Source: Streptomyces sp. NBC_00820
GTDB taxonomy: Bacteria > Actinomycetota > Actinomycetes > Streptomycetales > Streptomycetaceae
DNA length: 64,000 bases
NCBI RefSeq assembly: GCF_036347055.1
Contig: NZ_CP108882.1
Location: forward strand, 4,042,501 to 4,106,500
Direction of reading: 5' to 3'
Part shown: one piece after another, positions 1 to 64,000 of the stretch
Layout of the letters: every line of letters starts with the position of its first letter
How positions within the stretch are numbered: position 1 is the first letter of the stretch
Made by a program: the position numbers and the translations under genes
The notes under the pieces: generated by a model
The model's input: the letters and a program-made list of their open reading frames with translations, nothing else
What the model was told of the DNA's origin: nothing
Databases searched by the model: none

Positions 1-343
1 ACGTGAGGATGGCGACCGGGCCAGGTTGGCGCAAGGCCGCTTCCGCGACGGTGGCGTCGATCGCGTACTTGTGTCCGTGCAGACCGGCACCCTTGAGCAG
101 TTGTGCCGCCGCCTTCGCCGCTGCCTCCGTGATCGGCTCCACCTTGACCCGGGAGAGCGACCAATGCAGTCGGGGCAGGTTCACCCTGGCGTGGCTCACC
201 TCCACGATGGTGTTGGCGCTGACGACAAGGTCCGCTCCCATGTCGTGGAACACCTGGAACATCGCCAGAACCTTCCGGTCCTGCGCCACCCAGGCCGACA
301 GCCCCTCACCGTCCAGGACGACGGTCTCGATGTGCTCGCTCAC
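1..343 (-). CDS. PIN-domain (VapC-like) toxin, 3' end beyond window
   Basis: The reading frame starts with GTG at 343 and runs off the left edge, giving 114 visible residues. It has PIN-domain features: an acidic residue in the first strand (VVLDGEGLSAWV), a second in IVEVSHAR and a third in AIDATVAEAAL. In this family these residues bind metal for RNA cleavage. The start codon overlaps the stop of the upstream antitoxin gene in the arrangement GTGA, so the two are translationally coupled like vapBC pairs. The RNA target cannot be inferred. The missing C-terminus holds at least one more expected active-site residue, so activity is not shown. Confidence 0.8.
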   Translation of the reverse strand, partial: MSEHIETVVLDGEGLSAWVAQDRKVLAMFQVFHDMGADLVVSANTIVEVSHARVNLPRLHWSLSRVKVEPITEAAAKAAAQLLKGAGLHGHKYAIDATVAEAALRQPGPVAILT

Positions 344-588
344 GCGGCGCTCGCGCCGCCGGCGGCCGGCGCCGTACCGAAGATCCGCGCCCGAGCCTCG
401 GCCAGCTCTTCCTCGCTGAAGGCCCCGTGCTCGTCTGTGTGGCTGCGCAGGTCGGCCCCCAGGAGCTGGTGCCGGATCTGCCTGGCGACCGCTTCGGCCA
501 CGTAGCCGGAGATGTTGTCCGTGATCTTCTTCAGCTCCGCCACCTGCTCGGTGGGGAGTGTCACCGTGATGCGTGTGGTGTCTGCCAT
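340..588 (-). CDS. VapB-like ribbon-helix-helix antitoxin
   Basis: This is an 82-residue protein beginning MADTTRITVTLP, a typical short beta-strand plus helix start for ribbon-helix-helix antitoxins. The N-terminal half should dimerise and bind the operator. The acidic, alanine-rich C-terminal half (HTDEHGAFSEEELAEARARIFG) should wrap the PIN toxin encoded immediately downstream. I prefer the ATG at 588; another in-frame ATG lies at 600, inside the palindrome described separately. No clear ribosome-binding site precedes either start, so a leaderless transcript is possible. The pair is presumably autorepressed, as is usual for the family. Confidence 0.75.
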   Translation of the reverse strand: MADTTRITVTLPTEQVAELKKITDNISGYVAEAVARQIRHQLLGADLRSHTDEHGAFSEEELAEARARIFGTAPAAGGASAA

Positions 589-596
589 AACCGCAA

Positions 597-612
597 GCAT
601 ACTGCGGTATGC
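597..612. promoter_or_regulatory. Probable operator of the toxin-antitoxin pair
   Basis: A perfect inverted repeat, GCATAC-TGCG-GTATGC, lies 8 bp upstream of the preferred antitoxin start. Position and symmetry fit an autoregulatory operator for a ribbon-helix-helix antitoxin. Binding is inferred, not shown. Confidence 0.5.
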
Positions 613-684
613 GCGCTACGTGCTGCCTGTTCCCGCCCTCGGGGGCGGGTTCCGGCAGCGGCAGGTCCGGAAGCCGGTGAGCTG

Positions 685-772
685 GGCTCATCCTCGCCGT
701 AGGCGTCGACGGTGGCCTCTTCGATCAACGCCTCTCAGCGCGGCTGGGTCCCAGCTGCTCATGGCCTCACCG
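685..772 (-). pseudogene. Remnant of a Streptomyces calcium-binding-like conserved gene
   Basis: Read on the minus strand, two frames give pieces that resemble the start of a conserved streptomycete protein: QLGPSRAER in one frame, then ALIEEATVDAYGEDE in the next. The junction looks like a small deletion that shifts the frame, and the reading stops being familiar soon after. No ribosome-binding site or full-length frame exists. I recall the motif from proteins annotated as calcium-binding, but this is memory rather than a search result. The remaining DNA from 601 to 945 shows no other gene. Confidence 0.35.
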
Positions 773-945
773 TAGCGCTGCACCGTACGGTTGAGGACCG
801 GTGTGCTCAGCAGCGGCGTATCCGTCGTGGCGCCGTCGCCGGCAGTCAGGCCAAGGCCCGTGATTGCCAGCGTGTGACATCGCCTGGTGGGGTTCGGTAG
901 TGAGCGGACCTGGGGAGGGTCCGGCAAGCGACAGGGCGGAAGAGA

Positions 946-3815
<2,870 letters not shown>

Positions 3816-3819
<4 letters not shown>

Positions 3820-5051
3820 GCCCCGCTGTCCCCGGCCCGCGCCGTGCGCCCGCCCGCGGCAAGCACGCCTTCGCCGCGACCTGGTGGGGCCAGGCATGGG
3901 TGACGGCCCTGGAGGACTCCACCCTGGACTCGGGGCGCCTGTCCCGCGGACGCACCTACGCCCGCCAGGGCATGGTCGGCGCCGTCACCATCGCCCCCGG
4001 CCAGGTCAAAGCCGCCGTCCAGGGCAGCAGGCCCCGCCCCTACCGCTCCGCCGTCCACCTGCCCGTCCTCACCGACCCTCAGTGGGACACCCTGCTCGAC
4101 ACGATCGCGGCCCGCGCCGGACATCTCGCGGCACTTCTCGACGACGAGATGCCCGCCGGACTCGTAGACGACGCCCGGCACGCAGGCGTCCCACTGCTCC
4201 CACTGCCCACCGAGCTCGATCCGGAGTGCTCCTGCCCCGACTGGGGATACCCCTGCAAGCACGCCGCCGCGCTCTGCTACGCCATCGCCGCCACCATCGA
4301 CACCGACCCATTCGTGCTCTTCACGCTGCGCGGCCGCGGTCGCGAGGAGGTCTTCGCCCAGCTACGCGCACGCCGTACGGCAGCACAGGAGACCGCTGCC
4401 CGACCGGCACCTGCCGGCACCCCGGCCGCCGCCGCGTACGCCCACTGGGCCGAAGAGCCCCCCGCACTGCCCGAACTCCCGGAACCCGCTGCCTACACCA
4501 CAGCATTGCCCGTCGCCCCGCCACCCGGCACCGGCCTGGCCGCCGCGGACCTGGAACGCCTCATGGCCGATGCCACCGCGCGCGCCGCCCGGCTCCTCGC
4601 GGGCGACACCGCCGACCTGCACCTGACCCAGCACCAGGACGCCGTCCGCATCGCCGCAAGCAACCCCGGACCTGAGTGGTTCCACCACCTGATCCAGAAC
4701 ACCGGCGCCAAACCCACTGCCTTCGCACGTCTCACCCGCGCCTGGCGCCACGGCGGTCCCGCGGGCATCACCGTCGCCGAACAGCCCTACGCCCCCGATC
4801 CGACGGTGATGAAGACCGCCCGCACCGCCGTGGACGCGGCCCTCGCCGAGATGACCGACTCCCCCACACACCTCAGAACCTGGCGCAACCGCCTCACCCT
4901 CACCCACCACGGCATCCAGCTGCGTCTGGGTCCTGACGCCCGCTGGTACCCCTATCTCCGGGACGACGACGGCGACTGGTGGCCCGCGGCACCAGCCGAC
5001 AGTGACCCGGTCACCGCGCTCACCGCGGCCTGGTCGCAGAACGGGGGGTAA
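3816..5051 (+). CDS. SWIM zinc-finger protein, partner of SNF2 ATPase
   Basis: A 411-residue protein starting with the ATG that overlaps the helicase stop by 4 bp. The diagnostic SWIM motif, C-x-C-x6-C-x-H, reads CSCPDWGYPCKH around residue 132, and the following helix HAAALCYAIA is also typical. SWIM fingers bind DNA or protein and were first recognised partly through their linkage with SWI2/SNF2 ATPases in bacteria. The N-terminus has a conserved-looking WWGQAWVTALE block. The rest is rich in Ala and Pro and unassigned. The role of the pair is unknown; DNA repair or remodelling is the natural guess. Confidence 0.85.
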
Positions 5052-5091
5052 GGAAGCGATTCCCCCGCTGACCAGGTGGCGGGTGGGGGTC

Positions 5092-5331
5092 ATGGTCTTT
5101 CTCGCCGAGGCGACCGGGGTGCAGATCCTGGCTAGGGCCGTCGGAGTCGGTATGTCGGCCGTGGGTGCACTTTGCCTGTTCTTGGCCCTCCTCCTGCCCA
5201 AAGCGATAGACGAGGAGCGGAGCGAGGGAAACCTTGAGGCGGCCTCCAGGATCAAGAGAAACGCGCTGATCATCCTGGGCCTCGGCGTCCTCCTGCTCGG
5301 CGGCGGCGCCGCCCTCTGTTTCGGCAGCTGA
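5092..5331 (+). CDS. Small two-helix membrane protein
   Basis: A 79-residue protein with two hydrophobic segments, ILARAVGVGMSAVGALCLFL and ALIILGLGVLLLGGGAALCF. They are separated by a charged stretch with many Glu, Lys and Arg residues. ATG at 5092 is preferred because GGTGGGGGT lies just upstream; earlier in-frame starts would overlap the preceding gene. Family and function are not recognised. It lies 40 bp after the SWIM gene and may be co-transcribed. Confidence 0.5.
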   Translation: MVFLAEATGVQILARAVGVGMSAVGALCLFLALLLPKAIDEERSEGNLEAASRIKRNALIILGLGVLLLGGGAALCFGS

Positions 5332-5400
5332 GGGTTGTTCCGGGACGACGGGGTCGTCATCGTCGCCGGAGAACTCGCAGACCACTACAGGCAGAGCCAA

Positions 5401-5426
5401 GGCCCCGGCCGGGGCACACCGGGGCC
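5401..5426. terminator. Convergent terminator hairpin
   Basis: GGCCCCGG (5401-5408) pairs with CCGGGGCC (5419-5426) across a 10-nt loop. It sits between the ends of a plus-strand and a minus-strand gene, so it could serve both. Confidence 0.45.
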
Positions 5427-5456
5427 GCGCCGAGGCCCAGCCGCCCGGGCCGGGAC

Positions 5457-7130
5457 TTACGGCGCCGAGTCCTTCACCTTGCCGGCGAGGGCGTACGCCT
5501 TGGTCGGGGAGGTGCTGGACGGCGGGTTGTCCGCGCTGGTGGGCTTGCCGTTGGCGTCCAGCCCTATGACGTTGTCGTAGGTGCTGACCTGCGTGCACTC
5601 CTTGGAGGTGCCGGTCTGCTGGTTGGAGCCCTGCAGGGCCGTCTGCGTGTCGACGGGCGCCGAGGTCGACTTGCCGCCGGGGAAGGTGTCGCCGGTCTTC
5701 CAGTCGGCGCCGATGAGCAGCACGATCTGGGAGCCGTCGCCCTGCCTGACCGCCCTGGACGGCAGCCCGAGCGCCTTGGCGACCGTCCGGGCCTGCGCCT
5801 GCTGCCCTGCCGGGTAGGTCAGTGAGGTGGCCGTGGCGGGGGTCCCGTTCCCGGAGTCGGTCCGCTCGCTGAATCCCTGGCCGGTCAGTACCTGGGCGAT
5901 CGCCTCCGCCCGGTGGCCCACCCCGGTGCCGTTCTCGACGTGAACGGCGACCGAGGCGGCGGGGACCGGGGCGGCGGCCGGCGAGGAGGAGCCCGGCTTG
6001 GCGGCGGTCTTGGTGAGCGACTGGTCGTCCGCGATGGCCTTGAACATCTCCTTGGCGCCCGGGCCGATCACCGTCTGGTCCTGGCCCGGCAGCTCGACGT
6101 CCTGGGTCTGCATGGTGGCCCAGGTGATCCGGCTGGCGGGCACCTTGTTGAGGTCGCGGGCCAGGCCGATGAGCTTGTCGGCGGAGTCGAGGCTGTTGTC
6201 GACGGTCAGCGCCTTGGTCGCGGCGTTGGCGATGCCCCACATCTTCTTCGGGCTGCTCAGCGTGCCCTTGCTCTTCATCTGGTTGAGGAGGGCGTTGAGG
6301 AAGTCGTGCTGGGCGCCGGTCCGGCCGCGGCTGTCGCTGGCGTCACCGAAGCCGTGCCGGGTCCGCACGAACTCCAGCGCGGCATCGCCCTGCAGCGTGT
6401 GGTTGCCCTGCTTCAGCTTCAGGTGGCTGTAGGGGTCGTAGATGTCCTTGGTGACGCAGACGGGCGTCCCGCCGACCGCGTTGGACATCGCCACCACGCC
6501 GACGAAGTCGATCACCATGAAGTGGTCGATCGGGATCTTGGTGAGCTGGTGCACCGCGACGACGCTGCAGCCGGGGCCGCCGTTCAGCGCCGAGTTGATC
6601 TGCGTCCGGGTCTGCGCCGGGATGCTCGGGTGACCCGAGTCGTGGCAGCCGGTCCAGCTGGTCCGCAGGTCGCGGGGGATGCTCATCACCGTGGCGTTGG
6701 ACCGGTCCGCGGATATGTGGACGACCATCTCCACGTCGGCCCGGACGCCGCCGCCCTTCCCGCAGTGGCCGCCGAGCTTGCAGTTCGCCGCCTTGTCGCG
6801 GTCGTCGGATCCGATGACCAGGATGTTGATCGGGCTGCGTCCGAACGCGTCGACCTTCTCGTGCCCGGCCCCGTCCTTGCCGTTGGCGGACAGGTCGTCG
6901 GACTTGATGTTGGCGTTCAGCTTCCAGTACGCGTACGCGGCGCTGCCGACGCCGAGCACCAGCGCGAACCCCAGCGACAGGCCAACGATCTTCAACCCGC
7001 GTCTTTTCGCGGGCTTCTTCCTGGCTTTGCGCGCGGCAGCCCTGCCGCCCTCCGGCTCCGCCGGGTCCGCCTCGTCGGACCTGGTCCGGCCGTTGGTACG
7101 CCTCCGCGATCCGCTGGGGGGCTGTGCCAT
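5457..7130 (-). CDS. LytR-CpsA-Psr (LCP) family cell-wall polymer ligase with LytR_C domain
   Basis: This 557-residue membrane-anchored protein should transfer lipid-linked glycopolymers to peptidoglycan outside the cell. A Lys/Arg-rich cytoplasmic tail (1-45) is followed by one membrane helix (about 46-69). The LCP domain (about 100-260) carries the conserved SIPRDL block near residue 153, and a RTRHGFGD block that contributes pyrophosphate-binding arginines in the family. A LytR_C domain begins near SVAVHVENGTG (about 395-480). The C-terminus is Ser/Thr/Pro-rich. Start MAQPPSGSRRR is in keeping with family tails. A second protein with only the LytR_C part is encoded at 21302-21943. Confidence 0.9.
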   Translation of the reverse strand: MAQPPSGSRRRTNGRTRSDEADPAEPEGGRAAARKARKKPAKRRGLKIVGLSLGFALVLGVGSAAYAYWKLNANIKSDDLSANGKDGAGHEKVDAFGRSPINILVIGSDDRDKAANCKLGGHCGKGGGVRADVEMVVHISADRSNATVMSIPRDLRTSWTGCHDSGHPSIPAQTRTQINSALNGGPGCSVVAVHQLTKIPIDHFMVIDFVGVVAMSNAVGGTPVCVTKDIYDPYSHLKLKQGNHTLQGDAALEFVRTRHGFGDASDSRGRTGAQHDFLNALLNQMKSKGTLSSPKKMWGIANAATKALTVDNSLDSADKLIGLARDLNKVPASRITWATMQTQDVELPGQDQTVIGPGAKEMFKAIADDQSLTKTAAKPGSSSPAAAPVPAASVAVHVENGTGVGHRAEAIAQVLTGQGFSERTDSGNGTPATATSLTYPAGQQAQARTVAKALGLPSRAVRQGDGSQIVLLIGADWKTGDTFPGGKSTSAPVDTQTALQGSNQQTGTSKECTQVSTYDNVIGLDANGKPTSADNPPSSTSPTKAYALAGKVKDSAP

Positions 7131-7327
7131 GAGAACTTCCTCGTACCTTCAGGGGTCGATGGCTCACAGAGCTGTTCCCGGGGAAGACCTCCGGAGAGGC
7201 CGTCAGGTTGCACTCACGTTCGTTTCCGACCGTTTCCTTACGGGGAAATACCGCGGCGGTCGGCCGAGTCGGAGGGCCGGCACCCGCCTCCCGTCCTCCC
7301 GGGTCGCCGGCCCGCGCCGTGAACGGC

Positions 7328-7362
7328 GAAGGTCCCGGCCGCTCTCGGCGACCGGGACCTTC
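7328..7362 (-). terminator. Strong terminator of the Ig/propeller gene
   Basis: An 11-bp perfect stem, GAAGGTCCCGG (7328-7338) with CCGGGACCTTC (7352-7362), and a 13-nt loop. It lies 39 bp past the stop of the minus-strand gene ending at 7401. Confidence 0.75.
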
Positions 7363-7400
7363 GTCCACTCCGGGTGTGTACGGGACTCCGTACCGCTCGG

Positions 7401-9635
7401 CTAGCTGGTGAAGAGGATGTACTTCCAGGCGCCGTACGTCGTCGAGTTCACGCTGTCCCCGGAACTTCCGTTGACGTACACGGAACGCACCCGGGCGCGG
7501 ATACCGGACTCACCGGCGTGGCCCAGGTTGACGATCGACTTGCCGTTGGTGCCGAGCGAGAAGTACTCGGAGTCCGACGAGTACCACTGGCCGTCGTAGT
7601 ACACCTGGAGGTCCAGGCGGTGGCTGCGGCCCTTGTAGTACGTCATCGTCGTCGTGTCGATGACGTCGGTGTTCTTGTGGAAGTAGTAGTACGTCGTGGA
7701 ACCGATCTTGCCGGTCCGGTAGTACTTCGACAGCGCCGACGACACCTTCACCCGCGCGTACCCGGTGGACTTCACCGTCTTCGGCGCGCTGCGGGCGTCG
7801 CCCTTGAACACGGCGGAGACCGCGGTGTCCCGGGTCATGCTCACGGACACCGACAGGTTGCCGCTGGAGTTGACCTTGCCGGACTTCAGCAGCTTGTTCG
7901 GCTTGTCGCCGCCGAAGGGGTCGGCCCAGATCTCGACCGTGCGGTTCTTGTACGTCGCCCCGAGGTGGGCCGTGAAGGTCACCGCCTTGCCGTAGTCGTA
8001 CAGCTTGCCGTTGTTGTTCAGCGTGAGCGACGGCGTGGTCCGGGAGACCGCGACCGTGTCCGAGGCCGAGACCGGGGCGTGCGTGGCGTCACCGGCGTAG
8101 GACACCGTGTACTTGACGCTGCCGCCGGCCGGAGGCGTGTCCTTGAAGGAGAAGGTGCCGTCGGCCTTCGGCGTGACGGACGCCAGCTGCTTGCCGGCGG
8201 GGCTGTCCAGGTCGGTCCGCGTGACGCGCAGGGAGACACCGCTCGGCAGCGACACCGTCGCCGACAGCTTGCCCGTCACGGTGAGCGCCTTGGCGCGCGC
8301 GGCCGTCGACGGGGCGTTCACCGTCAGGGTCGGGACGTTCATCGTCGGGTCGGTCAGCACCTTGAGGGTGTAACCGCTGCCCGTCTGCGCGAGCGCGAAG
8401 ATCCGCGAGGAGTCCGGGGCCCACGTCAGGGCGGCCGTGGTCGTACCGGCCGCTCCGACGGTGTAGGTACGGACCGGCTGACCGGCGTTGGGCCGGTAGA
8501 CGGCCACCTTGGCGCCGTTGACCTGGGCGACCAGTCCGGTCGCGGAGACGTCGGCCCGCTGTCCGGCGGGGTAGGTGCCGGCGGCGGTGAACTTCCCGCC
8601 CGCGTAGGCGTCCCGCTGCGCGCCGTTGACGAGCACCTGGGAGCCACCGGGCACGAGGTCGATGTCGCCGATGCCGTCGTTCAGCGAGTAGTCACCGAAG
8701 TACCAGGCGGTCAGGGCCGGTTCGGCACCGGACACGTCGACTACCGCCATCGAGTCCGTCGAGATGCCGGTCTCACCGATGGCCAGCGCGCCGGGCTGGG
8801 ACGGGTCCGTGTCGAGGATCCCCGGGTCCCAGATACCGGGCCACGGTCCCGGGAACTGGCCGAGCGTCACCACGCCCGCGGCCGTCGTACCCGTCGTACC
8901 CGTGATGCCCTTCGCAGCCGTCGCGCCGGCCAGGTGGGCCGCATCGGCCGTCGGGTCGGACGTCGGGTCCGCCGTCGGGTCGGCGGTCGGCTCAGACGTC
9001 GGGTCCGCCGTCGGGTCGGCGGTCGGCTCAGACGTCGGGTCGGCGGTCGGCTCGGTCGTCGGGTCCACCGTGGGATCCGCCGTGGGATCCGCCGTCGGAG
9101 CAGTCGTCGGGTCCGCCGTCGGCTCGGCCGGGGGCGTCGGGTCGGCCGGGGGCGTCGGGTCCGTCGGCTCGGCCGGGGGCGTCGGGTCGACCGAGCCCAG
9201 GTTGCCGTCCCACTGGTCGCCGTAGGTGAACCAGACCTTGCCGCCGGCGAAGGCCACGTAGCGCGGGCCCTCCGTGGTGGCGATGGCGTAGCGGGCCTTG
9301 ACGTCGAGCGTGGCCGCGTCGAGGGCCACGATCTCGTGGGTCCCCTCCGCCGCCGCGTACAGGGTGGAGCCGTCGTCGGACACCGCGAGACCCGAGACGC
9401 CCCTGATGCCGGTCACCGAGTCGACGAGGGCGCCGGTGTAGTCGGCGGCCACGATCTTCCCCGCCGTGCGGTCGCCGACGAAGACCCGGTGCAGGGCACC
9501 GTCCGCGACGATGCCGCCGGGTGTGGCGACCGACGCCGAGGCGGCCGAGGCGGACCCGGCCGAGGCGGCGCACAGCGCCGCGGAGCTGAAGAGGACCGCG
9601 AGCGACGTCGCGGTCGAGATGCTGCGCATACGCAC
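7401..9635 (-). CDS. Secreted Ig-like-repeat protein with interrupted beta-propeller
   Basis: A predicted secreted protein of 744 residues. GTG at 9635 is preferred: GGGGGG lies 8-9 nt upstream and the product opens with a signal peptide ending near AGSASAASA. Residues about 40-150 and 230-400 contain short repeats of the YncE/NHL propeller type (GGIVADGALHRVFVGD, VSGLAVSDDGSTLYAA). They are interrupted at about 145-225 by a Thr/Pro/Asp-rich stretch of PTADPT units. The C-terminal 350 residues look like Ig-like bacterial repeats (VSYAGDATHAPVSAS). An ATG at 9629 is an alternative start. Surface binding or adhesion is a guess; no enzyme motif is seen. Confidence 0.75.
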   Translation of the reverse strand: MRMRSISTATSLAVLFSSAALCAASAGSASAASASVATPGGIVADGALHRVFVGDRTAGKIVAADYTGALVDSVTGIRGVSGLAVSDDGSTLYAAAEGTHEIVALDAATLDVKARYAIATTEGPRYVAFAGGKVWFTYGDQWDGNLGSVDPTPPAEPTDPTPPADPTPPAEPTADPTTAPTADPTADPTVDPTTEPTADPTSEPTADPTADPTSEPTADPTADPTSDPTADAAHLAGATAAKGITGTTGTTAAGVVTLGQFPGPWPGIWDPGILDTDPSQPGALAIGETGISTDSMAVVDVSGAEPALTAWYFGDYSLNDGIGDIDLVPGGSQVLVNGAQRDAYAGGKFTAAGTYPAGQRADVSATGLVAQVNGAKVAVYRPNAGQPVRTYTVGAAGTTTAALTWAPDSSRIFALAQTGSGYTLKVLTDPTMNVPTLTVNAPSTAARAKALTVTGKLSATVSLPSGVSLRVTRTDLDSPAGKQLASVTPKADGTFSFKDTPPAGGSVKYTVSYAGDATHAPVSASDTVAVSRTTPSLTLNNNGKLYDYGKAVTFTAHLGATYKNRTVEIWADPFGGDKPNKLLKSGKVNSSGNLSVSVSMTRDTAVSAVFKGDARSAPKTVKSTGYARVKVSSALSKYYRTGKIGSTTYYYFHKNTDVIDTTTMTYYKGRSHRLDLQVYYDGQWYSSDSEYFSLGTNGKSIVNLGHAGESGIRARVRSVYVNGSSGDSVNSTTYGAWKYILFTS
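8940..9190 (-). repeat. Short tandem repeats coding for PTADPT/PTSEPT units
   Basis: Units of 12-24 nt such as GTCGGGTCGGCGGTCGGCTC recur about ten times, keeping the frame. They encode a Thr/Pro/Asp/Glu linker inside the propeller region. The copy number is likely to vary among strains. Confidence 0.8.
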
Positions 9636-10064
9636 AGTGATTTTCCCCCCACAAGGAAACCAGGTGATCAACCGTGTATCGAGAGCGCCGCGCGACATCC
9701 GGACACCTCGCCTACGGACGGCGGCGGTGTGGGGCGCGGCTGCAGTGGGTGAAGCGTAGGGCATGACTGTGACAGCCGCTAAGCGTTATTCCCGGGTGGC
9801 CTCCCTCACGGACCGCCCGGCGTCCTCCTTCCGGCGCGCCACCGGCCCGGATGGACACACCCGGCGGCGCGGCGGAGCATGGATGACAGGGGCAGCACAC
9901 CGGTCACGTACGACCGTTGTGGACGCCGTGCGGCAGTGAACCCGCGCTGGACCCCGAGCCCGGGACAGCGCGCTCGCGTGCGTCCCGGCGCGCGCCTCGG
10001 CACGTCTCACCGTCGCCGCCCGCCGCCGCGCCCGGCATGCCCTTCCCGCCCGGGAGGAAGAACG

Positions 10065-10589
10065 ATGACCCGCACCCGTCGCCTCGCGATGTTCACCCCG
10101 CTGTTCGTGTCCGCACTGGCCCTCGGTCCGACGGTCGCCGCGCACGGAGCACAGCAGGGGCCTGCCGCCGCCCCCGCCAAACCCAGGTGTGTCCTCACCC
10201 AGGACACCGCCAACTCCAAGCCCGACGACCCCAAGTTCACGCTCTCCGCCTCCGGATTCGAGTCCGGCACCGTGTCCTTCTCCGGCGGCAACGGGGGCGG
10301 CGCGACGAAGACGGCCAACGGATCCTTCTCCGTCAGCAACCTCGGGCCCGGCCGCTACACCGCCTCGAGCGACGAGGACGGCACGGTCAACTGCGGCCGC
10401 ACACCGGGGCAGAAGAACGAGAAGAAGGACGCCCGGGCCCAGTACCGGAAGGGCTTCTCGGACGGGTTCTCGGCGATCAGGGCGAACTGCGGCGCGAAGC
10501 CGCCGAAGAACGCCAACAAGGCGGACCCGAACTACGAGCGCGGCTTCAAGGACGGGGCGAAACTGGCCGCCAATCGGTTCTGCGACTGA
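10065..10589 (+). CDS. Small secreted protein, function unknown
   Basis: A 174-residue protein starting MTRTRRLAMFTPLFVSALALG, an obvious signal peptide with cleavage near AAHGAQ. GGGAGGAAG stands 4 nt before the ATG at 10065, which sets the start; the frame is open further upstream but lacks features. The mature part has a short beta-rich section (SGFESGTVSFSGGNGG) and a C-terminal part with a repeated motif, YRKGFSDGFSAI and YERGFKDGAKLA, and paired Cys residues. The repeated GF-x-DG motif resembles short helical repeats seen in other secreted actinobacterial proteins. No enzyme motif was found. Confidence 0.7.
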   Translation: MTRTRRLAMFTPLFVSALALGPTVAAHGAQQGPAAAPAKPRCVLTQDTANSKPDDPKFTLSASGFESGTVSFSGGNGGGATKTANGSFSVSNLGPGRYTASSDEDGTVNCGRTPGQKNEKKDARAQYRKGFSDGFSAIRANCGAKPPKNANKADPNYERGFKDGAKLAANRFCD

Positions 10590-10755
10590 GTCCCGCTGCC
10601 GGCCGCCCCAGGCATGCCGAGGCCGGCCGGCCGAGACGTACGCCCCAGGCCGAGACCTACGACCACGGATCCGTCGCCCGTCCCAGCGGGCGCCCGGTGG
10701 GCTCCTACCGGGTCCCGCCCGGCTCCCAGCGGCTCCCGGCGGGACGGGCGGACGG

Positions 10756-11718
10756 TCAGGGCGTCGGGTGCGGGTGGCCCAGGTAGGGGAAGTCGGGGAG
10801 CAGGTCGGTGTGCGGGGCGATGTGGTCGTCCGTGATCCTGCCCCCGGAGACCATGGCGAGCCGGGCCGAGGTGACGTCGTCGGCGAGCGTGCGGCCGTTG
10901 GGGTAGGCCGCCGGCCGGGAGCGGTCGTAGCGCAGCACGTCGGGCAGCACGGTGCGCAGGGTCTTCTCGGCGTCCTCGGCGCTGTAGCCGCCGGTGTGGG
11001 CGAGTACGGCGCTCCACGGCTCCAGGTAGGTGTCCCAGTCGTCGGCGGGCTCACCGGTGTTGTAGGTCTCCTTGGCCTCGTCGGATTCGTTGAAGTACGC
11101 GGTCAGGGACGGGTGGGCGCCTCGGTCCACGGAGACGAGTTCGCCGTCCTGGTCCACGCTGACCCGCGCCCAGACGCCGATCGGGCCGTCGCCCAGCTCG
11201 CTGTCGGGGACCTCCACGACGATGCCGAAGACGTTCTTGTCGATCCCGAAGTCCTTGCCGGTCCACTGGAAGTTGTCGACGATCCCGTCCAGGTCCGCGA
11301 AGAAGGGGTCACTGCGCAGGCCCGCGGAGAACCGGAGGTCACCGGCGGTCACGATGTTCGGCTCGGCCCCGAAGGCGACCTCCGCGCCGGAGACGACCAC
11401 TTCGCCGCCGGCCGCCCGGTCCTTGGCCTCGGCACCGGTCGCCCGGTGGACGGTGACCGTCTGGCGGCCGTCGGCAGGGGCGGAGAAGACGAAGCTGTAG
11501 GCCAGGTCGGCGACGTCGTCCCCGTCGGTGTCCACGTCGATCCGGTACACGGCGTCCGGGTGGAACGCCTCGCCCTGGGCCGGCGCGAACGGATTCACGT
11601 TCATGATCAGGACGGTGCGTCCGTTCTCGGCGGCGGGAAAGGCGAAGACGTCGGTCAGGTCCAGGCGGGCGTCGTCCTTGGGGGAACGCAGGTGAGGTCC
11701 GCTGAGGTGGTGGGACAT
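10756..11718 (-). CDS. DUF4331 family protein
   Basis: A 320-residue protein beginning MSHHLSGPHLRSPKDDARLDLTDVFAF, the characteristic opening of DUF4331 proteins. Later blocks such as YRIDVDTDGDDVADLAYSF, GLRSDPFFADLDG and LPDVLRYD also fit. The function of the family is unknown. This form has no signal peptide, so it is probably cytoplasmic. It stands alone between a secreted-protein gene and a poly-gamma-glutamate hydrolase-like gene on the same strand, 113 bp away. Confidence 0.85.
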   Translation of the reverse strand: MSHHLSGPHLRSPKDDARLDLTDVFAFPAAENGRTVLIMNVNPFAPAQGEAFHPDAVYRIDVDTDGDDVADLAYSFVFSAPADGRQTVTVHRATGAEAKDRAAGGEVVVSGAEVAFGAEPNIVTAGDLRFSAGLRSDPFFADLDGIVDNFQWTGKDFGIDKNVFGIVVEVPDSELGDGPIGVWARVSVDQDGELVSVDRGAHPSLTAYFNESDEAKETYNTGEPADDWDTYLEPWSAVLAHTGGYSAEDAEKTLRTVLPDVLRYDRSRPAAYPNGRTLADDVTSARLAMVSGGRITDDHIAPHTDLLPDFPYLGHPHPTP

Positions 11719-11831
11719 GGTGGCCTCTCGCTGATGTGCCGGCCCCCCTCACACCGCAAACGCGGTTCCAGAGAACCACAGCGTGCCGCCGGGTGCCCGG
11801 TGGCCGACTCCGGACGGCGGTCCCGGGCGGA

Positions 11832-12467
11832 TCACCGGGAACGGCGCGGAAGGCGGACCCGCCGGGCTCCGGCCGTCAGCGCGGTCGTCACCCGGGACGG
11901 CGGTGTGTCCGGCGCTCCCTGGACCCTGCCGGGCCGTGCGGTCCGCGCGGTCAGGGGGAGTTCGATCTGCACCCCGCCCGACCGGGTCAGGTTCACGGGG
12001 TTGCGGGGGTTCAGGCCGCGCAGGCCGGACGGGATCGCGGGCATGTCCGTGACCGCCTCGAAGGACGGGGCGAGCGGTGCGAGGGCCTCGGCCATGGTGT
12101 GCGCGGCCTCGCGGTTGGTGCCGCCGAGGAAGATCGAGCGGGGCGTCTCCCGTCTCAGGTGCCCGTGCAGGGAGATCGTCAGCGAAACGTGGGCGAGGAA
12201 CTCCCGCAGGCTCTCGCAGTGGGGCACGGACATCCGGTGCGAGGGGATGTGCACCGGGTCGCCGGCGGGCTGCGTGAAGACCAGGCAGGTGGCACCCGTG
12301 CGGGCGGCCACCTCGTGCGCCAGCTCCGCCGTGCCGCCCTCCCTGCTCCCGTGCAGGGCGAGCAGGCCGACGTCCGAGCGGACCGTCAGGGTGGCGAGGA
12401 ACTCCACTCCCTCGATCACGACCCGTTCGGCCCGCTCCTGCGGGTCCGTCCACGCCTCCCGCGCCAT
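11832..12467 (-). CDS. Poly-gamma-glutamate hydrolase family protein
   Basis: A 211-residue protein of the family that includes phage-type poly-gamma-glutamate hydrolases, which are zinc peptidases. The signature histidines appear in LLALHGSREGGTAELA (about residue 36-51) and ISLHGH (about 97-102). The IFLGGTNREAA block follows, and GVQIELP closes the fold. The C-terminal 40 residues are Arg/Pro/Thr-rich and probably disordered. There is no signal peptide. Its substrate may be poly-gamma-glutamate or a gamma-glutamyl peptide. It lies 42 bp before the copper-protein gene on the same strand with no obvious functional link. Confidence 0.75.
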   Translation of the reverse strand: MAREAWTDPQERAERVVIEGVEFLATLTVRSDVGLLALHGSREGGTAELAHEVAARTGATCLVFTQPAGDPVHIPSHRMSVPHCESLREFLAHVSLTISLHGHLRRETPRSIFLGGTNREAAHTMAEALAPLAPSFEAVTDMPAIPSGLRGLNPRNPVNLTRSGGVQIELPLTARTARPGRVQGAPDTPPSRVTTALTAGARRVRLPRRSR

Positions 12468-12508
12468 ACGCTCCGCCTCTCCTCACGTACGGGGCGGCCG
12501 CCGCCCCG

Positions 12509-14635
12509 CTACCGCGTCACCCGCACCGGCCTGGACACCGTCACCTGGTCCACCTCCGACACCCGCACGGTCACCTTCATCGTCCATTCCCCGGGGATCG
12601 GCAGGGCGAAGGAGTCGGCCGCCCAATAGCCGCCCCGGTCGGTGACCTTGGTGTCCAGGGGGCCGATCCGCTGGGCGGGCAGGGTGAAGGTGACGCGGAG
12701 TTCGGGGACGGAGGACAGGCCGCCGTCGGGGCCGTAGACGACCGCCTGGACGGAGTTCACGCCGACCCTGCCGGAGTCCAGGGTGATCTGCACCTCGCCG
12801 TGGCCGCCGGCGGTACCGACGTCGAAGGGGATGGTGGTGACCGAGGCGGTGGGGATGCCCGTCGTCGTCGTGGCCGCCGCCGGTTCCGCCGTCGCCTCGG
12901 TCGCCGCACGGCCGGGCAGGGTGCTGGTCAGGAGCGTCGTCAGGACGAGGACCACGACCCCGACCGCCACCTCCGCCAGCACCGAACGGCGGAGGTACTG
13001 GTAGAAAAACGAGGGCGGGGGCCGGAACGGGTGGGACGGGTCCGTCGAGTCCGCGGGATTCGTGGAGTCAGTTGTGCCCGTCGTACCCGTCGTACCCGTG
13101 GAATCCGTCGTGCCCGTGGAGTCCGTCGTGCCCGTGGAGTCCGCGCTGAGCGGAGCGAGCGGAGGGCCTCCGGCCGGCTGGGGCACACGACTCTCCTCCG
13201 ACTGCGGAACGCGGGCCTCCTCCGGCTGGGGGACCCGACTCTCGGGGGCCGCGGACGGGGCGGCCAGGCGGAGCGTCCAGTTGCGGGAGAGGGACGCCGC
13301 CATGAGCAGCAGGACCACCGCGCTGAGCTTGACCGTCAGGATGCGGCCGTAGGAGGTGCCGGTGAGCGCGGCCCAGGAGCCCAGGCCGCGCCAGGACTGG
13401 TAGACGCCGGTGGCCACGAGCACGGTCACCGAGGCGAGGGCGAGGCGGGAGAAGCGGGCGACGACGCGCACCGGCAGCGCGGCCGGGTCCGTGGCCGCCC
13501 GGCGCAGCGTCGCGAGCAGGGCCGTCAGCCCGCCCAGCCACGCGGCCGTCGCCAGGAGATGGAGGGCCGCGGAAACGACCGCCACCGGGACCTGGAGGCC
13601 CACCGAGGCGTGCTCGGCCGCCGCCCAGGTCAGGGAGAGGACCACTGCGAAGGTCGCGCCGACCGCCAGGGCGTCGCGGCGCGGCACCCTCCGCCGCCAT
13701 CGCCTCGGGAGCAGCACCCGCGCGTTCTTCAGAGCCAGGGCGAAGGCGGCGGCCCCGAGCAGCAGGGCCAGGCGCAGCAGCAGGAGTTCGCCGGGGCGGG
13801 ACGTCACCGTGCGGGACAGGGAGGAGAGGGCGAAGGCCCGTGCCGGGGAGGCGCCCTCCTCGTACGGGCCCCGCAGCAGGAACAGGGCGACCGTCGAGCC
13901 GAGCAGGGTCCAGCCGCCGGCGAGCAGCAGGGGACGCAGATGGGCGCGCGACGGCGGCCGGCAGTAGGCGACGAACGCCGCCGTGCCCAGCAGGAGGGCC
14001 ACGGAGAGGTAGGCGAGATAGCGCCCGATGTCGTACAGGCGGCCGGCCGCGCCGTCCCCCGTCCCGTCGGGGACGACGCTCGTCGTGCTCGCCGTGCGCT
14101 CGCCGACCGAGAAGGTGAGCGCGCCGGACACCGGGTGGCTGTCCGCCGACACCACGCGCCAGGCCACCGTGTAGGTGCCGTGGCGCAGGCCGGCGGGGAG
14201 GGGGACGCGGACCGTGTCGGAGTGGCCGGGGACGTGGGCCGCCTCGCCGGTGCGGACGCGGTGGTTCGTGGGGTCGTAGACGCGCAGGGAGTCGGTGAGC
14301 AGGCCCACCGACTCGGTGAAGGCGAGCGTCACCTGCCGGGGGGCCTTTTTCACCAGGCTGCCGTCGCCCGGGCCGGTGCCGCGCAGGGCCGCGTGGGCCG
14401 AGGCGGGGGCGGCGGTGCCGAGCAGGAGGAGGCACAGGGCCGCACCCAGCAGGAGCAGCCCGCGCAGCCGCCGGGGGTGGCGGGGGTGGCGGGGGTGGCG
14501 GGGGTGGCGGGGGTGGCTGCGTGGGCACCCGGCCCGCCCGCCACTGTCCGCGGCGTCCAGGACCTCCCCTGGCTTCCCCTCCTGGCCCTCCTGCCCCTTG
14601 CGCCCGTCCCTCGCTTCGTGTGCCTCGGCCCGCAC
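12509..14635 (-). CDS. CopC-CopD fusion copper-handling membrane protein
   Basis: A 708-residue protein. After a long basic tail with an HPR repeat and a signal-like helix (LLLLGAALCLLLLG), cleavage at ASA-HAAL would expose an N-terminal His. With the DSHPVSG motif near residue 165 this makes the Cu(II) site of CopC. A CopD-type domain with about eight membrane helices follows (about 200-450), resembling YcnJ of Bacillus. The segment 480-560 is low-complexity (RVPQ and TGTTDS repeats). A further hydrophobic helix and a beta-rich extracellular domain of YtkA-like appearance end the protein. GTG at 14635 is taken as start; later starts are possible because of the odd tail. Confidence 0.85.
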   Translation of the reverse strand: MRAEAHEARDGRKGQEGQEGKPGEVLDAADSGGRAGCPRSHPRHPRHPRHPRHPRRLRGLLLLGAALCLLLLGTAAPASAHAALRGTGPGDGSLVKKAPRQVTLAFTESVGLLTDSLRVYDPTNHRVRTGEAAHVPGHSDTVRVPLPAGLRHGTYTVAWRVVSADSHPVSGALTFSVGERTASTTSVVPDGTGDGAAGRLYDIGRYLAYLSVALLLGTAAFVAYCRPPSRAHLRPLLLAGGWTLLGSTVALFLLRGPYEEGASPARAFALSSLSRTVTSRPGELLLLRLALLLGAAAFALALKNARVLLPRRWRRRVPRRDALAVGATFAVVLSLTWAAAEHASVGLQVPVAVVSAALHLLATAAWLGGLTALLATLRRAATDPAALPVRVVARFSRLALASVTVLVATGVYQSWRGLGSWAALTGTSYGRILTVKLSAVVLLLMAASLSRNWTLRLAAPSAAPESRVPQPEEARVPQSEESRVPQPAGGPPLAPLSADSTGTTDSTGTTDSTGTTGTTGTTDSTNPADSTDPSHPFRPPPSFFYQYLRRSVLAEVAVGVVVLVLTTLLTSTLPGRAATEATAEPAAATTTTGIPTASVTTIPFDVGTAGGHGEVQITLDSGRVGVNSVQAVVYGPDGGLSSVPELRVTFTLPAQRIGPLDTKVTDRGGYWAADSFALPIPGEWTMKVTVRVSEVDQVTVSRPVRVTR
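13072..13142 (-). repeat. 18-nt tandem repeats coding TGTTDS units
   Basis: GTCGTGCCCGTGGAGTCC-like units follow one another in the copper-protein gene. They start with a GTCGTACCCGTCGTACCCG block that also occurs near 8885-8905. Confidence 0.75.
14472..14517 (-). repeat. 9-nt tandem repeat coding HPR units
   Basis: CGGGGGTGG is repeated five times without change, coding a (HPR)n stretch just before the signal helix of the CopC-CopD protein. It is a likely slippage site. Confidence 0.8.
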
Positions 14636-14701
14636 GTCACCCGCCTTCCGTCCCAGGACCTGCGTCTCCCCTGATACGTACGGACGGACCGGCCACCGTG
14701 C

Positions 14702-15325
14702 TCAAACCGTGCCGGTGTCCTCCGGGAAGGCCTTCTCCCGGGTGAGGAAGGCCAGTCGGGCGCGCTTCTCCGGGAGGAAGACGTCCGGCAGGTCGATCTC
14801 GGGCAGGACGACCTCGGGACCGGAGGCGAAGCCCTGGCGGGCGAAGCGGGCGATCGCCTTGGTGTTGCGCACGTCCGGGTCGACCACGATCCGGTGGCGG
14901 TCCAGGACCAGCAGGACGTACGACGTCATCGCGGCCAGCAGCACGGAGGTCCAGCCGGGACGGTGGCCGGCCGGTCCGGCGGGGGCGAGCAGGAGGTGGA
15001 CGCCGATGTCGCCGGGGCGGACGTCGTAGCACTCGCCGACCCGGTCGGCGTCGGGCTCGTAGGTCTGGAGCAGCGCGACCGGTTCGCCGTCCTTGAGGAC
15101 CAGGTGGGCGTGGTGGGTGTCGAGGGTGGCCATGTGGGCGTAGATCTCGGCGACTTGGGCTGGGGTGAGGCCGTTCATGCCCCAGAAGGCGGCGCGTTCC
15201 TCGCTCACCCAGGTGTGGATCACCGCCGCGTCGGCCTCCGGGTCGAGGGGCCGGATGCGGACGGTGCCGTAGCCGTCGACGTGCTGTTCGTGAACGGGAG
15301 TCGGGGTGACGTACCGGTCAGACAT
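14702..15325 (-). CDS. IucB-like siderophore N-acyltransferase (GNAT)
   Basis: A 207-residue GNAT-fold protein of the type that acylates N-hydroxylated amines in siderophore synthesis. Typical motifs are HTWVSEERAAFWGM near residue 35, EPDADRVGECYDVRPGDIG in the centre, and the RIVVDPDVRNTKAIARF block near 165. The start ATG at 15325 lies inside the end of the acylase gene (8-bp overlap), so the two genes form one operon under the iron box at 17517. The name desH has, as far as I recall, been used for a similar gene beside desferrioxamine clusters. No hydroxylase or synthetase gene is within the window. Confidence 0.8.
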   Translation of the reverse strand: MSDRYVTPTPVHEQHVDGYGTVRIRPLDPEADAAVIHTWVSEERAAFWGMNGLTPAQVAEIYAHMATLDTHHAHLVLKDGEPVALLQTYEPDADRVGECYDVRPGDIGVHLLLAPAGPAGHRPGWTSVLLAAMTSYVLLVLDRHRIVVDPDVRNTKAIARFARQGFASGPEVVLPEIDLPDVFLPEKRARLAFLTREKAFPEDTGTV

Positions 15326-17507
15326 CGATCTCCTCAGTCCTCTCTGCCTGTTCTGCCTGCTCTGACATCTCTGCCACCTGTGCCACCTCTGCTGCCGCCG
15401 TATCCGCCGTATCCGCGCGTTCCAGCGTGAGCCGGGTCCAGTCGGTGACCACGGCGGCCAGCTCTCCCCCGAGCCACAAGGGGAGTTGGTCGTGGTGGTG
15501 GGGTTCGCCGGGGACACCGTCCGCGCCGAAGGGGACCACCCAGCGGCTGTCCTCGCGGCGGGCCAGGTCCCAGACGTAGCGGGCGGCCGGGCCGCGGGCC
15601 GCCCGGTCGGTGAGGCCGGGGACGGCGGAGGTGCACAGCACGCAGTCGTGGTCGCCTGCCAGGCCCGGTCCGTCGTACGGCTCCTGCGGCAGCGCACGCC
15701 AGGGAGCGAGGCGGTGGATGTCTGACCAGGCGCCGGCCGGGGGTGCGGCGGCGACCTCCTCCAGGGCCGTCCGGACCGCCTCGGCGCGGTCGATGCCGTA
15801 CAACTCCTCGGCGGACAGCAGGTGTTCCAGGGCGAACCCGATGCGCGGGGTGAGAGCGAGCCAGGGGAGCAGGACCTCGGGGTAGGCGGGGGGTTCGGTG
15901 AGGGGCTCGAAGGCCGGGTGCGCGGCCAGGTGCCGTACGACCGCGGTGCGCACCGCCGCGTAGGCCGCCGCGTCGGTGCTGTCGGCGTCCATGCGGCGGT
16001 TCCAGGCCAGGAGGCGGTCGCGGAGGCGGGCCGCCTCGGGGGTGAGGCCGTCGAGAGCGGCGACGTGGTCCAGGAGGGGGGCGGCGGAGGCCAGATGGGT
16101 GTCGGTGTGGATCGCGGACATGCCGTCGGCGGACCAGGTGCGGCGCTCTTCGAGGAGGGCGCGGATGCGGTCGGCGCGGTGGGGCGGCGCGAACTCCACG
16201 CCCAGGGGCGTGGCGAGGCCGCGCTGGTTCGCCATCACCGCCACGCCGTCGTCCGGTTGGGCGTACGCGGGCTCGTGCCAGCCCTGCCAGGCGTGGCCGG
16301 GTTCCCAGGCGGGGACCAGGCGGACCCGGTTGGCCCGGGCGCGCAGGGGGACGCGGCCCGCGACGCGGTGCAGGAGTCCGCCTTCGGTGTCGGCGGCCTG
16401 GACGACGTTGACCGGTTCGGCCCAGACGTCGAAGGCCCTGTCGATGTCCGCGACCGTGCGGGAGCGGAGGAGGGGGAGGAGGGCGCTGAAGCCGAGGTCG
16501 TCCGTCACCCGGGGCGGGTAGCGCAGGGACAGGGCGGCGGGGGGCCGCGCGCCCGTGTCCGGCATCGCCTCCAGCCCCTCGGGGCCTCCGGCGATCACCG
16601 GCCCGCGGTCGGTCTCCACCACCTCGATCTCGGCCGGCGCCTCCCCCGCCACCTCCACGGTCTCCGTGTGCCGGTGGACGGCGTGCCACTGTCCGTCGGG
16701 CCCCAGGGCCTCGATGCCCGCGCCGGTGCGCCGCAGGCGTTCGCGGTAGAGGTCCTGGTAGTCGGCCATGGCGTTGGTGATGGACCAGGCGGCGGTGCCG
16801 GTGTGGCCGAAGTGGGGGATGCCGGGGACGCCGGGGACGGCGAGGCCGATGACGTCGAACTCGGGGCAGGAGAGGCGGATCTGCTGGTAGACGCCGGGGT
16901 CCTCGATGAAGCGGTGCGGGTCGCCGGCGAGCAGGGGCTGCCCGGTGGTGGTGCGGGTGCCGGCGAGGAGCCAGCCGTTGCTGCCGGCGGTGCCGGGGCC
17001 GTCGGTGGCGAAGAGGCCGGCCGCCTCGGGGCCGAGGTGCCGTATCGCCTCCTCGCGCCACAGCTTGGCGGGGAAGCCGGCGAAGAGGATGTGGGTGGTG
17101 AGCCAGATGCCGAGCGGGGTCCAGGGCCGCCAGGGGCCGGGGGTGAGGCCGGTGCGGGCGAACTCGGGTGCGCGGGCGGCCCCTTCGGGCAGGCCGGCGT
17201 TGACGCCGTCGGCGTACGCCCGGACCCATTCGGCGGTCTCCGGGTCGCTTTTCTCCAGTGCGGCGAAGCAGCGCCTGGCGGTGTCGTCGAGGCGGGCGCG
17301 GCGGGCGAAGACGTCCCAGGGCAGCGACTCGGCGCCGAGGAAGGACGCGGAGGTGCCCTGCGCGCGGTGGCGTTCGACCTCGATCTGCCAGGCACGGTCC
17401 ACAGCGGTCACCCGGCCCTGTGCGTGGGCGAGTTCGCGGACGCCGGAGGCACGCAGGTGGGGGATGCCCCAGGCGTCTCGGTAGGTCTCGGTGGTCACCC
17501 TGGACAC
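15318..17507 (-). CDS. Penicillin-acylase family amidohydrolase, iron-regulated
   Basis: A 729-residue Ntn-hydrolase precursor. The AGSNGWLLAG motif near residue 174 supplies the Ser that becomes the N-terminal nucleophile of the beta chain after self-cleavage. GDPHR follows, and VMANQRG near 425 matches the conserved oxyanion Asn region. There is no signal peptide, unlike PvdQ of Pseudomonas, so the enzyme should stay in the cytoplasm. GTG at 17507 gives MSRVTTETYRDAWGIPHL, the classic family start. It is divergent from the siderophore-interacting protein gene, with an iron box between. It may trim or exchange acyl groups on a hydroxamate siderophore or its precursor; the substrate is unproven. 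Confidence 0.8.
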   Translation of the reverse strand: MSRVTTETYRDAWGIPHLRASGVRELAHAQGRVTAVDRAWQIEVERHRAQGTSASFLGAESLPWDVFARRARLDDTARRCFAALEKSDPETAEWVRAYADGVNAGLPEGAARAPEFARTGLTPGPWRPWTPLGIWLTTHILFAGFPAKLWREEAIRHLGPEAAGLFATDGPGTAGSNGWLLAGTRTTTGQPLLAGDPHRFIEDPGVYQQIRLSCPEFDVIGLAVPGVPGIPHFGHTGTAAWSITNAMADYQDLYRERLRRTGAGIEALGPDGQWHAVHRHTETVEVAGEAPAEIEVVETDRGPVIAGGPEGLEAMPDTGARPPAALSLRYPPRVTDDLGFSALLPLLRSRTVADIDRAFDVWAEPVNVVQAADTEGGLLHRVAGRVPLRARANRVRLVPAWEPGHAWQGWHEPAYAQPDDGVAVMANQRGLATPLGVEFAPPHRADRIRALLEERRTWSADGMSAIHTDTHLASAAPLLDHVAALDGLTPEAARLRDRLLAWNRRMDADSTDAAAYAAVRTAVVRHLAAHPAFEPLTEPPAYPEVLLPWLALTPRIGFALEHLLSAEELYGIDRAEAVRTALEEVAAAPPAGAWSDIHRLAPWRALPQEPYDGPGLAGDHDCVLCTSAVPGLTDRAARGPAARYVWDLARREDSRWVVPFGADGVPGEPHHHDQLPLWLGGELAAVVTDWTRLTLERADTADTAAAEVAQVAEMSEQAEQAERTEEIDV

Positions 17508-17516
17508 CCCTTCGCT

Positions 17517-17535
17517 TTAGGTTAGCCTTGCCTAA
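17517..17535. promoter_or_regulatory. DmdR1/IdeR-type iron box in divergent promoter
   Basis: TTAGGTTAGCCTTGCCTAA closely follows the streptomycete iron-box consensus (TTAGGTTAGGCTNNCCTAA). It lies 10 bp from the acylase start and 40 bp from the reductase start, so an iron-loaded DmdR1 dimer could shut both genes. Confidence 0.85.
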
Positions 17536-17574
17536 GTTAGCAACCGGGGAATCGTACGCGAGGGGTGGACCGGG

Positions 17575-18303
17575 ATGGGACAGGTGCGTCGGGGCTGGGA
17601 GGGGGCGGTCCTCAAGCTGATGCGCGCGAAGGACTTCGTGTGCACGGTCACCGAGGCGGAGGACGTCACCCCGCACTACCGGCGGCTGCGGATGAGCGAC
17701 GGCGGGCTGCTGGCCGCGACCGGCGTCCATCCCACGATGTGGGTACGGCTGTGGTTCTCCGACGCCGACGGCCGGCCGCACCAGCGGGCCTACACACTCG
17801 TCGACCCCGACCCCGAAACCGGCACCTTCGGACTGGAGTTCGCCCTGCACGAGGGCCACGCCTCGGACTGGGCCCGCACGGCCCGGCCGGGCGACACCAT
17901 CGAGGCGACCGTCCAGGGCACCGGGTTCCAGCACCCCGAACCGACGCCCTCGCACCTGATCGCCGTAGCCGACACGGCCTCGCTGCCCGCGCTCAACTCC
18001 CTTCTCACCGCCCTGGACACGACACCGGCGACCGTGTGGTTCGAGGGCTCGCTGGAAGGCCTGCACCGCCGCTCCGACCCGGCCCGGCACGAGATCCGCG
18101 AGGTCCCCCGCCGGGACGCGGGCGCCCATCTGGCCGCCCGGGTACGCGCCGAGCTGCCCGGCGTGCTGTCCGCCACCGCGGACCCGTACGTCTGGATCGC
18201 CTGCGACACCGCGACGACCCGCGCCCTGGCGTCGTACGTCCGCAAGGACCTGGGCGTGCCGAGGACGCGGCTGCACGCCCTCGGGTACTGGCGGGCGGAC
18301 TGA
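17575..18303 (+). CDS. Siderophore-interacting protein (ferric-siderophore reductase)
   Basis: A 242-residue flavin reductase of the ViuB/SIP family, which releases iron from ferric siderophores in the cytoplasm. The FAD-binding RAYTLVD motif lies near residue 73, followed by the typical LEFALHEGHASDWA. The NAD(P)H-binding half ends with VWIACDTATTRALASYVRKDLG and the family-typical C-terminus ALGYWRAD. ATG at 17575 follows a purine-rich GGGGTGGACCGGG. The iron box upstream is shared with the divergent acylase operon. It could be called desF if the locus belongs with desferrioxamine, but desABCD is not seen here. Confidence 0.9.
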   Translation: MGQVRRGWEGAVLKLMRAKDFVCTVTEAEDVTPHYRRLRMSDGGLLAATGVHPTMWVRLWFSDADGRPHQRAYTLVDPDPETGTFGLEFALHEGHASDWARTARPGDTIEATVQGTGFQHPEPTPSHLIAVADTASLPALNSLLTALDTTPATVWFEGSLEGLHRRSDPARHEIREVPRRDAGAHLAARVRAELPGVLSATADPYVWIACDTATTRALASYVRKDLGVPRTRLHALGYWRAD

Positions 18304-18327
18304 GCCCGCGCGCGGGATCATCGACCC

Positions 18328-18921
18328 ATGGACGTCACTCTGCACCTCGCCCAGGACCCCGAAGCCGACGCGCTGCTGGGGCGCAGTCCGCTCGCCGCGC
18401 TCACCGGGATGCTGCTGGACCAGCAGATCCCGATGGAGTGGGCGTTCAAGGGTCCGGAGACCATCGCCCGGCGGATGGGCGGCGACGACCTGGACGCCCA
18501 CGACATCGCCGCCCGCGACCCGGAGGCCTTCGCCGCGCTGCTCTCCGAGAAGCCGGCCGTGCACCGCTACCCGGGATCGATGGCCAAGCGAGTCCAGCAG
18601 CTGTGCCAGTACCTGGTCGAGCACTACGACGGGGACGCCGAGGCGGTGTGGCGGGGCGTCACCGACGGGCCCGAACTGCTCAGGCGACTGCAGGAGCTGC
18701 CCGGGTTCGGCAAGCAGAAGGCGCAGATCTTCCTCGCGCTGCTCGGCAAGCAGCTGGGGGTGCGGCCCAAGGGCTGGCGGGAGGCCGCCGGGGCGTACGG
18801 GGAGGCCGGGTCCCACCGGTCCGTCGCCGACATCACCGGCCCCGAGTCGCTGGTCAAGGTGCGGGCGCACAAGCAGGAGATGAAGGCGGCGGCCAAGGCG
18901 GCGAAGGCCGCCGGGAAGTAA
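18328..18921 (+). CDS. HhH-GPD-type base-excision DNA glycosylase
   Basis: A 197-residue protein of the helix-hairpin-helix-GPD superfamily. The hairpin reads LQELPGFGKQKAQIFLAL near residue 130. An upstream helix, PLAALTGMLLDQQIPMEWAF, matches the N-terminal part of these glycosylases. The Ala/Lys-rich C-terminus KAAAKAAKAAGK may help DNA binding. There are no iron-sulfur Cys residues, which speaks against the EndoIII branch. It starts 25 bp after the siderophore-interacting gene, so co-transcription is possible, but the function looks unrelated. Confidence 0.8.
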   Translation: MDVTLHLAQDPEADALLGRSPLAALTGMLLDQQIPMEWAFKGPETIARRMGGDDLDAHDIAARDPEAFAALLSEKPAVHRYPGSMAKRVQQLCQYLVEHYDGDAEAVWRGVTDGPELLRRLQELPGFGKQKAQIFLALLGKQLGVRPKGWREAAGAYGEAGSHRSVADITGPESLVKVRAHKQEMKAAAKAAKAAGK

Positions 18922-18965
18922 CCGCCTCCGACCGGCCGGGGCCCGCCGGGAAGTAGCCGCCTCCG
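18909..18965 (+). repeat. Direct repeat of a gene end
   Basis: The 22-bp sequence at the end of the glycosylase gene (18909-18930) recurs at 18944-18965 with one change, giving a 35-bp period. It looks like a recent tandem duplication of the gene's last codons. The rest of 18966-19068 is G/C-rich with no gene. Confidence 0.7.
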
Positions 18966-19068
18966 GCCGTCCAGGGACCCGTCAAGGCGGCCGGCCTCGG
19001 TCGGCCCGTCTCAGTCGGCCGGCCCCTCCCGGGTGGCGGGGGCGCCCCGGGCGGTCCAAGCATGGAGC

Positions 19069-19743
19069 ATGACCGAGGCACCCAGCGGCGGACCCTCCTG
19101 GGACCGCGAGTCCGACGACCGCAGCGTCCACTCACCCCACGCCCCTCACGGGGTCCACGAACACGAACCCGAACCGCCCTTCGAGGGCCCCCTGCACGCC
19201 CTGTCCCGAGCCGCCTGGCAGGTCGTCCTGCTCACCGGCATCGCCTCGCTGATCCTGGGCGTGCTGGTGCTGGTGTGGCCAGGCCCCTCCCTGCTCGTCG
19301 CCGGCATCCTGTTCGGCGTCTACCTCGTGGTCAGCGGCGTCTTCCAGCTGATCTCCGCGTTCGGCACGCACAAGAAGACCTCGCTGCGCGTGCTGGCCTT
19401 CGTCAGCGGCGGCCTGTCCATCCTGCTGGGCCTGCTCTGCTTCCGCGGGCCCATGCAGTCGATCCTGCTGCTCGCGCTGTGGATCGGCATCGGCTGGCTG
19501 ATCCGCGGGATCACCCAGACCATGGCCGCCGTCTCCGACTCCTCGATGCCCGGCCGGGGCTGGCAGATCTTCCTCGGGGTCGTCACCTTCATCGCCGGCA
19601 TCGTGCTGATCGACTCGCCCTTCGAGTCGGTGGCCGTACTGACCCTGGTCACCGGCTGGTGGCTGATCGCCGTCGGCATCGTCGAGATCGTCACCTCGCT
19701 CCAGATCCGCAGCCGGGCGCGGAAGATCCCGCAGACGGTATGA
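19069..19743 (+). CDS. HdeD-like DUF308 membrane protein
   Basis: A 224-residue integral membrane protein with six predicted helices, in pairs such as VVLLTGIASLILGVLVLVWP and LLVAGILFGVYLVVSGVFQL. The repeated pairs and the GIVEIVTSLQIR ending are typical of HdeD/DUF308 proteins, linked to acid resistance in Escherichia coli. An acidic and His-rich cytoplasmic tail (1-50) contains HAPHGVHEHEPEPP. ATG at 19069 is preferred over one 36 nt earlier because the product then begins MTEAPSGG, as in streptomycete relatives. No operon partner is seen. Confidence 0.75.
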   Translation: MTEAPSGGPSWDRESDDRSVHSPHAPHGVHEHEPEPPFEGPLHALSRAAWQVVLLTGIASLILGVLVLVWPGPSLLVAGILFGVYLVVSGVFQLISAFGTHKKTSLRVLAFVSGGLSILLGLLCFRGPMQSILLLALWIGIGWLIRGITQTMAAVSDSSMPGRGWQIFLGVVTFIAGIVLIDSPFESVAVLTLVTGWWLIAVGIVEIVTSLQIRSRARKIPQTV

Positions 19744-19828
19744 CCGGCGTCAACCGCGAGGCCTCCGAGGTACGCCGAGCGAGCGGATCTGACCGCCGCA
19801 CGATGAACACCGTGCCTCGCACGGGGAG

Positions 19829-20170
19829 ATGACCAGGGTGAGCACCGCACGAACCCGCCCGCCGCGCCACCGCGCGTGGCTACGGCTGCTCGTGCTGCTG
19901 CTCGCCCTGCTCGTTCCCGGCGCCCACGCGCAGGCCCAGGCCGCGCCGGCGCTGACCGCGTCCGCCGAGCCCGCCGAGCACGACGCCCTCGACACGCTCG
20001 TACGACCGCCCGCCCGCGCCCTCCACCAGGCCGACGCACCCGAACGCGCCACGCCCCTGCCCGGCCAGGCGCCCGCCGGAACCGCGGCGCACCCGCGCCC
20101 CCGGGCGTTCGGGGCGCCCGGGGCGCCGTTCGCCCTCCCCCTGCTGCGCACGGTGGTCCTGCGCTGCTGA
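19829..20170 (+). CDS. Small exported Ala/Pro-rich protein
   Basis: A 113-residue product with a basic start and one hydrophobic segment (WLRLLVLLLALLVPGAHAQAQA) that looks like a signal peptide. The rest is Ala/Pro/Arg-rich without a domain. A GTG at 19838 is an alternative start. Frame quality is fair but nothing functional is recognisable, so translation is likely rather than certain. Confidence 0.45.
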   Translation: MTRVSTARTRPPRHRAWLRLLVLLLALLVPGAHAQAQAAPALTASAEPAEHDALDTLVRPPARALHQADAPERATPLPGQAPAGTAAHPRPRAFGAPGAPFALPLLRTVVLRC

Positions 20171-20231
20171 CACGCGCCTCGCTCCCGCAAGGCCCTGTCA
20201 GTCAGACGCGAGGAACACGAGGAACACAGCC

Positions 20232-20354
20232 ATGCCCACCGACCCCTACGCGGTCCTGCGCGCCCTGCTGCGCGCGGAGGCCAGGCGCAACACACCCTCC
20301 CGACCGGCCGGCGAGTCGCCGCAGGCGCGGCAGCCGAAGAAGACCGCCCACTGA
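20232..20354 (+). CDS. Very small conserved-looking protein, 40 aa
   Basis: ATG at 20232 is preceded by GAGGAACACGAGGAACACAGC, which holds good ribosome-binding sequences. The product begins MPTDPYAVLRALLRAEARR and ends with a basic tail. The N-terminal helix would be amphipathic. I believe short proteins with this opening occur in other streptomycetes, but that needs a search. The function is unknown. Confidence 0.5.
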   Translation: MPTDPYAVLRALLRAEARRNTPSRPAGESPQARQPKKTAH

Positions 20355-20556
20355 CGTGCCGGCGGAGGCGGCCCTCGCCTCCGCCGGACCGCGATCCACA
20401 GCCTGTGGACAACGTGACGCCACGGCGGCGCGGACAGCGTGAACAACGCGGACGGCCACCGAAAGACCCTCGCACCCTCCGGACTTCGTCAAGCTGCGCG
20501 GACACCTCACCCGGCTTAGCGTCATCCCAGGGGGCAGATCCGAGAGGTGACTCGCC

Positions 20557-20736
20557 ATGACGGGCAAGTTCGAGGTCTACGAGGACAAGGATCACAAACA
20601 CCGCTTCCGCCTCAAGGCGGGCAACGGCGAGATCATCGCGGCGAGCCAGGCCTACGAGAGCAGAGAGTCCTGCATGAAGGGCATCGAGTCCGTGAAGCGG
20701 AACGCCCCCACCGCTCCGGTGATCGACCAGGAGTAG
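20557..20736 (+). CDS. YegP/DUF1508 family protein
   Basis: A 59-residue protein: MTGKFEVYEDKDHKHRFRLK, then AGNGEIIAASQAYESRESC. This is one copy of the DUF1508 module, in which FEVYxD, FRLKAxNGEIIxxSxxY and an ESV segment are diagnostic. The fold is a small beta-beta-alpha unit of unknown role. The stretch CMKGIESVKRNAP completes it. A terminator follows 14 bp after the stop. It was recognised by direct translation because it is very short. Confidence 0.85.
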   Translation: MTGKFEVYEDKDHKHRFRLKAGNGEIIAASQAYESRESCMKGIESVKRNAPTAPVIDQE

Positions 20737-20749
20737 ACGGCGGCCTGAC

Positions 20750-20777
20750 GGCCTGTCGGCCGGCGCGCCGACAGGCC
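20750..20777 (+). terminator. Terminator after the YegP-like gene
   Basis: GGCCTGTCGGC (20750-20760) pairs with GCCGACAGGCC (20767-20777), an 11-bp stem with a 6-nt loop. Confidence 0.75.
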
Positions 20778-20907
20778 GCCCGCCCCTCGACGGAGGGACA
20801 CCGGCGCGCCGATAGTCACCCGTATGCCAGCTTTGTCGCATCTTTTCAAGCGGCGCACTCCGCCGCCATGGCTGCGCCCGGAACGCCTCGCCCGGTAGGC
20901 TTTCCGT

Positions 20908-21204
20908 GTGATCTTCAAGCGCATCGGAAACGGCCGGCCGTACCCCGACCACGGCCGGGAAAGCACCCGGCAGTGGGCGGACGTCGCGCCGCGCCCGGTC
21001 CGCCTCGATCAGCTCGTGACCACCAAGCAGCAGCTCGATCTGGAGACGCTGTTGGCCGAGGACTCGACGTTCTACGGCGACCTCTTCGCGCACGTCGTGA
21101 AGTGGCAGGGCGACCTCTACCTGGAGGACGGGCTGCACCGCGCGGTCCGCGCCGCCCTCCAGCAGCGCCAGGTGCTGCACGCACGCGTGCTCGAACTCGG
21201 CTGA
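20908..21204 (+). CDS. Conserved streptomycete protein, often annotated VapB-like
   Basis: A 98-residue protein (MIFKRIGNGRPYPDHGRES) starting with GTG. It includes TTKQQLDLETLLAEDSTFYGDLF and a C-terminal HRAVRAALQQRQVLHARVLEL. Relatives are commonly labelled VapB-family antitoxin, but there is no ribbon-helix-helix start and no toxin gene beside it, so that label looks doubtful. It precedes a LytR_C gene by 97 bp in the same direction. I would treat it as a conserved protein of unknown function. Confidence 0.7.
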   Translation: MIFKRIGNGRPYPDHGRESTRQWADVAPRPVRLDQLVTTKQQLDLETLLAEDSTFYGDLFAHVVKWQGDLYLEDGLHRAVRAALQQRQVLHARVLELG

Positions 21205-21301
21205 CCCCGACGCCACGGCCTTTGACCCTTTCGGGTTCCGCTGGGCGCCGTCAACTGATCATCTAATAGGCATCGCCGCCCCGGCACACTACGCTGCGCC
21301 C

Positions 21302-21943
21302 ATGAGCATGCTGACTCCCCCCGGCATGGGTGGCCAATACCGGATCACGGGGGACAAGTACCCCCGGATGCGCCCTCCTCGGCGGCGCGGCAGGCTGGTG
21401 TTCGCCGTCGTGGCGTCCGCAGCCGTGCTGGGCCTGATCGGCTGGGGCACGCTGCAGCTCATCGACGTCTTCACGGGCGGCGACAAGCGTGTCTCAGCGG
21501 CGACCAGAGCGGACTGCCGGACCGCCGCGCATCCCGCCACCGCCGAGACCAGGGTGTCGCCCAGGCCGGGCGAGATCACGGTGAACGTCTACAACGCCAC
21601 CGCGCGCACCGGGCTGGCCAAGCAGACGGCGGACGAGCTGAAGAAGCGCGGATTCAAGATCGGCGCCGTGGGCAACGCGAGCAAGGACTTCGACAAGAAG
21701 GTCAAGGGCGCCGGAGTGCTCCTCGGCCCCGCCGCCGCGCTCGACACCACGCTGCCGGTACTGACCGCCCAGCTCACCGGCGCCGAGCGCCGTACCGACG
21801 CCGCCCGCAAGGGCGGTGACCTCGACCTGATCATCGGTGACGGCTACAAGAGCCTCACCCAGCGGGCGGCCGCCGACCTGGCCGTGGCCAAGCTGACGTC
21901 ACCCGACCGGACGGCCGACGCGCCGAAGAAGAAGGGCTGCTGA
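21302..21943 (+). CDS. LytR C-terminal (LytR_C) domain membrane protein
   Basis: A 213-residue protein with a basic cytoplasmic start, one membrane helix (LVFAVVASAAVLGLIGWGTL, about 37-57) and an outside LytR_C domain (EITVNVYNATARTGLAKQTA, about 95-190). The domain is the same type as at the end of the LCP protein at 5457-7130, but the catalytic LCP part is absent. The basic tail ends KKKGC. The role of stand-alone LytR_C proteins in the envelope is unknown. ATG at 21302 is the first of two close Met codons. Confidence 0.85.
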   Translation: MSMLTPPGMGGQYRITGDKYPRMRPPRRRGRLVFAVVASAAVLGLIGWGTLQLIDVFTGGDKRVSAATRADCRTAAHPATAETRVSPRPGEITVNVYNATARTGLAKQTADELKKRGFKIGAVGNASKDFDKKVKGAGVLLGPAAALDTTLPVLTAQLTGAERRTDAARKGGDLDLIIGDGYKSLTQRAAADLAVAKLTSPDRTADAPKKKGC

Positions 21944-22070
21944 GCCGGGGCCCATCGCCGCGGCGGGCCGGACGGCGGCCGCCAGGCCCCGGTCCGGCCG
22001 GAAGTCCTGCTCCGGCCCGGAGTCCCGGTCCCGCCGGGAAGCCGGCCGGGAACCATGGTCCCGCCGGAAG

Positions 22071-22091
22071 CCCGGCCCGGACCGGGCCGGG
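22071..22091. terminator. Compact hairpin between convergent genes
   Basis: CCCGGCCCG (22071-22079) pairs with CGGGCCGGG (22083-22091) over a 3-nt loop. It lies between the LytR_C gene and the end of upp. Confidence 0.5.
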
Positions 22092-22108
22092 ACGTCGCGC
22101 GGCCGGTG

Positions 22109-22744
22109 TTACTCCGCCGCGCCGTACAGACGGTCGCCCGCGTCGCCGAGGCCGGGGACGATGTAGCCGCTCTCGTTGAGGTGGTCGTCGACGGCGGCCG
22201 TCACGACCGTCACCGGCGTCCCCGCCAGCTCGCGCTCCATGACCTCGACGCCCTCCGGGGAGGCGAGCAGGACCACGGCGGTGACGTCGTCGGCGCCCCG
22301 CTTGATCAGCTCCTGGATCGCCGCGACCAGGGTGCCGCCCGTGGCCAGCATCGGGTCCAGGACGTACACCTGGCGGCCCGAGAGGTCCTCCGGCATGCGC
22401 GAGGCGTACGTCTCGGCCTGCAGCGTCTCCTCGTTGCGGATCATGCCCAGGAAGCCCACCTCGGCGGTCGGCAGCAGCCGGACCATGCCGTCCAGCATGC
22501 CGAGGCCGGCGCGCAGGATCGGCACCACCAGCGGGCGCGGACGGGCGAGCTTCACACCCGTGGTGCGGGCGACCGGCGTCTGGATGTCGACGGCCTCGGT
22601 GCGCACGTCCCGGGTGGCCTCGTAGGCGAGCAGGGTGACCAGCTCGTCGGCGAGACGGCGGAAGGTGGCGGAGTCGGTGCGCTGGTCGCGCAGCGTGGTG
22701 AGCTTGTGAGCGACCAGAGGGTGGTCGACGACATGGAGACGCAT
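22109..22744 (-). CDS. upp: Uracil phosphoribosyltransferase
   Basis: A 211-residue enzyme that makes UMP from uracil and PRPP (pyrimidine salvage). It begins [20 protein letters not shown], the usual Upp start. The PRPP loop is [14 protein letters not shown] near residue 126, and the uracil-binding C-terminus reads [15 protein letters not shown]. Length and motifs are complete. It is a good anchor for synteny, because upp lies next to tadA and the sigF/sigN pair in Streptomyces coelicolor as I recall it. It is transcribed away from those genes. Confidence 0.97.
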
Positions 22745-23454
22745 GTCCCTAACAGTAACCGCGCCCGGCCACCGCTCGCTCTGGCACCAAACCGCCCGTC
22801 CGAGGGAAACCGGGAGGGGCGGACCTGACGGGTACGACCGTGCCCGGCCCGCCCGACCTGCCTGACCTGGCCAGGAACGGCCCCGGAGCCACCACCGGCG
22901 CCACCTGGCCGGAGGCCGCCCGCACCCGGCCCGGCACGCCCCGTGTCGCCCCCGTGTCGCCCCCGTGTCGACCCCCTCCCGGCCCTCTCCCAGCTCTCTT
23001 CCGCTCCTCGCCCGGCGCCCCTCCCGGCCAGGGACCGATGCCGCGCGGCCGTGTCCGGACCGCCTCGCTGGGGCGTCCCGGCCGCGCCACGCCATGCGCG
23101 GGCGTACGTTCCGCGGGCAGGCCCCGCCGTCGTACGGTCCTGTACGCAAGGACCGCGGGGAAGAACCCGGCAGGAGGAGATCGAAGCCCGCTTCGGTGTC
23201 GCGGAGGTGGCCGTGCGGCGGCGTCTGGAAAGCCGCGTACGATCCGCAGGTGGTGGCAACAAGAGCGCTGGTGGGTCGAAGAGGGATCCACGATCGAAAC
23301 AGCCAGACACAGGGTGCCGAAGACGTCCCCTGAACGCCTTGTTTCTGCCACGATTCCGAGTGGGCGGGGCTCGGAGCGCAAGCCTTCGCTCCGCCCAGGA
23401 CCTCCGCCGGGGGGACCCCCAACCGGCACGCCTCTGACCAGTGGGAGAGTCACG
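22745..23454. other. 710-bp divergent intergenic region
   Basis: No convincing gene was found between upp and the tadA-linked gene. The part near upp is C-rich with repeats of CCCGTGTCGCC type. The part from 23150 to 23350 is less G/C-rich and probably holds promoters for the plus-strand genes. Several open frames here have poor codon use and no ribosome-binding site. Confidence 0.6.
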
Positions 23455-23994
23455 GTGTACTTCGCCGCACTGCTCGCGCGCACCGAAGACGGGTGGAAAG
23501 CGAGCGACACAGAGCTCGACGATGTGGAGACCCTGTCGGATCTGGCCGACCTCGCCCGGGAAGCCTCTCCCGAAGAGGACACGGTGCTCGTCCTGATCGA
23601 GCAGGAGGACGCCTGGTTCGGCGTCGTCCGCCTGGACGGCGAGGACGACCCCCGCATCTACGTCTCGGACGCGGCCGCCGCGGCCCGCAGCGCCTACGGT
23701 GAGCTGCTGCTCACCGACGAGCTGCTGGGCCGGGACCCGGACGCCGACGACGGCACCGATCTGGACTCCTTGGACCTCGACGGCACGGAGGACGGTGAGT
23801 CCGAGGACGAGGACGAGGACGACGAGGACGGCCCGTCCGCCGACGCCGTGCCGCACAGCCCGGTGGGCGACAGCGAGATCCTCGACGACCTGGGGATCGG
23901 CCAGAAGGAGCTGCGCACCCTGGACGCCGAGGACGCCCTCGGTGCGATCGCCGAGGCCCTGGGCGCCTCGGAGGTCCTGGAGACCGTCCGCTGA
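23455..23994 (+). CDS. Acidic tRNA-adenosine-deaminase-associated protein
   Basis: A 179-residue acidic protein starting with GTG at 23455 (MYFAALLARTEDGW) after GTGGGAGAG. The centre, about residues 98-122, is almost entirely Asp, Glu, Gly and Ser. The folded parts flank it: LIEQEDAWFGVVRLDG upstream, and EILDDLGIGQKELRTL with EALGASEVLETVR downstream. Actinobacterial genomes carry this gene beside tadA, which gives the family its name. Its role is unproven. It precedes tadA by 35 bp, or overlaps it if tadA begins at a CTG. Confidence 0.8.
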   Translation: MYFAALLARTEDGWKASDTELDDVETLSDLADLAREASPEEDTVLVLIEQEDAWFGVVRLDGEDDPRIYVSDAAAAARSAYGELLLTDELLGRDPDADDGTDLDSLDLDGTEDGESEDEDEDDEDGPSADAVPHSPVGDSEILDDLGIGQKELRTLDAEDALGAIAEALGASEVLETVR

Positions 23995-24029
23995 CCGCAC
24001 CACAGAACCCGCACGGCGCGCCGGACCCG

Positions 24030-24485
24030 GTGCGCGACCCCTGGCGGACCGCGATGCGGCTCGCCCTGGCCGAGGCGGAACAGGCCGTCCGGGGCGGCGA
24101 CGTACCCGTCGGGGCCGTCGTCCTGTCACCGGACGGGACGACGGTGCTCGCGACCGGGCACAACGAGCGCGAGGCCACCGGTGACCCCACGGCGCACGCG
24201 GAGGTCCTCGCGCTGCGCCGGGCCGCCCAGGCCCTCGGGGAGTGGCGGCTGACCGGCTGCACACTCGTGGTCACCCTGGAGCCCTGCACGATGTGCGCGG
24301 GCGCGCTCGTGCAGTCCCGGGTGGACCGGGTGGTCTACGGCGCCCGCGACGACAAGGCCGGCGCGGCCGGCTCCCTGTGGGACGTCGTACGCGACCGCCG
24401 GCTCAACCACCGTCCCGAGGTCGTCGAGGGCGTGCTGGCCGGGGACTGCGCCCGGCAGCTCACGGAGTTTTTCCGGGACCGCTGA
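24030..24485 (+). CDS. tadA: tRNA adenosine(34) deaminase
   Basis: A 151-residue zinc deaminase that converts A34 to inosine in tRNA-Arg(ACG), a tRNA also encoded in this window (44893-44965). The zinc site is AHAEVLAL near residue 54 (His and catalytic Glu) with EPCTMCAGAL near 85 (two Cys). The C-terminus NHRPEVVEGVLAGDCARQL is typical. GTG at 24030 is taken as start. An in-frame CTG at 23991 overlapping the upstream stop codon would add 13 residues (TAPQNPHGAPDPV) and deserves a check. Confidence 0.95.
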   Translation: MRDPWRTAMRLALAEAEQAVRGGDVPVGAVVLSPDGTTVLATGHNEREATGDPTAHAEVLALRRAAQALGEWRLTGCTLVVTLEPCTMCAGALVQSRVDRVVYGARDDKAGAAGSLWDVVRDRRLNHRPEVVEGVLAGDCARQLTEFFRDR

Positions 24486-24529
24486 ATCCGATTTCAGACC
24501 ATGCCCCACCTTGCTGTAAGGTCTCCCTC

Positions 24530-24614
24530 GGTAGCGTGTCCGAGCGGCCGAAGGAGCTCGCCTCGAAAGCGAGTGTGGCGCAAGTCACCGAGGGTTCAAA
24601 TCCCTCCGCTACCG
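24530..24614 (+). tRNA. tRNA-Ser(CGA)
   Basis: An 85-nt cloverleaf: acceptor GGTAGCG with CGCTACC, anticodon loop CTCGAAA (anticodon CGA), a long variable arm as in serine tRNAs, and T-arm GAGGGTTCAAATCCCTC. CCA is not encoded. Confidence 0.97.
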
Positions 24615-24619
24615 CCGAA

Positions 24620-24649
24620 GAAGGGCCCCGTCGCGAGACGGGGCCCTTC
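24620..24649 (+). terminator. Strong terminator after tRNA-Ser(CGA)
   Basis: A 13-bp perfect stem, GAAGGGCCCCGTC (24620-24632) with GACGGGGCCCTTC (24637-24649), and a GCGA tetraloop. Confidence 0.9.
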
Positions 24650-24789
24650 GTGCATGTGTTTCACGGCGCGGCGCGGCGGAAAGCAAGAGCCCTTGGCGGG
24701 CGGGCCGTTGATCCCCTCGGAACGCGTGACGGTTACACTCGCCGCCGGCAGCAGGGGGCCCACGGGGCACAGGGACAGGGGAGGCCGCG

Positions 24790-24969
24790 GTGGCGGTGAA
24801 CGCCAAGAAGATCGCCATGTACGCGCTCGTGGTGTTCGCGCTGTACGTCATCATCACGGACCCGGCGAAGGCGGCGGACTACGTCCAGATAGGCTTCGAG
24901 GGCATATCGGACGCGGCCAAGGCCATAGGCGACTTCATGACCTGGGCCGCCAACGGAGGAAAGGGCTGA
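24790..24969 (+). CDS. Small conserved-looking membrane protein, 59 aa
   Basis: GTG at 24790 follows GGGGAGG with a 5-nt gap. The product is MAVNAKKIAMYALVVFALYV, then IITDPAKAADYVQIGFEG and an amphipathic end. One hydrophobic segment near the N-terminus suggests a membrane anchor. A GTG two codons later is an alternative start. The stop is 5 bp before the Dabb gene, so the two are an operon. The function is unknown. Confidence 0.65.
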   Translation: MAVNAKKIAMYALVVFALYVIITDPAKAADYVQIGFEGISDAAKAIGDFMTWAANGGKG

Positions 24970-24974
24970 CCCCC

Positions 24975-25268
24975 ATGATCCGCCACCTGGTCCTGTTCAA
25001 GCTCAACGAGGGCGTCGACCGCGACGATCCGCGGGTCGTGGCGGGCGTGGCGGCCTTCCGGGCGCTCGGCGGCCAGATCGGGGAGCTGCGCTTCTGGGAG
25101 TGCGGCTGGAACGTCACCGACCGGCCGATCGCCTACGACTTCGCGATCAACTCGGCCGTCGAGGACAAGGACGCGCTGGTGCGCTACCTCGAGCACCCGG
25201 CCCACCAGGCGGGCGTGACCCTGTGGCGCGAGTTCGCCACGTGGGTGATCGCCGACTACGAATTCTGA
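24975..25268 (+). CDS. Dabb-family (stress-responsive A/B barrel) protein
   Basis: A 97-residue protein: MIRHLVLFKLNEGVDRDD opens with the conserved strand and His of the dimeric alpha-beta barrel fold. YDFAINSAVEDKDALVRYLEHPAHQ contains the typical YxxHPxH segment, and WVIADYEF closes it. Some plant and bacterial relatives are enzymes or stress proteins; for this one the substrate is unknown. A terminator follows 34 bp later. Confidence 0.85.
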   Translation: MIRHLVLFKLNEGVDRDDPRVVAGVAAFRALGGQIGELRFWECGWNVTDRPIAYDFAINSAVEDKDALVRYLEHPAHQAGVTLWREFATWVIADYEF

Positions 25269-25302
25269 GCCGCCGCCCTTCACGGCCGCCCACCGAACCC
25301 AG

Positions 25303-25327
25303 GCCCTCCGCCGTTACGGCGGGGGGC
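25303..25327 (+). terminator. Terminator after the Dabb gene
   Basis: GCCCTCCGCCG pairs with CGGCGGGGGGC (one G-U pair) over a TTA loop, followed by TTT. Confidence 0.75.
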
Positions 25328-25460
25328 TTTCGCGCGTCCGGCGACCCAACTTGGCGCCGCCAGGCCACAACACGGCGTTATGGGGTGCTTGCACACAGTG
25401 CACATGTCTTGTGATGCTATGACCGCTTTTGACGGATGATTGACCGATGAAGAGGTGGCG

Positions 25461-26345
25461 TTGACCGTGTCGGCCAGTACTGCGCCGCCCCAGGCGGAGG
25501 CCTCCGCCCCCGCCCCCGTTCCCCCGTCTCCCGCCCCCTCTCCCGACCCGTCCCCCGCCCCCGTCACCGCCCCCGAGAAACGCCGTGGCGCCGACACCCG
25601 CGCGCTGACCCAGGTGCTCTTCGGCCAGCTCAAGGACCTCACGCCGGGCACGCCGGAGCACAACCGGGTACGGGGGGCGCTCATCGAGGCCAACCTCCCG
25701 CTCGTGCGCTACGCCGCGGCCCGCTTCCGCTCCCGCAACGAGCCGATGGAGGACGTGGTCCAGGTCGGCACCATCGGCCTGATCAACGCCATCGACCGGT
25801 TCGACCCGGAGCGGGGCGTGCAGTTCCCGACCTTCGCGATGCCGACCGTGGTCGGCGAGATCAAGCGCTACTTCCGGGACAACGTCCGCACCGTCCACGT
25901 GCCGCGCCGGCTGCACGAGCTGTGGGTGCAGGTCAACAGCGCGACCGAGGACCTGACGACCGCCTTCGGACGCTCACCGTCCACCGCCGAGATCGCCGAG
26001 CGCCTCAGGATCAGCGAGGAGGAGGTGCTGTCCTGCATCGAGGCGGGACGGTCGTACCACGCCACCTCGCTGGAGGCCGCGCAGGAGGGCGACGGGCTGC
26101 CGGGCCTGCTGGACCGGATCGGCTACGAGGACCCGGCCCTGGACGGCGTGGAACACCGCGACCTGGTCCGCCACCTCCTGGTCCAACTCCCCGAACGGGA
26201 GCAGCGGATCCTGCTGCTGCGCTACTACAGCAATCTCACCCAGTCGCAGATCAGCGCGGAACTCGGGGTGTCCCAGATGCACGTCTCGCGGCTCCTCGCG
26301 CGCAGCTTCCAGCGGCTGCGCTCCGCCAATCGCATCGAGGCATGA
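25461..26345 (+). CDS. sigF: SigB/SigF-family RNA polymerase sigma factor (SigF-like)
   Basis: A 294-residue group-3 sigma factor. An Ala/Pro-rich leader (about 1-40) precedes region 2 ([26 protein letters not shown] split over two helices), region 3 with the [11 protein letters not shown] helix, and region 4 ([20 protein letters not shown]). The start is uncertain: TTG at 25461 sits 5 nt after AGAGG, while GTG at 25467 is also usable. The position between tadA and a close paralogue suggests sigF of the coelicolor order, a sporulation sigma factor. No anti-sigma gene is adjacent, so control must come from elsewhere. Confidence 0.85.
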
Positions 26346-26658
26346 CCGGCGCACGGGAGCACGGAGCGCAACACAGCAGCTCACACCGGTTCGCAAGCGG
26401 GATCGAACGGTCACCGTCGAGAGCGAATCGTGCACCGGCGCCGTTCCCGGCTGTTCTGCGCTGAAAAGCCGTCAGACCCCCTGTTTCCAGGGCCGATTCG
26501 CATCTTGCTTGTCGACATGTCACTACAGCGCGTTGCCGACATGTGACATTCTGCGGGAAGCGCGTTTGCCGTGGCTCCGGCTCCGGTATTCAGGTGAAGG
26601 CCGCGCTGCCCGGAAAAGGCAGCGCACCGCGACCGTCCCGCGACCCAAAGGGGGTGGC
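26346..26658 (+). promoter_or_regulatory. Leader region of the second sigma gene with SigB-type promoter candidate
   Basis: The 313-bp gap has no gene. GTTT (26564-26567) and CGGTAT (26584-26589), 16 bp apart, resemble the GTTT/GGGTAT promoters read by SigB/SigF-type sigma factors, 70 bp before the start at 26659. Two CGACATGT copies (26514-26521 and 26538-26545) lie just upstream and may be a regulator site. Confidence 0.5.
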
Positions 26659-27594
26659 ATGTCCGCAGACCAGGGCAGCTCGAAGGTACTCACGCCCACG
26701 AGCGAGGCAGCGCCCAAGAAGCTTGACGTTCTCGACGTCCTCGACGGCATCGAGGGCGTCACGCCTCTCGACGCCGTCCCCGCCCCGGCGGGAGCGGCCC
26801 CGGCCGCCGAACCGGCACTGCCGGCCACGGGGGACATCGACACCCGAACCCTGTCCCGCTCCCTGTTCCTGCGGCTCGCCGCACTGGACGAACACAGCCC
26901 CGAGCACGCCTACGTCCGCGACACCCTGATCGAGCTGAACCTTCCGCTCGTGCGCTACGCGGCGGCCCGCTTCCGCTCCCGCAACGAGCCGATGGAGGAC
27001 ATCGTCCAGGTCGGCACCATCGGCCTGATCAAGGCGATCGACCGCTTCGACTGCGAACGGGGCGTGGAGTTCCCGACGTTCGCGATGCCGACGGTCGTGG
27101 GCGAGATCAAGCGCTTCTTCCGCGACACCTCGTGGTCGGTGCGCGTGCCGCGCCGGCTCCAGGAGCTGCGCCTGGCCCTGACGAAGGCCAGCGACGAGCT
27201 CTCCCAGAAGCTGGACCGCTCGCCGACGGTGACGGAGCTGGCCGCGGCCCTCGGCGTCTCCGAGGAGGACGTGGTCGACGGCCTCGCGGTCGGCAACGCC
27301 TACACCGCCTCCTCGCTCGACTCCCCGGCACCCGAGGACGACGGCGGCGAGGGCTCGCTGGCGGACCGCCTCGGCTACGAGGACACCGCGCTGGAGGGTG
27401 TGGAGTACCGCGAGTCCCTCAAGCCGCTGCTGGCCAAGCTTCCGCCGCGGGAGCGCCGGATCATCATGCTTCGCTTCTTCGCGAACATGACCCAGTCGCA
27501 GATCGGCGAGGAGGTCGGCATCTCCCAGATGCACGTCTCCCGGCTGCTCACGCGCACACTGGCGCAGCTGCGGGACGGGCTCATCTCGGACTGA
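26659..27594 (+). CDS. sigN: SigB/SigF-family RNA polymerase sigma factor (SigN-like)
   Basis: A 311-residue sigma factor. ATG at 26659 follows AAAGGGGGTGG. Region 2 ([20 protein letters not shown]) and region 4 ([20 protein letters not shown]) are nearly the same as in the upstream gene, so the two arose by duplication. The leader of about 60 residues ([21 protein letters not shown]) and the acidic loop [11 protein letters not shown] are distinct. Order and family suggest sigN, which in coelicolor acts in aerial hyphae and sporulation. A SigB-type promoter candidate upstream hints at autoregulation or control by its neighbour. Confidence 0.85.
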
Positions 27595-27612
27595 GGCCCC
27601 GCCGACGGCGAA

Positions 27613-27641
27613 GCGCCGTGGCCCCGCGCCGGCCACGGCGC
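27613..27641 (+). terminator. Terminator after the second sigma gene
   Basis: GCGCCGTGGCC (27613-27623) pairs with GGCCACGGCGC (27631-27641), an 11-bp perfect stem with a 7-nt loop. Confidence 0.85.
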
Positions 27642-27714
27642 CGGTCCACGGCGCTCGGCGCATCGCACGGCGGTCCGTACGGCGCCCGTCGGCCGACGAC
27701 TCGTACCGCGCCTC

Positions 27715-27757
27715 GTACGGCGCCCTGCACGGCGCTGTGTACGGCGCCCTGCACGGC
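27715..27757. repeat. 24-bp period direct repeat in gene-free DNA
   Basis: GTACGGCGCCCTGCACGGC occurs at 27715-27733 and 27739-27757, with further partial copies on both sides. The whole stretch from 27595 to 27939 holds the terminator, these repeats and no gene. Confidence 0.7.
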
Positions 27758-27939
27758 TATGGCGCCCTCGCGCGCCGCTCCTGACCCACGCCCGTCACAG
27801 CGCGGGCACAGGGGCGCCGAGGTGCCGTCCTGGCGGTGCCGGCGGCTGCCGCGTGCGGCAACTCGCGTGACGGCACGGGAAATTCGCCGGGGGCGACCAC
27901 CGCCCTCGGCGACTCCGGTGCCGCTGACGCGCGAGGGTG

Positions 27940-28137
27940 CTACTTGAACGCGAGCCAGGCCACCGCGGCGACGACGGCCACGGCGACGACGATGCCGACG
28001 ATCAGGCCGACGCGGGGACCGGACGAGGCGGCCTGCTGCTGCTGTTGTACCGGCGGAGCCTCGTCGACGAAGGCACGGAACATCTGGGTGCTGCCTGCCG
28101 GGTCGTAATTGCCCTGAGGGCCCTGGGTGTTAGCCAT
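27940..28137 (-). CDS. Small tail-anchored membrane protein
   Basis: A 65-residue protein: MANTQGPQGNYDPAGSTQMF, a polyglutamine run (five Q), then VGLIVGIVVAVAVVAAVAWL as a single C-terminal membrane helix ending LAFK. The soluble part would face the cytoplasm. It is divergent from the MarR-type regulator operon, but its start lies 106 bp from the first MarR box. Function unknown. Confidence 0.65.
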   Translation of the reverse strand: MANTQGPQGNYDPAGSTQMFRAFVDEAPPVQQQQQAASSGPRVGLIVGIVVAVAVVAAVAWLAFK

Positions 28138-28242
28138 GGGCCGAGACACTAGCGAATCCCGGGGTGCGGCCCAAGTGCGGGGCCACCGGGACAGAAGAGG
28201 GCACGTCACCCGCGCCCACCTGCATATTTACTTTTACAATAC

Positions 28243-28325
28243 TTGCCTTTGCCAAGTTTTTGCGCCGCCATCCACCTCATTATTTGCCTGCGGCAACCAA
28301 GCACCCTTACGGTTGCCTCAAGCAA
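28243..28325 (+). promoter_or_regulatory. Three TTGCCT-type operator boxes upstream of the MarR gene
   Basis: TTGCCTTTGCCAA (28243-28255), TTGCCTGCGGCAA (28284-28296) and TTGCCTCAAGCAA (28313-28325) share the pattern TTGCCT-N3-(G/C)CAA. The second and third are palindromic. The second overlaps a plausible -10 (TATTTG at 28281, with TTGCGC at 28259). The surrounding 100 bp are unusually A/T-rich. The likely ligand-responsive repressor is the MarR protein encoded 16 bp downstream. Confidence 0.65.
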
Positions 28326-28341
28326 CAATTACGGAGGTGCC

Positions 28342-28836
28342 ATGGCCGAGCAGGCGCAGTTCGAGGAGCTGGCGCGACAGCTCACCGCCGTCGGCGCCGT
28401 GAAACGGGACATGGGGCGCATCCTGCCGCCCGACTGCCCGGCCGGGTCGGCCACCGTGCTGACCCTGCTCGGCCGCCACGGCGACATGCGCATGAGCAGA
28501 CTCGCCGAGCTGCTCGCCGTGGACATGTCGGTCACCAGCCGGCATGTCGCGCACGTCGCCGTACGCGGCTGGATCGAACGGTCACCGGACCCGGCGGACA
28601 AGCGCTCGCGCATCCTGCACCTGACACCCGCGGGCCTGGAGCAGCTCGACGAGCTGTCCCGGCGGACCACCCGGCTGCTCGCCGAACGGCTGGCCGACTG
28701 GAACGACGAGGACCTCGCCCAGCTCACCCGGCTGATGACGCGCCTGCGCGCATCCTTCGGCGACTGTCGCTCCACCCCGTCGCGGCCGTCCGCACCCGTA
28801 GTCGACGAGACCACCCGTACACCCGCAAGCACGTAA
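28342..28836 (+). CDS. MarR-family transcriptional regulator
   Basis: A 164-residue winged-helix protein. ATG at 28342 follows ACGGAGGTG. The recognition region is MRMSRLAELLAVDMSVTSRH, and the wing contains SPDPADKRSRILHLTPAG, the DxRS/DKR pattern of the family. The C-terminal helices hold the dimer. The last 25 residues are Ser/Thr/Pro-rich. It precedes an exporter gene by 13 bp. The three boxes in front make it a probable autorepressor that also controls the exporter, as in classical marR/emrR systems. The inducing compound is unknown. Confidence 0.9.
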   Translation: MAEQAQFEELARQLTAVGAVKRDMGRILPPDCPAGSATVLTLLGRHGDMRMSRLAELLAVDMSVTSRHVAHVAVRGWIERSPDPADKRSRILHLTPAGLEQLDELSRRTTRLLAERLADWNDEDLAQLTRLMTRLRASFGDCRSTPSRPSAPVVDETTRTPAST

Positions 28837-28849
28837 GAAAAGGAAGCCC

Positions 28850-31393
28850 ATGGCAACAACCACACCAGCCGGTGTGCGGGCTCACGCCAAGCACGGGGGA
28901 GGCCCCGACCAGGCCCCCATGACGCACAAGCAGATCATGGAGGCGCTCTCCGGCCTGCTGCTCGGCATGTTCGTGGCCGTTCTGTCCGGCACCATCGTCT
29001 CCAACGCCCTGCCGAAGGTCATCGGCGACCTGGGCGGCGGCCAGTCCGCCTACACCTGGGTGGTCACCTCCGCCCTGCTGTCGATGACCGCGTCCACCCC
29101 GCTGTGGGGCAAGCTCGCCGACCTCTACAGCAAGAAGGCGCTCGTCCAGATAGCCCTGGTCATCTACGTCCTGGGCTCGGTGATCGCCGGCCTGTCGCAG
29201 AACCCCGCCATGCTGATCGCCTGCCGCGTGGTCCAGGGCATCGGCGTCGGCGGTCTGACCGCCCTGGCGCAGATCATCATGGCCGCCATGATCTCCCCGC
29301 GCGAGCGCGGCCGTTACTCCGGCTACCTCGGCGCCACGTGGGCCGTGGCCACCGTCGGCGGTCCGCTGATCGGCGGTGTCATCACCGACACGTCCTGGCT
29401 GGGCTGGCGCTGGTGCTTCTACGTCGGCGTGCCCTTCGCGGTCATCGCGCTGATCGTGCTGCAGAAGACCCTGCACCTGCCCGTCGTGAAGCGACAGGTC
29501 AAGGTCGACTGGGCCGGCGCCCTCTTCATCACCGCCGCCGTCTCGCTGCTGATGGTCTGGGTGACCTTCGCGGGTGACAAGTACGACTGGCTGTCGTGGC
29601 AGACGTACGCGATGGTCAGCGGGTCGATCGTGCTCGGTCTGCTCTTCGTCCTGATCGAGTCCCGCGCGAGCGAGCCGATCATGCCGCTGCGCCTGTTCCG
29701 CAACCGCACCATCACGCTCGCCTCGCTCGCTTCGCTGTTCGTCGGTGTCGCGATGTTCAGCGGCACGGTCTTCTTCAGCCAGTACTTCCAGCTGGCGCGC
29801 GACGAGTCCCCCACGATGTCGGGTGTCCTGACCATCCCGATGATCGCCGGTCTGTTCGTCTCCTCCACCGTCTCCGGCCAGCTCATCACCCGCACCGGAC
29901 GCTGGAAGGCGTGGCTGGTCAGCGGTGGCGTGCTGACGGCGGCGGGCCTGGGCCTGCTCGGCACGCTCCGGTACGACACCACGTACTGGAAGATGGCCGT
30001 CTTCATGGTGCTGGTGGGCATCGGCCTCGGCATGATGATGCAGAACCTGGTGCTCAGCACGCAGAACCAGGTGTCGGCCGCCGACCTCGGCTCGGCCAGC
30101 TCCACGGTCGTCTTCTTCCGCTCCCTCGGCGGCGCGATCGGCGTCTCCGCGCTGGGCGCGGTGATGTCCCACAAGATCACCGACTACGTCAAGGACGGCC
30201 TGGCCGCCCTGGACCCGAAGTACGCCGCCGCCCTGGCCGGTTCGAACTCCTCCGGTGAGATCCCGGACATGGACAAGCTCCCCGCTCCGCTGCGCACGGT
30301 CATGGAGAGCGCGTACGGCCACGGCATCGGCGACGTGTTCCTGATCGCGGGCTGCCTGGCGGCGGCCGCCTTCCTGATCACGCTGTTCATCAAGGAGGTC
30401 CCCCTGCGGGCCAAGAGCGCTCCGGCGCAGGACACCACCGAGCCGCAGGCCGCCGAGACGGTCGCGGCCGCCGCCCAGACGCTCGCGGCCGCCGAGGCCG
30501 CCGCGCCCGCCCCCGAGCAGGTTCCGGTCCCGGCCATGGCCGTGGCGAGCACCGAGGAGGGCACCGGGGCGGCTCCCGCCGCACAGCCCGTCGCCCTCGC
30601 GGCCACGGACACCTTCGAGCAGCCCGGCTCCGCCGGCGTCCCCGTCCACGGCTTCGTCCGCGGCGCGGAGGGTGCCCCGGTCGCGCAGGCCGCGGTCACC
30701 CTGATCTCGCTCTCCGGCCGCCAGCTGGGCCGCGCGGTCACCCGGGCCGACGGCTCCTACGCGGTCGACGCGCCGGGCACGGGCTCGTACGTCCTGATCG
30801 CCGCCGCCGACGGCCACCAGCCGCAGGCGTCCACGATCGTCGTGCAGGACGGCCCGCTGTCGTACGACATCCTGCTCAGCGGGACCAGCGGGCTGACCGG
30901 TGTGGTCCGGGCGGCCGGGAGCGCGCTGCCGGTCAAGGGCGCGATGGTGATCGTCACCGATGTGCGCGGGGACCTGCTGGCCACCGCCTCCACCGGTGAG
31001 CAGGGCGAGTTCGGCTTCGCCGACCTGGTGCCGGGCATGGTGACCGTCGCGGTCAACGCGAGCGGCTTCCGGCCGCGCGCGCTGCCGGTCGAGGTCGCGG
31101 CCGCCGGGATCACCCGGGTCGAGGCCGACCTGGACGCCGGCGCCCGGCTCCAGGGCGTCGTACGGGCCCCGCACGGCCCGCTGGCCGACGCCCGGGTGAC
31201 CCTGGTGGACCAGGCGGGCAACGTGACCGGCACGGCCACCACCGGTTCGGACGGGGCGTACGCCTTCACCGACCTGGACGGCGGCGAGTACACCGTCATC
31301 GCCACGGGCTACCCGCCGGTGGCCACCGCGCTGACCGTCTCCGGCCCCGGAGTCGACGGCCACGACATCGAACTCGCCCACCCCGGCGAGTAG
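28850..31393 (+). CDS. DHA2/EmrB-type MFS exporter fused to three beta-sandwich domains
   Basis: An 847-residue protein. Residues about 25-515 are a 14-helix drug:H+ antiporter-2 type carrier, with motif A-like GKLADLYSKKA near 90 and the motif C-like GATWAVATVGGPLIGG near 165. An Ala/Pro-rich linker (about 520-590) leads to three carboxypeptidase-regulatory-like domains at about 597-668, 680-750 and 765-835. Each opens with a GxVRxxxGxPxxxAxVxL pattern (VHGFVRGAEGAPVAQAAV, LTGVVRAAGSALPVKGAM, LQGVVRAPHGPLADARV). With 14 helices the extra domains should lie in the cytoplasm, which is unusual for this fold. Transported substrate unknown. Confidence 0.9.
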   Translation: MATTTPAGVRAHAKHGGGPDQAPMTHKQIMEALSGLLLGMFVAVLSGTIVSNALPKVIGDLGGGQSAYTWVVTSALLSMTASTPLWGKLADLYSKKALVQIALVIYVLGSVIAGLSQNPAMLIACRVVQGIGVGGLTALAQIIMAAMISPRERGRYSGYLGATWAVATVGGPLIGGVITDTSWLGWRWCFYVGVPFAVIALIVLQKTLHLPVVKRQVKVDWAGALFITAAVSLLMVWVTFAGDKYDWLSWQTYAMVSGSIVLGLLFVLIESRASEPIMPLRLFRNRTITLASLASLFVGVAMFSGTVFFSQYFQLARDESPTMSGVLTIPMIAGLFVSSTVSGQLITRTGRWKAWLVSGGVLTAAGLGLLGTLRYDTTYWKMAVFMVLVGIGLGMMMQNLVLSTQNQVSAADLGSASSTVVFFRSLGGAIGVSALGAVMSHKITDYVKDGLAALDPKYAAALAGSNSSGEIPDMDKLPAPLRTVMESAYGHGIGDVFLIAGCLAAAAFLITLFIKEVPLRAKSAPAQDTTEPQAAETVAAAAQTLAAAEAAAPAPEQVPVPAMAVASTEEGTGAAPAAQPVALAATDTFEQPGSAGVPVHGFVRGAEGAPVAQAAVTLISLSGRQLGRAVTRADGSYAVDAPGTGSYVLIAAADGHQPQASTIVVQDGPLSYDILLSGTSGLTGVVRAAGSALPVKGAMVIVTDVRGDLLATASTGEQGEFGFADLVPGMVTVAVNASGFRPRALPVEVAAAGITRVEADLDAGARLQGVVRAPHGPLADARVTLVDQAGNVTGTATTGSDGAYAFTDLDGGEYTVIATGYPPVATALTVSGPGVDGHDIELAHPGE

Positions 31394-31400
31394 TTCACCC

Positions 31401-31440
31401 CCGGCCCGTGGCGCGCGTGAAGGCGCGCGCCACGGGCCGG
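31401..31440 (+). terminator. Very strong hairpin between exporter and YceI genes
   Basis: A 17-bp perfect stem joins 31401-31417 and 31424-31440 around a TGAAGG loop; ACTCTTTGCGACCAATTTTT follows. It probably terminates most exporter transcripts, or forms a processing or attenuation point before the YceI gene. Confidence 0.85.
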
Positions 31441-31483
31441 ACTCTTTGCGACCAATTTTTAGGCTTTTACAGGGAGAAACGGG

Positions 31484-32305
31484 ATGGGACTGACCGCGAG
31501 AATCCGCACCCGGGACGGATGGGCCGTGTCGCACGCGGTCGTCACGGTGACCGACTCGACCGGCAGGCAGGTGCTGCGGGCCGAGGCCGACCCCGAGGGG
31601 GCCGTGCGGGACACCACCGCTCTGGCGCCGGGCGCCTACACGGTGATCGTGACCGCCGTGGGGTACGCGCCCGCCGCCTCCAGCGCGATCGTCACCGCGA
31701 GCGGGCGTGCCGAGGTCGGCACGGTCACGCTGGCCCGGCAGGGCGGCACCGAGCTGCCGCCGCCCGGCCCGTGGACCATCGACCCGGCCCACTCCTCCGT
31801 CGGCGCCGTCGCCCAGCACCTGGGCATCTCCAGCGTGCGCGGACGGTTCACGGAGTTCGGCGGGACGATCGAGATCGCGCCAGGTGACCTCACCAAGTCC
31901 CGCGTGGAGGCGGTGATCCGGGCCGCGACCATCGACACCGGCAACGCGATGCGCGACACGCACCTGCGGTCCGCCGACTTCCTGGACGTCGAGCGGCACC
32001 CGGAGATCACCTACACGGGCGGCGAGCTGACCCAGGCCGGCCCTGACCGGTGGACCGTGCACGGCGAGCTGTCGATGCACGGCGTCGTCCGTCCGGTCGA
32101 CCTGGACCTGGCCTACCTCGGCACCGGCGCCGACCCGTGGGGCGGCACCCGGGCCGCCTTCCGCGCCACGGCCGAACTGCACCGCGAGGACTTCGCGATG
32201 AACTACAACCAGATCCTCCAGGCCGGCATCGCCGCCATCGGCACGACCCTCAAGGTCGAGCTGGACATCCAGGCGGTCCAGGGCGACGCCCTGCCCGCCG
32301 CCTGA
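31484..32305 (+). CDS. YceI-family protein with N-terminal carboxypeptidase-regulatory-like domain
   Basis: A 273-residue protein. Residues 1-85 form a beta-sandwich of the same type as the three on the exporter (AVVTVTDSTGRQVLRAEADP, APGAYTVIVTAVGYAP). Residues about 92-268 are a YceI lipocalin-like barrel: WTIDPAHSSVGAVAQHLGIS, FGGTIEIAPGDLTKSRVEA, SADFLDVERHPEITY and FRATAELHREDFAMNYN. YceI proteins bind isoprenoid-type lipids. There is no signal peptide, so this one should be cytoplasmic. GGGAGAAACGGG precedes ATG 31484. The shared domain suggests that it meets the exporter. Confidence 0.9.
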   Translation: MGLTARIRTRDGWAVSHAVVTVTDSTGRQVLRAEADPEGAVRDTTALAPGAYTVIVTAVGYAPAASSAIVTASGRAEVGTVTLARQGGTELPPPGPWTIDPAHSSVGAVAQHLGISSVRGRFTEFGGTIEIAPGDLTKSRVEAVIRAATIDTGNAMRDTHLRSADFLDVERHPEITYTGGELTQAGPDRWTVHGELSMHGVVRPVDLDLAYLGTGADPWGGTRAAFRATAELHREDFAMNYNQILQAGIAAIGTTLKVELDIQAVQGDALPAA

Positions 32306-32396
32306 ACCGGCGGGGCCGCCCGCCGAGAGGTGACGTCCTGGTCCTGCGCACAGCGGGATCAGGCGGACCGGGCCGCACGCGCTCTACGCTGCGGCC

Positions 32397-32867
32397 ATGG
32401 CACCCCACATCGCGACGAACACCCGTGTATCCCTCGACGGACTGCTGGACTTCGTACGCCCCCGCCACCGCGCGATCCTGCTCACCCGCCGCGCCGACGG
32501 CAGCCCCCAGGGCTCCCCGCTGACCTGCGGCGTGGACGACTCGGGCCGCATCGTGGTGTCCACCTACCCAGAGCGCGCCAAGACCCGCAACGCCAGGAAC
32601 GACCCCCGGGTCAGCCTGATCGTCCTGAGCGACGACTGGAACGGCCCCTGGGTCCAGATCGACGGCACCGCCGAGGTCGTGGACGCCCCCGACTCCGTCG
32701 AGCCCCTGGTCGAGTACTACCGCAACATCGCCGGCGAGCACCCCGACTGGGACGAGTACCGGCAGGCCATGGTCAAGCAGGGCAAGTCCATCATCCGGGT
32801 GACACCGGAGCGGTGGGGACCCGTGGCGACCGGCGGCTTCCCGGCCCGCCTGGCGGAGGAGGAGTAG
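32397..32867 (+). CDS. PPOX-class F420-dependent flavin/deazaflavin oxidoreductase
   Basis: A 156-residue split-barrel protein. RHRAILLTRRADGSPQGSPLT is the N-terminal strand pair. RIVVSTYPERAKTRNARNDP supplies the phosphate/F420-binding Lys-Arg block (KTRN). VSLIVLSDDWNGPWVQIDGTAEV completes the barrel, and KSIIRVTPERWGPVATGGFP is the typical end. Streptomycete members of this group usually use coenzyme F420. The substrate is unknown. ATG at 32397 gives the family-typical N-terminus; no partner gene is evident. Confidence 0.85.
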   Translation: MAPHIATNTRVSLDGLLDFVRPRHRAILLTRRADGSPQGSPLTCGVDDSGRIVVSTYPERAKTRNARNDPRVSLIVLSDDWNGPWVQIDGTAEVVDAPDSVEPLVEYYRNIAGEHPDWDEYRQAMVKQGKSIIRVTPERWGPVATGGFPARLAEEE

Positions 32868-32889
32868 CCGACCGGGCGCCTGGCGGTCG

Positions 32890-32985
32890 GTCGGCGGCCG
32901 GTGGCCGTCGGCCGGGCGCGGCGGCCGGTGGCCGGGGGCGGCGGGCGGTGGCCGGGGGCGGCGGGCGGCGGCCGGTGGTCAGGGG
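32890..32985. repeat. 20-nt G/C-rich tandem repeat
   Basis: GCGGGCGGTGGCCGGGGGCG-type units repeat about three to four times in the gap between the oxidoreductase and the TetR gene. No gene lies here. Confidence 0.65.
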
Positions 32986-32992
32986 TCAGCGG

Positions 32993-33787
32993 TCAGCCGC
33001 GGGCCACCATCGCCTCGATGCCGGCGATCAGCAGGTCCAGGGCGAAGACGAAGTCGCGGTCCATCATCTCCGCGACCGTGTCCCCGCCCCGGGCCGCCAT
33101 GATGTCCCTCGACTCCCGGTACACCTCGGCGGACCCCAGGGCCTCGGACACCAGGCTCATGGCCTGCTGGAAGTACTCGTCCGCGCTCAGTCCCGTGTCC
33201 GCGATCCGGGCGAAGAAGTGGCCCTCGATCGTGCCGTAGCCGTACACGAACTGGAAGACGGCCGAGATCGCCCCCGTCACCCCGTGCGCGGGCAGTCCCG
33301 TGCGGCGGACCACCCGCTGGACCACCCGGGAGAACGCGAGCGAGTTCGGGCCGATGTTGAGGAAGCGCCCGGCGAGCGGGGACAGCCAGGAGTGCCGCAC
33401 CAGCAGCGCCCGGTACTCGGCGGCCAGCCCGCGCAGCTGGTCCCGCCAGCCGGCGTCCGGGTCCTCCAGGTCGGGCAGCGGCAGCTCTCCGAAGGCCGCG
33501 TCCAGGGCGAGTTCGAGCAGGTCGTCCTTGGTGTCGACGTACCAGTACAGGGACATCGCGGTGACGTTCAGCTCGCCGGCGAGGCGCCGCATGGAGAACT
33601 TCTCCAGCCCGTCGGCGTCCAGCAGCCGTACGGACACCGCGGTGATCCGCTCCCGGTCGAGCCCCGAGGGCTGCCCGCCGCGCCCACCGCGCCGGTCCTG
33701 CCGCTCCTGCCGGTCGTGCCGGTCGTGCCGGTCCTTCGCGTCCAGCCAGACGCTGCCCCGCGCCGCCCCCGCACCCGCCTTCGCCAT
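32993..33787 (-). CDS. TetR-family transcriptional regulator with TetR_C domain
   Basis: A 264-residue repressor-type protein. A charged N-terminal tail with HDRHDRQERQDRRGG repeats is followed by the DNA-binding domain: ITAVSVRLLDADGLEKFSMRR, then LAGELNVTAMSLYWYVDTKDDLLELA near residues 65-95. The remaining 165 residues form the ligand-binding and dimer domain of the tetracycline-repressor C-terminal type (GYGTIEGHFFARIADTG). It lies 123 bp after the MFS gene on the same strand. The 38-bp palindrome at the exporter start is its most probable operator. Confidence 0.85.
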   Translation of the reverse strand: MAKAGAGAARGSVWLDAKDRHDRHDRQERQDRRGGRGGQPSGLDRERITAVSVRLLDADGLEKFSMRRLAGELNVTAMSLYWYVDTKDDLLELALDAAFGELPLPDLEDPDAGWRDQLRGLAAEYRALLVRHSWLSPLAGRFLNIGPNSLAFSRVVQRVVRRTGLPAHGVTGAISAVFQFVYGYGTIEGHFFARIADTGLSADEYFQQAMSLVSEALGSAEVYRESRDIMAARGGDTVAEMMDRDFVFALDLLIAGIEAMVARG

Positions 33788-33910
33788 CGACGCACCCTCC
33801 TGGAACTCCGGCCATCCCTCACGATGCTAGGCGCCGTCCGGGGGGCGGAGGGAACCGCGCTACCGGCCACGGTGAACCCGCGGCCGCGCGCCCGCCCCTG
33901 CCCCCGGCTC

Positions 33911-35311
33911 TCAGGCGGCCGCCCGCTCCGCGCGCCGCAGCAGCCCCGCCGCCAGCAACCCCCCGACCAGCACGGCGACGGCCCCCACCAGCTGCCCGGC
34001 CCCCAGCCCGGACGCCAGGGACTTCCCCGAGGCGACGGAGGAGCTGAGCACGGCCCCCAGCACGGCCACGCCGAGCCCGTTGCCGAACTCGGCCAGCGTG
34101 CCGTTGATCCCGGCCCCCACTCCGGCCTTCTCCGGCGGGATCGCGCTCATGATGGCGTGCGCCATGGCCGGGTTGGCGACCGCACACCCCACCCCGATCA
34201 GCACCAGACCGAGCAGCGTCCCCGCGTACCCACCGGAGTCCAGCTCCGCGATGGACACCAGCCCGAGCGCCATCACCACCATGCCCAGCGCGATCGACAC
34301 CGGCGTCCCCAGCCGCGCCGCCCACTTCGCCGACAGCCCGGTGAAGTTGAGCAGGACGACCGACAGCGCCAGCGGTGCCGTGCGCAGTCCGGCCTCCAAC
34401 GGGCCGTATCCGAGGACGGACTGCAGATGCTGGGTCAGCAGGAACAGCGCCCCGCCCATCCCGAAGGTGATGAGCACGGCCCCGGCGACCGCCCCCGTGA
34501 ACCTGCGGTTCCGGAAGAACTGGAGGTCGACCATCGGCTCCTCGGTCCGGCTCTCCCAGAGCGCGAAGAGACCGAGCGCCACCACCGCCACACCCGCGGC
34601 GCCGAGCACCCGCGGCGAGGTCCAGCCGTGCCGCGGACCGGAGATGACCGCGAACACCAGCGAGGCCATGCCGACGGTCGACAGCAGCGCGCCGAGCAGG
34701 TCCGGACGGCCACCGCTCACGGGCGGGTTCTTCGACTCCGGTACGAGCACCACCGCCGCGGCCACGCCCAGCGCCGCCACCGGGATGTTGATCAGGAAGA
34801 TGGCGCCCCACCAGAAGTGGTCCAGTACGAAGCCGCCGATGAGTGGGCCGGCCGCGAAGCCCAGCGAGTTCACCGCGCTCCAGATCCCGATCGCCTTCGG
34901 CTGCTCCTCGGGCGCGAAGATCTGCATCGCCACGGCGAGCGTGGTGGTCAGCAGCAGCGCCCCGCCGACGCCCATGCCGGCCCGCGCGGCGATCAACTGG
35001 CCGGTGGTGTCGGCGAGTCCGGCCACCAGCGAGCCGATCCCGAACAGGGCGAGCCCCGCGATCAGCATCTTCTTGCGGCCGTACCGGTCGGCGGCGCTGC
35101 CCGCGGTGAGCAGCAGGCCGGACTGCACCAGGGAGTAGGCGTTGATCATCCACTGGATGTCGGAGGTGGCCGCGTGCAGCGCGCGGGTGAGGGAGGGGAT
35201 GGCCACGTTCAGGACGGTGTTGTCCAGCAGCACGGTGAGCTGGGCGAGGCAGATGACACCGAGGATCAGCCAGCGCTGGGGATGGCCTGCGGCAGGGGTC
35301 GTACGCGACAT
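33911..35311 (-). CDS. MFS drug-exporter, DHA2 family
   Basis: A 466-residue carrier of the EmrB/QacA group with about 14 helices. LLDNTVLNVAIPSLTRAL is the membrane motif D1 region. AADRYGRKKMLIAGLALFG is motif A between helices 2 and 3. WSAVNSLGFAAGPLIGGFVLD is motif C, diagnostic for antiporters. ATG at 35311 (MSRTTPAAGHPQ) is preferred; a GTG three codons earlier lies within the palindrome. No ribosome-binding site is visible, so the message may be leaderless. The adjacent TetR gene suggests substrate-induced drug export. Confidence 0.9.
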   Translation of the reverse strand: MSRTTPAAGHPQRWLILGVICLAQLTVLLDNTVLNVAIPSLTRALHAATSDIQWMINAYSLVQSGLLLTAGSAADRYGRKKMLIAGLALFGIGSLVAGLADTTGQLIAARAGMGVGGALLLTTTLAVAMQIFAPEEQPKAIGIWSAVNSLGFAAGPLIGGFVLDHFWWGAIFLINIPVAALGVAAAVVLVPESKNPPVSGGRPDLLGALLSTVGMASLVFAVISGPRHGWTSPRVLGAAGVAVVALGLFALWESRTEEPMVDLQFFRNRRFTGAVAGAVLITFGMGGALFLLTQHLQSVLGYGPLEAGLRTAPLALSVVLLNFTGLSAKWAARLGTPVSIALGMVVMALGLVSIAELDSGGYAGTLLGLVLIGVGCAVANPAMAHAIMSAIPPEKAGVGAGINGTLAEFGNGLGVAVLGAVLSSSVASGKSLASGLGAGQLVGAVAVLVGGLLAAGLLRRAERAAA

Positions 35312-35349
35312 GCCGTACACCGTATAGGACCTGCTATACGGTGTACGGC
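35312..35349 (-). promoter_or_regulatory. 38-bp palindromic operator at the exporter start
   Basis: GCCGTACACCGTATAG (35312-35327) and CTATACGGTGTACGGC (35334-35349) are perfect inverted repeats with a 6-bp centre. The palindrome directly abuts the ATG at 35311, and its TATACG elements could serve as the -10. TetR binding would block the promoter. Confidence 0.75.
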
Positions 35350-35364
35350 TATTTTGGCCGGGGG

Positions 35365-37620
35365 TCAGGTGCCCGACGCTCGCGTCAGGTCGTAGAACGT
35401 GGCCGACCCGACCGTCACCTTCGTGAAGGTGCTCTCGACCCAGGAGGTGATCCGGGAGGCCGTACCGCTGCCGGCGCCCGCGCGGCCGCCCTCGCCCATG
35501 CCGCCGCCCATGCCGCCCATGCCGCCGCCGGCGATGAAGTAGTGGATCCTTCCGTCGGTCACGTACTTCTTGAACTGGGCGAGCGTCGGGGACGGGTCGG
35601 TGCCGTTGAAGCCTCCGATCGCCATCACCGGGTCACCGGTGGCCAGCTGGTAGCTCGCGGCGTTCTGGGAGCCGATGGACGCGGCGGCCCAGGTGTAGCG
35701 CCCGGCGTCCTTCTCCAGCAGCTTCTTCGCCGCGGCGGAGACGTTCGCGCCGTCCAGCAGGCCGCCGGCGCCACCGCCGGGACCACCCGTACGACCGCCC
35801 TCGCCGGGCACAGCGCCGCCGGGGAAGCCGCCGCCGGGGAAGCCGTTGGCCCGGCCGTTGCCCTGGCCCTGGCCCTGCGGGGTGCCGTTCTGGCCCGGTG
35901 TTCCGCCGCCGGGGAAGCCCTGCCCGGGTCCCTGGCCCTGGCCGGGCATGCCCCCGTTCCCGTTCGGTTGACCCTGACCCTGGCCCGGCATGCCGGGGGC
36001 GCCGAAGCCGCCCCGCGGTCCGCCGTCGGCGCCCGCGCCCCGGCGGCCGCCGCCGAAGCCCATCGCGCTCGCGCCCGCCGGGCCCGCCGTCGGAATGGAG
36101 CCGGTGTGCGCGGAGTCCACGGTGCTCAGCGTGTACGCCGTGGGACCGGCCAGCGCGGCCACGAGGGCCACCGACGCCGTGGTGAGCGCCAGGAGGCGGG
36201 AGAGCCGGCCCGCGAAGACCAGCCCCAGCGCCGCCACCAGGCCACCGGCCAGCACCAGCCACCGCAGCCAGGGCAGGTAATCGGGGGTGCGCTCCAGCAG
36301 GACGTACCCCCACACGCCGGCGGCCACCACGGAGGCCGCCAGGGTGAGAGCCGCCCAGGTCTCCCTCCGCCGTTCCCACAGCAGCCCGGCGCCCATACCG
36401 GTCACGGCGGCGGCGTAGGGCGCGAGGGCGACCGTGTAGTACTGGTGGAAGATGCCCGCCATGTAGCTGAAGACGGCCATGGTGATCAGCAGCGAGCCGC
36501 CCCACACCAGGAACGAGGCGCGCGTGACGGACGCGCGGCGCAGTCCGCGCGTGGCCCACAGGCCCGCGATCAGCAGGATCAGCGCGGCCGGGAGCAGCCA
36601 GGAGATCTGGCCGCCGACCTCGGAGCCGAACATCCGGTCCCAGCCGGTCTCGCCCCACCGCCCGGAGCCGTTGGCACCGCCCCCACCGCCACCGCCACCG
36701 ACGCTTCCGGTCTCGTCGCCGCTGATGCGGCCCAGCCCGTTGTAGCCGAACGTCAGCTCCAGGAAGCTGTTGTTCTGCGAGCCGCCGACGTAGGGACGCG
36801 AGGACGCCGGCCACAGCTCGACGACCGCGACCCACCAGCCGCCCGACACCACGAGCGCGAGGGCCGCAAGACCCAGCTGCGCCAGCCGCCTGCGCAGCCG
36901 TACCGGACCGCAGACGGCGTACACGAGTGCCAGCGGCGGCAGGATCAGGAACGCCTGGAGGGTCTTGGCGAGGAAGGCGAAACCGATGGCGACACCCGCC
37001 CCCACCAGCCACCTGGTCCCGCCGTCCTCGACGGCACGTACGACGAAGTAGCAGGCCAGCGCCATCAGCAGGGCCAGCAGCGCGTCCGGGTTGTCGAACC
37101 GGTACATCAGCGCCGCGACCGGAGTGAGCGCGAGCACCGCGCCCGCGACGAGACCGGCCACCGGGCCGAACCGGCGGCGTACACCGGCGTACACGACCGC
37201 CACCGAGCCGACCCCCATGAGGACTTCGGGGACGAGGATCGCCCACGCGTTCAGGCCGAAGATCCTGACCGACAGCTCCATGGGCCACAGGAAGGCCGAC
37301 GGCTTGTCGACGGTGATGGCGTTGCCCGCGTCCAGCGAGCCGAAGAAGAACGCCTTCCAGGACCTGCTGCCCGCCTGCACGGCCGCCGAGTAGAAGGAGT
37401 TGGCGTAGCCGGAGGCGCCGAGGTCGTACAGGTAGAGCAGGAGGGTGGCGGCCAGCAGACCCAGGAAGGCCGGGCGCACCCAGCGCGGGTCCTCGGGGTG
37501 GCCGCGCCACAGCCTCCGTACGACGGACGCCCGCACGGGCTCACCGGGCACGGACGCGGTGGGCGGCGCCCCGGCGGGCGGGCTGCCCTGCGGGGCCGAC
37601 GGGTCGTAATGGGTGGTCAT
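35365..37620 (-). CDS. GT39-type membrane glycosyltransferase with Gly-rich outer region
   Basis: A 751-residue protein of the ArnT/PMT-like family, which takes sugar from a polyprenyl-phosphate donor on the outer face of the membrane. A Pro-rich tail (1-45) leads to about 12 helices. The first outer loop holds GSLDAGNAITVDKPSAFLWP, matching the catalytic Asp region. RFDNPDALLALLMALACYF follows. Residues about 490-640 are Gly/Gln/Pro-rich (GMPGQGQGQPNGNGG), and an outer domain with an MGGMGGGMG stretch ends the chain. ATG at 37620 follows GGGAGACCC. It is the last gene of the two-component/glycosyltransferase operon and resembles YkcB-type genes of Bacillus. Confidence 0.85.
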   Translation of the reverse strand: MTTHYDPSAPQGSPPAGAPPTASVPGEPVRASVVRRLWRGHPEDPRWVRPAFLGLLAATLLLYLYDLGASGYANSFYSAAVQAGSRSWKAFFFGSLDAGNAITVDKPSAFLWPMELSVRIFGLNAWAILVPEVLMGVGSVAVVYAGVRRRFGPVAGLVAGAVLALTPVAALMYRFDNPDALLALLMALACYFVVRAVEDGGTRWLVGAGVAIGFAFLAKTLQAFLILPPLALVYAVCGPVRLRRRLAQLGLAALALVVSGGWWVAVVELWPASSRPYVGGSQNNSFLELTFGYNGLGRISGDETGSVGGGGGGGGANGSGRWGETGWDRMFGSEVGGQISWLLPAALILLIAGLWATRGLRRASVTRASFLVWGGSLLITMAVFSYMAGIFHQYYTVALAPYAAAVTGMGAGLLWERRRETWAALTLAASVVAAGVWGYVLLERTPDYLPWLRWLVLAGGLVAALGLVFAGRLSRLLALTTASVALVAALAGPTAYTLSTVDSAHTGSIPTAGPAGASAMGFGGGRRGAGADGGPRGGFGAPGMPGQGQGQPNGNGGMPGQGQGPGQGFPGGGTPGQNGTPQGQGQGNGRANGFPGGGFPGGAVPGEGGRTGGPGGGAGGLLDGANVSAAAKKLLEKDAGRYTWAAASIGSQNAASYQLATGDPVMAIGGFNGTDPSPTLAQFKKYVTDGRIHYFIAGGGMGGMGGGMGEGGRAGAGSGTASRITSWVESTFTKVTVGSATFYDLTRASGT

Positions 37621-37654
37621 CGGGGGGTCTCCCTGATCGGACTCGTGGACGTAC

Positions 37655-37715
37655 GGCGGGTTCACCGGCTCACCGGCTCTCTGATTCACCGGTTCTCCGG
37701 TCACCGGTTCTCCGG
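37655..37715 (-). repeat. 15-bp repeats spanning the GT2 stop codon
   Basis: Copies of CCGGAGAACCGGTGA (minus strand) lie side by side at the end of the GT2 gene and into the 80-bp gap; variants with AGCCGGTGA follow. They look like a slippage expansion of the last codons. Confidence 0.6.
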
Positions 37716-38942
37716 GAAGACCCAGGCGCGGAAGAGGAGGAAGCGCAGGACGGTCGCGGCGAGGTTGGCGGCGACGAGGACGGCCAGTTCGGTGGAGTGG
37801 GCGGGGGCGCGGGTGGCGGTGTTCAGGGCGGCCAGCGAGCCGCTGGTCAGGGCGAGTCCGACGGCGAAGACGACCAGGCCCTGCGCCTGGTGCCGTACGG
37901 CACCGCCGGGGCCGCGCACCCCGAAGGTGAGGCGGCGGTTGGCGGCCGTGTTGACGACGGCCGCGACGAGCAGGGCGAGCGCGTTGGCGGTCTGGGAACC
38001 GGCGAACTGCCGGAAGCCGCTGTAGAGGAGCAGGTAGAAGAGGGTCGACAGACCGCCGACCACGCAGAACCCGACGAGCTGCCTGGCCAGCCCTCTGGGC
38101 ACGTCCTGGATCTCGCGGTCGCGCGGGTCGTCGCCGAAGGGCCGGGTGAGCCGGTCCAGCGGCAGCGAGCCGCCGGCCAGGGCCCTGCCGACACGCCACA
38201 CGCCCTTGAGGTCGTCGGTCGCGGTCCGCACGATGCGGACCGTGGACTGTGGGTCGTCGACCCAGTCGACCGGCACCTCGTGGATGCGCAGCCCGGCCCG
38301 TTCGGCGAGCACCAGCATCTCGGTGTCGAAGAACCAGCCGGTGTCCTCCACCAACGGCAGCAGCACCTGGGCCACTTCGCGCCGGATCGCCTTGAAGCCG
38401 CACTGCGCGTCCGAGAAGCGGGCCTGGAGCGAGCCGCGCAGGATCAGGTTGTAGGCCCGGCTGATGAACTCCCGCTTGGGGCCGCGCACCACCCGGGAGG
38501 CGCGGGAGAGCCGGGAGCCTATCGCCAGGTCCGAGTGGCCGGAGATCAGCGGGGCCACCAGCGGGAGCAGGGCGTTCAGGTCGGTGGACAGGTCGACGTC
38601 CATGTAGGCGAGGACCGGCGCCTCGGAGGCGGACCACACGGCCCGCAGGGCGCGTCCGCGGCCCTTCCGCTCCAGCCGGAACGCCGTGACCTCGGGGATC
38701 TCCGCCGCCAGCCGGTCCGCCACCAGCGGGGTGGTGTCCGTGGACGCGTTGTCCGCGATCGTGATGCGGAAGGGGTACGGGAAGGTGCGTGTCAGGTGCG
38801 CGTGCAGTCCGCGCACGCACGGTTCGAGGTCCTTCTCCTCGTTGAGGACGGGGATCACCACGTCCAGGACGGGCGTACCGGCGTCCTCGGCCGGCAGGTG
38901 CTCCCGCGCCGGCAGGGCGCCGGGAGAAGAGTCGGTTCGCAT
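37701..38942 (-). CDS. Polyprenyl-phosphate glycosyltransferase (GT2) with GtrA domain
   Basis: A 413-residue protein. Residues about 30-255 are a GT-A fold: LDVVIPVLNEEKDLEPCV, then ADNASTDTTPLVADRL, the DxD motif in AYMDVDLSTDLNALLPLV near residue 114, and the QCGFKAIRREVAQVLLP acceptor loop. This fits dolichyl-phosphate mannose synthase-like enzymes. Residues about 275-410 form a four-helix GtrA domain (QLVGFCVVGGLSTLFYLLLY), which may flip or anchor the lipid-sugar. ATG at 38942 lies 14 bp after the kinase stop, inside the loop of a hairpin. Product should feed the GT39 enzyme downstream. Confidence 0.9.
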   Translation of the reverse strand: MRTDSSPGALPAREHLPAEDAGTPVLDVVIPVLNEEKDLEPCVRGLHAHLTRTFPYPFRITIADNASTDTTPLVADRLAAEIPEVTAFRLERKGRGRALRAVWSASEAPVLAYMDVDLSTDLNALLPLVAPLISGHSDLAIGSRLSRASRVVRGPKREFISRAYNLILRGSLQARFSDAQCGFKAIRREVAQVLLPLVEDTGWFFDTEMLVLAERAGLRIHEVPVDWVDDPQSTVRIVRTATDDLKGVWRVGRALAGGSLPLDRLTRPFGDDPRDREIQDVPRGLARQLVGFCVVGGLSTLFYLLLYSGFRQFAGSQTANALALLVAAVVNTAANRRLTFGVRGPGGAVRHQAQGLVVFAVGLALTSGSLAALNTATRAPAHSTELAVLVAANLAATVLRFLLFRAWVFPENR

Positions 38943-38957
38943 GGACCGACTCTTCTC
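38924..38957 (-). promoter_or_regulatory. RNA hairpin enclosing the GT2 start codon
   Basis: GAGAAGAGTCGGT (minus strand, 38957-38945) pairs perfectly with ACCGACTCTTCTC (38936-38924). The 8-nt loop contains the ATG. The 5' arm holds the only purine-rich ribosome-binding sequence and touches the kinase stop codon at 38956. Folding would hide the GT2 start until a ribosome finishing the kinase gene opens it. Confidence 0.7.
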
Positions 38958-40764
38958 AACTGCCCTGTCGCACCCGTGTGGTGGCGCTGTGCGGGGGCTG
39001 TGAGTCCTGTTGCCCACCGGGACCGGAGACGCGCCCGACGGTTCCGGAGACCTGCCCGACGGCTCCGGAGACCGGACGCGGGGTGGGGGTGGCCGGGCTC
39101 GGGACGGGTGCGACCGGGCTCGGGACAGGTGCGACCAGGCTCGGGACAGGGGAGGCCGGGCTCGGGACAGGGGAGGCCGGGTCGGATGCGGGGGCGACCG
39201 GGTCGGATGCGGGCAGCCGGACGATGAACACGGTGCGCCCCGGGGCGCTTTCCACGCTCACCGCACCGCCGTGCGCGGCGGCGACGGCCCGCACGATGGC
39301 GAGCCCCAGACCGGTGGAGCCGGTGGCGCGGGAGCGTGCGGAGTCGCCCCGTGCGAACCGTTCGAAGACGTGCGGCAGCAGCTCGGGCGGGATGCCGGGC
39401 CCGTCGTCCTCGACGTCGGCGCACAGCCACGGCCCCTGACGCCGCACGCGCGCGGTGACCGTCGTACCGGGCGGGGTGTGGGTGCGGGCGTTGCCCAGCA
39501 GGTTCACCAGCACCTGCTGGAGGCGGGCCGCGTCGGCCGGGGCTAGCGCCGGTTCGTCGGGCAGGTCGAGCCGCCAGTTGTGGGCCGAGCCGACCGCGCG
39601 TGCGTCGCTGACGGCGTCCACGACGAGCGGCACGAGGTCGGTCCGCTCGAACCGCAGCGGCCGCCCCGCGTCCAGCCGGGCGAGCAGCAGCAGGTCCTCG
39701 ACGAGGAGGGTCATCCGGCCCGCCTCGGACTCGATACGGCCCAGCGCGTGCCGGGTGTCCGGGCCGACCTGTTCGCGGCCGCGCCGGGTCAGCTCGGCGT
39801 AGCCGCGGATGGAGGCGAGCGGGGTGCGCAGCTCGTGGCTGGCGTCGGCGACGAACTGCCGTACCCGCGTCTCGCTCCGCTGGCGGGCGTGCAGGGCGTC
39901 GTGGACGTGGTCGAGCATGCGGTTGAGCGCGGCGCCGACCCGGCCGACCTCGGTGTGCGGGTCGCACTCCGCCTCCGGGACGCGCTCGCTGAGGTTCACC
40001 TCGCCGCTGTGCAGGGGCAGTTCGGAGACGCGGGTGGCGGTGGCGGCGACCCTGCGCAGGGGGCGGGTGGCCACGCCGACGATGACGGTCCCGGCGATGC
40101 CGGCGGCGACGAGCCCGGCGACGGTGACGCTGACCTCGATGAGGATCAGGGTGCCGATCGTGCCGTCGGTGTCCTTGGTGGGGATGCCGACGTAGAAGTC
40201 GCCGTTGGGGCCGTGGGCGTACTGCACCCGGTAGGAACCCAGCCCGGGCACCCTCACGGTGTGCGGCTGCCCGTCCCGCGGGACGGAGTCGAGGGCGGCC
40301 AGCTGGGCGCCGTCGAGGGACCTGGCAATCATCTGGAGGGTGGCGGCCGACTTCTGGCCCAGCTCGCCCTCGGTTGCACTGCCGTTCTCGACCTCGGCCG
40401 CGATGGTGAACTGGGGCTGTGGGCCGCGGGTGACGAATGCGGACAGGCTCTTCTCGCCGCCGAACCGGCCGGTGTGCCCGATGCCGGGCCCGGCCGCATT
40501 TCCTTGAGCTGTCGGCTTGCCCTGGCCCAGCGGCTCTCCCTGGCCGGGCGGGGCGAACTCCCCGGACAGGCGCCTGCCCGCCTCGTGCAGCCCGCCGTCC
40601 AGCTGCTCGTACAGATGCGAGCGCAGGGCCAGCGTGGTCACGGAGCCGATCACCGCGCACACCACGGCGATCAGCGTCACGGACGCGACGACGAGCCGTG
40701 TCCGCAGGGTGCGCGGCTGTCCCGCCCGCCCCCTGCGCGTACGCGGCCGTCGTCGCCCGCTCAT
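38956..40764 (-). CDS. Sensor histidine kinase with long Pro/Val/Ser tail
   Basis: A 602-residue membrane kinase. Helix 1 (VVASVTLIAVVCAVIGSVTT, about 23-44), an outer sensing region of about 150 residues, helix 2 (VAGLVAAGIAGTVIVGV, about 200-220) and a HAMP domain come first. The DHp box ASHELRTPLASI has its His near 308. The ATPase domain has LVNLLGNARTHTP (N box), DDGPGIPP (G1) and STGLGLAIV (G2). The last 90 residues repeat VAPVPSP and VSG units. The ATG at 40764 overlaps the regulator stop by 4 bp. The signal is unknown; envelope stress is a natural guess given the operon. Confidence 0.9.
   Translation of the reverse strand: MSGRRRPRTRRGRAGQPRTLRTRLVVASVTLIAVVCAVIGSVTTLALRSHLYEQLDGGLHEAGRRLSGEFAPPGQGEPLGQGKPTAQGNAAGPGIGHTGRFGGEKSLSAFVTRGPQPQFTIAAEVENGSATEGELGQKSAATLQMIARSLDGAQLAALDSVPRDGQPHTVRVPGLGSYRVQYAHGPNGDFYVGIPTKDTDGTIGTLILIEVSVTVAGLVAAGIAGTVIVGVATRPLRRVAATATRVSELPLHSGEVNLSERVPEAECDPHTEVGRVGAALNRMLDHVHDALHARQRSETRVRQFVADASHELRTPLASIRGYAELTRRGREQVGPDTRHALGRIESEAGRMTLLVEDLLLLARLDAGRPLRFERTDLVPLVVDAVSDARAVGSAHNWRLDLPDEPALAPADAARLQQVLVNLLGNARTHTPPGTTVTARVRRQGPWLCADVEDDGPGIPPELLPHVFERFARGDSARSRATGSTGLGLAIVRAVAAAHGGAVSVESAPGRTVFIVRLPASDPVAPASDPASPVPSPASPVPSLVAPVPSPVAPVPSPATPTPRPVSGAVGQVSGTVGRVSGPGGQQDSQPPHSATTRVRQGS
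39030..39220 (-). repeat. Tandem repeats in the kinase tail
   Basis: Units such as CTCGGGACAGGGGAGGCCGG and CTCGGGACAGGTGCGACC repeat with a period of about 21 nt, coding the VPSPVAP and DPAS stretches at the kinase C-terminus. Confidence 0.75.
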
Positions 40765-41501
40765 GCCACGGCGGGCTTGATCAGGTAACCCGCCCCGCGC
40801 CGGGTGTGGATCATCGGCTCCCGGCCGGCGTCGATCTTCCTGCGCAGGTACGAGATGTACAGCTCGACGACATTGGCCTGGCCGCCGAAGTCGTACGACC
40901 ACACCCGGTCCAGGATCTGGGCCTTGCTGAGCACCCGGCGCGGGTTACGCATGAGGAAGCGCAGCAACTCGAACTCGGTGGCGGTGAGATGGATGCTGTC
41001 CCCGGCCCGCCACACCTCGTGGCTGTCCTCGTCCAGGGTCAGGTCCCCCACCACGAGCACGGACTCCGAGCGGCGGTCCGCGGCCCCGGCCCGGCGGATC
41101 AGCCCGCGTAGCCGGGCCACGACCTCCTCCAGGCTGAACGGCTTGGTCACGTAGTCGTCGCCGCCCGCGGTCAGCCCGGCGATCCGGTCCTCCACCGCGT
41201 CCTTCGCGGTCAGGAACAGCACGGGCACGTCCGGAAGTTCACGCCTGAGCCGGCCGAGCACCGCCAGCCCGTCCATGTCGGGCAGCATCATGTCCAGCAC
41301 GACGGCGTCGGGCCGGAACTCCCTAGCCGTCTGCACGGCCCCCTGCCCGTCCCCCGCACTCCTGATCTGCCAGCCCTCGTACCGCAGAGCCATGCTCAGC
41401 AGTTCGGTGATGGACAGTTCGTCGTCCACCACGAGCACACGGACGGGGCTCCCGTCCGGCCTCAGCAGTTCGGTGCGTCCTTGGGAGGAGGTCGTCGTCA
41501 T
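40761..41501 (-). CDS. OmpR/PhoB-family response regulator
   Basis: A 246-residue regulator. The receiver domain starts VRVLVVDDELSITELLSMAL, with the phospho-acceptor Asp in AVVLDMMLPDMDGLAV near residue 68 and Lys in DDYVTKPFSLEEV near 118. The winged-helix output domain reads LTATEFELLRFLMRNPRRVLS and ends VVELYISYLRRKID, then RRGAGYLIKP. ATG at 41501 follows AAGGTGGCCACC. It is the first gene of an operon with its kinase and two glycosyltransferases, so it probably controls the operon itself through the repeats just upstream. Confidence 0.92.
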   Translation of the reverse strand: MTTTSSQGRTELLRPDGSPVRVLVVDDELSITELLSMALRYEGWQIRSAGDGQGAVQTAREFRPDAVVLDMMLPDMDGLAVLGRLRRELPDVPVLFLTAKDAVEDRIAGLTAGGDDYVTKPFSLEEVVARLRGLIRRAGAADRRSESVLVVGDLTLDEDSHEVWRAGDSIHLTATEFELLRFLMRNPRRVLSKAQILDRVWSYDFGGQANVVELYISYLRRKIDAGREPMIHTRRGAGYLIKPAVA

Positions 41502-41553
41502 GGTGGCCACCTTGTCGGCGACCTCTGAGAAGAGGCTTTCCTCAATCTGTGAT

Positions 41554-41598
41554 TTCCCTGAGAAACGCACAGGTGACTCTCAGGGAACACCTGGGAAC
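41554..41598 (-). promoter_or_regulatory. Inverted and direct repeats in the two-component promoter
   Basis: TTCCCTGAGA (41554-41563) and TCTCAGGGAA (41578-41587) form a perfect inverted repeat with a 14-bp spacer. GGGAAC also occurs as a direct repeat at 41583 and 41593, a 10-bp phase typical of OmpR-type binding. Autoregulation is inferred. Confidence 0.55.
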
Positions 41599-41601
41599 CG
41601 C

Positions 41602-41985
41602 TCACCCGTGACTGTGGCTGTGACCGTGGCTGTGGCTGTGCTCGACCCGGGCGATGTGGATCGTGTACCGCTCGAACCACCGCTCACGGCCGCGCCGTTT
41701 GGCCGCCAGGTGGTCGGGGTGCCGCCGCCACTCCTCGATCCCCGCGAGGTCGCGGAAGTAGGCGACGGAGATGGCGAGTCCGCCGGGGGTGCGGGCGAAG
41801 TCCTCGCCGAGGAAGCCGGGGACCTCCCGCACGAGGCGGGAGAGGTGGGCACCGGTGCGGTCGTACGCGTCAGGGTCCTCGGGATCGTCGGCCGTACGGG
41901 TGGAGGTGAACACGACTGCGTAATAAGGGGGTCGGAGGGCGGGGGTCGGACCGGGGACGACAGGACTGTCCTGCTGATCACTCAT
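41602..41985 (-). CDS. Antibiotic-biosynthesis-monooxygenase-like protein with His-rich tail
   Basis: A 127-residue dimeric alpha-beta barrel type protein. YYAVVFTSTRTADDPEDPDAY opens the fold. VREVPGFLGEDFARTPGGLAISVAYF and WRRHPDHLAAKRRGRERWFER are the core motifs seen in small monooxygenase-like proteins that often act on haem or aromatic compounds. The tail HSHSHGHSHSHG is unusual and could bind Ni, Zn or Co. ATG at 41985 is chosen because translation upstream loses family character. It is not part of the kinase operon, as 100 bp of promoter DNA separate them. Confidence 0.7.
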   Translation of the reverse strand: MSDQQDSPVVPGPTPALRPPYYAVVFTSTRTADDPEDPDAYDRTGAHLSRLVREVPGFLGEDFARTPGGLAISVAYFRDLAGIEEWRRHPDHLAAKRRGRERWFERYTIHIARVEHSHSHGHSHSHG

Positions 41986-42079
41986 GGCGTCCACGATGTC
42001 CGCCGGCGCCGGAGCGGGTCCATGGACCTTGCCCAAAGGGATCCGTACGGGATCCAAGTCTTGACCTTGGCGGCCCGGA

Positions 42080-42961
42080 TCAGAAGAGACCTTCCTGCTC
42101 CCTCCTGAACTCCCGGACCGGCAACGTGACTTCACTGAGCCCCGCACGCAGCGGGGCCAGTCGCCAGCCGGGCAGCAGACGGGTGTCGAGGACGACGACG
42201 CCCCGCCCGGCGACGGCGAGATGCAGATCGGGTCCGGCGGCGGCGACCAGCTCACCGCTCACACGGCCGCCCGCGAGAAGCTCCACCACGTCCCCGACGG
42301 CAGGGTCCGCGCCGGCGATCCCGAACACACCGACATGATCGACGACTTGGCAGGGTTCACGGGTGAGCGATTCGGGCCAGCCGCCGAGGTCGACCGCCCG
42401 CGCGTGCAACTCCGTGATCTCCGCCGCCCGTTCGGCCTCGGTCGCCGGCAGGGTGGACCGCACCGCCCGCTTCACGGCGTACGGGATCCGGTCCGGGACC
42501 TGGAGGGCGGCCCGGAGCAGCTCCTCGGTGCGCCGGGCGGCCATCAGCGGACCGGTACCGAGCCAGCTGAAACAGACGGCGCCCTGTTCGAGCAGCCGCG
42601 CCGAACCCCGCTCGAGGGCCGTGATGCCGACCTTGACCAGGCCGGGGCCGAACCAGGCCAGGTAGACGCGGTACGGCCGCGGGTCGTCCGCGATCGTGTC
42701 GGCGGCCACGGAGTGCGCCCGGTCCAGCCGCGCGCACTCCTCGCACCGCGCCCCCTTACTCCGCCCCGGCACCACCGCCCGCACCGGGCACGCGTTCCCC
42801 CGCGCGCCGACACACCCCCGCGCCGAGCCGTCCACGACCGCGAAGGCGACCCGCTTCCCCCGGGACAGCGCGCTGCGCCGTCCCCCGCCCCAGAGCAGGA
42901 GCGGCCCGTCCGGCGTCCAGCGCAGCCCGGAGCATTTCCATACGTGTGCGTCGTGTGCCAT
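42080..42961 (-). CDS. DUF2797 family protein
   Basis: A 293-residue protein: HVWKCSGLRWTPDGPLLL, a Cys cluster (GCVGARGNACPVRA and GARCEECARLDRAHS) that probably binds zinc, then YLAWFGPGLVKVGITALERG, the motif that marks DUF2797 and recalls GIY-YIG-type folds, and QGAVCFSWLGTGPLMAARRTEE. The C-terminus is a small beta-rich part (GVFGIAGADPAVGDVVELLAG). The function is not known. ATG at 42961 lies just downstream of a less conserved leader and begins MAHDAHVWK as in relatives. Confidence 0.8.
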   Translation of the reverse strand: MAHDAHVWKCSGLRWTPDGPLLLWGGGRRSALSRGKRVAFAVVDGSARGCVGARGNACPVRAVVPGRSKGARCEECARLDRAHSVAADTIADDPRPYRVYLAWFGPGLVKVGITALERGSARLLEQGAVCFSWLGTGPLMAARRTEELLRAALQVPDRIPYAVKRAVRSTLPATEAERAAEITELHARAVDLGGWPESLTREPCQVVDHVGVFGIAGADPAVGDVVELLAGGRVSGELVAAAGPDLHLAVAGRGVVVLDTRLLPGWRLAPLRAGLSEVTLPVREFRREQEGLF

Positions 42962-43026
42962 CACTCTTGAGGGTACGAGGAGGCGCTGACAGCGGTACGT
43001 GGACCGCGGCGCGCGGTAGCGTGTGA

Positions 43027-43117
43027 AACGGCCCGAAGCCGCAACCTCGCGATGCGACTTCGGGCCGTTCCTCTTCGGGCCGTTCCTCTTCGGGTCGTCC
43101 CTCTTCGGGCCGTCCCT
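43027..43117 (-). terminator. Terminator with four copies of one arm
   Basis: AACGGCCCGAAG (43027-43038) can pair with CTTCGGGCCGTT at 43058-43069. That arm belongs to a 15-bp unit, CTTCGGGCCGTTCCT, repeated four times (43058-43117) with one or two changes. Alternative hairpins of growing loop size are possible. It probably ends transcription of the BRO-N gene. Confidence 0.6.
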
Positions 43118-43161
43118 CCGGCACACGGAGGCGGCGCCCGGCAAGATCCGGAAGACGGGTC

Positions 43162-44259
43162 CTACGGCAGCACGTACACCGGCCTCCCGTCCGCCGCACT
43201 GCCCACCTGCCGCATGCAGCCCCGCTTGATCAGCATCCGCACGCAGTCGTGGACACGGTCGAGGGTCAGTCCCGTACGGCCGGCGACCTCTTCCAGCCGG
43301 CAGGGAACGGGGCCCCTCACCAGCGCCGGCGCCAGGTAGGCGGCCACGGCGTGCACATCCTCGGTGACGACCAGGTTCTTCTCCCGCCAGGTCGCAAGCA
43401 GCCGCTGCGGTGTGATCACCGGGGGCGGGCCGGCCACGGGAGCGGGCGGCCGCAGCCGCTCTGCGATCACGTCAAGGGTGTCGGCGATCCGCCCGAGCAC
43501 ATCCTGCAGGCCGCCCGCGCGGGCACCAAGGACACTGAGGCGTGCGTCGATGCCGCCCAGGTGGTCGTTGGCACGGCCGAGGTTCTCGTCGACTCGGCCC
43601 AGATGTTCGCCGACTCGGCCCAGGTTCTCGTTGACTCGGCCCAACTGCTCGTTGCCCCGGCGCATCTGCTCGATCCGCTCCGACTGCGCGACCGCCAGCG
43701 CCTCGTCCGCCCGGATGTTCCGCTCCTCCAGCCTGACGATGGCGTCGGCGACCTGCTGCGGCATGAGGTACGCGGTGTCGCCGGTCGGGGCGGGCTGCAC
43801 GGGGGCGGCCTCGAGAGTGTAGGAACCGTCGCGCTGGACGGTCGCGATCACTTCGGAGACCCAGGCTTTGAAGGGTGCGCACTCGGGCTTGGTGCAGCCG
43901 CTGACGAGGGCGATCAAACCCCGCAGACTGACCAGCTTCATCGACTTCTGCAGCCTGTGACCTGCGAGTTTGCGCAAGGCGTCTACTGGATAGACGCCTT
44001 GCGCAAACTCAGCGAGCCGCTTGGTGCAGTCCGGCGCGACGTGCCACAGGAGTGCTTGCCGCGTGTTCGCGTAGCCGAGATTCACCGCCACGTCCGCCGC
44101 CGGAAACCAGTGCTCGCCCTCCGGCGTTGTCAGCCTCCGCACCCGCGCCCCTGTGGCCGCGAACACGAAGTCGTTGACGTCGATCGCGTCCCGCCGCTGC
44201 TCCCCCGACTGTCCTGGTTGCCCCGACTGCCCCGACTGCGTGTCGTCGTACTCGTACAT
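43162..44259 (-). CDS. BRO-N/phage-antirepressor-like DNA-binding protein
   Basis: A 365-residue protein. A short (QSGQPG) tail precedes a BRO-N domain (about 25-130): RRLTTPEGEHWFPAADVAVN, LGYANTRQALLWHV and LVSLRGLIALVSGC. The middle (about 185-245) is a coiled coil with seven-residue steps (NEQLGRVNENLGRVGEHL). The end (about 290-365) is a winged helix (RLEEVAGRTGLTLDRVHDCV). BRO-N domains occur in phage antirepressors and in chromosomal regulators of streptomycetes. GGAGGTG lies 8 nt before the ATG at 44259. The coding DNA contains a perfect palindrome (43966-44010). No phage genes are nearby. Confidence 0.8.
   Translation of the reverse strand: MYEYDDTQSGQSGQPGQSGEQRRDAIDVNDFVFAATGARVRRLTTPEGEHWFPAADVAVNLGYANTRQALLWHVAPDCTKRLAEFAQGVYPVDALRKLAGHRLQKSMKLVSLRGLIALVSGCTKPECAPFKAWVSEVIATVQRDGSYTLEAAPVQPAPTGDTAYLMPQQVADAIVRLEERNIRADEALAVAQSERIEQMRRGNEQLGRVNENLGRVGEHLGRVDENLGRANDHLGGIDARLSVLGARAGGLQDVLGRIADTLDVIAERLRPPAPVAGPPPVITPQRLLATWREKNLVVTEDVHAVAAYLAPALVRGPVPCRLEEVAGRTGLTLDRVHDCVRMLIKRGCMRQVGSAADGRPVYVLP
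43565..43655 (-). repeat. 21-nt repeats coding the coiled-coil heptads
   Basis: Four units of the type TTCTCGTCGACTCGGCCCAG code NENLGRV-like heptads. Nucleotide identity between copies is high, which suggests recent unit duplication. Confidence 0.75.
43966..44010. repeat. Perfect 20-bp inverted repeat inside the BRO-N gene
   Basis: GAGTTTGCGCAAGGCGTCTA (43966-43985) is followed by CTGGA and its exact reverse complement (43991-44010). On the minus strand it codes EFAQGVYPVDALRKL within the BRO-N domain. The arms also contain the smaller palindrome TTGCGCAA. Confidence 0.9.
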
Positions 44260-44366
44260 CGAGCATCACCTCCACCCCGGAAGCTAGGGACGCAAATCCC
44301 CAACTACCGTGCAGAGGAAGCACATTCACTCGATAGGTGTCAGAGGTATCGATTCCGCACCGGGTG

Positions 44367-44714
44367 TCACCCGGCCTCCCCGGGCACCGCAGCCCCCGCC
44401 ACCTCGACCGACCGGCTGTCCCGCCCCCGTCCCGCCAGCCGGCAGGCCACGCACCCGGCATGTCCCGCCCGGGCCTGGGAGTCCCGCACCCGCATCCCCC
44501 ACTGCCCCCGGGGCCGCACGCCCGGCGGCTTGCCCCAGCCGGCGAGATGGAGGGCCCAGGTGACCAGGACGCCCGCCCCCGCGATCACCAGCCCGGCTCC
44601 GACGGCCGGCAAGGAGGCCACGCACACCCCCGCCCCCGCCAGCCCGCTCCCGGCGGCGCCGATACAGAAACCGGTCCAGCCGGCGATCGTGTGACCCTCG
44701 TCGTGCAGACTCAT
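44367..44714 (-). CDS. Small two-helix membrane protein, HGxxPAAW-like
   Basis: A 115-residue protein. EGHTIAGWTGFCIGAAGSGL resembles the HGxxPAAW motif of a small actinobacterial membrane family. The two helices are followed by a soluble basic part with four residues of Cys/His type (HAGCVACRLAG) that could hold a metal. GGGGGGCCGCTC stands before the ATG at 44714. It lies upstream of the BRO-N gene on the same strand; the gap of 107 bp has its own promoter-like A/T content. Function unknown. Confidence 0.55.
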   Translation of the reverse strand: MSLHDEGHTIAGWTGFCIGAAGSGLAGAGVCVASLPAVGAGLVIAGAGVLVTWALHLAGWGKPPGVRPRGQWGMRVRDSQARAGHAGCVACRLAGRGRDSRSVEVAGAAVPGEAG

Positions 44715-44855
44715 GAGCGGCCCCCCAAGGACTCTGTCTCGTGGACTGAGAGATGCACGCCCGACTATCCCAGGCAGCGGAGAACTCAGGAAGACGGACG
44801 ACAAGGCGAACGACGCCATTGCACCCGCCTCGCGGAAAGCCCGCACGCGAAACGC

Positions 44856-44885
44856 CGAAGGCCCCGGATCTCTCCGGGGCCTTCG
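44856..44885 (-). terminator. Terminator of tRNA-Arg(ACG)
   Basis: CGAAGGCCCCGGA (44856-44868) pairs with TCCGGGGCCTTCG (44873-44885), a 13-bp perfect stem with a TCTC loop, just past the tRNA 3' end. Confidence 0.9.
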
Positions 44886-44892
44886 GTCTGTG

Positions 44893-44965
44893 TGCACTCG
44901 GCAGGATTCGAACCTGCAACCTTCTGATCCGTAGTCAGATGCTCTATCCGTTAAGCTACGAGTGC
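44893..44965 (-). tRNA. tRNA-Arg(ACG)
   Basis: A 73-nt cloverleaf: acceptor GCACTCG with CGAGTGC, anticodon loop CTACGGA (ACG), T-arm GCAGGTTCGAATCCTGC and discriminator A. Its A34 is the substrate of TadA (24030-24485). Confidence 0.97.
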
Positions 44966-45029
44966 TTGTTCTTTTGTTTTTGTCTCCGTTTCCGGCCCTT
45001 TCGGCCCGTCCCGGCGACAAGAAGAACAT

Positions 45030-45615
45030 TACACGACTGCCACCGACATGTGAAATCCGTTAGGCATACCCCTTCTGACCTGCGGAAACGCCGATTCGGC
45101 GGCTCGCGGGCGTCGGCCGGAAACCATGCGGGAGGGCGGAGCGGGACAGGTCACTCCGGCCTTTGTGCGCCGAAGGCAAGCCCCTGCGCGGCTTCCAGGG
45201 ATCTGAGTCGGCATCCGCGATCACCGGGAGCTTCCGTCAGACGGGGAGGACTGCCCGCTCGTCCGTGGCCCGTCCCTCGCGTCGGCGGCCAGGCCCGAAC
45301 TCCCGTTCCCGGATCACCGCTTGGCACCCGCTGGATACCGACCAGGTCCGGGCAGCCCTCCGGGCAAGGCTCTTCGTGGGTGCGGGCAGGGCGGGTTCAC
45401 CGTCCAGCGCGTGGGGTGCTGTGGCCCAGGTCACGTCCTGCCCAGGTGTTTCCGGTCGCGGCACGCACCCGGCCAACTCCCGCGACCGCCGAGTCGGAGT
45501 AGGAGTAGGAGATAGGAGTCGGACCCGGACTCGGACCCGGAGTCGATCACGGTTCGTCCCGTTGCCCTCGATCGGGAAGGGCGGGGCACGCGCCAGGAGC
45601 GCTGCTCACGCAAAC
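45030..45615. other. 586-bp stretch between two tRNA genes, no gene seen
   Basis: Open frames here have no ribosome-binding site or known domain. The segment 45496-45545 is a chain of GGAGTAGGAGTAGG and ACTCGGACCCGGAGTCG repeats. The rest is mixed composition. It could be decayed DNA or an old insertion site between tRNA genes, but nothing identifies it. Confidence 0.5.
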
Positions 45616-45657
45616 GACTCAGGGAGCCCAGCCGATATCGGTTGGACTCCCTGAGTC
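45616..45657 (-). terminator. Long terminator of tRNA-Ser(GCT)
   Basis: GACTCAGGGAG pairs with CTCCCTGAGTC, and the inner CCAGCCGATATCGGTTGG continues the stem with few mismatches, giving a hairpin of about 20 bp. Confidence 0.85.
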
Positions 45658-45663
45658 AAAGGG

Positions 45664-45754
45664 CGGAGGCGGAGGGATTTGAACCCTCGATGGGCTTTAA
45701 GACCCAAACCGCATTAGCAGTGCGGCGCCATAGACCGGACTAGGCGACGCCTCC
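45664..45754 (-). tRNA. tRNA-Ser(GCT)
   Basis: A 91-nt cloverleaf: acceptor GGAGGCG with CGCCTCC, anticodon loop CTGCTAA (GCT), long variable arm, T-arm GAGGGTTCAAATCCCTC and discriminator G. Confidence 0.97.
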
Positions 45755-45963
45755 AGCACAACCACTCCCGCGAGCGCGCGAACGGTGCGTGCAGATGATG
45801 ACACAGACGAGTGCGGTGTCACCAATCGCCACCCACGGTACTAGGCGCGGGGGCCACAGGGCAAAGGCCTTCGCCGGGCGAGGCGGCAGGTGGGGACACC
45901 GGAGGCGGACCGGGCCACCGGGTGAGGCCGCAACGTCCGGGGAGCGTGCGCGTTGGGCAGGCC

Positions 45964-46470
45964 ATGGTCTCTTTCCTGCCGGGCGTCCCGCGGGACGTCC
46001 TCGTGTCGTCCCTCGCCGCCGCCGTCTCGTCCCTGGCCGCCCTCGGCGCCGCACCCGCCGCGGCCGTGTCCGCGTCCATCCCCACCTCCACCCCCGCGTC
46101 CGTCATGCCTCCGCCCGTTCGGACGGAGGACCGGGCCGGTGACCACCTCACGGTCGTCGTCCGGCAGGCCGGGCCCGGGCGGGACGGGACGTACGAGGTG
46201 TTCTGTCATCCCGCCGCCGGCCGTCACCCGAACGTGGAGGGGGCCTGCCGCGTGCTCGACGAGAACACGCGGTGGGGACAGGACACCTTCGCCCCGGTGC
46301 CCCCCGGAAGCATCTGCACCATGATCTACGGCGGTCCGGCCACCGCCCACGTCACCGGCACCTGGGCCGGCCGCCCGGTCGACGCCCGGTACGACCGCGG
46401 CAACGGGTGCGAGATCGGACGGTGGGACCGGCTGGTGCCCTTCCTGCCGAAGATCGACGCGTCCGCGTGA
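45964..46470 (+). CDS. Secreted subtilisin-inhibitor-like protease inhibitor (SSI family)
   Basis: A 168-residue protein with a signal-like start (VSSLAAAVSSLAALGAAPAAAV) and an SSI-type domain. The two disulfides are predicted from YEVFCHPAAGRHPNVEGAC and SICTMIYGGP with NGCEIGRW. The reactive loop CTMIYGGP places Met at P1, as in classic SSI. RGNGCEIGRWDRLVPFLP is the family C-terminus. Streptomycete SSI proteins hold back secreted subtilisin-like or trypsin-like proteases during development. ATG at 45964 is assumed; a GTG about 20 codons upstream is possible. The N-terminal segment between signal and domain is longer than usual. Confidence 0.85.
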   Translation: MVSFLPGVPRDVLVSSLAAAVSSLAALGAAPAAAVSASIPTSTPASVMPPPVRTEDRAGDHLTVVVRQAGPGRDGTYEVFCHPAAGRHPNVEGACRVLDENTRWGQDTFAPVPPGSICTMIYGGPATAHVTGTWAGRPVDARYDRGNGCEIGRWDRLVPFLPKIDASA

Positions 46471-46519
46471 GGGGACGCGAACGCAGGGCGTGAGAGGAAG
46501 GGGCGCTCCTCCTCCCCCT

Positions 46520-46625
46520 CACGACATCACCCCTGCCGTCACCCCCGTCATCACCCCACCGTCACCCTGCCCTCACCCCCGCCGTCAGCGCCGCCATCAC
46601 CCCCGTCATCAGCGCCGTGACCGTA
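46520..46625. repeat. CACCCCCGTCATCA-type repeats upstream of the PAS gene
   Basis: GCCGTCACCCCCGTCATCA and close variants follow one another about five times in this part of a 397-bp gap. The rest (46626-46867) has no supported gene and should hold the promoter of the large PAS protein; GGGAGGAAGCG is its ribosome-binding site. Confidence 0.6.
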
Positions 46626-46867
46626 AAGGTCCGGCGAAGGTCTCGGGGAGCCGGTGCGTGGCCGAGGGGGTGGGTGGCACGGCGCCGAACCCGCTCTGGA
46701 GGAGGTCCGCACGCCTGTTCACCGTCACTTAGTCGTGCGACCTCCCCCTCATCCGGCACCGCGCGCCCAACTCGTGCCTTTAGACTCCCTCGCGTGACAC
46801 GCTGCGGGCCGGTTGGCAAGATGGCCCGAGCAGTCGGCAAGGTGCGGTAACAGGGAGGAAGCGTCTC

Positions 46868-49800
46868 GTGAGCAGCAGGCCATCCCGAGGCGCTGCTCGC
46901 CTCGCGGCGATACTCGACGCGCTGCCCGACGCGTTGGTCCTGGTCAACGCCAACGGGACCGTCGTGAACGCCAACACCATCGCCCTGGAGGCCTTCGAGG
47001 CCCCGGGGACGGCACTCGTGGGGCGTGGGCTGCTGGATCTGCTGCCCGAATTCGACTCCAGGCTCATCCCGGGCTCCATGCGGCGGCCCGATCACATGGA
47101 CCCGCACGGACGGACCAAGCCGACGCGGATGGTCGCGCGGCGCACCGACGGGAACGAGTTCCCGGTCGAGGTCACCAGCGCGAACCTGGAGAACGGGCAG
47201 CAGGCGTACGACGGTTACGGCTACACCGGCGACGAGCTGCTGATGATCGTCGTACGGGACCTGTCCGGGACCGTGGACACCGAGGCCGAGCTGGCCCGTT
47301 CGCAGCGGCAGACCGAGATGATCCTGCGGGCGGCCGCCGAGGGCGTCGTGGGCACCGACACCGACGGGCGCATCGTGCTCGTCAATCCGGCCGCCGCCCA
47401 GATCCTGGGGTTCCGGGCCGGCGAGCTGGGCGGCAAGGAGCTGCACACGCTCTTCCTGCACTCCCGCGCCGACGGCTCCCCCTTCCCGTACGACGAGTCG
47501 CCGCTCGCCGACACCCTGCGCTCCGGGCGCAAGCACCGGGTGCGCGGGCAGGTGCTGTGGTCCAAGAGCGGGGACCAGGTCTCGGTCGACCTGACCACCG
47601 CGCCCGTGCGCGACGGCGACCAGCTCGTCGGCGCCGTCATGACCTTCACCGACCGGCGGCCGTACGACACCCTCGCCGACGAGAAGGCCACCCTGGAGAA
47701 GGCCCACACGGAAGAGCTGGAGAAGCTCTCAGAGGAGCACGCCTCCGACCTCACCGCGCTGCGCCAGCAGCACGTCAGCGAACTCGAGGAACTGCGCGAG
47801 CAGCACACCGCCGAACTCACGGAGCTGCGCGAGCAGCACGAGGAGGAGGTGGCCGCCGGCGAGGAGCGGTACGCCGCGCTCGGCGAGCGGGAGAAGGACC
47901 GTTACGAGGCCATCGCCGGGCGGTACGAGCAGCTGCTCACGCTGCTCGGCGGGTCCCTGCGCGGACCGCTGGACGAGCTGCGGCGCGAGCTGGCCGCCCT
48001 CGCCGCGGACGACGCCGGACAGCTGTGGCCCGAGGCCAACCAGGTGCTGCACCACCTGTCGGCGGGCTACTCACGGATCACGACCCTCATCGACAACGTC
48101 CTCGGCTACCAGCGGCTCGACGCCGGCACGGAGGACATCACCCGGACGAAGGTGATGCTCGACGCCGTCGTCGCCGCCGGTGTCGACGGGGCCGTCGAGC
48201 TGATCGGGCCGGGGCGCGTGCAGTTCGCCGTACATGCACCGCCCATCGAGGCCGAGGTCGACCCGCAGCGGCTCGCGACCGCGCTCGCGCACCTCGTGGC
48301 CGACGTGGCGGGTGTGGACGCCACCGGAAACTCGCCCGTCTCGACGGGTGGTTACCTGGACAACACGGTCGTGGTCGCCGCCGCGCAGCGCGGTGAGGTC
48401 GCGCGCATCGAGGTGCGCGGTCCGTACGCCGGGGGCGACTCGGTGCACGAGCCGATCGTGCGCGGAATCGTGCGCGCCCACGGTGGTGTGCTGCAGACGC
48501 ACGAGGTGCCGGGCATGAGCGGCAGCGCCTACGTGCTCGAAGTGCCGCTCGGGGGCGGGGCCGGGGCGGTCGCCGCCCGGGTCCCGGACGCCGAGGACAC
48601 CACGGCGGCGGAGAGCGCCGCGTCGGCCGATCAGGCGGCCGGCGGACGGCGGCGGGCCCGGCGGTCCTCCACCGACGCCTTCCTGGAGATCGACGTGCCG
48701 GGCCGGGTTCCGGCCGAGGGCGCGGGCGGTGACACCGAGGCGTCCGCGCCGACCGGTCGGCGCCGCAGGCGTGCCGGGGCGCCCGCCGAGGAGGCGGGGC
48801 CGCTCGCGATCGAGAGCGTGGAAGCCGTCGCCTCCGCCGCCTCCGGCGGCACCGGACGGCGGCGCGCACGCCCCGCCGAGATCGGTGCCGGTGCCGGTGC
48901 CGGCGAAGCGTTGGCCGAGGGCGCTATGGGCGCCGTGGGCGCTGTGGTGACCGCGGCCGAGCACGCGGCGGGAGCCGCCGCCTCCGGTTCGGGGCTCGGC
49001 GGCGCCGTGCCGCCCCGGGGCGTACCCGTGGCCGCCGGGCAGCGTGCCCCGCACGACGACAACCGGGCCCAGGCGGCCCTGCCGCCCGCACTGCCGGCGG
49101 CGACGGGTGGCCAGGCGGCTCCGGGTGCCGAGGCGGTCACGGGCACCGACGCCGACGCGGACGACGACGCACAGCCGACCGGGCGGCGCCGGCGTGCGCT
49201 GGCCGCGGCCGCGGAGCGTGCGGCGGCTCAGGAGGCGGGCGGTCGTCCGGTCTTCGCGCTGCCCCCCGCCGAGGCCGACCGCTCGCCCGAGCCCGCCGAG
49301 GCGGGGACGGGTGTTCCGGCAGGCGTTCCTGCGGGTGTTCCCGTGGGGCCCGGGGCACTGGCGCCGGCGCCCGGCGGCGACGGGCGGCACGACGCCGTAC
49401 CGCTCGACCAGAGCGAGGACCACACTCCGCCTCAGCCGCATTCCGCCACCGCTCCGACCGGCCGCCGCAGGCGGGCCGTCGCACCACCGGCGGAGGCCCC
49501 GGAGGCCGTACCCACCGTGCAACCGGCCGTGCAGGCCGTTCCCGCTCCGATGGCGCCGGTCCAGGGCGTTCCCGCTCAGCAGGGCGTTCCGGTTCAGCAG
49601 GGCGTGGCCGCCGCCGGTCAGCCGGTCCCCGGGGCCGGTATTCCGGCCCAGGGTGCGGCCGTACAGGGTGTCCCGGCCCCCGTGCCGGCACAGGTTCCCG
49701 GGCAGGTTCCGGCACCGATCGCCGCGCAGGCCGCCCCCCGCCAGGCGGTGCCGACCGCCGGCGCCGTCGTGCCGGCGCCGGGCGTCCCGGGTCAGGGAGT

Positions 49801-51403
49801 GCCCGTGGCTCCTGGCCAACCGGTTCCGGCGCAGGTCGCGCCCGGCCAGCCCGTTCCGGTGCCCGCGGCCTCCGGCCAGCCCGTTCAGGTTCCGCCGGGC
49901 CCGCCCGTACCCGCGCAAGCCGTTCCCGGGCAGCCCGCCCCGGCCCAGCCGCAGGCCGTGGCCGCCCCGGCACCGCAGCCCGTGCCGCAGGCCGGTCAGC
50001 CGGCCGCGGCTCCCGCCGCCCAGCCGCTCCCGGCCCAGTCGCTCCCCGTCGAGGCCGCCCCTGGCGCGCCGCAGACCCCCGCCGCCGGGGTGCCGCAGCA
50101 GTGGCCCGGTACCGATGACACGTCCGGCGTGGGTACGCCGGTCCCGCAGGCACCGCAGATCCCCGCACCGGCCCCCGCTCCGGTTCCCGCGGCGAACGCC
50201 GCCGCCCAGCCGCCGCGGGCCGCGCAGCCGTTGCCCGCCGAGGCGTCCGGAGCGGCCGTGTACGACCCGAACTCCACGCAGGGGCGGGCGATCAGCGTGC
50301 GGACGCTGGGGCAGGGCGTGCCCTTCGCCCGGCAGGCCGCACAGGTACAGCTGCCGGGCGCGACGCCGCCCCCGCACGCCCCGGGCGGAGGTGGCCGCCG
50401 GCGCAAGCTGGGGACCCCGCCCGACCCGGGCGCGCGCGCGGAGTCGCAGCCGGAGCAGGCGGGCCGGCCGAACCCGCCCGCCGAGCCGCTGCCCGCACAG
50501 CCGTCGGGCGCCGGACAGTCCCGGCTCGCCCCGACCACCGAGGGCGCCGGACGGTCGTACGCCATAGGCGCCCCGGACGCGAACGCGGACGAGGGGCCCG
50601 AGCCGCTGGACGGTCCCGGTGGGGCCGTCGAGGTCTCGGACACCCCGCGCCCGCAGCCGATGGACGACGAGCTTCCCCCGGAGCCGCTGGACAACCCGCG
50701 CCGGCTGCTGGTGTGGCCCGCGCCCGACGTGACGACCCAGCAGGCACTGAGCGACCGCGGCTACCGGCCCGTCGTCGTGCACTCCCGCGAGGAGGTCGCC
50801 GCGCAGATCGCGGCCTTCCCGGCGGCGCTGTTCGTGGACCCGCTGACCGGTCCGATCACCCGTACCGCGCTGCAGTCGCTGCGTCAGGCGGCGGTCGCGG
50901 CCGAGGTGCCGGTGCTGGTCACGGCCGGGCTCGGACAGGCGACCCGCGAGGCGGCGTACGGCGCCGATCCGGCCGTACTCCTGAAGGCGCTGGCGCCGCG
51001 CGACAGCGAGCAGCACCCGCCGAGGGTGCTGCTGATCGAGGAGCACGCGGAGATCGCGCTGGCGCTGACCTCGACGCTGGAGCGGCGCGGGATGCAGGTG
51101 GCGCGGGCCGCGAACGACAACGACGCGGTGACGCTGGCGGGGCAGTTCAGGCCGAACCTCGTGGTGATGGACCTGATGCAGATCCACCGGCGGCAGACCG
51201 GGGGCACCGGGATCATCGACTGGCTGCGCGCGAACGGGCAGCTCAACCGCACCCCGCTCGTCGTCTACACCGCCGCCGTCGACCCGGCCGACCTGCCGAG
51301 GCTGGCCTCGGGCGAGACGGTGCTGTTCCTCGCGGAACGGTCCACCAGCGACGAGGCCCAGGCCCGGATCGTGGACCTGCTGGCCCGGATCGGCACGAAC
51401 TAG
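46868..51403 (+). CDS. Giant PAS/kinase-like protein with two receiver domains, lacking the H-box His
   Basis: A 1,511-residue cytoplasmic protein. PAS domains lie at about 10-130 (ILDALPDALVLVNANGTVV) and 145-270 (ILRAAAEGVVGTDTDGRIV). A coiled coil with LREQHTAEL repeats (275-345), a DHp-like segment (355-415) and an ATPase-like segment (420-570) follow. The DHp box reads LLGGSLRGPLDEL where SHELRTPL is expected, so no phospho-acceptor His exists. The N and G1 boxes are also poor. About 680 residues of Pro/Ala/Gln/Val repeats precede two receiver domains at about 1277-1375 and 1385-1505; the second has VVMDLMQ and VYTAA but no clear Lys. Probably a scaffold or sensor, not a working kinase. 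Confidence 0.85.
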   Translation: MSSRPSRGAARLAAILDALPDALVLVNANGTVVNANTIALEAFEAPGTALVGRGLLDLLPEFDSRLIPGSMRRPDHMDPHGRTKPTRMVARRTDGNEFPVEVTSANLENGQQAYDGYGYTGDELLMIVVRDLSGTVDTEAELARSQRQTEMILRAAAEGVVGTDTDGRIVLVNPAAAQILGFRAGELGGKELHTLFLHSRADGSPFPYDESPLADTLRSGRKHRVRGQVLWSKSGDQVSVDLTTAPVRDGDQLVGAVMTFTDRRPYDTLADEKATLEKAHTEELEKLSEEHASDLTALRQQHVSELEELREQHTAELTELREQHEEEVAAGEERYAALGEREKDRYEAIAGRYEQLLTLLGGSLRGPLDELRRELAALAADDAGQLWPEANQVLHHLSAGYSRITTLIDNVLGYQRLDAGTEDITRTKVMLDAVVAAGVDGAVELIGPGRVQFAVHAPPIEAEVDPQRLATALAHLVADVAGVDATGNSPVSTGGYLDNTVVVAAAQRGEVARIEVRGPYAGGDSVHEPIVRGIVRAHGGVLQTHEVPGMSGSAYVLEVPLGGGAGAVAARVPDAEDTTAAESAASADQAAGGRRRARRSSTDAFLEIDVPGRVPAEGAGGDTEASAPTGRRRRRAGAPAEEAGPLAIESVEAVASAASGGTGRRRARPAEIGAGAGAGEALAEGAMGAVGAVVTAAEHAAGAAASGSGLGGAVPPRGVPVAAGQRAPHDDNRAQAALPPALPAATGGQAAPGAEAVTGTDADADDDAQPTGRRRRALAAAAERAAAQEAGGRPVFALPPAEADRSPEPAEAGTGVPAGVPAGVPVGPGALAPAPGGDGRHDAVPLDQSEDHTPPQPHSATAPTGRRRRAVAPPAEAPEAVPTVQPAVQAVPAPMAPVQGVPAQQGVPVQQGVAAAGQPVPGAGIPAQGAAVQGVPAPVPAQVPGQVPAPIAAQAAPRQAVPTAGAVVPAPGVPGQGVPVAPGQPVPAQVAPGQPVPVPAASGQPVQVPPGPPVPAQAVPGQPAPAQPQAVAAPAPQPVPQAGQPAAAPAAQPLPAQSLPVEAAPGAPQTPAAGVPQQWPGTDDTSGVGTPVPQAPQIPAPAPAPVPAANAAAQPPRAAQPLPAEASGAAVYDPNSTQGRAISVRTLGQGVPFARQAAQVQLPGATPPPHAPGGGGRRRKLGTPPDPGARAESQPEQAGRPNPPAEPLPAQPSGAGQSRLAPTTEGAGRSYAIGAPDANADEGPEPLDGPGGAVEVSDTPRPQPMDDELPPEPLDNPRRLLVWPAPDVTTQQALSDRGYRPVVVHSREEVAAQIAAFPAALFVDPLTGPITRTALQSLRQAAVAAEVPVLVTAGLGQATREAAYGADPAVLLKALAPRDSEQHPPRVLLIEEHAEIALALTSTLERRGMQVARAANDNDAVTLAGQFRPNLVVMDLMQIHRRQTGGTGIIDWLRANGQLNRTPLVVYTAAVDPADLPRLASGETVLFLAERSTSDEAQARIVDLLARIGTN

Positions 51404-51722
51404 AGCATCGGCACGCGCGGGGATCCGACACCGGCCGGTGTCGCGGTACCGGCCGGTGGCCCGATGCCGGTGGGGTGTGGAGGGCGCCGGCCCTCAACCG
51501 CCGTCGCCCGCATGGCCTGGCGGCGGCGCATGGCTGGCGGCGGCCATGACCCGGTGGCGGCGTGGCGGCGTGCCCGACGCAACGGCGTGGCACCCCTGTA
51601 CCGACCCGTGGCCCCATGCCCCGTACCGGCCATGACCCGGCGCCTGCCCCGCCCGACACCGGCGTGGGTGCCCCCGTGTCGAGTGCACCCACCTCGTCCC
51701 CGGCCGCCCGGCGCCCGGCCGG

Positions 51723-53378
51723 TCAGAGCGTCGTGACGTCCAGCTCGCCCTCCGCGTACTGCCTGCGCAGCACCTTCTTGTCGAACTTGCCCACGCTCGT
51801 CTTCGGGACCGACGCGATGACCGTCCAGCGCTCGGGGAGCTGCCAGCGGGCGATCCGGGCCTCCTCGGCGAGGAAGGTGCGCAGGGTCGCGAAGTCGGCG
51901 TTCGCGCCGGCCTTGAGGACGATGGTGGCCAGCGGGCGCTCGCCCCACTTGTCGTCGGGCACGGCGACCACGGCGGCCTCCGCGACGTCCGGGTGGGACA
52001 TCAGCGCGTTCTCCAGCTCGACCGAGGAGATCCACTCGCCGCCGGACTTGATGACATCCTTGGCGCGGTCGGTGAGGGTGAGGAAGCCGTCGGGGGAGAT
52101 GGTGCCGACGTCGCCGGTCTTGAGCCAGCCGTCGTCGCTGAACTTGTCGGCGGGGCGCAGGGGCGGGGCGCCGGGGCCGTTGTAGTAGGCGCCCGCGATC
52201 CACGGGCCGCGGACCTCCAGCTCACCCGCCGACTCGCCGTCCCAGGGCAGGCGTTCGCCGTCGGGGCCGGTGAGGCGGGCCTCGACGCCGGCCGGGAAGC
52301 GGCCCTGGGTGAGCCGGTAGGCGAACTCCTCATCGGTGCCGACCGCGTGGGCCGGCGGCCGGGAGACCGTGCCCAGCGGGGAGGTCTCCGTCATGCCCCA
52401 GGCGTGGCAGACGCGCATGCCCAGCGCGTCGAAGGCCTCCATGAGGGACGGCGGGCAGGCCGAGCCGCCGATGGTGACCTGGGAGAGGGTGGAGACGTCG
52501 CGGGGCCGCGCCTGCAGTTCGGCCAGCAGGCCCTGCCAGATGGTGGGGACGGCGGCGGCGTGCGTCGGCCGCTCGCTCTCGATCATCTCGGCGAGCGGGG
52601 CGGGCTGGAGGAAGCGGTCGGGCATCAGCATGTTGACGCCGGTCATGAAGGTCGCGTGCGGCAGGCCCCAGGCGTTGACGTGGAACTGCGGGACCACGAC
52701 CAGCGAGGTGTCCTCGTCGGTCAGGCCCATCGACTGGGACATGTTGACCTGCATGGAGTGCAGGTAGATCGAACGGTGGCTGTACACCACGCCCTTGGGA
52801 TCGCCGGTGGTGCCGGAGGTGTAACACATCGAGGCGGCACGGCGTTCGTCCAGCTCGGGCCAGTCGTAGGCCTCCGGCCGGCCGGCGATCAGGTCCTCGT
52901 ACTCGTGCACCCGCGCGGTCGCGCCCGCCAGCGGGGCACGGTCGCCGGGCCCGGAGACCACGATGTGCTCCACGGTCGGCAGCTTGGGCAGCAGCGGCGC
53001 GAGCAGCGGGATCAGCGAGCCGTTGACGATGATCACGCGGTCGGCGGCGTGGTTGACGATCCACGTCAACTGCTCCGCCGGCAGGCGCAGGTTGAGGGTG
53101 TGCAGCACCGCGCCCATGGACGGGATCGCGAAGTACGCCTCGACGTGCTCGGCGTTGTTCCACATCAGGGTGGCGATCCGGTCGTCGTCCCGGACGCCGA
53201 ACTCGTCCCGCAGCGCGTGTGCCAGCCGGGCCGCACGGGTGCCGATCTCGGCGAAGGTGCGCCGGTGCGGCTCGGCCTCCCCGGTCCAGGTGGTCACCCG
53301 CGACGTTCCGTGGACCGCCGACCCGTGGGTCAGGATCCTCGAGATCAACAGCGGTACGTCCTGCATGGTGCTCAGCAC
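51723..53378 (-). CDS. fadD: Long-chain fatty-acyl-CoA ligase (AMP-forming)
   Basis: A 551-residue adenylate-forming enzyme. The AMP-binding P-loop is CYTSGTTGDPKGVVYSHRS near residue 185. A5 is HAWGMTETSPLG near 330, A7 is GWLKTGDVGTISPDGFL near 417 and A8 is DRAKDVIKSGGEWIS near 435, and the catalytic Lys is in SVGKFDKKVLR. The set fits medium or long-chain acyl-CoA synthetases. GTG at 53378 (MLSTMQDVPLLISRIL) follows AGGAGG closely and matches family starts; longer frames upstream lack similarity. It activates fatty acids for beta-oxidation or lipid synthesis. It is monocistronic. Confidence 0.9.
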   Translation of the reverse strand: MLSTMQDVPLLISRILTHGSAVHGTSRVTTWTGEAEPHRRTFAEIGTRAARLAHALRDEFGVRDDDRIATLMWNNAEHVEAYFAIPSMGAVLHTLNLRLPAEQLTWIVNHAADRVIIVNGSLIPLLAPLLPKLPTVEHIVVSGPGDRAPLAGATARVHEYEDLIAGRPEAYDWPELDERRAASMCYTSGTTGDPKGVVYSHRSIYLHSMQVNMSQSMGLTDEDTSLVVVPQFHVNAWGLPHATFMTGVNMLMPDRFLQPAPLAEMIESERPTHAAAVPTIWQGLLAELQARPRDVSTLSQVTIGGSACPPSLMEAFDALGMRVCHAWGMTETSPLGTVSRPPAHAVGTDEEFAYRLTQGRFPAGVEARLTGPDGERLPWDGESAGELEVRGPWIAGAYYNGPGAPPLRPADKFSDDGWLKTGDVGTISPDGFLTLTDRAKDVIKSGGEWISSVELENALMSHPDVAEAAVVAVPDDKWGERPLATIVLKAGANADFATLRTFLAEEARIARWQLPERWTVIASVPKTSVGKFDKKVLRRQYAEGELDVTTL

Positions 53379-53475
53379 GGGGCCTCCTGGGCGACATCGC
53401 CTCGCGGCAGTAAGGGTTGCGCTGATTCTGCGCACATACCGCGCGGTATGTCACTAGCCGAGGCGCGATTCGCCC

Positions 53476-54033
53476 TCAGCGGACAAGGCCCAGCTCCGGA
53501 TCCTCGCGCAGTTTGCCGAGCGCGCGCGACACCGCCGACTTCACGGTGCCCACCGAGACCCCGAGCACCTCCGCGGTCTGGGCCTCGCTGAGATCCTCGT
53601 AGTACCTGAGGACGACCATCGCCCGCTGCCGCGTGGGGAGCTTGGCGATCGCGCGCCACATGGCGTCGTGCAGCGCCTGCCGCTCGGCCTGGTCCTGTGT
53701 GCCGGGCACGGGCTCCGGCTCCGGCAGATCGTCGCAGACGAACTCGTCGACCCGGCGCTTGCGCCACTGCGAGGTCCGCGTGTTCAGCAGGGCCCGGCGC
53801 ACATAGCCGTCGAGTGCCCGGTGGTCCTCGATGCGCTCCCACGCGACGTACGTCTTGGCCAGCGCGGTCTGCAGCAGGTCCTCGGCGTCGCTCGGGTTCG
53901 CGGTCAGCGAGCGGGCGGTACGCAGCAGGACGGGCTGGCGGGCCCGTACGTACGAGGAGAAGGAGGGGTACGGATGAGCCTGCCGCGCCGGTGCGGCGGC
54001 GGCCGAGGCGCTGGTGCAGACAGGTGTGGTCAT
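53476..54033 (-). CDS. SigE-family ECF sigma factor
   Basis: A 185-residue sigma factor of the small ECF type. Region 2 is VLLRTARSLTANPSDAEDLLQTAL, then KTYVAWERIEDHRALDGYVRRALLN split across the helix and loop. Region 4 is LPTRQRAMVVLRYYEDLSEAQTAEVLG, then VSVGTVKSAVSRALGKLR. The N-terminal Thr/Ala-rich tail is short. No anti-sigma gene is adjacent, which is usual for this SigE-like subgroup in streptomycetes. ATG at 54033 is chosen because the preceding DNA carries minisatellite repeats. Its regulon is unknown. Confidence 0.85.
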   Translation of the reverse strand: MTTPVCTSASAAAAPARQAHPYPSFSSYVRARQPVLLRTARSLTANPSDAEDLLQTALAKTYVAWERIEDHRALDGYVRRALLNTRTSQWRKRRVDEFVCDDLPEPEPVPGTQDQAERQALHDAMWRAIAKLPTRQRAMVVLRYYEDLSEAQTAEVLGVSVGTVKSAVSRALGKLREDPELGLVR

Positions 54034-54178
54034 GTCTTCCACGCTAGGAGCGGACCGTGTCCCGGGGATCGGCCCCAGGTGCCGAAGGAAGGTCCCCCTC
54101 AGGTTGTAGGGGTGGGGCCGCCCCCACCTCCTGAAGGTGGACGGCGGGTCCGCCTCCCCTGCGGGTCGACCCCGAGAG

Positions 54179-54292
54179 GGCGGACGGCCGGGGACATCGA
54201 GGGCGCACAGCTGGGACGCGGAGGGCGAACGGCCGGGGACGCGGAGAGCGGACGGCCGGGGACGCGGAGGGCCCACGGCCGGGGACATCGGG
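54179..54292. repeat. Five-copy 23-bp minisatellite upstream of the ECF sigma gene
   Basis: GGCGGACGGCCGGGGACATC-like units follow each other directly (22-23 bp each, the fifth ending at 54292), differing by a few bases, with no spacers. The 396-bp gap from 54034 to 54429 holds only this array and possible promoters. Confidence 0.8.
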
Positions 54293-54429
54293 AGCGCATC
54301 GGGGGACAAGCGGCCGTACGGCACGGCGAAACGCCTGCGCGGCGGTACCGAAGTACCGCCGCGCGGACGTGTGACGACCCCGAAGCACACCCCACGAGAT
54401 CCCTCAGCGGGAGGGACCTCGTCCGAGGG

Positions 54430-54744
54430 TCACCACCACAGGGGGCCGAAGTGGATGGCGACGTTCTCGTTGCCCTGCTGGATGGAGGTGAAGGCGGAGC
54501 CGTGGACCTGCGCGGTGTTGCTCTGGTTCGAGGCGCCCGCGCCGACGGCGTTCTGCTGGGTGGTGGACGAGTTCCCGTTGTTGTCGTGGCCCACCCCGCT
54601 GCCGATGACGCTCGCCACCCCCGCGTTCGATCCGTCGTCCGCGATGGCGCCGTTGTCCGCCGCCGCGACGCCCGAGAAGAGTGCGACGGCGAGCGGGAGA
54701 GCGGAGACGGCGGCGAGAACGCGGGCGGTACGGATGCTTGCCAT
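54430..54744 (-). CDS. Small secreted Asn/Gln/Gly-rich protein
   Basis: A 104-residue protein with a clear signal peptide (MASIRTARVLAAVSALPLAV to AAADNG). GGAGGAACAAC precedes the ATG at 54744. The mature part of about 75 residues lacks Cys and is rich in Asn, Gln, Gly, Ser: GSGVGHDNNGNSSTTQQNAV, then NQSNTAQVHGSAF and IQQGNENVAIHFGPLWW. The spacing of Gln/Asn residues resembles curlin- or rodlin-like fibre proteins, but no close family is recognised. A role on the hyphal surface is a hypothesis. Confidence 0.7.
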   Translation of the reverse strand: MASIRTARVLAAVSALPLAVALFSGVAAADNGAIADDGSNAGVASVIGSGVGHDNNGNSSTTQQNAVGAGASNQSNTAQVHGSAFTSIQQGNENVAIHFGPLWW

Positions 54745-55111
54745 GTTGTTCCTCCAGAACCAAGAACTCGGCGGCCACAGCGGCCGGAGTACGTGAAGTA
54801 CTGCTGGTGTCAAGGCAGTTGGCCTACCGCCTCGACTTCGTGGACGACGTCGCGAATCCAGAGTTGCCCACCGGATCACCGCCGAACCACCCCGGAAGCC
54901 CTGATTCGCACGCAAGCGTGATGACAAGTCGATAAACCCCCTTCACCACCTTTACTGGCCCTACGCCACAAGATCGGACAGGCCGGACCTTCACTCCCCA
55001 GGCGCCACAAGCGCCGAACCGTTCCGTCATATTTCCGGCCAATCCACCCACCCCGGCGCGTCGCGGGCACGCCCCCTTCCCATTTTCGAACACGAGTACG
55101 AACATGGAGGC
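54745..55111. other. Gap upstream of the prim-pol gene
   Basis: From 54925 to 55100 the DNA is richer in A/T than its surroundings (for example TTTACTGG and CATATTTCCGG). No gene is visible. It should hold divergent promoters for the small secreted protein and the prim-pol gene. Confidence 0.5.
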
Positions 55112-56005
55112 ATGGCCACCACCGACCGGCAGGCCACGACACTGGCCCTCGCGCACGCCCTGTCAGCCGCCGAGCGCGGCCTGGCCGTCATCCCCCTGTC
55201 CCGGACGAAGCTCCCGGCCCTGCGCTCCCCGCACCGCGGCGAACACCGGCCCGCCCCCTGCCACGGCGAGTGCGGCCGCTTCGGGCACGGCGTGTACGAC
55301 GCCTCCACCGACCCCGTCCGCATCCGCGCACTGTTCGCCGCGGCACCCTGGGCCACCGGCTACGGCATCGCCTGCGGCCTGCCCCCGCACCACCTCATCG
55401 GCATCGACCTCGACACCAAGTCCGGCACGGACGCCGCGGCCTCCTTGCGCGAACTGGCCCTGCGGCACCTGTTCACGATCCCCGAGACGGTCGTCGTACG
55501 CACCCCCAGTGGCGGCAGTCACCTGTGGCTCACCGGGCCGCCGTACGTCATCGTCCCCAACTCCGCCGGCCGCCTCGCCCCCGGCATCGACATCCGGGGT
55601 GCCGGCGGATACCTGGTCGGCCCCGGCTCGCGCACCGCGCACGGCGTCTACACCACCGCCCCCGGCACCGCCCACCTCGCTCCCGCCGCCTGCCCGCCGG
55701 CCCTGCTACGGCTGCTGGCACCCCCGCCGCGCCCCGCGCACCCCACACACTCCACGGACCCCGCGCACCCCGCTCCGGCGCCCACCGCCGAGCAGGGCGC
55801 CGGCCTGGTCCAGTTCGTCCTCGCCGCGCACGCGGGCCAGCGCAACACCCGTCTGTTCTGGGCGGCTTGCCGTGCCTACGAGAACGGCGCCGGTCCCGCC
55901 CTGGCCGACGCCCTGATCGAGGCGGCCCGCACCGCGGGTCTCGGCGAACGCGAGGCCCGCGCGACGGTCGCGTCGGCGGCGCGAATGACGGGCCACACCC
56001 CGTGA
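55112..56005 (+). CDS. Bifunctional DNA primase/polymerase (prim-pol) domain protein
   Basis: A 297-residue prim-pol family protein. The catalytic Asp pair is in GIDLDTKSG near residue 97. PSGGSHLWLTGP near 130 contains the conserved SGGxHL, and GIDIRGAGGYLVGPGS near 155 carries the third acidic residue. These match archaeo-eukaryotic-primase-like prim-pol domains of plasmid and prophage replication proteins. The C-terminal 100 residues include a small helical domain (VQFVLAAHAGQRNTRLFWAA), like the PriCT region. No helicase part is fused. ATG at 55112 has GGAGG only one base away, which is odd. It may be a domesticated replication gene. Confidence 0.8.
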   Translation: MATTDRQATTLALAHALSAAERGLAVIPLSRTKLPALRSPHRGEHRPAPCHGECGRFGHGVYDASTDPVRIRALFAAAPWATGYGIACGLPPHHLIGIDLDTKSGTDAAASLRELALRHLFTIPETVVVRTPSGGSHLWLTGPPYVIVPNSAGRLAPGIDIRGAGGYLVGPGSRTAHGVYTTAPGTAHLAPAACPPALLRLLAPPPRPAHPTHSTDPAHPAPAPTAEQGAGLVQFVLAAHAGQRNTRLFWAACRAYENGAGPALADALIEAARTAGLGEREARATVASAARMTGHTP

Positions 56006-56093
56006 AGCCCGGAGGACCGGCGCTTTCCCGCCCTGGCTAGAATCCGCCTGCCTTTGTGGCGACAACGTCCCCGTCCCACCCCTGAGAGAGTTC

Positions 56094-56534
56094 ATGAACA
56101 AGCGTAGAAACCGTCAGCTGCTCGAAACGGCCTCCCCGCTCCTGCTCGGCGGTGAGCAGGTCGAGCTCACCGGAATGGCGAACGTCGGGTCCGTCTCGGC
56201 CAAGCGCCAGGTCCTTACCACGGCGCTGGTCGCCGCCGTTTCCGCCGGCACGGTCATAGCCACGGTCCAGCCGCGCCCCATGTACTGGGTGCTGACGGAC
56301 CAGCGACTGCTGTTCTTCGACGGCAAGACCGCCACGGGCAAGCCGGGCAAGCTGCTGGTGAACATCCCGCGCCAGATCATCACCGCGTCCCCGCTGAGCC
56401 GGGCCCTGCTCGGCCTCGGCCTCAAGACCATGCTGACCGTCGAGGGCCAGGAGAAGGCCCTGAAGGTGGTGTTCCCGCCCGCCGCCAAGGCCGCGGGCCG
56501 CGACTTCGCGACGCGCATCCCGTCCTCGCTCTGA
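56094..56534 (+). CDS. PH-like or unknown small protein
   Basis: A 146-residue protein starting MNKRRNRQLLETASPLLLGG. A hydrophobic segment (TTALVAAVSAGTVIATV) precedes YWVLTDQRLLFFDG, a motif often seen in bacterial PH-like domains. KLLVNIPRQIITASPLS and KALKVVFPPAAKAAGRDFA follow. It may be a small membrane-associated PH-type protein. GAGAG precedes the ATG at 56094 by 6 nt. No operon partner is apparent. Confidence 0.65.
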   Translation: MNKRRNRQLLETASPLLLGGEQVELTGMANVGSVSAKRQVLTTALVAAVSAGTVIATVQPRPMYWVLTDQRLLFFDGKTATGKPGKLLVNIPRQIITASPLSRALLGLGLKTMLTVEGQEKALKVVFPPAAKAAGRDFATRIPSSL

Positions 56535-56547
56535 CGCCGGGCCACAC

Positions 56548-56620
56548 ACGGAAGGGGTGTCCTCCACCGGGGGGGGCACTCCTGTACGGAAGGGGTGTCC
56601 TCCACCGGGGGCACTCCTGT
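56548..56620 (+). repeat. Two tandem copies of a hairpin-forming 35-38 bp unit
   Basis: The unit ACGGAAGGGGTGTCCTCC continues with CACCGGGGGCACTCCTGT. It occurs at 56548-56585 (with three extra G) and 56586-56620. Each copy can fold with G-U pairs, so this may be a doubled terminator after the preceding gene. Confidence 0.8.
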
Positions 56621-57000
56621 TCTGTACCGCTGCTCCACACCGTTCTACGCCGCTGTTTCCCTCCGCTCCGTGCCGCCGTTTCCGCCCGCATCGATCAGGT
56701 GTTCCGTTCGCGCGCCCGGAACGACACGTTCGAGGGACTCAATCGCCCGAACGCCGGACATCCCCTTGGTGATCACGCTCGTTATGCCTGGCGAGACAGG
56801 GGGGCGGGTACAGAAAAAGGATTCTTCTGCTCGGTATCCGCTCGCCCCACGGATGTTCTTCCGAACACGATCAGGGACATGGCCACCGACTGCCCGCGGG
56901 CGGCCGCGAGTGGCACGGGGCAGCCCGCCCCGTGCCGGACATCGTCCCGCTCCCGTGCTCCGAACGGAACATCCTTCACACGGGCGTGGAGGAATATCAG
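56621..57000. other. 380-bp gap, no supported gene
   Basis: Open frames are present but have no family resemblance. The stretch near 56755-56800 (CACGCTCGTTATGCC) is less G/C-rich and might include promoter elements for the DUF2637 gene, whose ribosome-binding site GGAGGAAT lies at 56989. Confidence 0.4.
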
Positions 57001-57753
57001 ATGGACAGGTACTACGACGAGGCACACCTTTACAGCCCGCAATATCCCTTGAGTACGGAACACGACACGCTGAGCCAGTACGGCTCCATTCCGTTCCCGG
57101 CCCAGCAGTCATGGAGCGGCGCGGCACCGGCCGTCACGCTGAACGCCTGGGATCTGGACGAGGAACTGGCCCACATGCTCTCCGCGGCGCCCGATCCGGA
57201 ACCCGCGCCCGCGCCCGCTGCCGCTCCTGTTCCCACGCCCGCTCCCGCCCCCGCTCCGCTGCACCGGCAGCCCAGCCGAAGCGAACGGCGACACATGCAG
57301 CGGCAGTCGCACCTTCTCCCCGGCGACCGGCGCATCACCCATGCCACGATCCTCATCGCCGTGATCGCGGTGTGCGCGGCCTCGCTGCTCGGCTGGTCCA
57401 TCACCTACACCTACGGCCAGCTCCGCACGATCGCGGAATCAGTGCTGCCGGGAAATCTGGCACATTGGTGGCCGCTCACGGTGTACGGACCGTGGTTCGT
57501 GGCAGCCCTGTCGATTCTGCGGGCGACCATCCAGCACCAGCGCGCTCCCCGCTCCTGGGGCGTGATCCTGACGGCCTCGGCCATGGCGGTGGCCCTGTGC
57601 GTCAGCCACTCCTCCCGCTCGCTGCTGGCCTACGTGATGCTCGGAGTCCCGCCGATCACCGCCCTGGTGTGCTTCTGGGAACTCGTCGGCCAGGTCTCCT
57701 CCAAGTACCGGACCCGGCAAGGGGCCCACGCCCAGCACAGGTCCGGTACCTGA
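57001..57753 (+). CDS. DUF2637 (SpdB-like) membrane protein
   Basis: A 250-residue protein. Residues 1-110 are soluble: Tyr-rich at first (MDRYYDEAHLYSPQYPLS), then an (AP)n stretch near 65-85. Four helices (about 115-230) contain ATILIAVIAVCAASLLGWSI, then WPLTVYGPWFVAALSILRA and ILTASAMAVALCVSHSSR, which match DUF2637. This family includes SpdB-type proteins that aid plasmid spread through hyphae, and chromosomal copies of unknown function. It follows a prim-pol gene by 1 kb, which could mean an old plasmid remnant, but no replication or transfer operon is visible. Confidence 0.75.
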   Translation: MDRYYDEAHLYSPQYPLSTEHDTLSQYGSIPFPAQQSWSGAAPAVTLNAWDLDEELAHMLSAAPDPEPAPAPAAAPVPTPAPAPAPLHRQPSRSERRHMQRQSHLLPGDRRITHATILIAVIAVCAASLLGWSITYTYGQLRTIAESVLPGNLAHWWPLTVYGPWFVAALSILRATIQHQRAPRSWGVILTASAMAVALCVSHSSRSLLAYVMLGVPPITALVCFWELVGQVSSKYRTRQGAHAQHRSGT

Positions 57754-57942
57754 GGGACTCCCGGGCCGCCGGCCCTTGGCGTTGCGGGGCATCCGGGCGG
57801 GCGTGACACTTGAGGGGAACGAGACCCGCGGTGGCGTGCCGTTGGGTTTCCCGGTGACCGGGGAGCCCAACTCGGCGGCCACAGGCCTGTGGTGCGTCGC
57901 TCTCCGCCATCTGTTGTCGCGAGCCACGGACGGAGAGGCTCC

Positions 57943-59229
57943 ATGCACTCCCTCAAGCGCACACTGGGAGCCCCCGCCCTGGCGGTGCTGGGCTTCCTCA
58001 CCATGGCCACCGCTCCGGCGGATGCCGCGACGCCGGCACGGACCGCGCGGGCCGCGCCGCCCCCTGTCTCCTGCGGATGGCCCGCCGTCGTACGGCCCAG
58101 CAGGCTGAACTTCGCCTTTCCCGAGACGAACGCCACCTACTGGATGATGCCGTACCGCCTGGCCGCCGGAGAGCGGCTCACGGTCCAAGGGACCTACCCC
58201 GCCGCCCGGTTCACGTCGCTGACGTCGTACGACCTCAAGGGCGCCCCGGTCGACTCGCTCGCCGACCGCCAGATCTCCCCGGCCCCCGGCAGCCGGAATC
58301 CGTTCGCCGAGGCGCACGCCGGTACCGATGCGGCCCGGCACCGGTACAGCGTCACCGTGAAGCCGGGTGTGCCCGCCGGACCCGGTGGCAACACGATGGC
58401 CGCCACCACGGGCAGCGCGGCCTCCGGATCCGGCTTCCTGGTCCTGCGGATCTACGTGCCGGACAACGCCGCCGACCCCACCGGCGGAGTGCCCCTTCCC
58501 GCGCTGTCGGTACGGCACAAGGACGGCAGCACCAGCAGCGTCGGGACCTGCGCCGGCGCCGGATCGGCCAAGGGCTCCGCGGGCCCGCTGGCCGGCTTCC
58601 TCAGGCAGCGGGTGCAGGAGGACGCGGCCGCCGGAGGCTTCGAGGGGTGCGGCAGGTCCACCGCCAAGTCCCCCGGCTTCGCCCTGCCCGACAAGACCGC
58701 GGGGTACTTCCCCAACCCCTACAACAAGTACCTGTGCACCCCGGTCGGCCATGAGCCCGGCCGCATCGCCGTCATCCGGGGCAAGGCGCCCACGTTCCCG
58801 CACACCAGCGACGGACAGTCGGTGCTCACCAGAACGCAGGTCCGCTACTGGTCGCTCTGCCAGAACCAGTGGCGACTGCCCTACCCGGCGACGTCCTGCG
58901 CCGGCGACTTCCAGACCGCGCTGGACAAGGACGGCCGCTACACCATCGTGGTCTCCGACCCGAAGGACCGTCCCGCCAACGCCACCACCGAGAACAGGGT
59001 GACCTGGATCCCCTGGGGGCCCACCGACGTCACCGGCATCCTGCTCTTCCGCACCATGCTCCCGGCCAAGGACTTCGACGGGGCCGTCCAGAACGTGCGC
59101 GAGGGCCAGAACCCGGCCAAGGCCATGGGCGACTACTTCCCGGTCATCAGCTACTGCACCAAGGACCTGTTCGCCAAGGGCGGCACGGGCGCCTGCGCCG
59201 CCACCGCCGAGGTCGGGCACTCAGGCTGA
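57943..59229 (+). CDS. Large secreted protein of unknown function
   Basis: A 428-residue exported protein. ATG at 57943 follows GGAGAGG, and MHSLKRTLGAPALAVLGFLT to ADAATP is a signal peptide. The mature part begins RLNFAFPETNATYWMMPYRL, has YPAARFTSLTSYDLKGAPVD and ends with ENRVTWIPWGPTDVTGILLF, then RTMLPAKDFDGAVQNVREG. Eight Cys residues probably form disulfides. The WMMPYRL and FTSLTSYD blocks recall the DUF1214-like fold of secreted proteins seen elsewhere in actinobacteria, but the assignment is weak. No active-site motif is evident. Confidence 0.7.
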   Translation: MHSLKRTLGAPALAVLGFLTMATAPADAATPARTARAAPPPVSCGWPAVVRPSRLNFAFPETNATYWMMPYRLAAGERLTVQGTYPAARFTSLTSYDLKGAPVDSLADRQISPAPGSRNPFAEAHAGTDAARHRYSVTVKPGVPAGPGGNTMAATTGSAASGSGFLVLRIYVPDNAADPTGGVPLPALSVRHKDGSTSSVGTCAGAGSAKGSAGPLAGFLRQRVQEDAAAGGFEGCGRSTAKSPGFALPDKTAGYFPNPYNKYLCTPVGHEPGRIAVIRGKAPTFPHTSDGQSVLTRTQVRYWSLCQNQWRLPYPATSCAGDFQTALDKDGRYTIVVSDPKDRPANATTENRVTWIPWGPTDVTGILLFRTMLPAKDFDGAVQNVREGQNPAKAMGDYFPVISYCTKDLFAKGGTGACAATAEVGHSG

Positions 59230-59270
59230 CGGGCAACCCGATCGGTTCTCCGGCGGACCGGCCGCCAGGC

Positions 59271-59777
59271 CTATTCGACAGCAGGGCTGCGACGCTCGAT
59301 CAGCACGACGTCGCGCCACACGCCGTGGTGCCTGCCGATGCGCTCACGGGTCCCGATGACACGGAACCCGGCCTTGCGGTGCAGGGCGAGACTGCCGGCG
59401 TTCTCCGGGAAGACGCCGGACTGGATCGTCCAGACGCCCGCCGCCTCGGTCGAGTCGATCAGCGCCCGCAGCAGAGCCGAACCGACCCCGCGGCCACGGG
59501 CCCCGGGGCAGACGTACACCGAGTGCTCGACCACGCCGGCGTACGCGCACCGGTCGGACACCGGCACGGCCGCGACCCAGCCCAGCACCTTGCCCGCCTC
59601 GTCGACCGCGACGCATCGGTGCTGTGGCAGCCTGGCGGCGTCGAACTGTTCCCAGGTGGGCGCTCTGGTCTCGAATGTGGCGTCGCCCTCGTCGATGCCG
59701 AGTCGGTAGATCCTCAGGACCTCGTCGGCGTGCTCGGGGCCCATGGCCACGATGCGGACTCTCGGCGCGTCACTCAC
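59271..59777 (-). CDS. arsN1: ArsN1-type GNAT acetyltransferase
   Basis: A 168-residue GNAT enzyme. VYVCPGARGRGVGSALLRAL is the acetyl-CoA P-loop (R-x-x-G-x-G/A), and SGVFPENAGSLALHRKAGFR is the conserved ENxxSLxLHxxxGF region of phosphinothricin-type acetyltransferases. In arsenic operons this subgroup (ArsN1) acetylates the antibiotic arsinothricin and phosphinothricin. The GTG at 59777 overlaps the arsC stop by 4 bp, so it is the last gene of the arsR operon. The context favours arsinothricin as substrate; phosphinothricin alone would look similar by sequence. Confidence 0.8.
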   Translation of the reverse strand: MSDAPRVRIVAMGPEHADEVLRIYRLGIDEGDATFETRAPTWEQFDAARLPQHRCVAVDEAGKVLGWVAAVPVSDRCAYAGVVEHSVYVCPGARGRGVGSALLRALIDSTEAAGVWTIQSGVFPENAGSLALHRKAGFRVIGTRERIGRHHGVWRDVVLIERRSPAVE

Positions 59778-60199
59778 GCCCGGCTCGCCGGGGCGATCTC
59801 GTCGAGAAGGCCGCGAACGCGCTTCTCGATCTCGTCGCGGATGGGACGGACGGCGTCGACGCCCTGTCCGGCGGGGTCGAGGAGCTGCCAGTCGAGGTAG
59901 CGCTTGCCCGGGAAGACGGGGCAGGTGTCGCCGCAGCCCATCGTGATGACCACGTCGGACGCCTGGACGGCTTCGACCGTGAGCACCTTGGGCACCTCGG
60001 CCGAGATGTCGACACCCGCCTCCGACATCGCTTCGACCACAGCCGGATTGACCGTGTCGGCAGGCGCGGAACCGGCGGAACGCACCTGTACGCGGTCGCC
60101 CGCGAGGTGAGTGAGGAACGCGGAGGCCATCTGGGAGCGACCGGCGTTGTGGACGCAGACGAAGAGCACGGAAGGACGCTCAGCGACGGGAGTGGTCAT
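59774..60199 (-). CDS. arsC: Arsenate reductase, low-molecular-weight phosphatase type
   Basis: A 141-residue protein. The phosphatase loop C-x5-R is CVHNAGRS at residues 15-22. MGCGDTCPVFPGKRYLDWQL near 88-107 carries the two further Cys residues used for the disulfide cascade in arsenate reductases. The end DEIEKRVRGLLDEIAP is typical. It reduces arsenate to arsenite, with thioredoxin or mycothiol as electron source. It is preceded by the aqpS-like gene with a 29-bp gap and followed by the overlapping arsN1 gene, so it is in one operon. Confidence 0.9.
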   Translation of the reverse strand: MTTPVAERPSVLFVCVHNAGRSQMASAFLTHLAGDRVQVRSAGSAPADTVNPAVVEAMSEAGVDISAEVPKVLTVEAVQASDVVITMGCGDTCPVFPGKRYLDWQLLDPAGQGVDAVRPIRDEIEKRVRGLLDEIAPASRA

Positions 60200-60228
60200 G
60201 GCACGTGTCTTTCTGGACGGAAAACAGG

Positions 60229-60972
60229 TCAGGAGAGGTCGGGGGCGGCGAGTTCGGGTTCGTCGTGGAGAGGGACGGTGCCGGCCTGCACGGATGCCGG
60301 GCGTCCGAACACGGCGAGCACCAGCCCCAGCCCGATCGCGGTACCGACCAGCTGGGCCGCGACGAACGGACCGAGTGAGCCGGGAGCGATGCCGGCGAAG
60401 GTGTCGGTGAAGGCCCGGCCGATGGTGACCGCGGGGTTCGCGAACGAGGTGGAGGACGTGAACCAGTACGCCGCGCCGATGTAGGACGCCACGGCCACGG
60501 GGCCGAAGTGCGCCCGGCCGGTACGCGCGAGTCCGAAGATCAGCAGGACGAGCCCGGCGGTCGCGACCACCTCACCGAGCCACAGATGGCCGGCGAAGCG
60601 GTCATGGGTGGACCACCGCACGAGCGGCTTGCCGAACATCGCATCGGCCACGACGGCACCGGTGACGGCTCCCGCGACCTGAGCGGGGATGTACGCGGCG
60701 ACGTCCCGCCCGGTCGGCCCGTCCTCGCCGCGACGGCCGGTGAACCAGGCCGCGAGCGTGACGACCGGATTGAAATGAGCGCCGCAGACAGGCCCCAGGA
60801 GCGCGATGAGGACGCCCAGGCCGAAGACCGTGGCCAGCGAGTTGGCCAGCAGTTGCACGCCGACGTCCCGGGTCAGTTCGGTGGCCTGGATTCCGGAGCC
60901 GACGACCACCGCGACCAGTGCGGCCGTCCCCACGGCTTCGGCAAGGGCCCGGCGTCCCAGCGGGGCGCTCAC
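60229..60972 (-). CDS. aqpS: AqpS-like aquaglyceroporin
   Basis: A 247-residue MIP channel. The two pore loops read HFNPVVTLAAWFTG (first NPA changed to NPV, about residue 66) and SFANPAVTIGRAFTD (NPA, about 177). Six helices flank them. In Sinorhizobium-type ars operons AqpS replaces the ArsB/Acr3 pump and lets arsenite leave down its gradient, and it also passes trivalent methylarsenic. GTG at 60972 overlaps the arsR stop by 4 bp (GTGA). No Acr3 or ArsB gene is visible in this operon, so the channel is the only exit route seen. Confidence 0.88.
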   Translation of the reverse strand: MSAPLGRRALAEAVGTAALVAVVVGSGIQATELTRDVGVQLLANSLATVFGLGVLIALLGPVCGAHFNPVVTLAAWFTGRRGEDGPTGRDVAAYIPAQVAGAVTGAVVADAMFGKPLVRWSTHDRFAGHLWLGEVVATAGLVLLIFGLARTGRAHFGPVAVASYIGAAYWFTSSTSFANPAVTIGRAFTDTFAGIAPGSLGPFVAAQLVGTAIGLGLVLAVFGRPASVQAGTVPLHDEPELAAPDLS

Positions 60973-61364
60973 GCGGTGTCCCCGGCCGTCCGCGACGTCT
61001 TCAGGAAGACGGCGAGCCGGTCGAGGGTGGCGGGCAGGGCCCAGTAATAGACCCATGTGCCCCGGCGCTCGCAGTCGATCAGACCGGCCTGCCGCAGCAG
61101 CTTGAGGTGATGCGAGATCGTCGGCTGGGACAGGTCGAAGGCCGGCGTCAGGTCGCAGACGCAGACCTCACCGCCCGCACGCGAAGCGATCATCGAGAGC
61201 AGACGCAGGCGCACCGGGTCGCCCAGCGCCTTGAACAGCTTCGCCAGCTCGGCGGCCTGGTCCTCGCCCAGGGGCGCGGTCACCAGCCCCGGGCAGCACG
61301 CATCGGTCTCGTCGGCACCGGTCTCGTCGCTCCGTCCGAGCACCACAAGCTCTTGTTTCGACAT
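60969..61364 (-). CDS. arsR: ArsR-family arsenic-responsive repressor
   Basis: A 131-residue winged-helix repressor. The As(III)-binding CVCDLTPAF near residue 70 is the classical ArsR signature at the start of the DNA-recognition helix region; LSQPTISHHLKLLRQAGLID is the recognition helix. An extra Cys pair in DACCPG (about residue 23) may assist metal binding. ATG at 61364 begins MSKQELVVLG. The operator between it and the divergent arsI gene is a perfect 10-bp inverted repeat. It controls both directions. Confidence 0.92.
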   Translation of the reverse strand: MSKQELVVLGRSDETGADETDACCPGLVTAPLGEDQAAELAKLFKALGDPVRLRLLSMIASRAGGEVCVCDLTPAFDLSQPTISHHLKLLRQAGLIDCERRGTWVYYWALPATLDRLAVFLKTSRTAGDTA

Positions 61365-61383
61365 GCGTCTATGTTGACACCCT

Positions 61384-61426
61384 TCGATGCAAGCCACAAG
61401 CTTGCATCGACAGACATCAATGCAAG
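61384..61426. promoter_or_regulatory. ArsR operator with a third half site
   Basis: TCGATGCAAG (61384-61393) and CTTGCATCGA (61401-61410) form a perfect inverted repeat with a 7-bp centre in the arsR-arsI gap. TCAATGCAAG (61417-61426) is a 9/10 copy of one arm, placed toward arsI. Confidence 0.8.
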
Positions 61427-61443
61427 TCGATGGGAGCGTCGCC

Positions 61444-61914
61444 ATGTCCCGTGCTCAGCTCGCCCTGCGTGTCAGTGACCTCGAAGGGTCGATCGCCTTC
61501 TACTCGAAGCTCTTCGGCACCGAACCGGCCAAGCGGCGCGAGGGCTACGCCAACTTCGCCATCGCCGAGCCCCCGCTCAAGCTCGTCCTGATCGAGGGGG
61601 AGCCCGGACAGGAGACCCGCCTCGACCATCTCGGCGTCGAAGTCGAGTCCGCCGACCAGGTCGGCGCCGCCACCAGCCGCCTGAAGGACGCCGGTCTCGC
61701 CACCTTCGAGGAGAACGACACCTCCTGCTGCTACGCCCTCCAGGACAAGGTGTGGGTCCACGGCCCCGGCAAGGAGCCCTGGGAGGTCTACGTCGTCAAG
61801 GCCGACGCCGACACCCTCGGCAAGAGCGCCGGCCCCGACGACCCTGGCGACGCCTGCCGCACCACCCGGTCCACCGAGTCCGACGCGGCGGCCGCGGGCT
61901 GCGACTGCGGCTGA
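61444..61914 (+). CDS. arsI: ArsI-type C-As lyase (VOC family)
   Basis: A 156-residue vicinal-oxygen-chelate protein. The metal ligands, by alignment from memory with characterised ArsI enzymes, are Gln5, His62 (RLDHLGVEV) and Glu114 (PWEVYVVKA). The vicinal Cys pair in NDTSCCYALQDKVWV (95-96) binds trivalent organoarsenicals. ArsI uses Fe(II) and oxygen to cut the carbon-arsenic bond of methylarsenite, giving arsenite. The C-terminus has CDCG and another Cys. Related CadI proteins share the fold; the CC pair and the ars context favour ArsI. It is divergent from arsR with the operator between. Confidence 0.85.
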   Translation: MSRAQLALRVSDLEGSIAFYSKLFGTEPAKRREGYANFAIAEPPLKLVLIEGEPGQETRLDHLGVEVESADQVGAATSRLKDAGLATFEENDTSCCYALQDKVWVHGPGKEPWEVYVVKADADTLGKSAGPDDPGDACRTTRSTESDAAAAGCDCG

Positions 61915-61937
61915 CCTCCACGATGTGGTCCCGCATG

Positions 61938-61974
61938 CGGAAGGGGTGCCCCTCACCGAGGGGCACCCCTTCCG
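61938..61974. terminator. Bidirectional terminator between arsI and tRNA-Ser copy
   Basis: CGGAAGGGGTGCCCCT (61938-61953) pairs with AGGGGCACCCCTTCCG (61959-61974), a perfect 16-bp stem with a 5-nt loop. Confidence 0.9.
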
Positions 61975-61997
61975 AACTGCGACTTCTATGACCTCTG

Positions 61998-62087
61998 CGG
62001 AGGCGGTGGGATTTGAACCCACGGTGACATCGCTGCCACGACGGTTTTCAAGACCGTTCCCTTCGGCCGCTCGGGCAACCCAGCTCC
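61998..62087 (-). tRNA. tRNA-Ser(TGA) with defective acceptor stem, possible pseudogene or att site
   Basis: The anticodon arm (ACGGT-CTTGAAA-ACCGT, anticodon TGA), variable arm, T-arm GTGGGTTCAAATCCCAC and 3' acceptor CGCCTCC are normal for Streptomyces tRNA-Ser. The 5' strand should read GGAGGCG directly before TGCCCGAG. Instead it is GGAGCTGGGT, which pairs badly (only three of seven positions in register, or GGAG with a bulge). This fits a 3' tRNA copy left at one end of an integrated element, with the element starting near 62085. It could alternatively be a decayed or locally mutated gene. Confidence 0.7.
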
Positions 62088-62373
62088 TGCCCATCTCACC
62101 TGGGGCGAAGCGGCTACAGCCCACTGGCTGCACGCCTTGCGCGGGAGCCGTGGTCCACACGAGGTCCACTGAACTCCGCCCCCGCCTCAGAGCCAGCGAT
62201 CCGACGCCAGACCGATGTGGAGCGCCCCACCTGCCTGGAACCTTCTGATCCGGAGGATCGGGCGGCATGTTGGGCCGGTGCTCGGCTTTCTTCCGGGCTG
62301 ATCGTTGACGGTCGCGATCAAGAGCCTCTGTGTGGCGTCGTTGCCGTCATTGGCGGAAGGCGCCTGCACGTCC
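62088..62373. other. 286-bp gap right of the tRNA-Ser copy
   Basis: No gene is supported. If the tRNA copy is an attachment site, this would be the first DNA of the element. Composition is slightly lower in G/C than the ars genes. Confidence 0.45.
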
Positions 62374-62619
62374 CTACGGCGCCGGAGTCGGCCTCCTGCG
62401 CCGGGCGAAGCGACGCCCAGCTACCCAGAAATTGGTCAAGAACACAGCCGATCCCGCGATGAGCCAGCCTATCGAACCACCATTGCGATAGGTCTCGACA
62501 CCCAGTGCCAGCAGCATTGCGCCGACCACCAGCCCTCCCAAGTCGAGGAGGATGTCTGCCCATCTCGCGATCTTCGGAAGGTTGACCACGGCCTGATCAT
62601 GACAGGAGTACGCGCCCAT
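62374..62619 (-). CDS. Small two-helix membrane protein
   Basis: An 81-residue product from ATG at 62619 (MGAYSCHDQAVVNLPKIARW). Two hydrophobic segments, LLDLGGLVVGAMLLALGVET and IGWLIAGSAVFLTNFWVAG, end in a basic RRFARRRRPTPAP tail. No ribosome-binding site is obvious and a GTG at 62589 is an alternative start. The family is unknown. Confidence 0.45.
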   Translation of the reverse strand: MGAYSCHDQAVVNLPKIARWADILLDLGGLVVGAMLLALGVETYRNGGSIGWLIAGSAVFLTNFWVAGRRFARRRRPTPAP

Positions 62620-62731
62620 CGACAAGGGCGGGTGAAAGCCATCTCGTCAAGCTGACGCGAAATGACCCGAACCTACGTCCGTCGCTGCATCGGTCTGAGA
62701 CCCTGGAGGCCGATCGAGAGGGGCCGCAGGT

Positions 62732-63265
62732 ATGGAGTGGAAGACTCACGGTGAGCGACAGATCTACACCAACAAGTGGGTGAATCTGTGTCTGGTTGAC
62801 GTCCAACAGCCGGACGGTCGCAGGTGGGAGTACCACGTCGTCCGCCTCCGGCACCTGGCAGTGGCCGCCGTGGTCAACGACCGCCAGGAGGTCCTGATGA
62901 TGTGGCGGCACCGCTTCATCACGGACTCGTGGGCCTGGGAGTTGCCTATGGGCCTCGTCGAAGAGGGCGAGACCCCGGAGGAGGCGGCGGCCCGGGAAGC
63001 CCTGGAGGAGACGGGCTGGCGCCCTGGGCCGATCAAGCCGCTGATCTACGCCGAGCCGGCCAACGGGATCACCGACTCGCAGCACCACGTCTTCCGTGCG
63101 GACGGCGCGACTTACACCGGGCCGCCCACGGAGAAGAACGAGTCCGACCGCATCGAGTGGTTCCCTCTCTCGGAGGTGCGGGGCATGATCGACCGCCGCG
63201 AGATCGTGAGCAGCGGATCGCTCGTAGGTCTGCTTTACCTGCTCATGGATGAAGCGATCCGCTGA
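62732..63265 (+). CDS. NUDIX hydrolase
   Basis: A 177-residue NUDIX protein. The Nudix box fits G-x5-E-x7-R-E-U-x-E-E-x-G-U exactly, at residues 76-98 (GLVEEGETPEEAAA then REALEETGW). ELPMG before the box and the long YAEPANGITDSQHHVFRADG loop resemble ADP-ribose pyrophosphatase-like members. The substrate is not certain. ATG at 62732 follows GAGAGGGGCC. Its last 23 bp overlap the end of the convergent TPR regulator gene, and NUDIX genes paired with TPR regulators are common in streptomycetes. Confidence 0.9.
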   Translation: MEWKTHGERQIYTNKWVNLCLVDVQQPDGRRWEYHVVRLRHLAVAAVVNDRQEVLMMWRHRFITDSWAWELPMGLVEEGETPEEAAAREALEETGWRPGPIKPLIYAEPANGITDSQHHVFRADGATYTGPPTEKNESDRIEWFPLSEVRGMIDRREIVSSGSLVGLLYLLMDEAIR

Positions 63266-64000
63266 CCGGTGGCAAGAGTTCCCGTAGCCGCGCCTCGAAG
63301 GCCAGCGCTACAGGCTCTTGCCTGTGCGGCGCCAACTGGTCGTAAAACTCCCTGAGATGCCCTGTCACTCGTGCCGAATCCACCGCCGACGCGGGTTCCA
63401 GCGCTTGCGTGGCAGTGTGGCATGCCTGGTCGAGCTTGCCCTGGTCCAACTGCGTGCGCGCCAGCCAGAACGCGTGAAAGGCCCGTCCGCGCTGGTTCGT
63501 GCGGTTCTCCCGCCGCAAAGCGTCCGCGATCATGGGTTCAGCGGTCGCCGCTTCACCCAGTCGGCCATGCGCGATTCCCGTGTCCACGATGAGCTTCGGC
63601 TCATCGAAGTAGGTCACCCACGACGGATCCGGATCGCTCACCCGGACCTGCTCGAAGTGGCGGTACGCCTCCCCGATCGCTCGGTGAGTGGAGTCTCGGT
63701 TGCCGAGGGTGGCATGGGCGAAGGCTTCCCGCATGGACAGCATGGACAGGACGCGCGGGGTGGTGCCGAGGGATGATCGTGCCTGATCCTGGGCAGCGGT
63801 CACGAGCGCGAGGGAATCCGCGGGCTTGTCCTGGTAGGTCGCCTGCAAGCTCATGCAAGCCAGGACGTTGGCCATGAACTGGCGGTCGTCGACTTCCTTG
63901 GCCAGTTGGAGCGCTTTGGTGAAGTAGGCGCGGGCCTGGTTGTACTGGCGGGCGTCGAAGTAGGTCCAGCCGGTGAGGCGTGCCAGCTCGGCTGCGATGC
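63243..64000 (-). CDS. TPR-repeat regulator-like protein, 5' end beyond window
   Basis: The visible 251 residues run from IAAELARLTGWTYFDARQYN to a C-terminus ending PPVSGSLHP. The pattern AELARLTGWxxxDxxxxxxAxxYFxxAL is typical of the C-terminal TPR part of streptomycete helix-turn-helix regulators that resemble the XRE-type group. Further TPR-like helices include LVTAAQDQARSSLGTTPRVL and DTGIAHGRLGEAATAEPMIA. The N-terminal DNA-binding domain would lie past the right edge. The gene converges on and overlaps the NUDIX gene by 23 bp. Confidence 0.75.
   Translation of the reverse strand, partial: IAAELARLTGWTYFDARQYNQARAYFTKALQLAKEVDDRQFMANVLACMSLQATYQDKPADSLALVTAAQDQARSSLGTTPRVLSMLSMREAFAHATLGNRDSTHRAIGEAYRHFEQVRVSDPDPSWVTYFDEPKLIVDTGIAHGRLGEAATAEPMIADALRRENRTNQRGRAFHAFWLARTQLDQGKLDQACHTATQALEPASAVDSARVTGHLREFYDQLAPHRQEPVALAFEARLRELLPPVSGSLHP

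Follow-up and report, generated by a model that had tools for sequence, protein, structure and literature searches.

A Streptomyces MarR-exporter-YceI locus in which exporter and YceI protein share a domain: a possible export unit with a cytosolic lipocalin

MFS exporters are generally held to catch their substrates unaided, either from the membrane or from the cytosol, and we know of no tail of CarboxypepD_reg domains (PF13620, here CRDs) in the Tcr3, OtrB and EmrB-type DHA2 exporters. In Streptomyces avermitilis, an operon formed by the MarR-family gene SAV4189 and the exporter gene SAV4190 was published in 2018 and engineered for higher avermectin yield in an industrial strain; the SAV4189 repressor is released by hygromycin B and thiostrepton, deletion of SAV4190 increases the avermectin yield, and SAV4190 is treated as an efflux protein whose substrate is unknown (PMC6036246). 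YceI proteins, according to the accessible portions of two reports, are known to hold isoprenoids or to bind drugs (PMC5350466, PMC9113575), and the accessible portion of the second describes an isoprenoid or a quinone in the barrel of most solved members (PMC9113575).

Here we have analysed a stretch of 64,000 nucleotides from Streptomyces sp. NBC_00820 (the window), where a MarR gene, an exporter gene with three CRDs and a gene whose product combines one CRD with a YceI barrel (CRD-YceI) follow each other in this order (28342-32305; Table 1). This composition, including the lack of a signal peptide in the YceI protein, had been read from the sequence in a first-pass annotation and was confirmed by Pfam and hydropathy. 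The MarR stop codon lies 13 nt before the exporter gene (28850), and both following reading frames are gene-like, with a GC3 of 0.96. A single polypeptide comprising exporter and YceI protein was ruled out, as the long open frames run through the adjacent gene and starts and stops are distinct. The Pfam scan of six genes returned MarR, MFS, CRD-YceI, PNPOx, TetR and MFS, with no HlyD-type adaptor among the six, and a sigma-70 promoter scan of the locus gave no match.

Table 1. Features of the locus in window coordinates. Mean pairwise identities come from 73 rows (the window plus 72 of 80 loci ranked by YceI identity), and the YceI figures lean high.
Feature	Position	Strand	Basis or remark
Small protein with C-terminal membrane segment, SCO4033 orthologue, tail-anchored candidate, divergent	27940..28209	-	ORF; last segment closely resembles the SCO4033 segment in the accessible part of PMC3087755; same position as sav_4188 in PMC6036246
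MarR operator a, TTGCCnnnnSCAA	28243..28255	+	Inside published site A (-82 to -59), provided the start site is as in S. avermitilis
MarR operator b1	28284..28296	+	Inside published site B (-41 to +5)
MarR operator b2	28313..28325	+	Inside site B within one base
MarR-family regulator, SAV4189/SCO4032 orthologue, 164 aa	28342..28836	+	PF01047; operators and neighbour
MFS exporter with three CRDs, SAV4190/SCO4031 orthologue, 847 aa	28850..31393	+	ORF, Pfam, hydropathy
Membrane core of the exporter (aa 32-514) with 14 segments, 13 from the scan and one placed by eye	28943..30391	+	Hydropathy
Ala/Pro-rich variable linker, aa 515-596	30392..30637	+	Mean pairwise identity 0.46 vs 0.82-0.89 in CRDs
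CRD1 (CarboxypepD_reg)	30638..30883	+	Pfam; beta-sandwich in model
CRD2	30884..31141	+	Pfam; structure model
CRD3	31142..31390	+	Pfam; structure model
GC-rich 17-bp hairpin, terminator or attenuator candidate	31401..31440	+	z -5.2
CRD-YceI protein, 273 aa, without signal peptide	31484..32305	+	ORF, Pfam, hydropathy, Foldseek
N-terminal CRD of YceI protein	31484..31738	+	Pfam; mean pairwise identity 0.92 (loci ranked by YceI identity)
YceI barrel	31772..32275	+	Pfam; Foldseek to 7bwl, 1wub, 1y0g

Judged by its sequence context, the MarR-exporter pair is orthologous to SAV4189/SAV4190 (SCO4032/SCO4031). As in the published operon, both genes lie side by side on one strand with a divergent small membrane gene upstream, and three 13-bp palindromes TTGCCYKHRSCAA are found at the published offsets (28243, 28284 and 28313), which are counted from a start site lying 22 nt upstream of the ATG; the one at 28313 has a mismatch to the published consensus in one degenerate position. 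Three exact operators occur in 61 of 75 upstream regions and two in the other 14 (looser pattern). Identity with SCO4121/SCO4122 was ruled out, since the neighbours match SCO4031-SCO4033. The earlier statement that no such system had been described thus has to be narrowed: the MarR-exporter operon is in the literature, and what stands concerns the CRD tail and the YceI partner, of which our literature search found no discussion; neither 'YceI' nor 'sav_4191' occurs in the main text of PMC6036246.

The exporter matches MFS_1 with 162.8 bits (cut-off 33.4) and CarboxypepD_reg in three stretches with 120.9 bits (cut-off 32.3). Its best NCBIfam scores were Tcr3 (239.9), OtrB (222.5) and the EmrB subfamily of the DHA2 family (TIGR00711; 216.4 bits, under the cut-off of 230.2), and among the 25 models listed, of 61 matched, there is none whose curated cut-off it reaches. 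The hydropathy scan gave 13 core membrane segments, to which that at aa 66-85 was added by eye; a weak peak (1.39, aa 684-702) falls within a strand of CRD2. On a 14-segment core, 23 K/R fall in the 150 aa of inside loops (the tail being counted no further than aa 544) against 11 in the 127 aa of outside loops, an excess from which a cytoplasmic C-terminus is predicted. The CRD tail was previously placed in the cytoplasm, and both this topology and the occurrence, in relatives, of three-CRD proteins devoid of membrane segments agree with that prediction. The structure model of the membrane part (mean pLDDT 50.2) was left out of the evidence; the CRD block is predicted as beta-sandwich with a pLDDT of about 72-86. 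All 18 CRD exporters examined, one of them sampled for having that feature, carry three CRDs.

In the CRD-YceI protein, the YceI domain scores 150 bits (cut-off 23.7, aa 97-264) and the CRD 33.2 bits (aa 3-83), barely above the cut-off of 32.3; no signal peptide was detected, the best 15-aa hydropathy within the first 45 aa being 0.58. The barrel aligns with 1y0g at TM 0.89 and with 1wub at 0.86 (by target length), and of the solved YceI proteins it is 1wub, the Thermus thermophilus protein TT1927b, that matches best by profile, with 37% identity in the fold match. The same domain combination recurs in all 120 relatives listed per search, which are the nearest kin (best 120 of 3183; best 120 of 5238), and is therefore not due to chance; in addition, 13 of 14 YceI CRDs cluster together (96/99), which points to a single old CRD-YceI fusion. 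Orthologues are present in 11 of 118 genomes of a class sample and in 9 of 198 of a phylum sample sharing genomes with it, the latter count leaving out G628, whose match spans aa 58-266 only.

We propose, with a probability of roughly 0.4, that the locus encodes an export unit, controlled by MarR and induced by drugs, whose exporter cooperates with a cytosolic YceI lipocalin via a shared docking domain. Once a drug is sensed, the MarR protein would release the operon, as published for SAV4189. Through its only CRD, the YceI protein may then bind the three-CRD tail, directly or via the soluble three-CRD protein of some relatives, and its barrel may take up a hydrophobic molecule, either an antibiotic entering the cell or a lipid or polyketide intermediate of the cell's own, and present it to the exporter or keep it until export. 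The data suggest a cytosolic carrier docked through its CRD that may hand over its cargo; that it delivers this cargo to the exporter, as the first-pass annotation had it, is what we infer. The isoprenoid or quinone-like cargo named there found no support; the drugs to which the MarR orthologue is published to respond are hygromycin B and thiostrepton, and the deletion of the exporter orthologue raises the avermectin yield (PMC6036246). The resemblance of the barrel to YceI proteins that hold isoprenoids or bind drugs was counted in favour of a carrier. Reading the isoprenoids and ubiquinone-8 found in several YceI barrels in another way, the protein could be a sensor or redox part which, with bound quinone or lipid, switches or protects the exporter through the CRDs without cargo transfer; the lipid-peroxide defence of BcnA-LcoA, where a membrane partner is joined to YceI by linkage or fusion, is in line with this (both from the accessible part of PMC9113575), but PNPOx, the sole possibly redox gene that we followed, is no constant neighbour, and we regard this role as improbable.

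The association of the two proteins was followed in 108 survey loci from Streptomyces, another actinomycete order, and Nocardia and its relatives. CRD-YceI adjoins a three-CRD block in 107 of them (the block being only partly readable in two): 69 of 70 in Streptomyces at the cut-offs used, the 70th (G415) upon inspection, all 25 from the order to which G087 belongs, 11 of the 12 from G031's family, and also G112. Not one of 19 loci with a plain YceI gene has a three-CRD block beside it (flanks of up to 1.5 kb, five of them shorter). Beyond Streptomyces the reading frames overlap or almost touch at many loci, and the membrane core of the partner falls to 25-28% identity, vs 26-28% for unrelated DHA2 exporters, with the three CRDs kept. 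In some relatives the operon has an additional soluble three-CRD protein and a different exporter, and two of four such operons include a MarR gene. Adjacency, the count for plain YceI, frame overlap, the single old fusion, and core divergence with a constant set of three CRDs were all counted for a carrier. A more specific version, in which CRD-YceI is a cytosolic-side substrate-binding protein for an MFS exporter, its lipocalin loading hydrophobic molecules and its transthyretin-like plug docking on the three domains of the tail, and in which several actinomycete lineages have reused this mobile docking module with different exporters, seems to us somewhat unlikely. Other observations count against a carrier: the Nocardia genome G179 has CRD-YceI and no three-CRD protein within 13 kb, the window's own genome encodes another MFS protein, with one CRD match only (L097), and one of 240 listed relatives (P0331) shows YceI alone. 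So do the paralogues, which in 20 genomes comprise both proteins in 6, the three-CRD protein only in 4, CRD-YceI only in 6 and neither in 4; a CRD tail therefore does not constantly need a YceI neighbour.

Of 30 Streptomyces genomes that lack the unit, 20 were examined, and 19 of these 20 keep the exporter without CRDs at 65-81% identity. Joint absence and the adjacency together support the view that exporter tail and CRD-YceI are linked, and the co-occurrence across species proposed as a check was found. In G434 the ends of both CRD3 and YceI remain, with a stop and a spacer between them, and tail and YceI were clearly lost in two events; in G413, where PNPOx is oriented opposite to the exporter, an exact copy of the final 9 tail residues remains (E 0.17), weakly indicating the same. 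Retention of the CRD-less exporter and separate losses were counted for a carrier. With CRD-less exporters persisting, the core evidently manages alone, and CRD-YceI might be just a buffer that mops up hydrophobic drug or lipid molecules near the membrane in the cytosol, much as BcnA sequesters antibiotics (accessible part of PMC5350466), the CRDs only clustering or localising it and the exporter pumping free substrate by itself. This we consider unlikely: a free buffer makes the exporter tail needless, CRD and barrel are kept in one protein in 239 of 240 listed relatives, and tail and YceI went separately in G434. 

PNPOx, the gene following YceI, is missing in 18 of the 19 tailless loci, so a single block deletion that starts at the tail and runs past YceI would suffice for at least 17 of them, which counts against a carrier. 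In Streptomyces a strong hairpin is conserved between exporter and YceI genes, and 78 of 80 intergenic regions of at least 60 nt fold with z < -2; an own MarR operator ahead of YceI was ruled out (0 of 81 exact matches), and a table of novobiocin-induced genes, possibly a selection, includes sco4031 and sco4032 and lacks sco4030 in the accessible part of PMC6637917. Hairpin, operator count and table were likewise counted against a carrier. Together with the hairpin, the PNPOx losses and the independent paralogues could mean that the genes are neighbours by history, with generic CRDs, joint losses by block deletion and two proteins with separate tasks. We find this distinctly unlikely in view of the adjacency in three actinomycete groups with different exporters, the overlapping frames, the 0 of 19 for plain YceI and the two losses in G434; moreover, PNPOx lies within 107 bp of YceI in only 36 of the 78 tailed loci having it.

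If true, a dedicated cytosolic carrier docked on an exporter would be a new way of feeding an MFS exporter, and a cytosolic job for a YceI lipocalin. CRD-YceI would be a testable second half next to an operon engineered for avermectin yield (PMC6036246), and natural strains without tail and YceI open the question to direct test.

How does this locus compare with the known systems? TT1927b (1wub), titled a polyisoprenoid-binding protein, shares the barrel fold with the YceI protein of the window, but is a lone barrel of 176-178 residues without CRD. The DHA2 exporters Tcr3, OtrB and EmrB have a membrane core like that of the window exporter. In the BcnA/BcnB-LcoA system of Burkholderia, as far as the accessible parts of the reports go, a YceI lipocalin that binds hydrophobic molecules and is antibiotic-induced is linked, sometimes fused, to a membrane partner, as here it is linked to an exporter; those lipocalins are secreted or periplasmic, the partner is cytochrome b561 and CRDs go unmentioned, whereas in the window the YceI protein is signal-less and the partner is an exporter (PMC5350466, PMC9113575), with no cytochrome b561 among the six scanned genes. 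The SAV4189-SAV4190 operon of S. avermitilis has in common the MarR-exporter order, three 13-bp operators at equal offsets and the divergent small membrane gene, and the deletion design for SAV4190 points to a length of about 2.5 kb for the exporter gene, which we count as a further likeness to the window exporter (PMC6036246).

Our survey shows that the gene for a YceI protein bearing a CarboxypepD_reg domain (PF13620; CRD) adjoins a block of three CRDs in 107 of 108 loci (the window's genus, the G031 family, the G087 order and genome G112), a count in which the three-CRD block is partly readable in G415 and, at a contig edge, in G432. The co-occurrence across species that the first-pass annotation had proposed as a check is thus observed. 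In the class sample of 118 genomes, 11 carry the CRD-YceI orthologue, including 8/8 of the genus, and 19 carry the block, which lies beside CRD-YceI in 11/11 genomes having that gene. Of 101 genomes of the genus, at the cut-offs used, 68 have both, 1 the YceI gene only, 2 the block only and 30 neither, and the block lies 15-458 bp upstream of YceI in 69/70 YceI loci. Inspection resolved the three exceptional genomes: the CRD region of G415 holds a run of N, and in G469 and G496 the YceI gene is in place, matching in broken pieces only. CRD-YceI also occurs in 12/151 genomes of the family of G031 (close to Nocardia carnea, 100% match), with the block beside 11, and in 24/150 of the order of G087, which we take to be Streptosporangiales, with the block beside 25/25 loci. 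The block was found in 0/19 loci with a CRD-free YceI (L112-L130; fetched flank of 1.5 kb or less). G179 has CRD-YceI with no three-CRD protein found in 13 kb, which we count as a result against our first-ranked explanation (below).

In the window's genome (8.1 Mb, single contig; a Streptomyces judging from close relatives), the MarR, exporter and CRD-YceI genes run in the same direction. In the exporter, a DHA2-like membrane core is followed by a variable linker and then by three CarboxypepD_reg domains; the CRD-YceI protein carries one such domain and one barrel. The latter protein is modelled well (mean pLDDT 85.4); in fold comparison its barrel matches the solved YceI proteins 7bwl, 1wub, 1y0g and 5ixg/5ixh, and its CRD the transthyretin-like domains of carboxypeptidases 1qmu and 5aq0. 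The exporter model is poor (mean pLDDT 50.2), its usable part being the three beta-sandwiches (block pLDDT about 63-86). Across 73 Streptomyces-type rows, the CRDs are conserved about equally to the membrane core (mean pairwise identity 0.82-0.89 and 0.84; linker 0.46). The earlier prediction of cytoplasmic CRDs agrees with our analyses: the tail is predicted to be cytoplasmic because of the positive-inside count, hydropathy gave no clear membrane segment in it (best 19-aa mean 1.39, inside a CRD2 strand), and no signal peptide was found in the CRD-YceI sequence.

Features of the window and related loci
Feature	Coordinates	Position	Remarks
Two adjoining sigma factor genes	25440-26345, 26509-27594	directly upstream of unit	regions 2, 3 and 4 matched
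Small SCO4033-type protein	27940-28209 (-)		tail-anchored candidate; divergent from MarR gene, common promoter region
MarR gene	28342-28836
MFS exporter	28850-31393		847 aa
GC-rich hairpin, 17-bp stem	31401-31440	between exporter and YceI genes	conserved in Streptomyces
CRD-YceI gene	31484-32305		273 aa
PNPOx-fold gene	32397-32867	3' of YceI gene
TetR regulator and second MFS exporter	32993-35320 (-)		downstream of unit; second exporter 26% identical to first
Second three-CRD exporter	L096 4439-6916 (G000:C1:6654938-6657415)		core 39%, tail 51%; YceI not adjoining
Second CRD-YceI gene	L095 5396-6355 (G000:C1 about 2904895-2905854)	between holA- and comEC-like candidates	44% identical; exporter absent within 13 kb
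MFS protein, window's genome	L097 about 2883-5228	other MFS gene adjoining, opposite strand	core 27%, single CRD match
Exporter, G081	L163 5824-9297		core 61-62% identical, tail distant (35%); listed YceI match for G081 plain only
421-aa protein, G018	L166 5526-6791		three CRDs 62% like exporter tail, without membrane-core match

Our first-ranked explanation, to which we give a probability of about 40%, is that a cytosolic CRD-YceI carrier, docked via the CRDs, would work with the exporter; the protein acting as a buffer ranks second. The hairpin, a possible attenuator, is strong in Streptomyces (z < -2 in 78/80) and is counted as a result against; outside Streptomyces the exporter and YceI frames often overlap.

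Joint absence of tail and YceI was followed in 20 Streptomyces lacking the unit, of which 19 retain the orthologous exporter (identity 65-81%), with a MarR match upstream in 16/19. Counted from the position aligned with aa 520, these tailless exporters extend a further 7-53 residues (120 in G413), and neither CRD nor YceI gene was found in the fetched 6-9 kb. They occupy the same chromosomal place as tailed ones, since the sigma (12/19), small membrane (16/19) and TetR (16/19) genes were found around them. In the exporter tree (19 tailless, 29 tailed and 3 outside rows; 3 short rows dropped), the tailless state takes 4 changes, 3-5 in bootstraps, with at least 2 forced. A single block deletion could account for most joint absences, a caveat we rate as serious, because the tail adjoins YceI and the PNPOx gene is also missing in 18/19 tailless loci; among the 78 tailed loci that have PNPOx, 36 place it within 107 bp of YceI. 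In G434, remnants comprising the last 14-17 CRD3 residues, a stop, a spacer and a 23-residue YceI C-terminus (E 3e-5) indicate that CRDs and YceI were lost in two events. G413, whose long linker ends in the tail's exact last 9 residues (E 0.17) and where PNPOx is present, reversed, and YceI lacking, may be a weak second case. Two losses within one lineage are expected if either part is useless without the other.

The paralogues disobey this pairing, a further result against: of the 20 genomes lacking the unit, 10 have a second three-CRD protein and 12 have a second CRD-YceI gene (both 6, three-CRD only 4, CRD-YceI only 6, neither 4). Adjacency by history only is our third-ranked explanation. 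The gene after the L096 exporter is a candidate resembling a large signalling protein.

Four genomes (G141, G180, G202, G253) have the order soluble three-CRD protein, CRD-YceI, three-CRD exporter, with a MarR match ahead in two (G180, G253); unlike these, G187 has the exporter first. The three-CRD proteins without membrane segment in this operon (L206-L210; 286-324 aa in the 3/5 where the start is callable) are candidate adaptors. The exporter cores of these five genomes are 25-28% identical to the window's, the level of unrelated DHA2 proteins. In the loci compared, exporters carry three CRDs (18/18), soluble frames three (5/5) and YceI proteins one (14/14), most proteins having been retrieved with a three-CRD query. 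In a tree of 83 CRDs, 13/14 YceI CRDs form one group (support 96/99). In exporters and soluble proteins alike, the first CRDs stand apart from the second and third, with a weak base (61/80). The grouping of the YceI CRDs, together with the diverged exporter cores, indicates that the CRD-YceI fusion is old and retained while the exporters vary.

Three palindromes 5' of the MarR gene, whose offsets agree with the SAV4189 footprints, and the divergent SCO4033-matching gene indicate that MarR and exporter are the SAV4189/SAV4190 (SCO4032/SCO4031) operon; among 75 upstream regions, 61 have three palindromes and 14 two. The first-pass annotation knew of no described system of this kind. The MarR-exporter operon is in fact published (PMC6036246, the only item naming SAV4190 in the open-licence literature searched), whereas no system linking YceI, CarboxypepD_reg domain and MFS exporter was found there in titles and abstract beginnings. 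According to that article, both hygromycin B and thiostrepton cause release of the SAV4189 repressor, while exporter loss increases avermectin by about 56-67%, from which its authors reason that avermectin is not the substrate. In S. coelicolor, novobiocin raises sco4031 and sco4032, and the available text reporting this does not contain sco4030 (PMC6637917), presumably the YceI gene judging from its number. That the YceI protein is a sensor or redox part ranks fourth. No feature of the locus points to the isoprenoid or quinone cargo proposed earlier, which is conceivable since YceI barrels often hold these molecules (PMC9113575); the regulation is more in keeping with antibiotics and hydrophobic intermediates.
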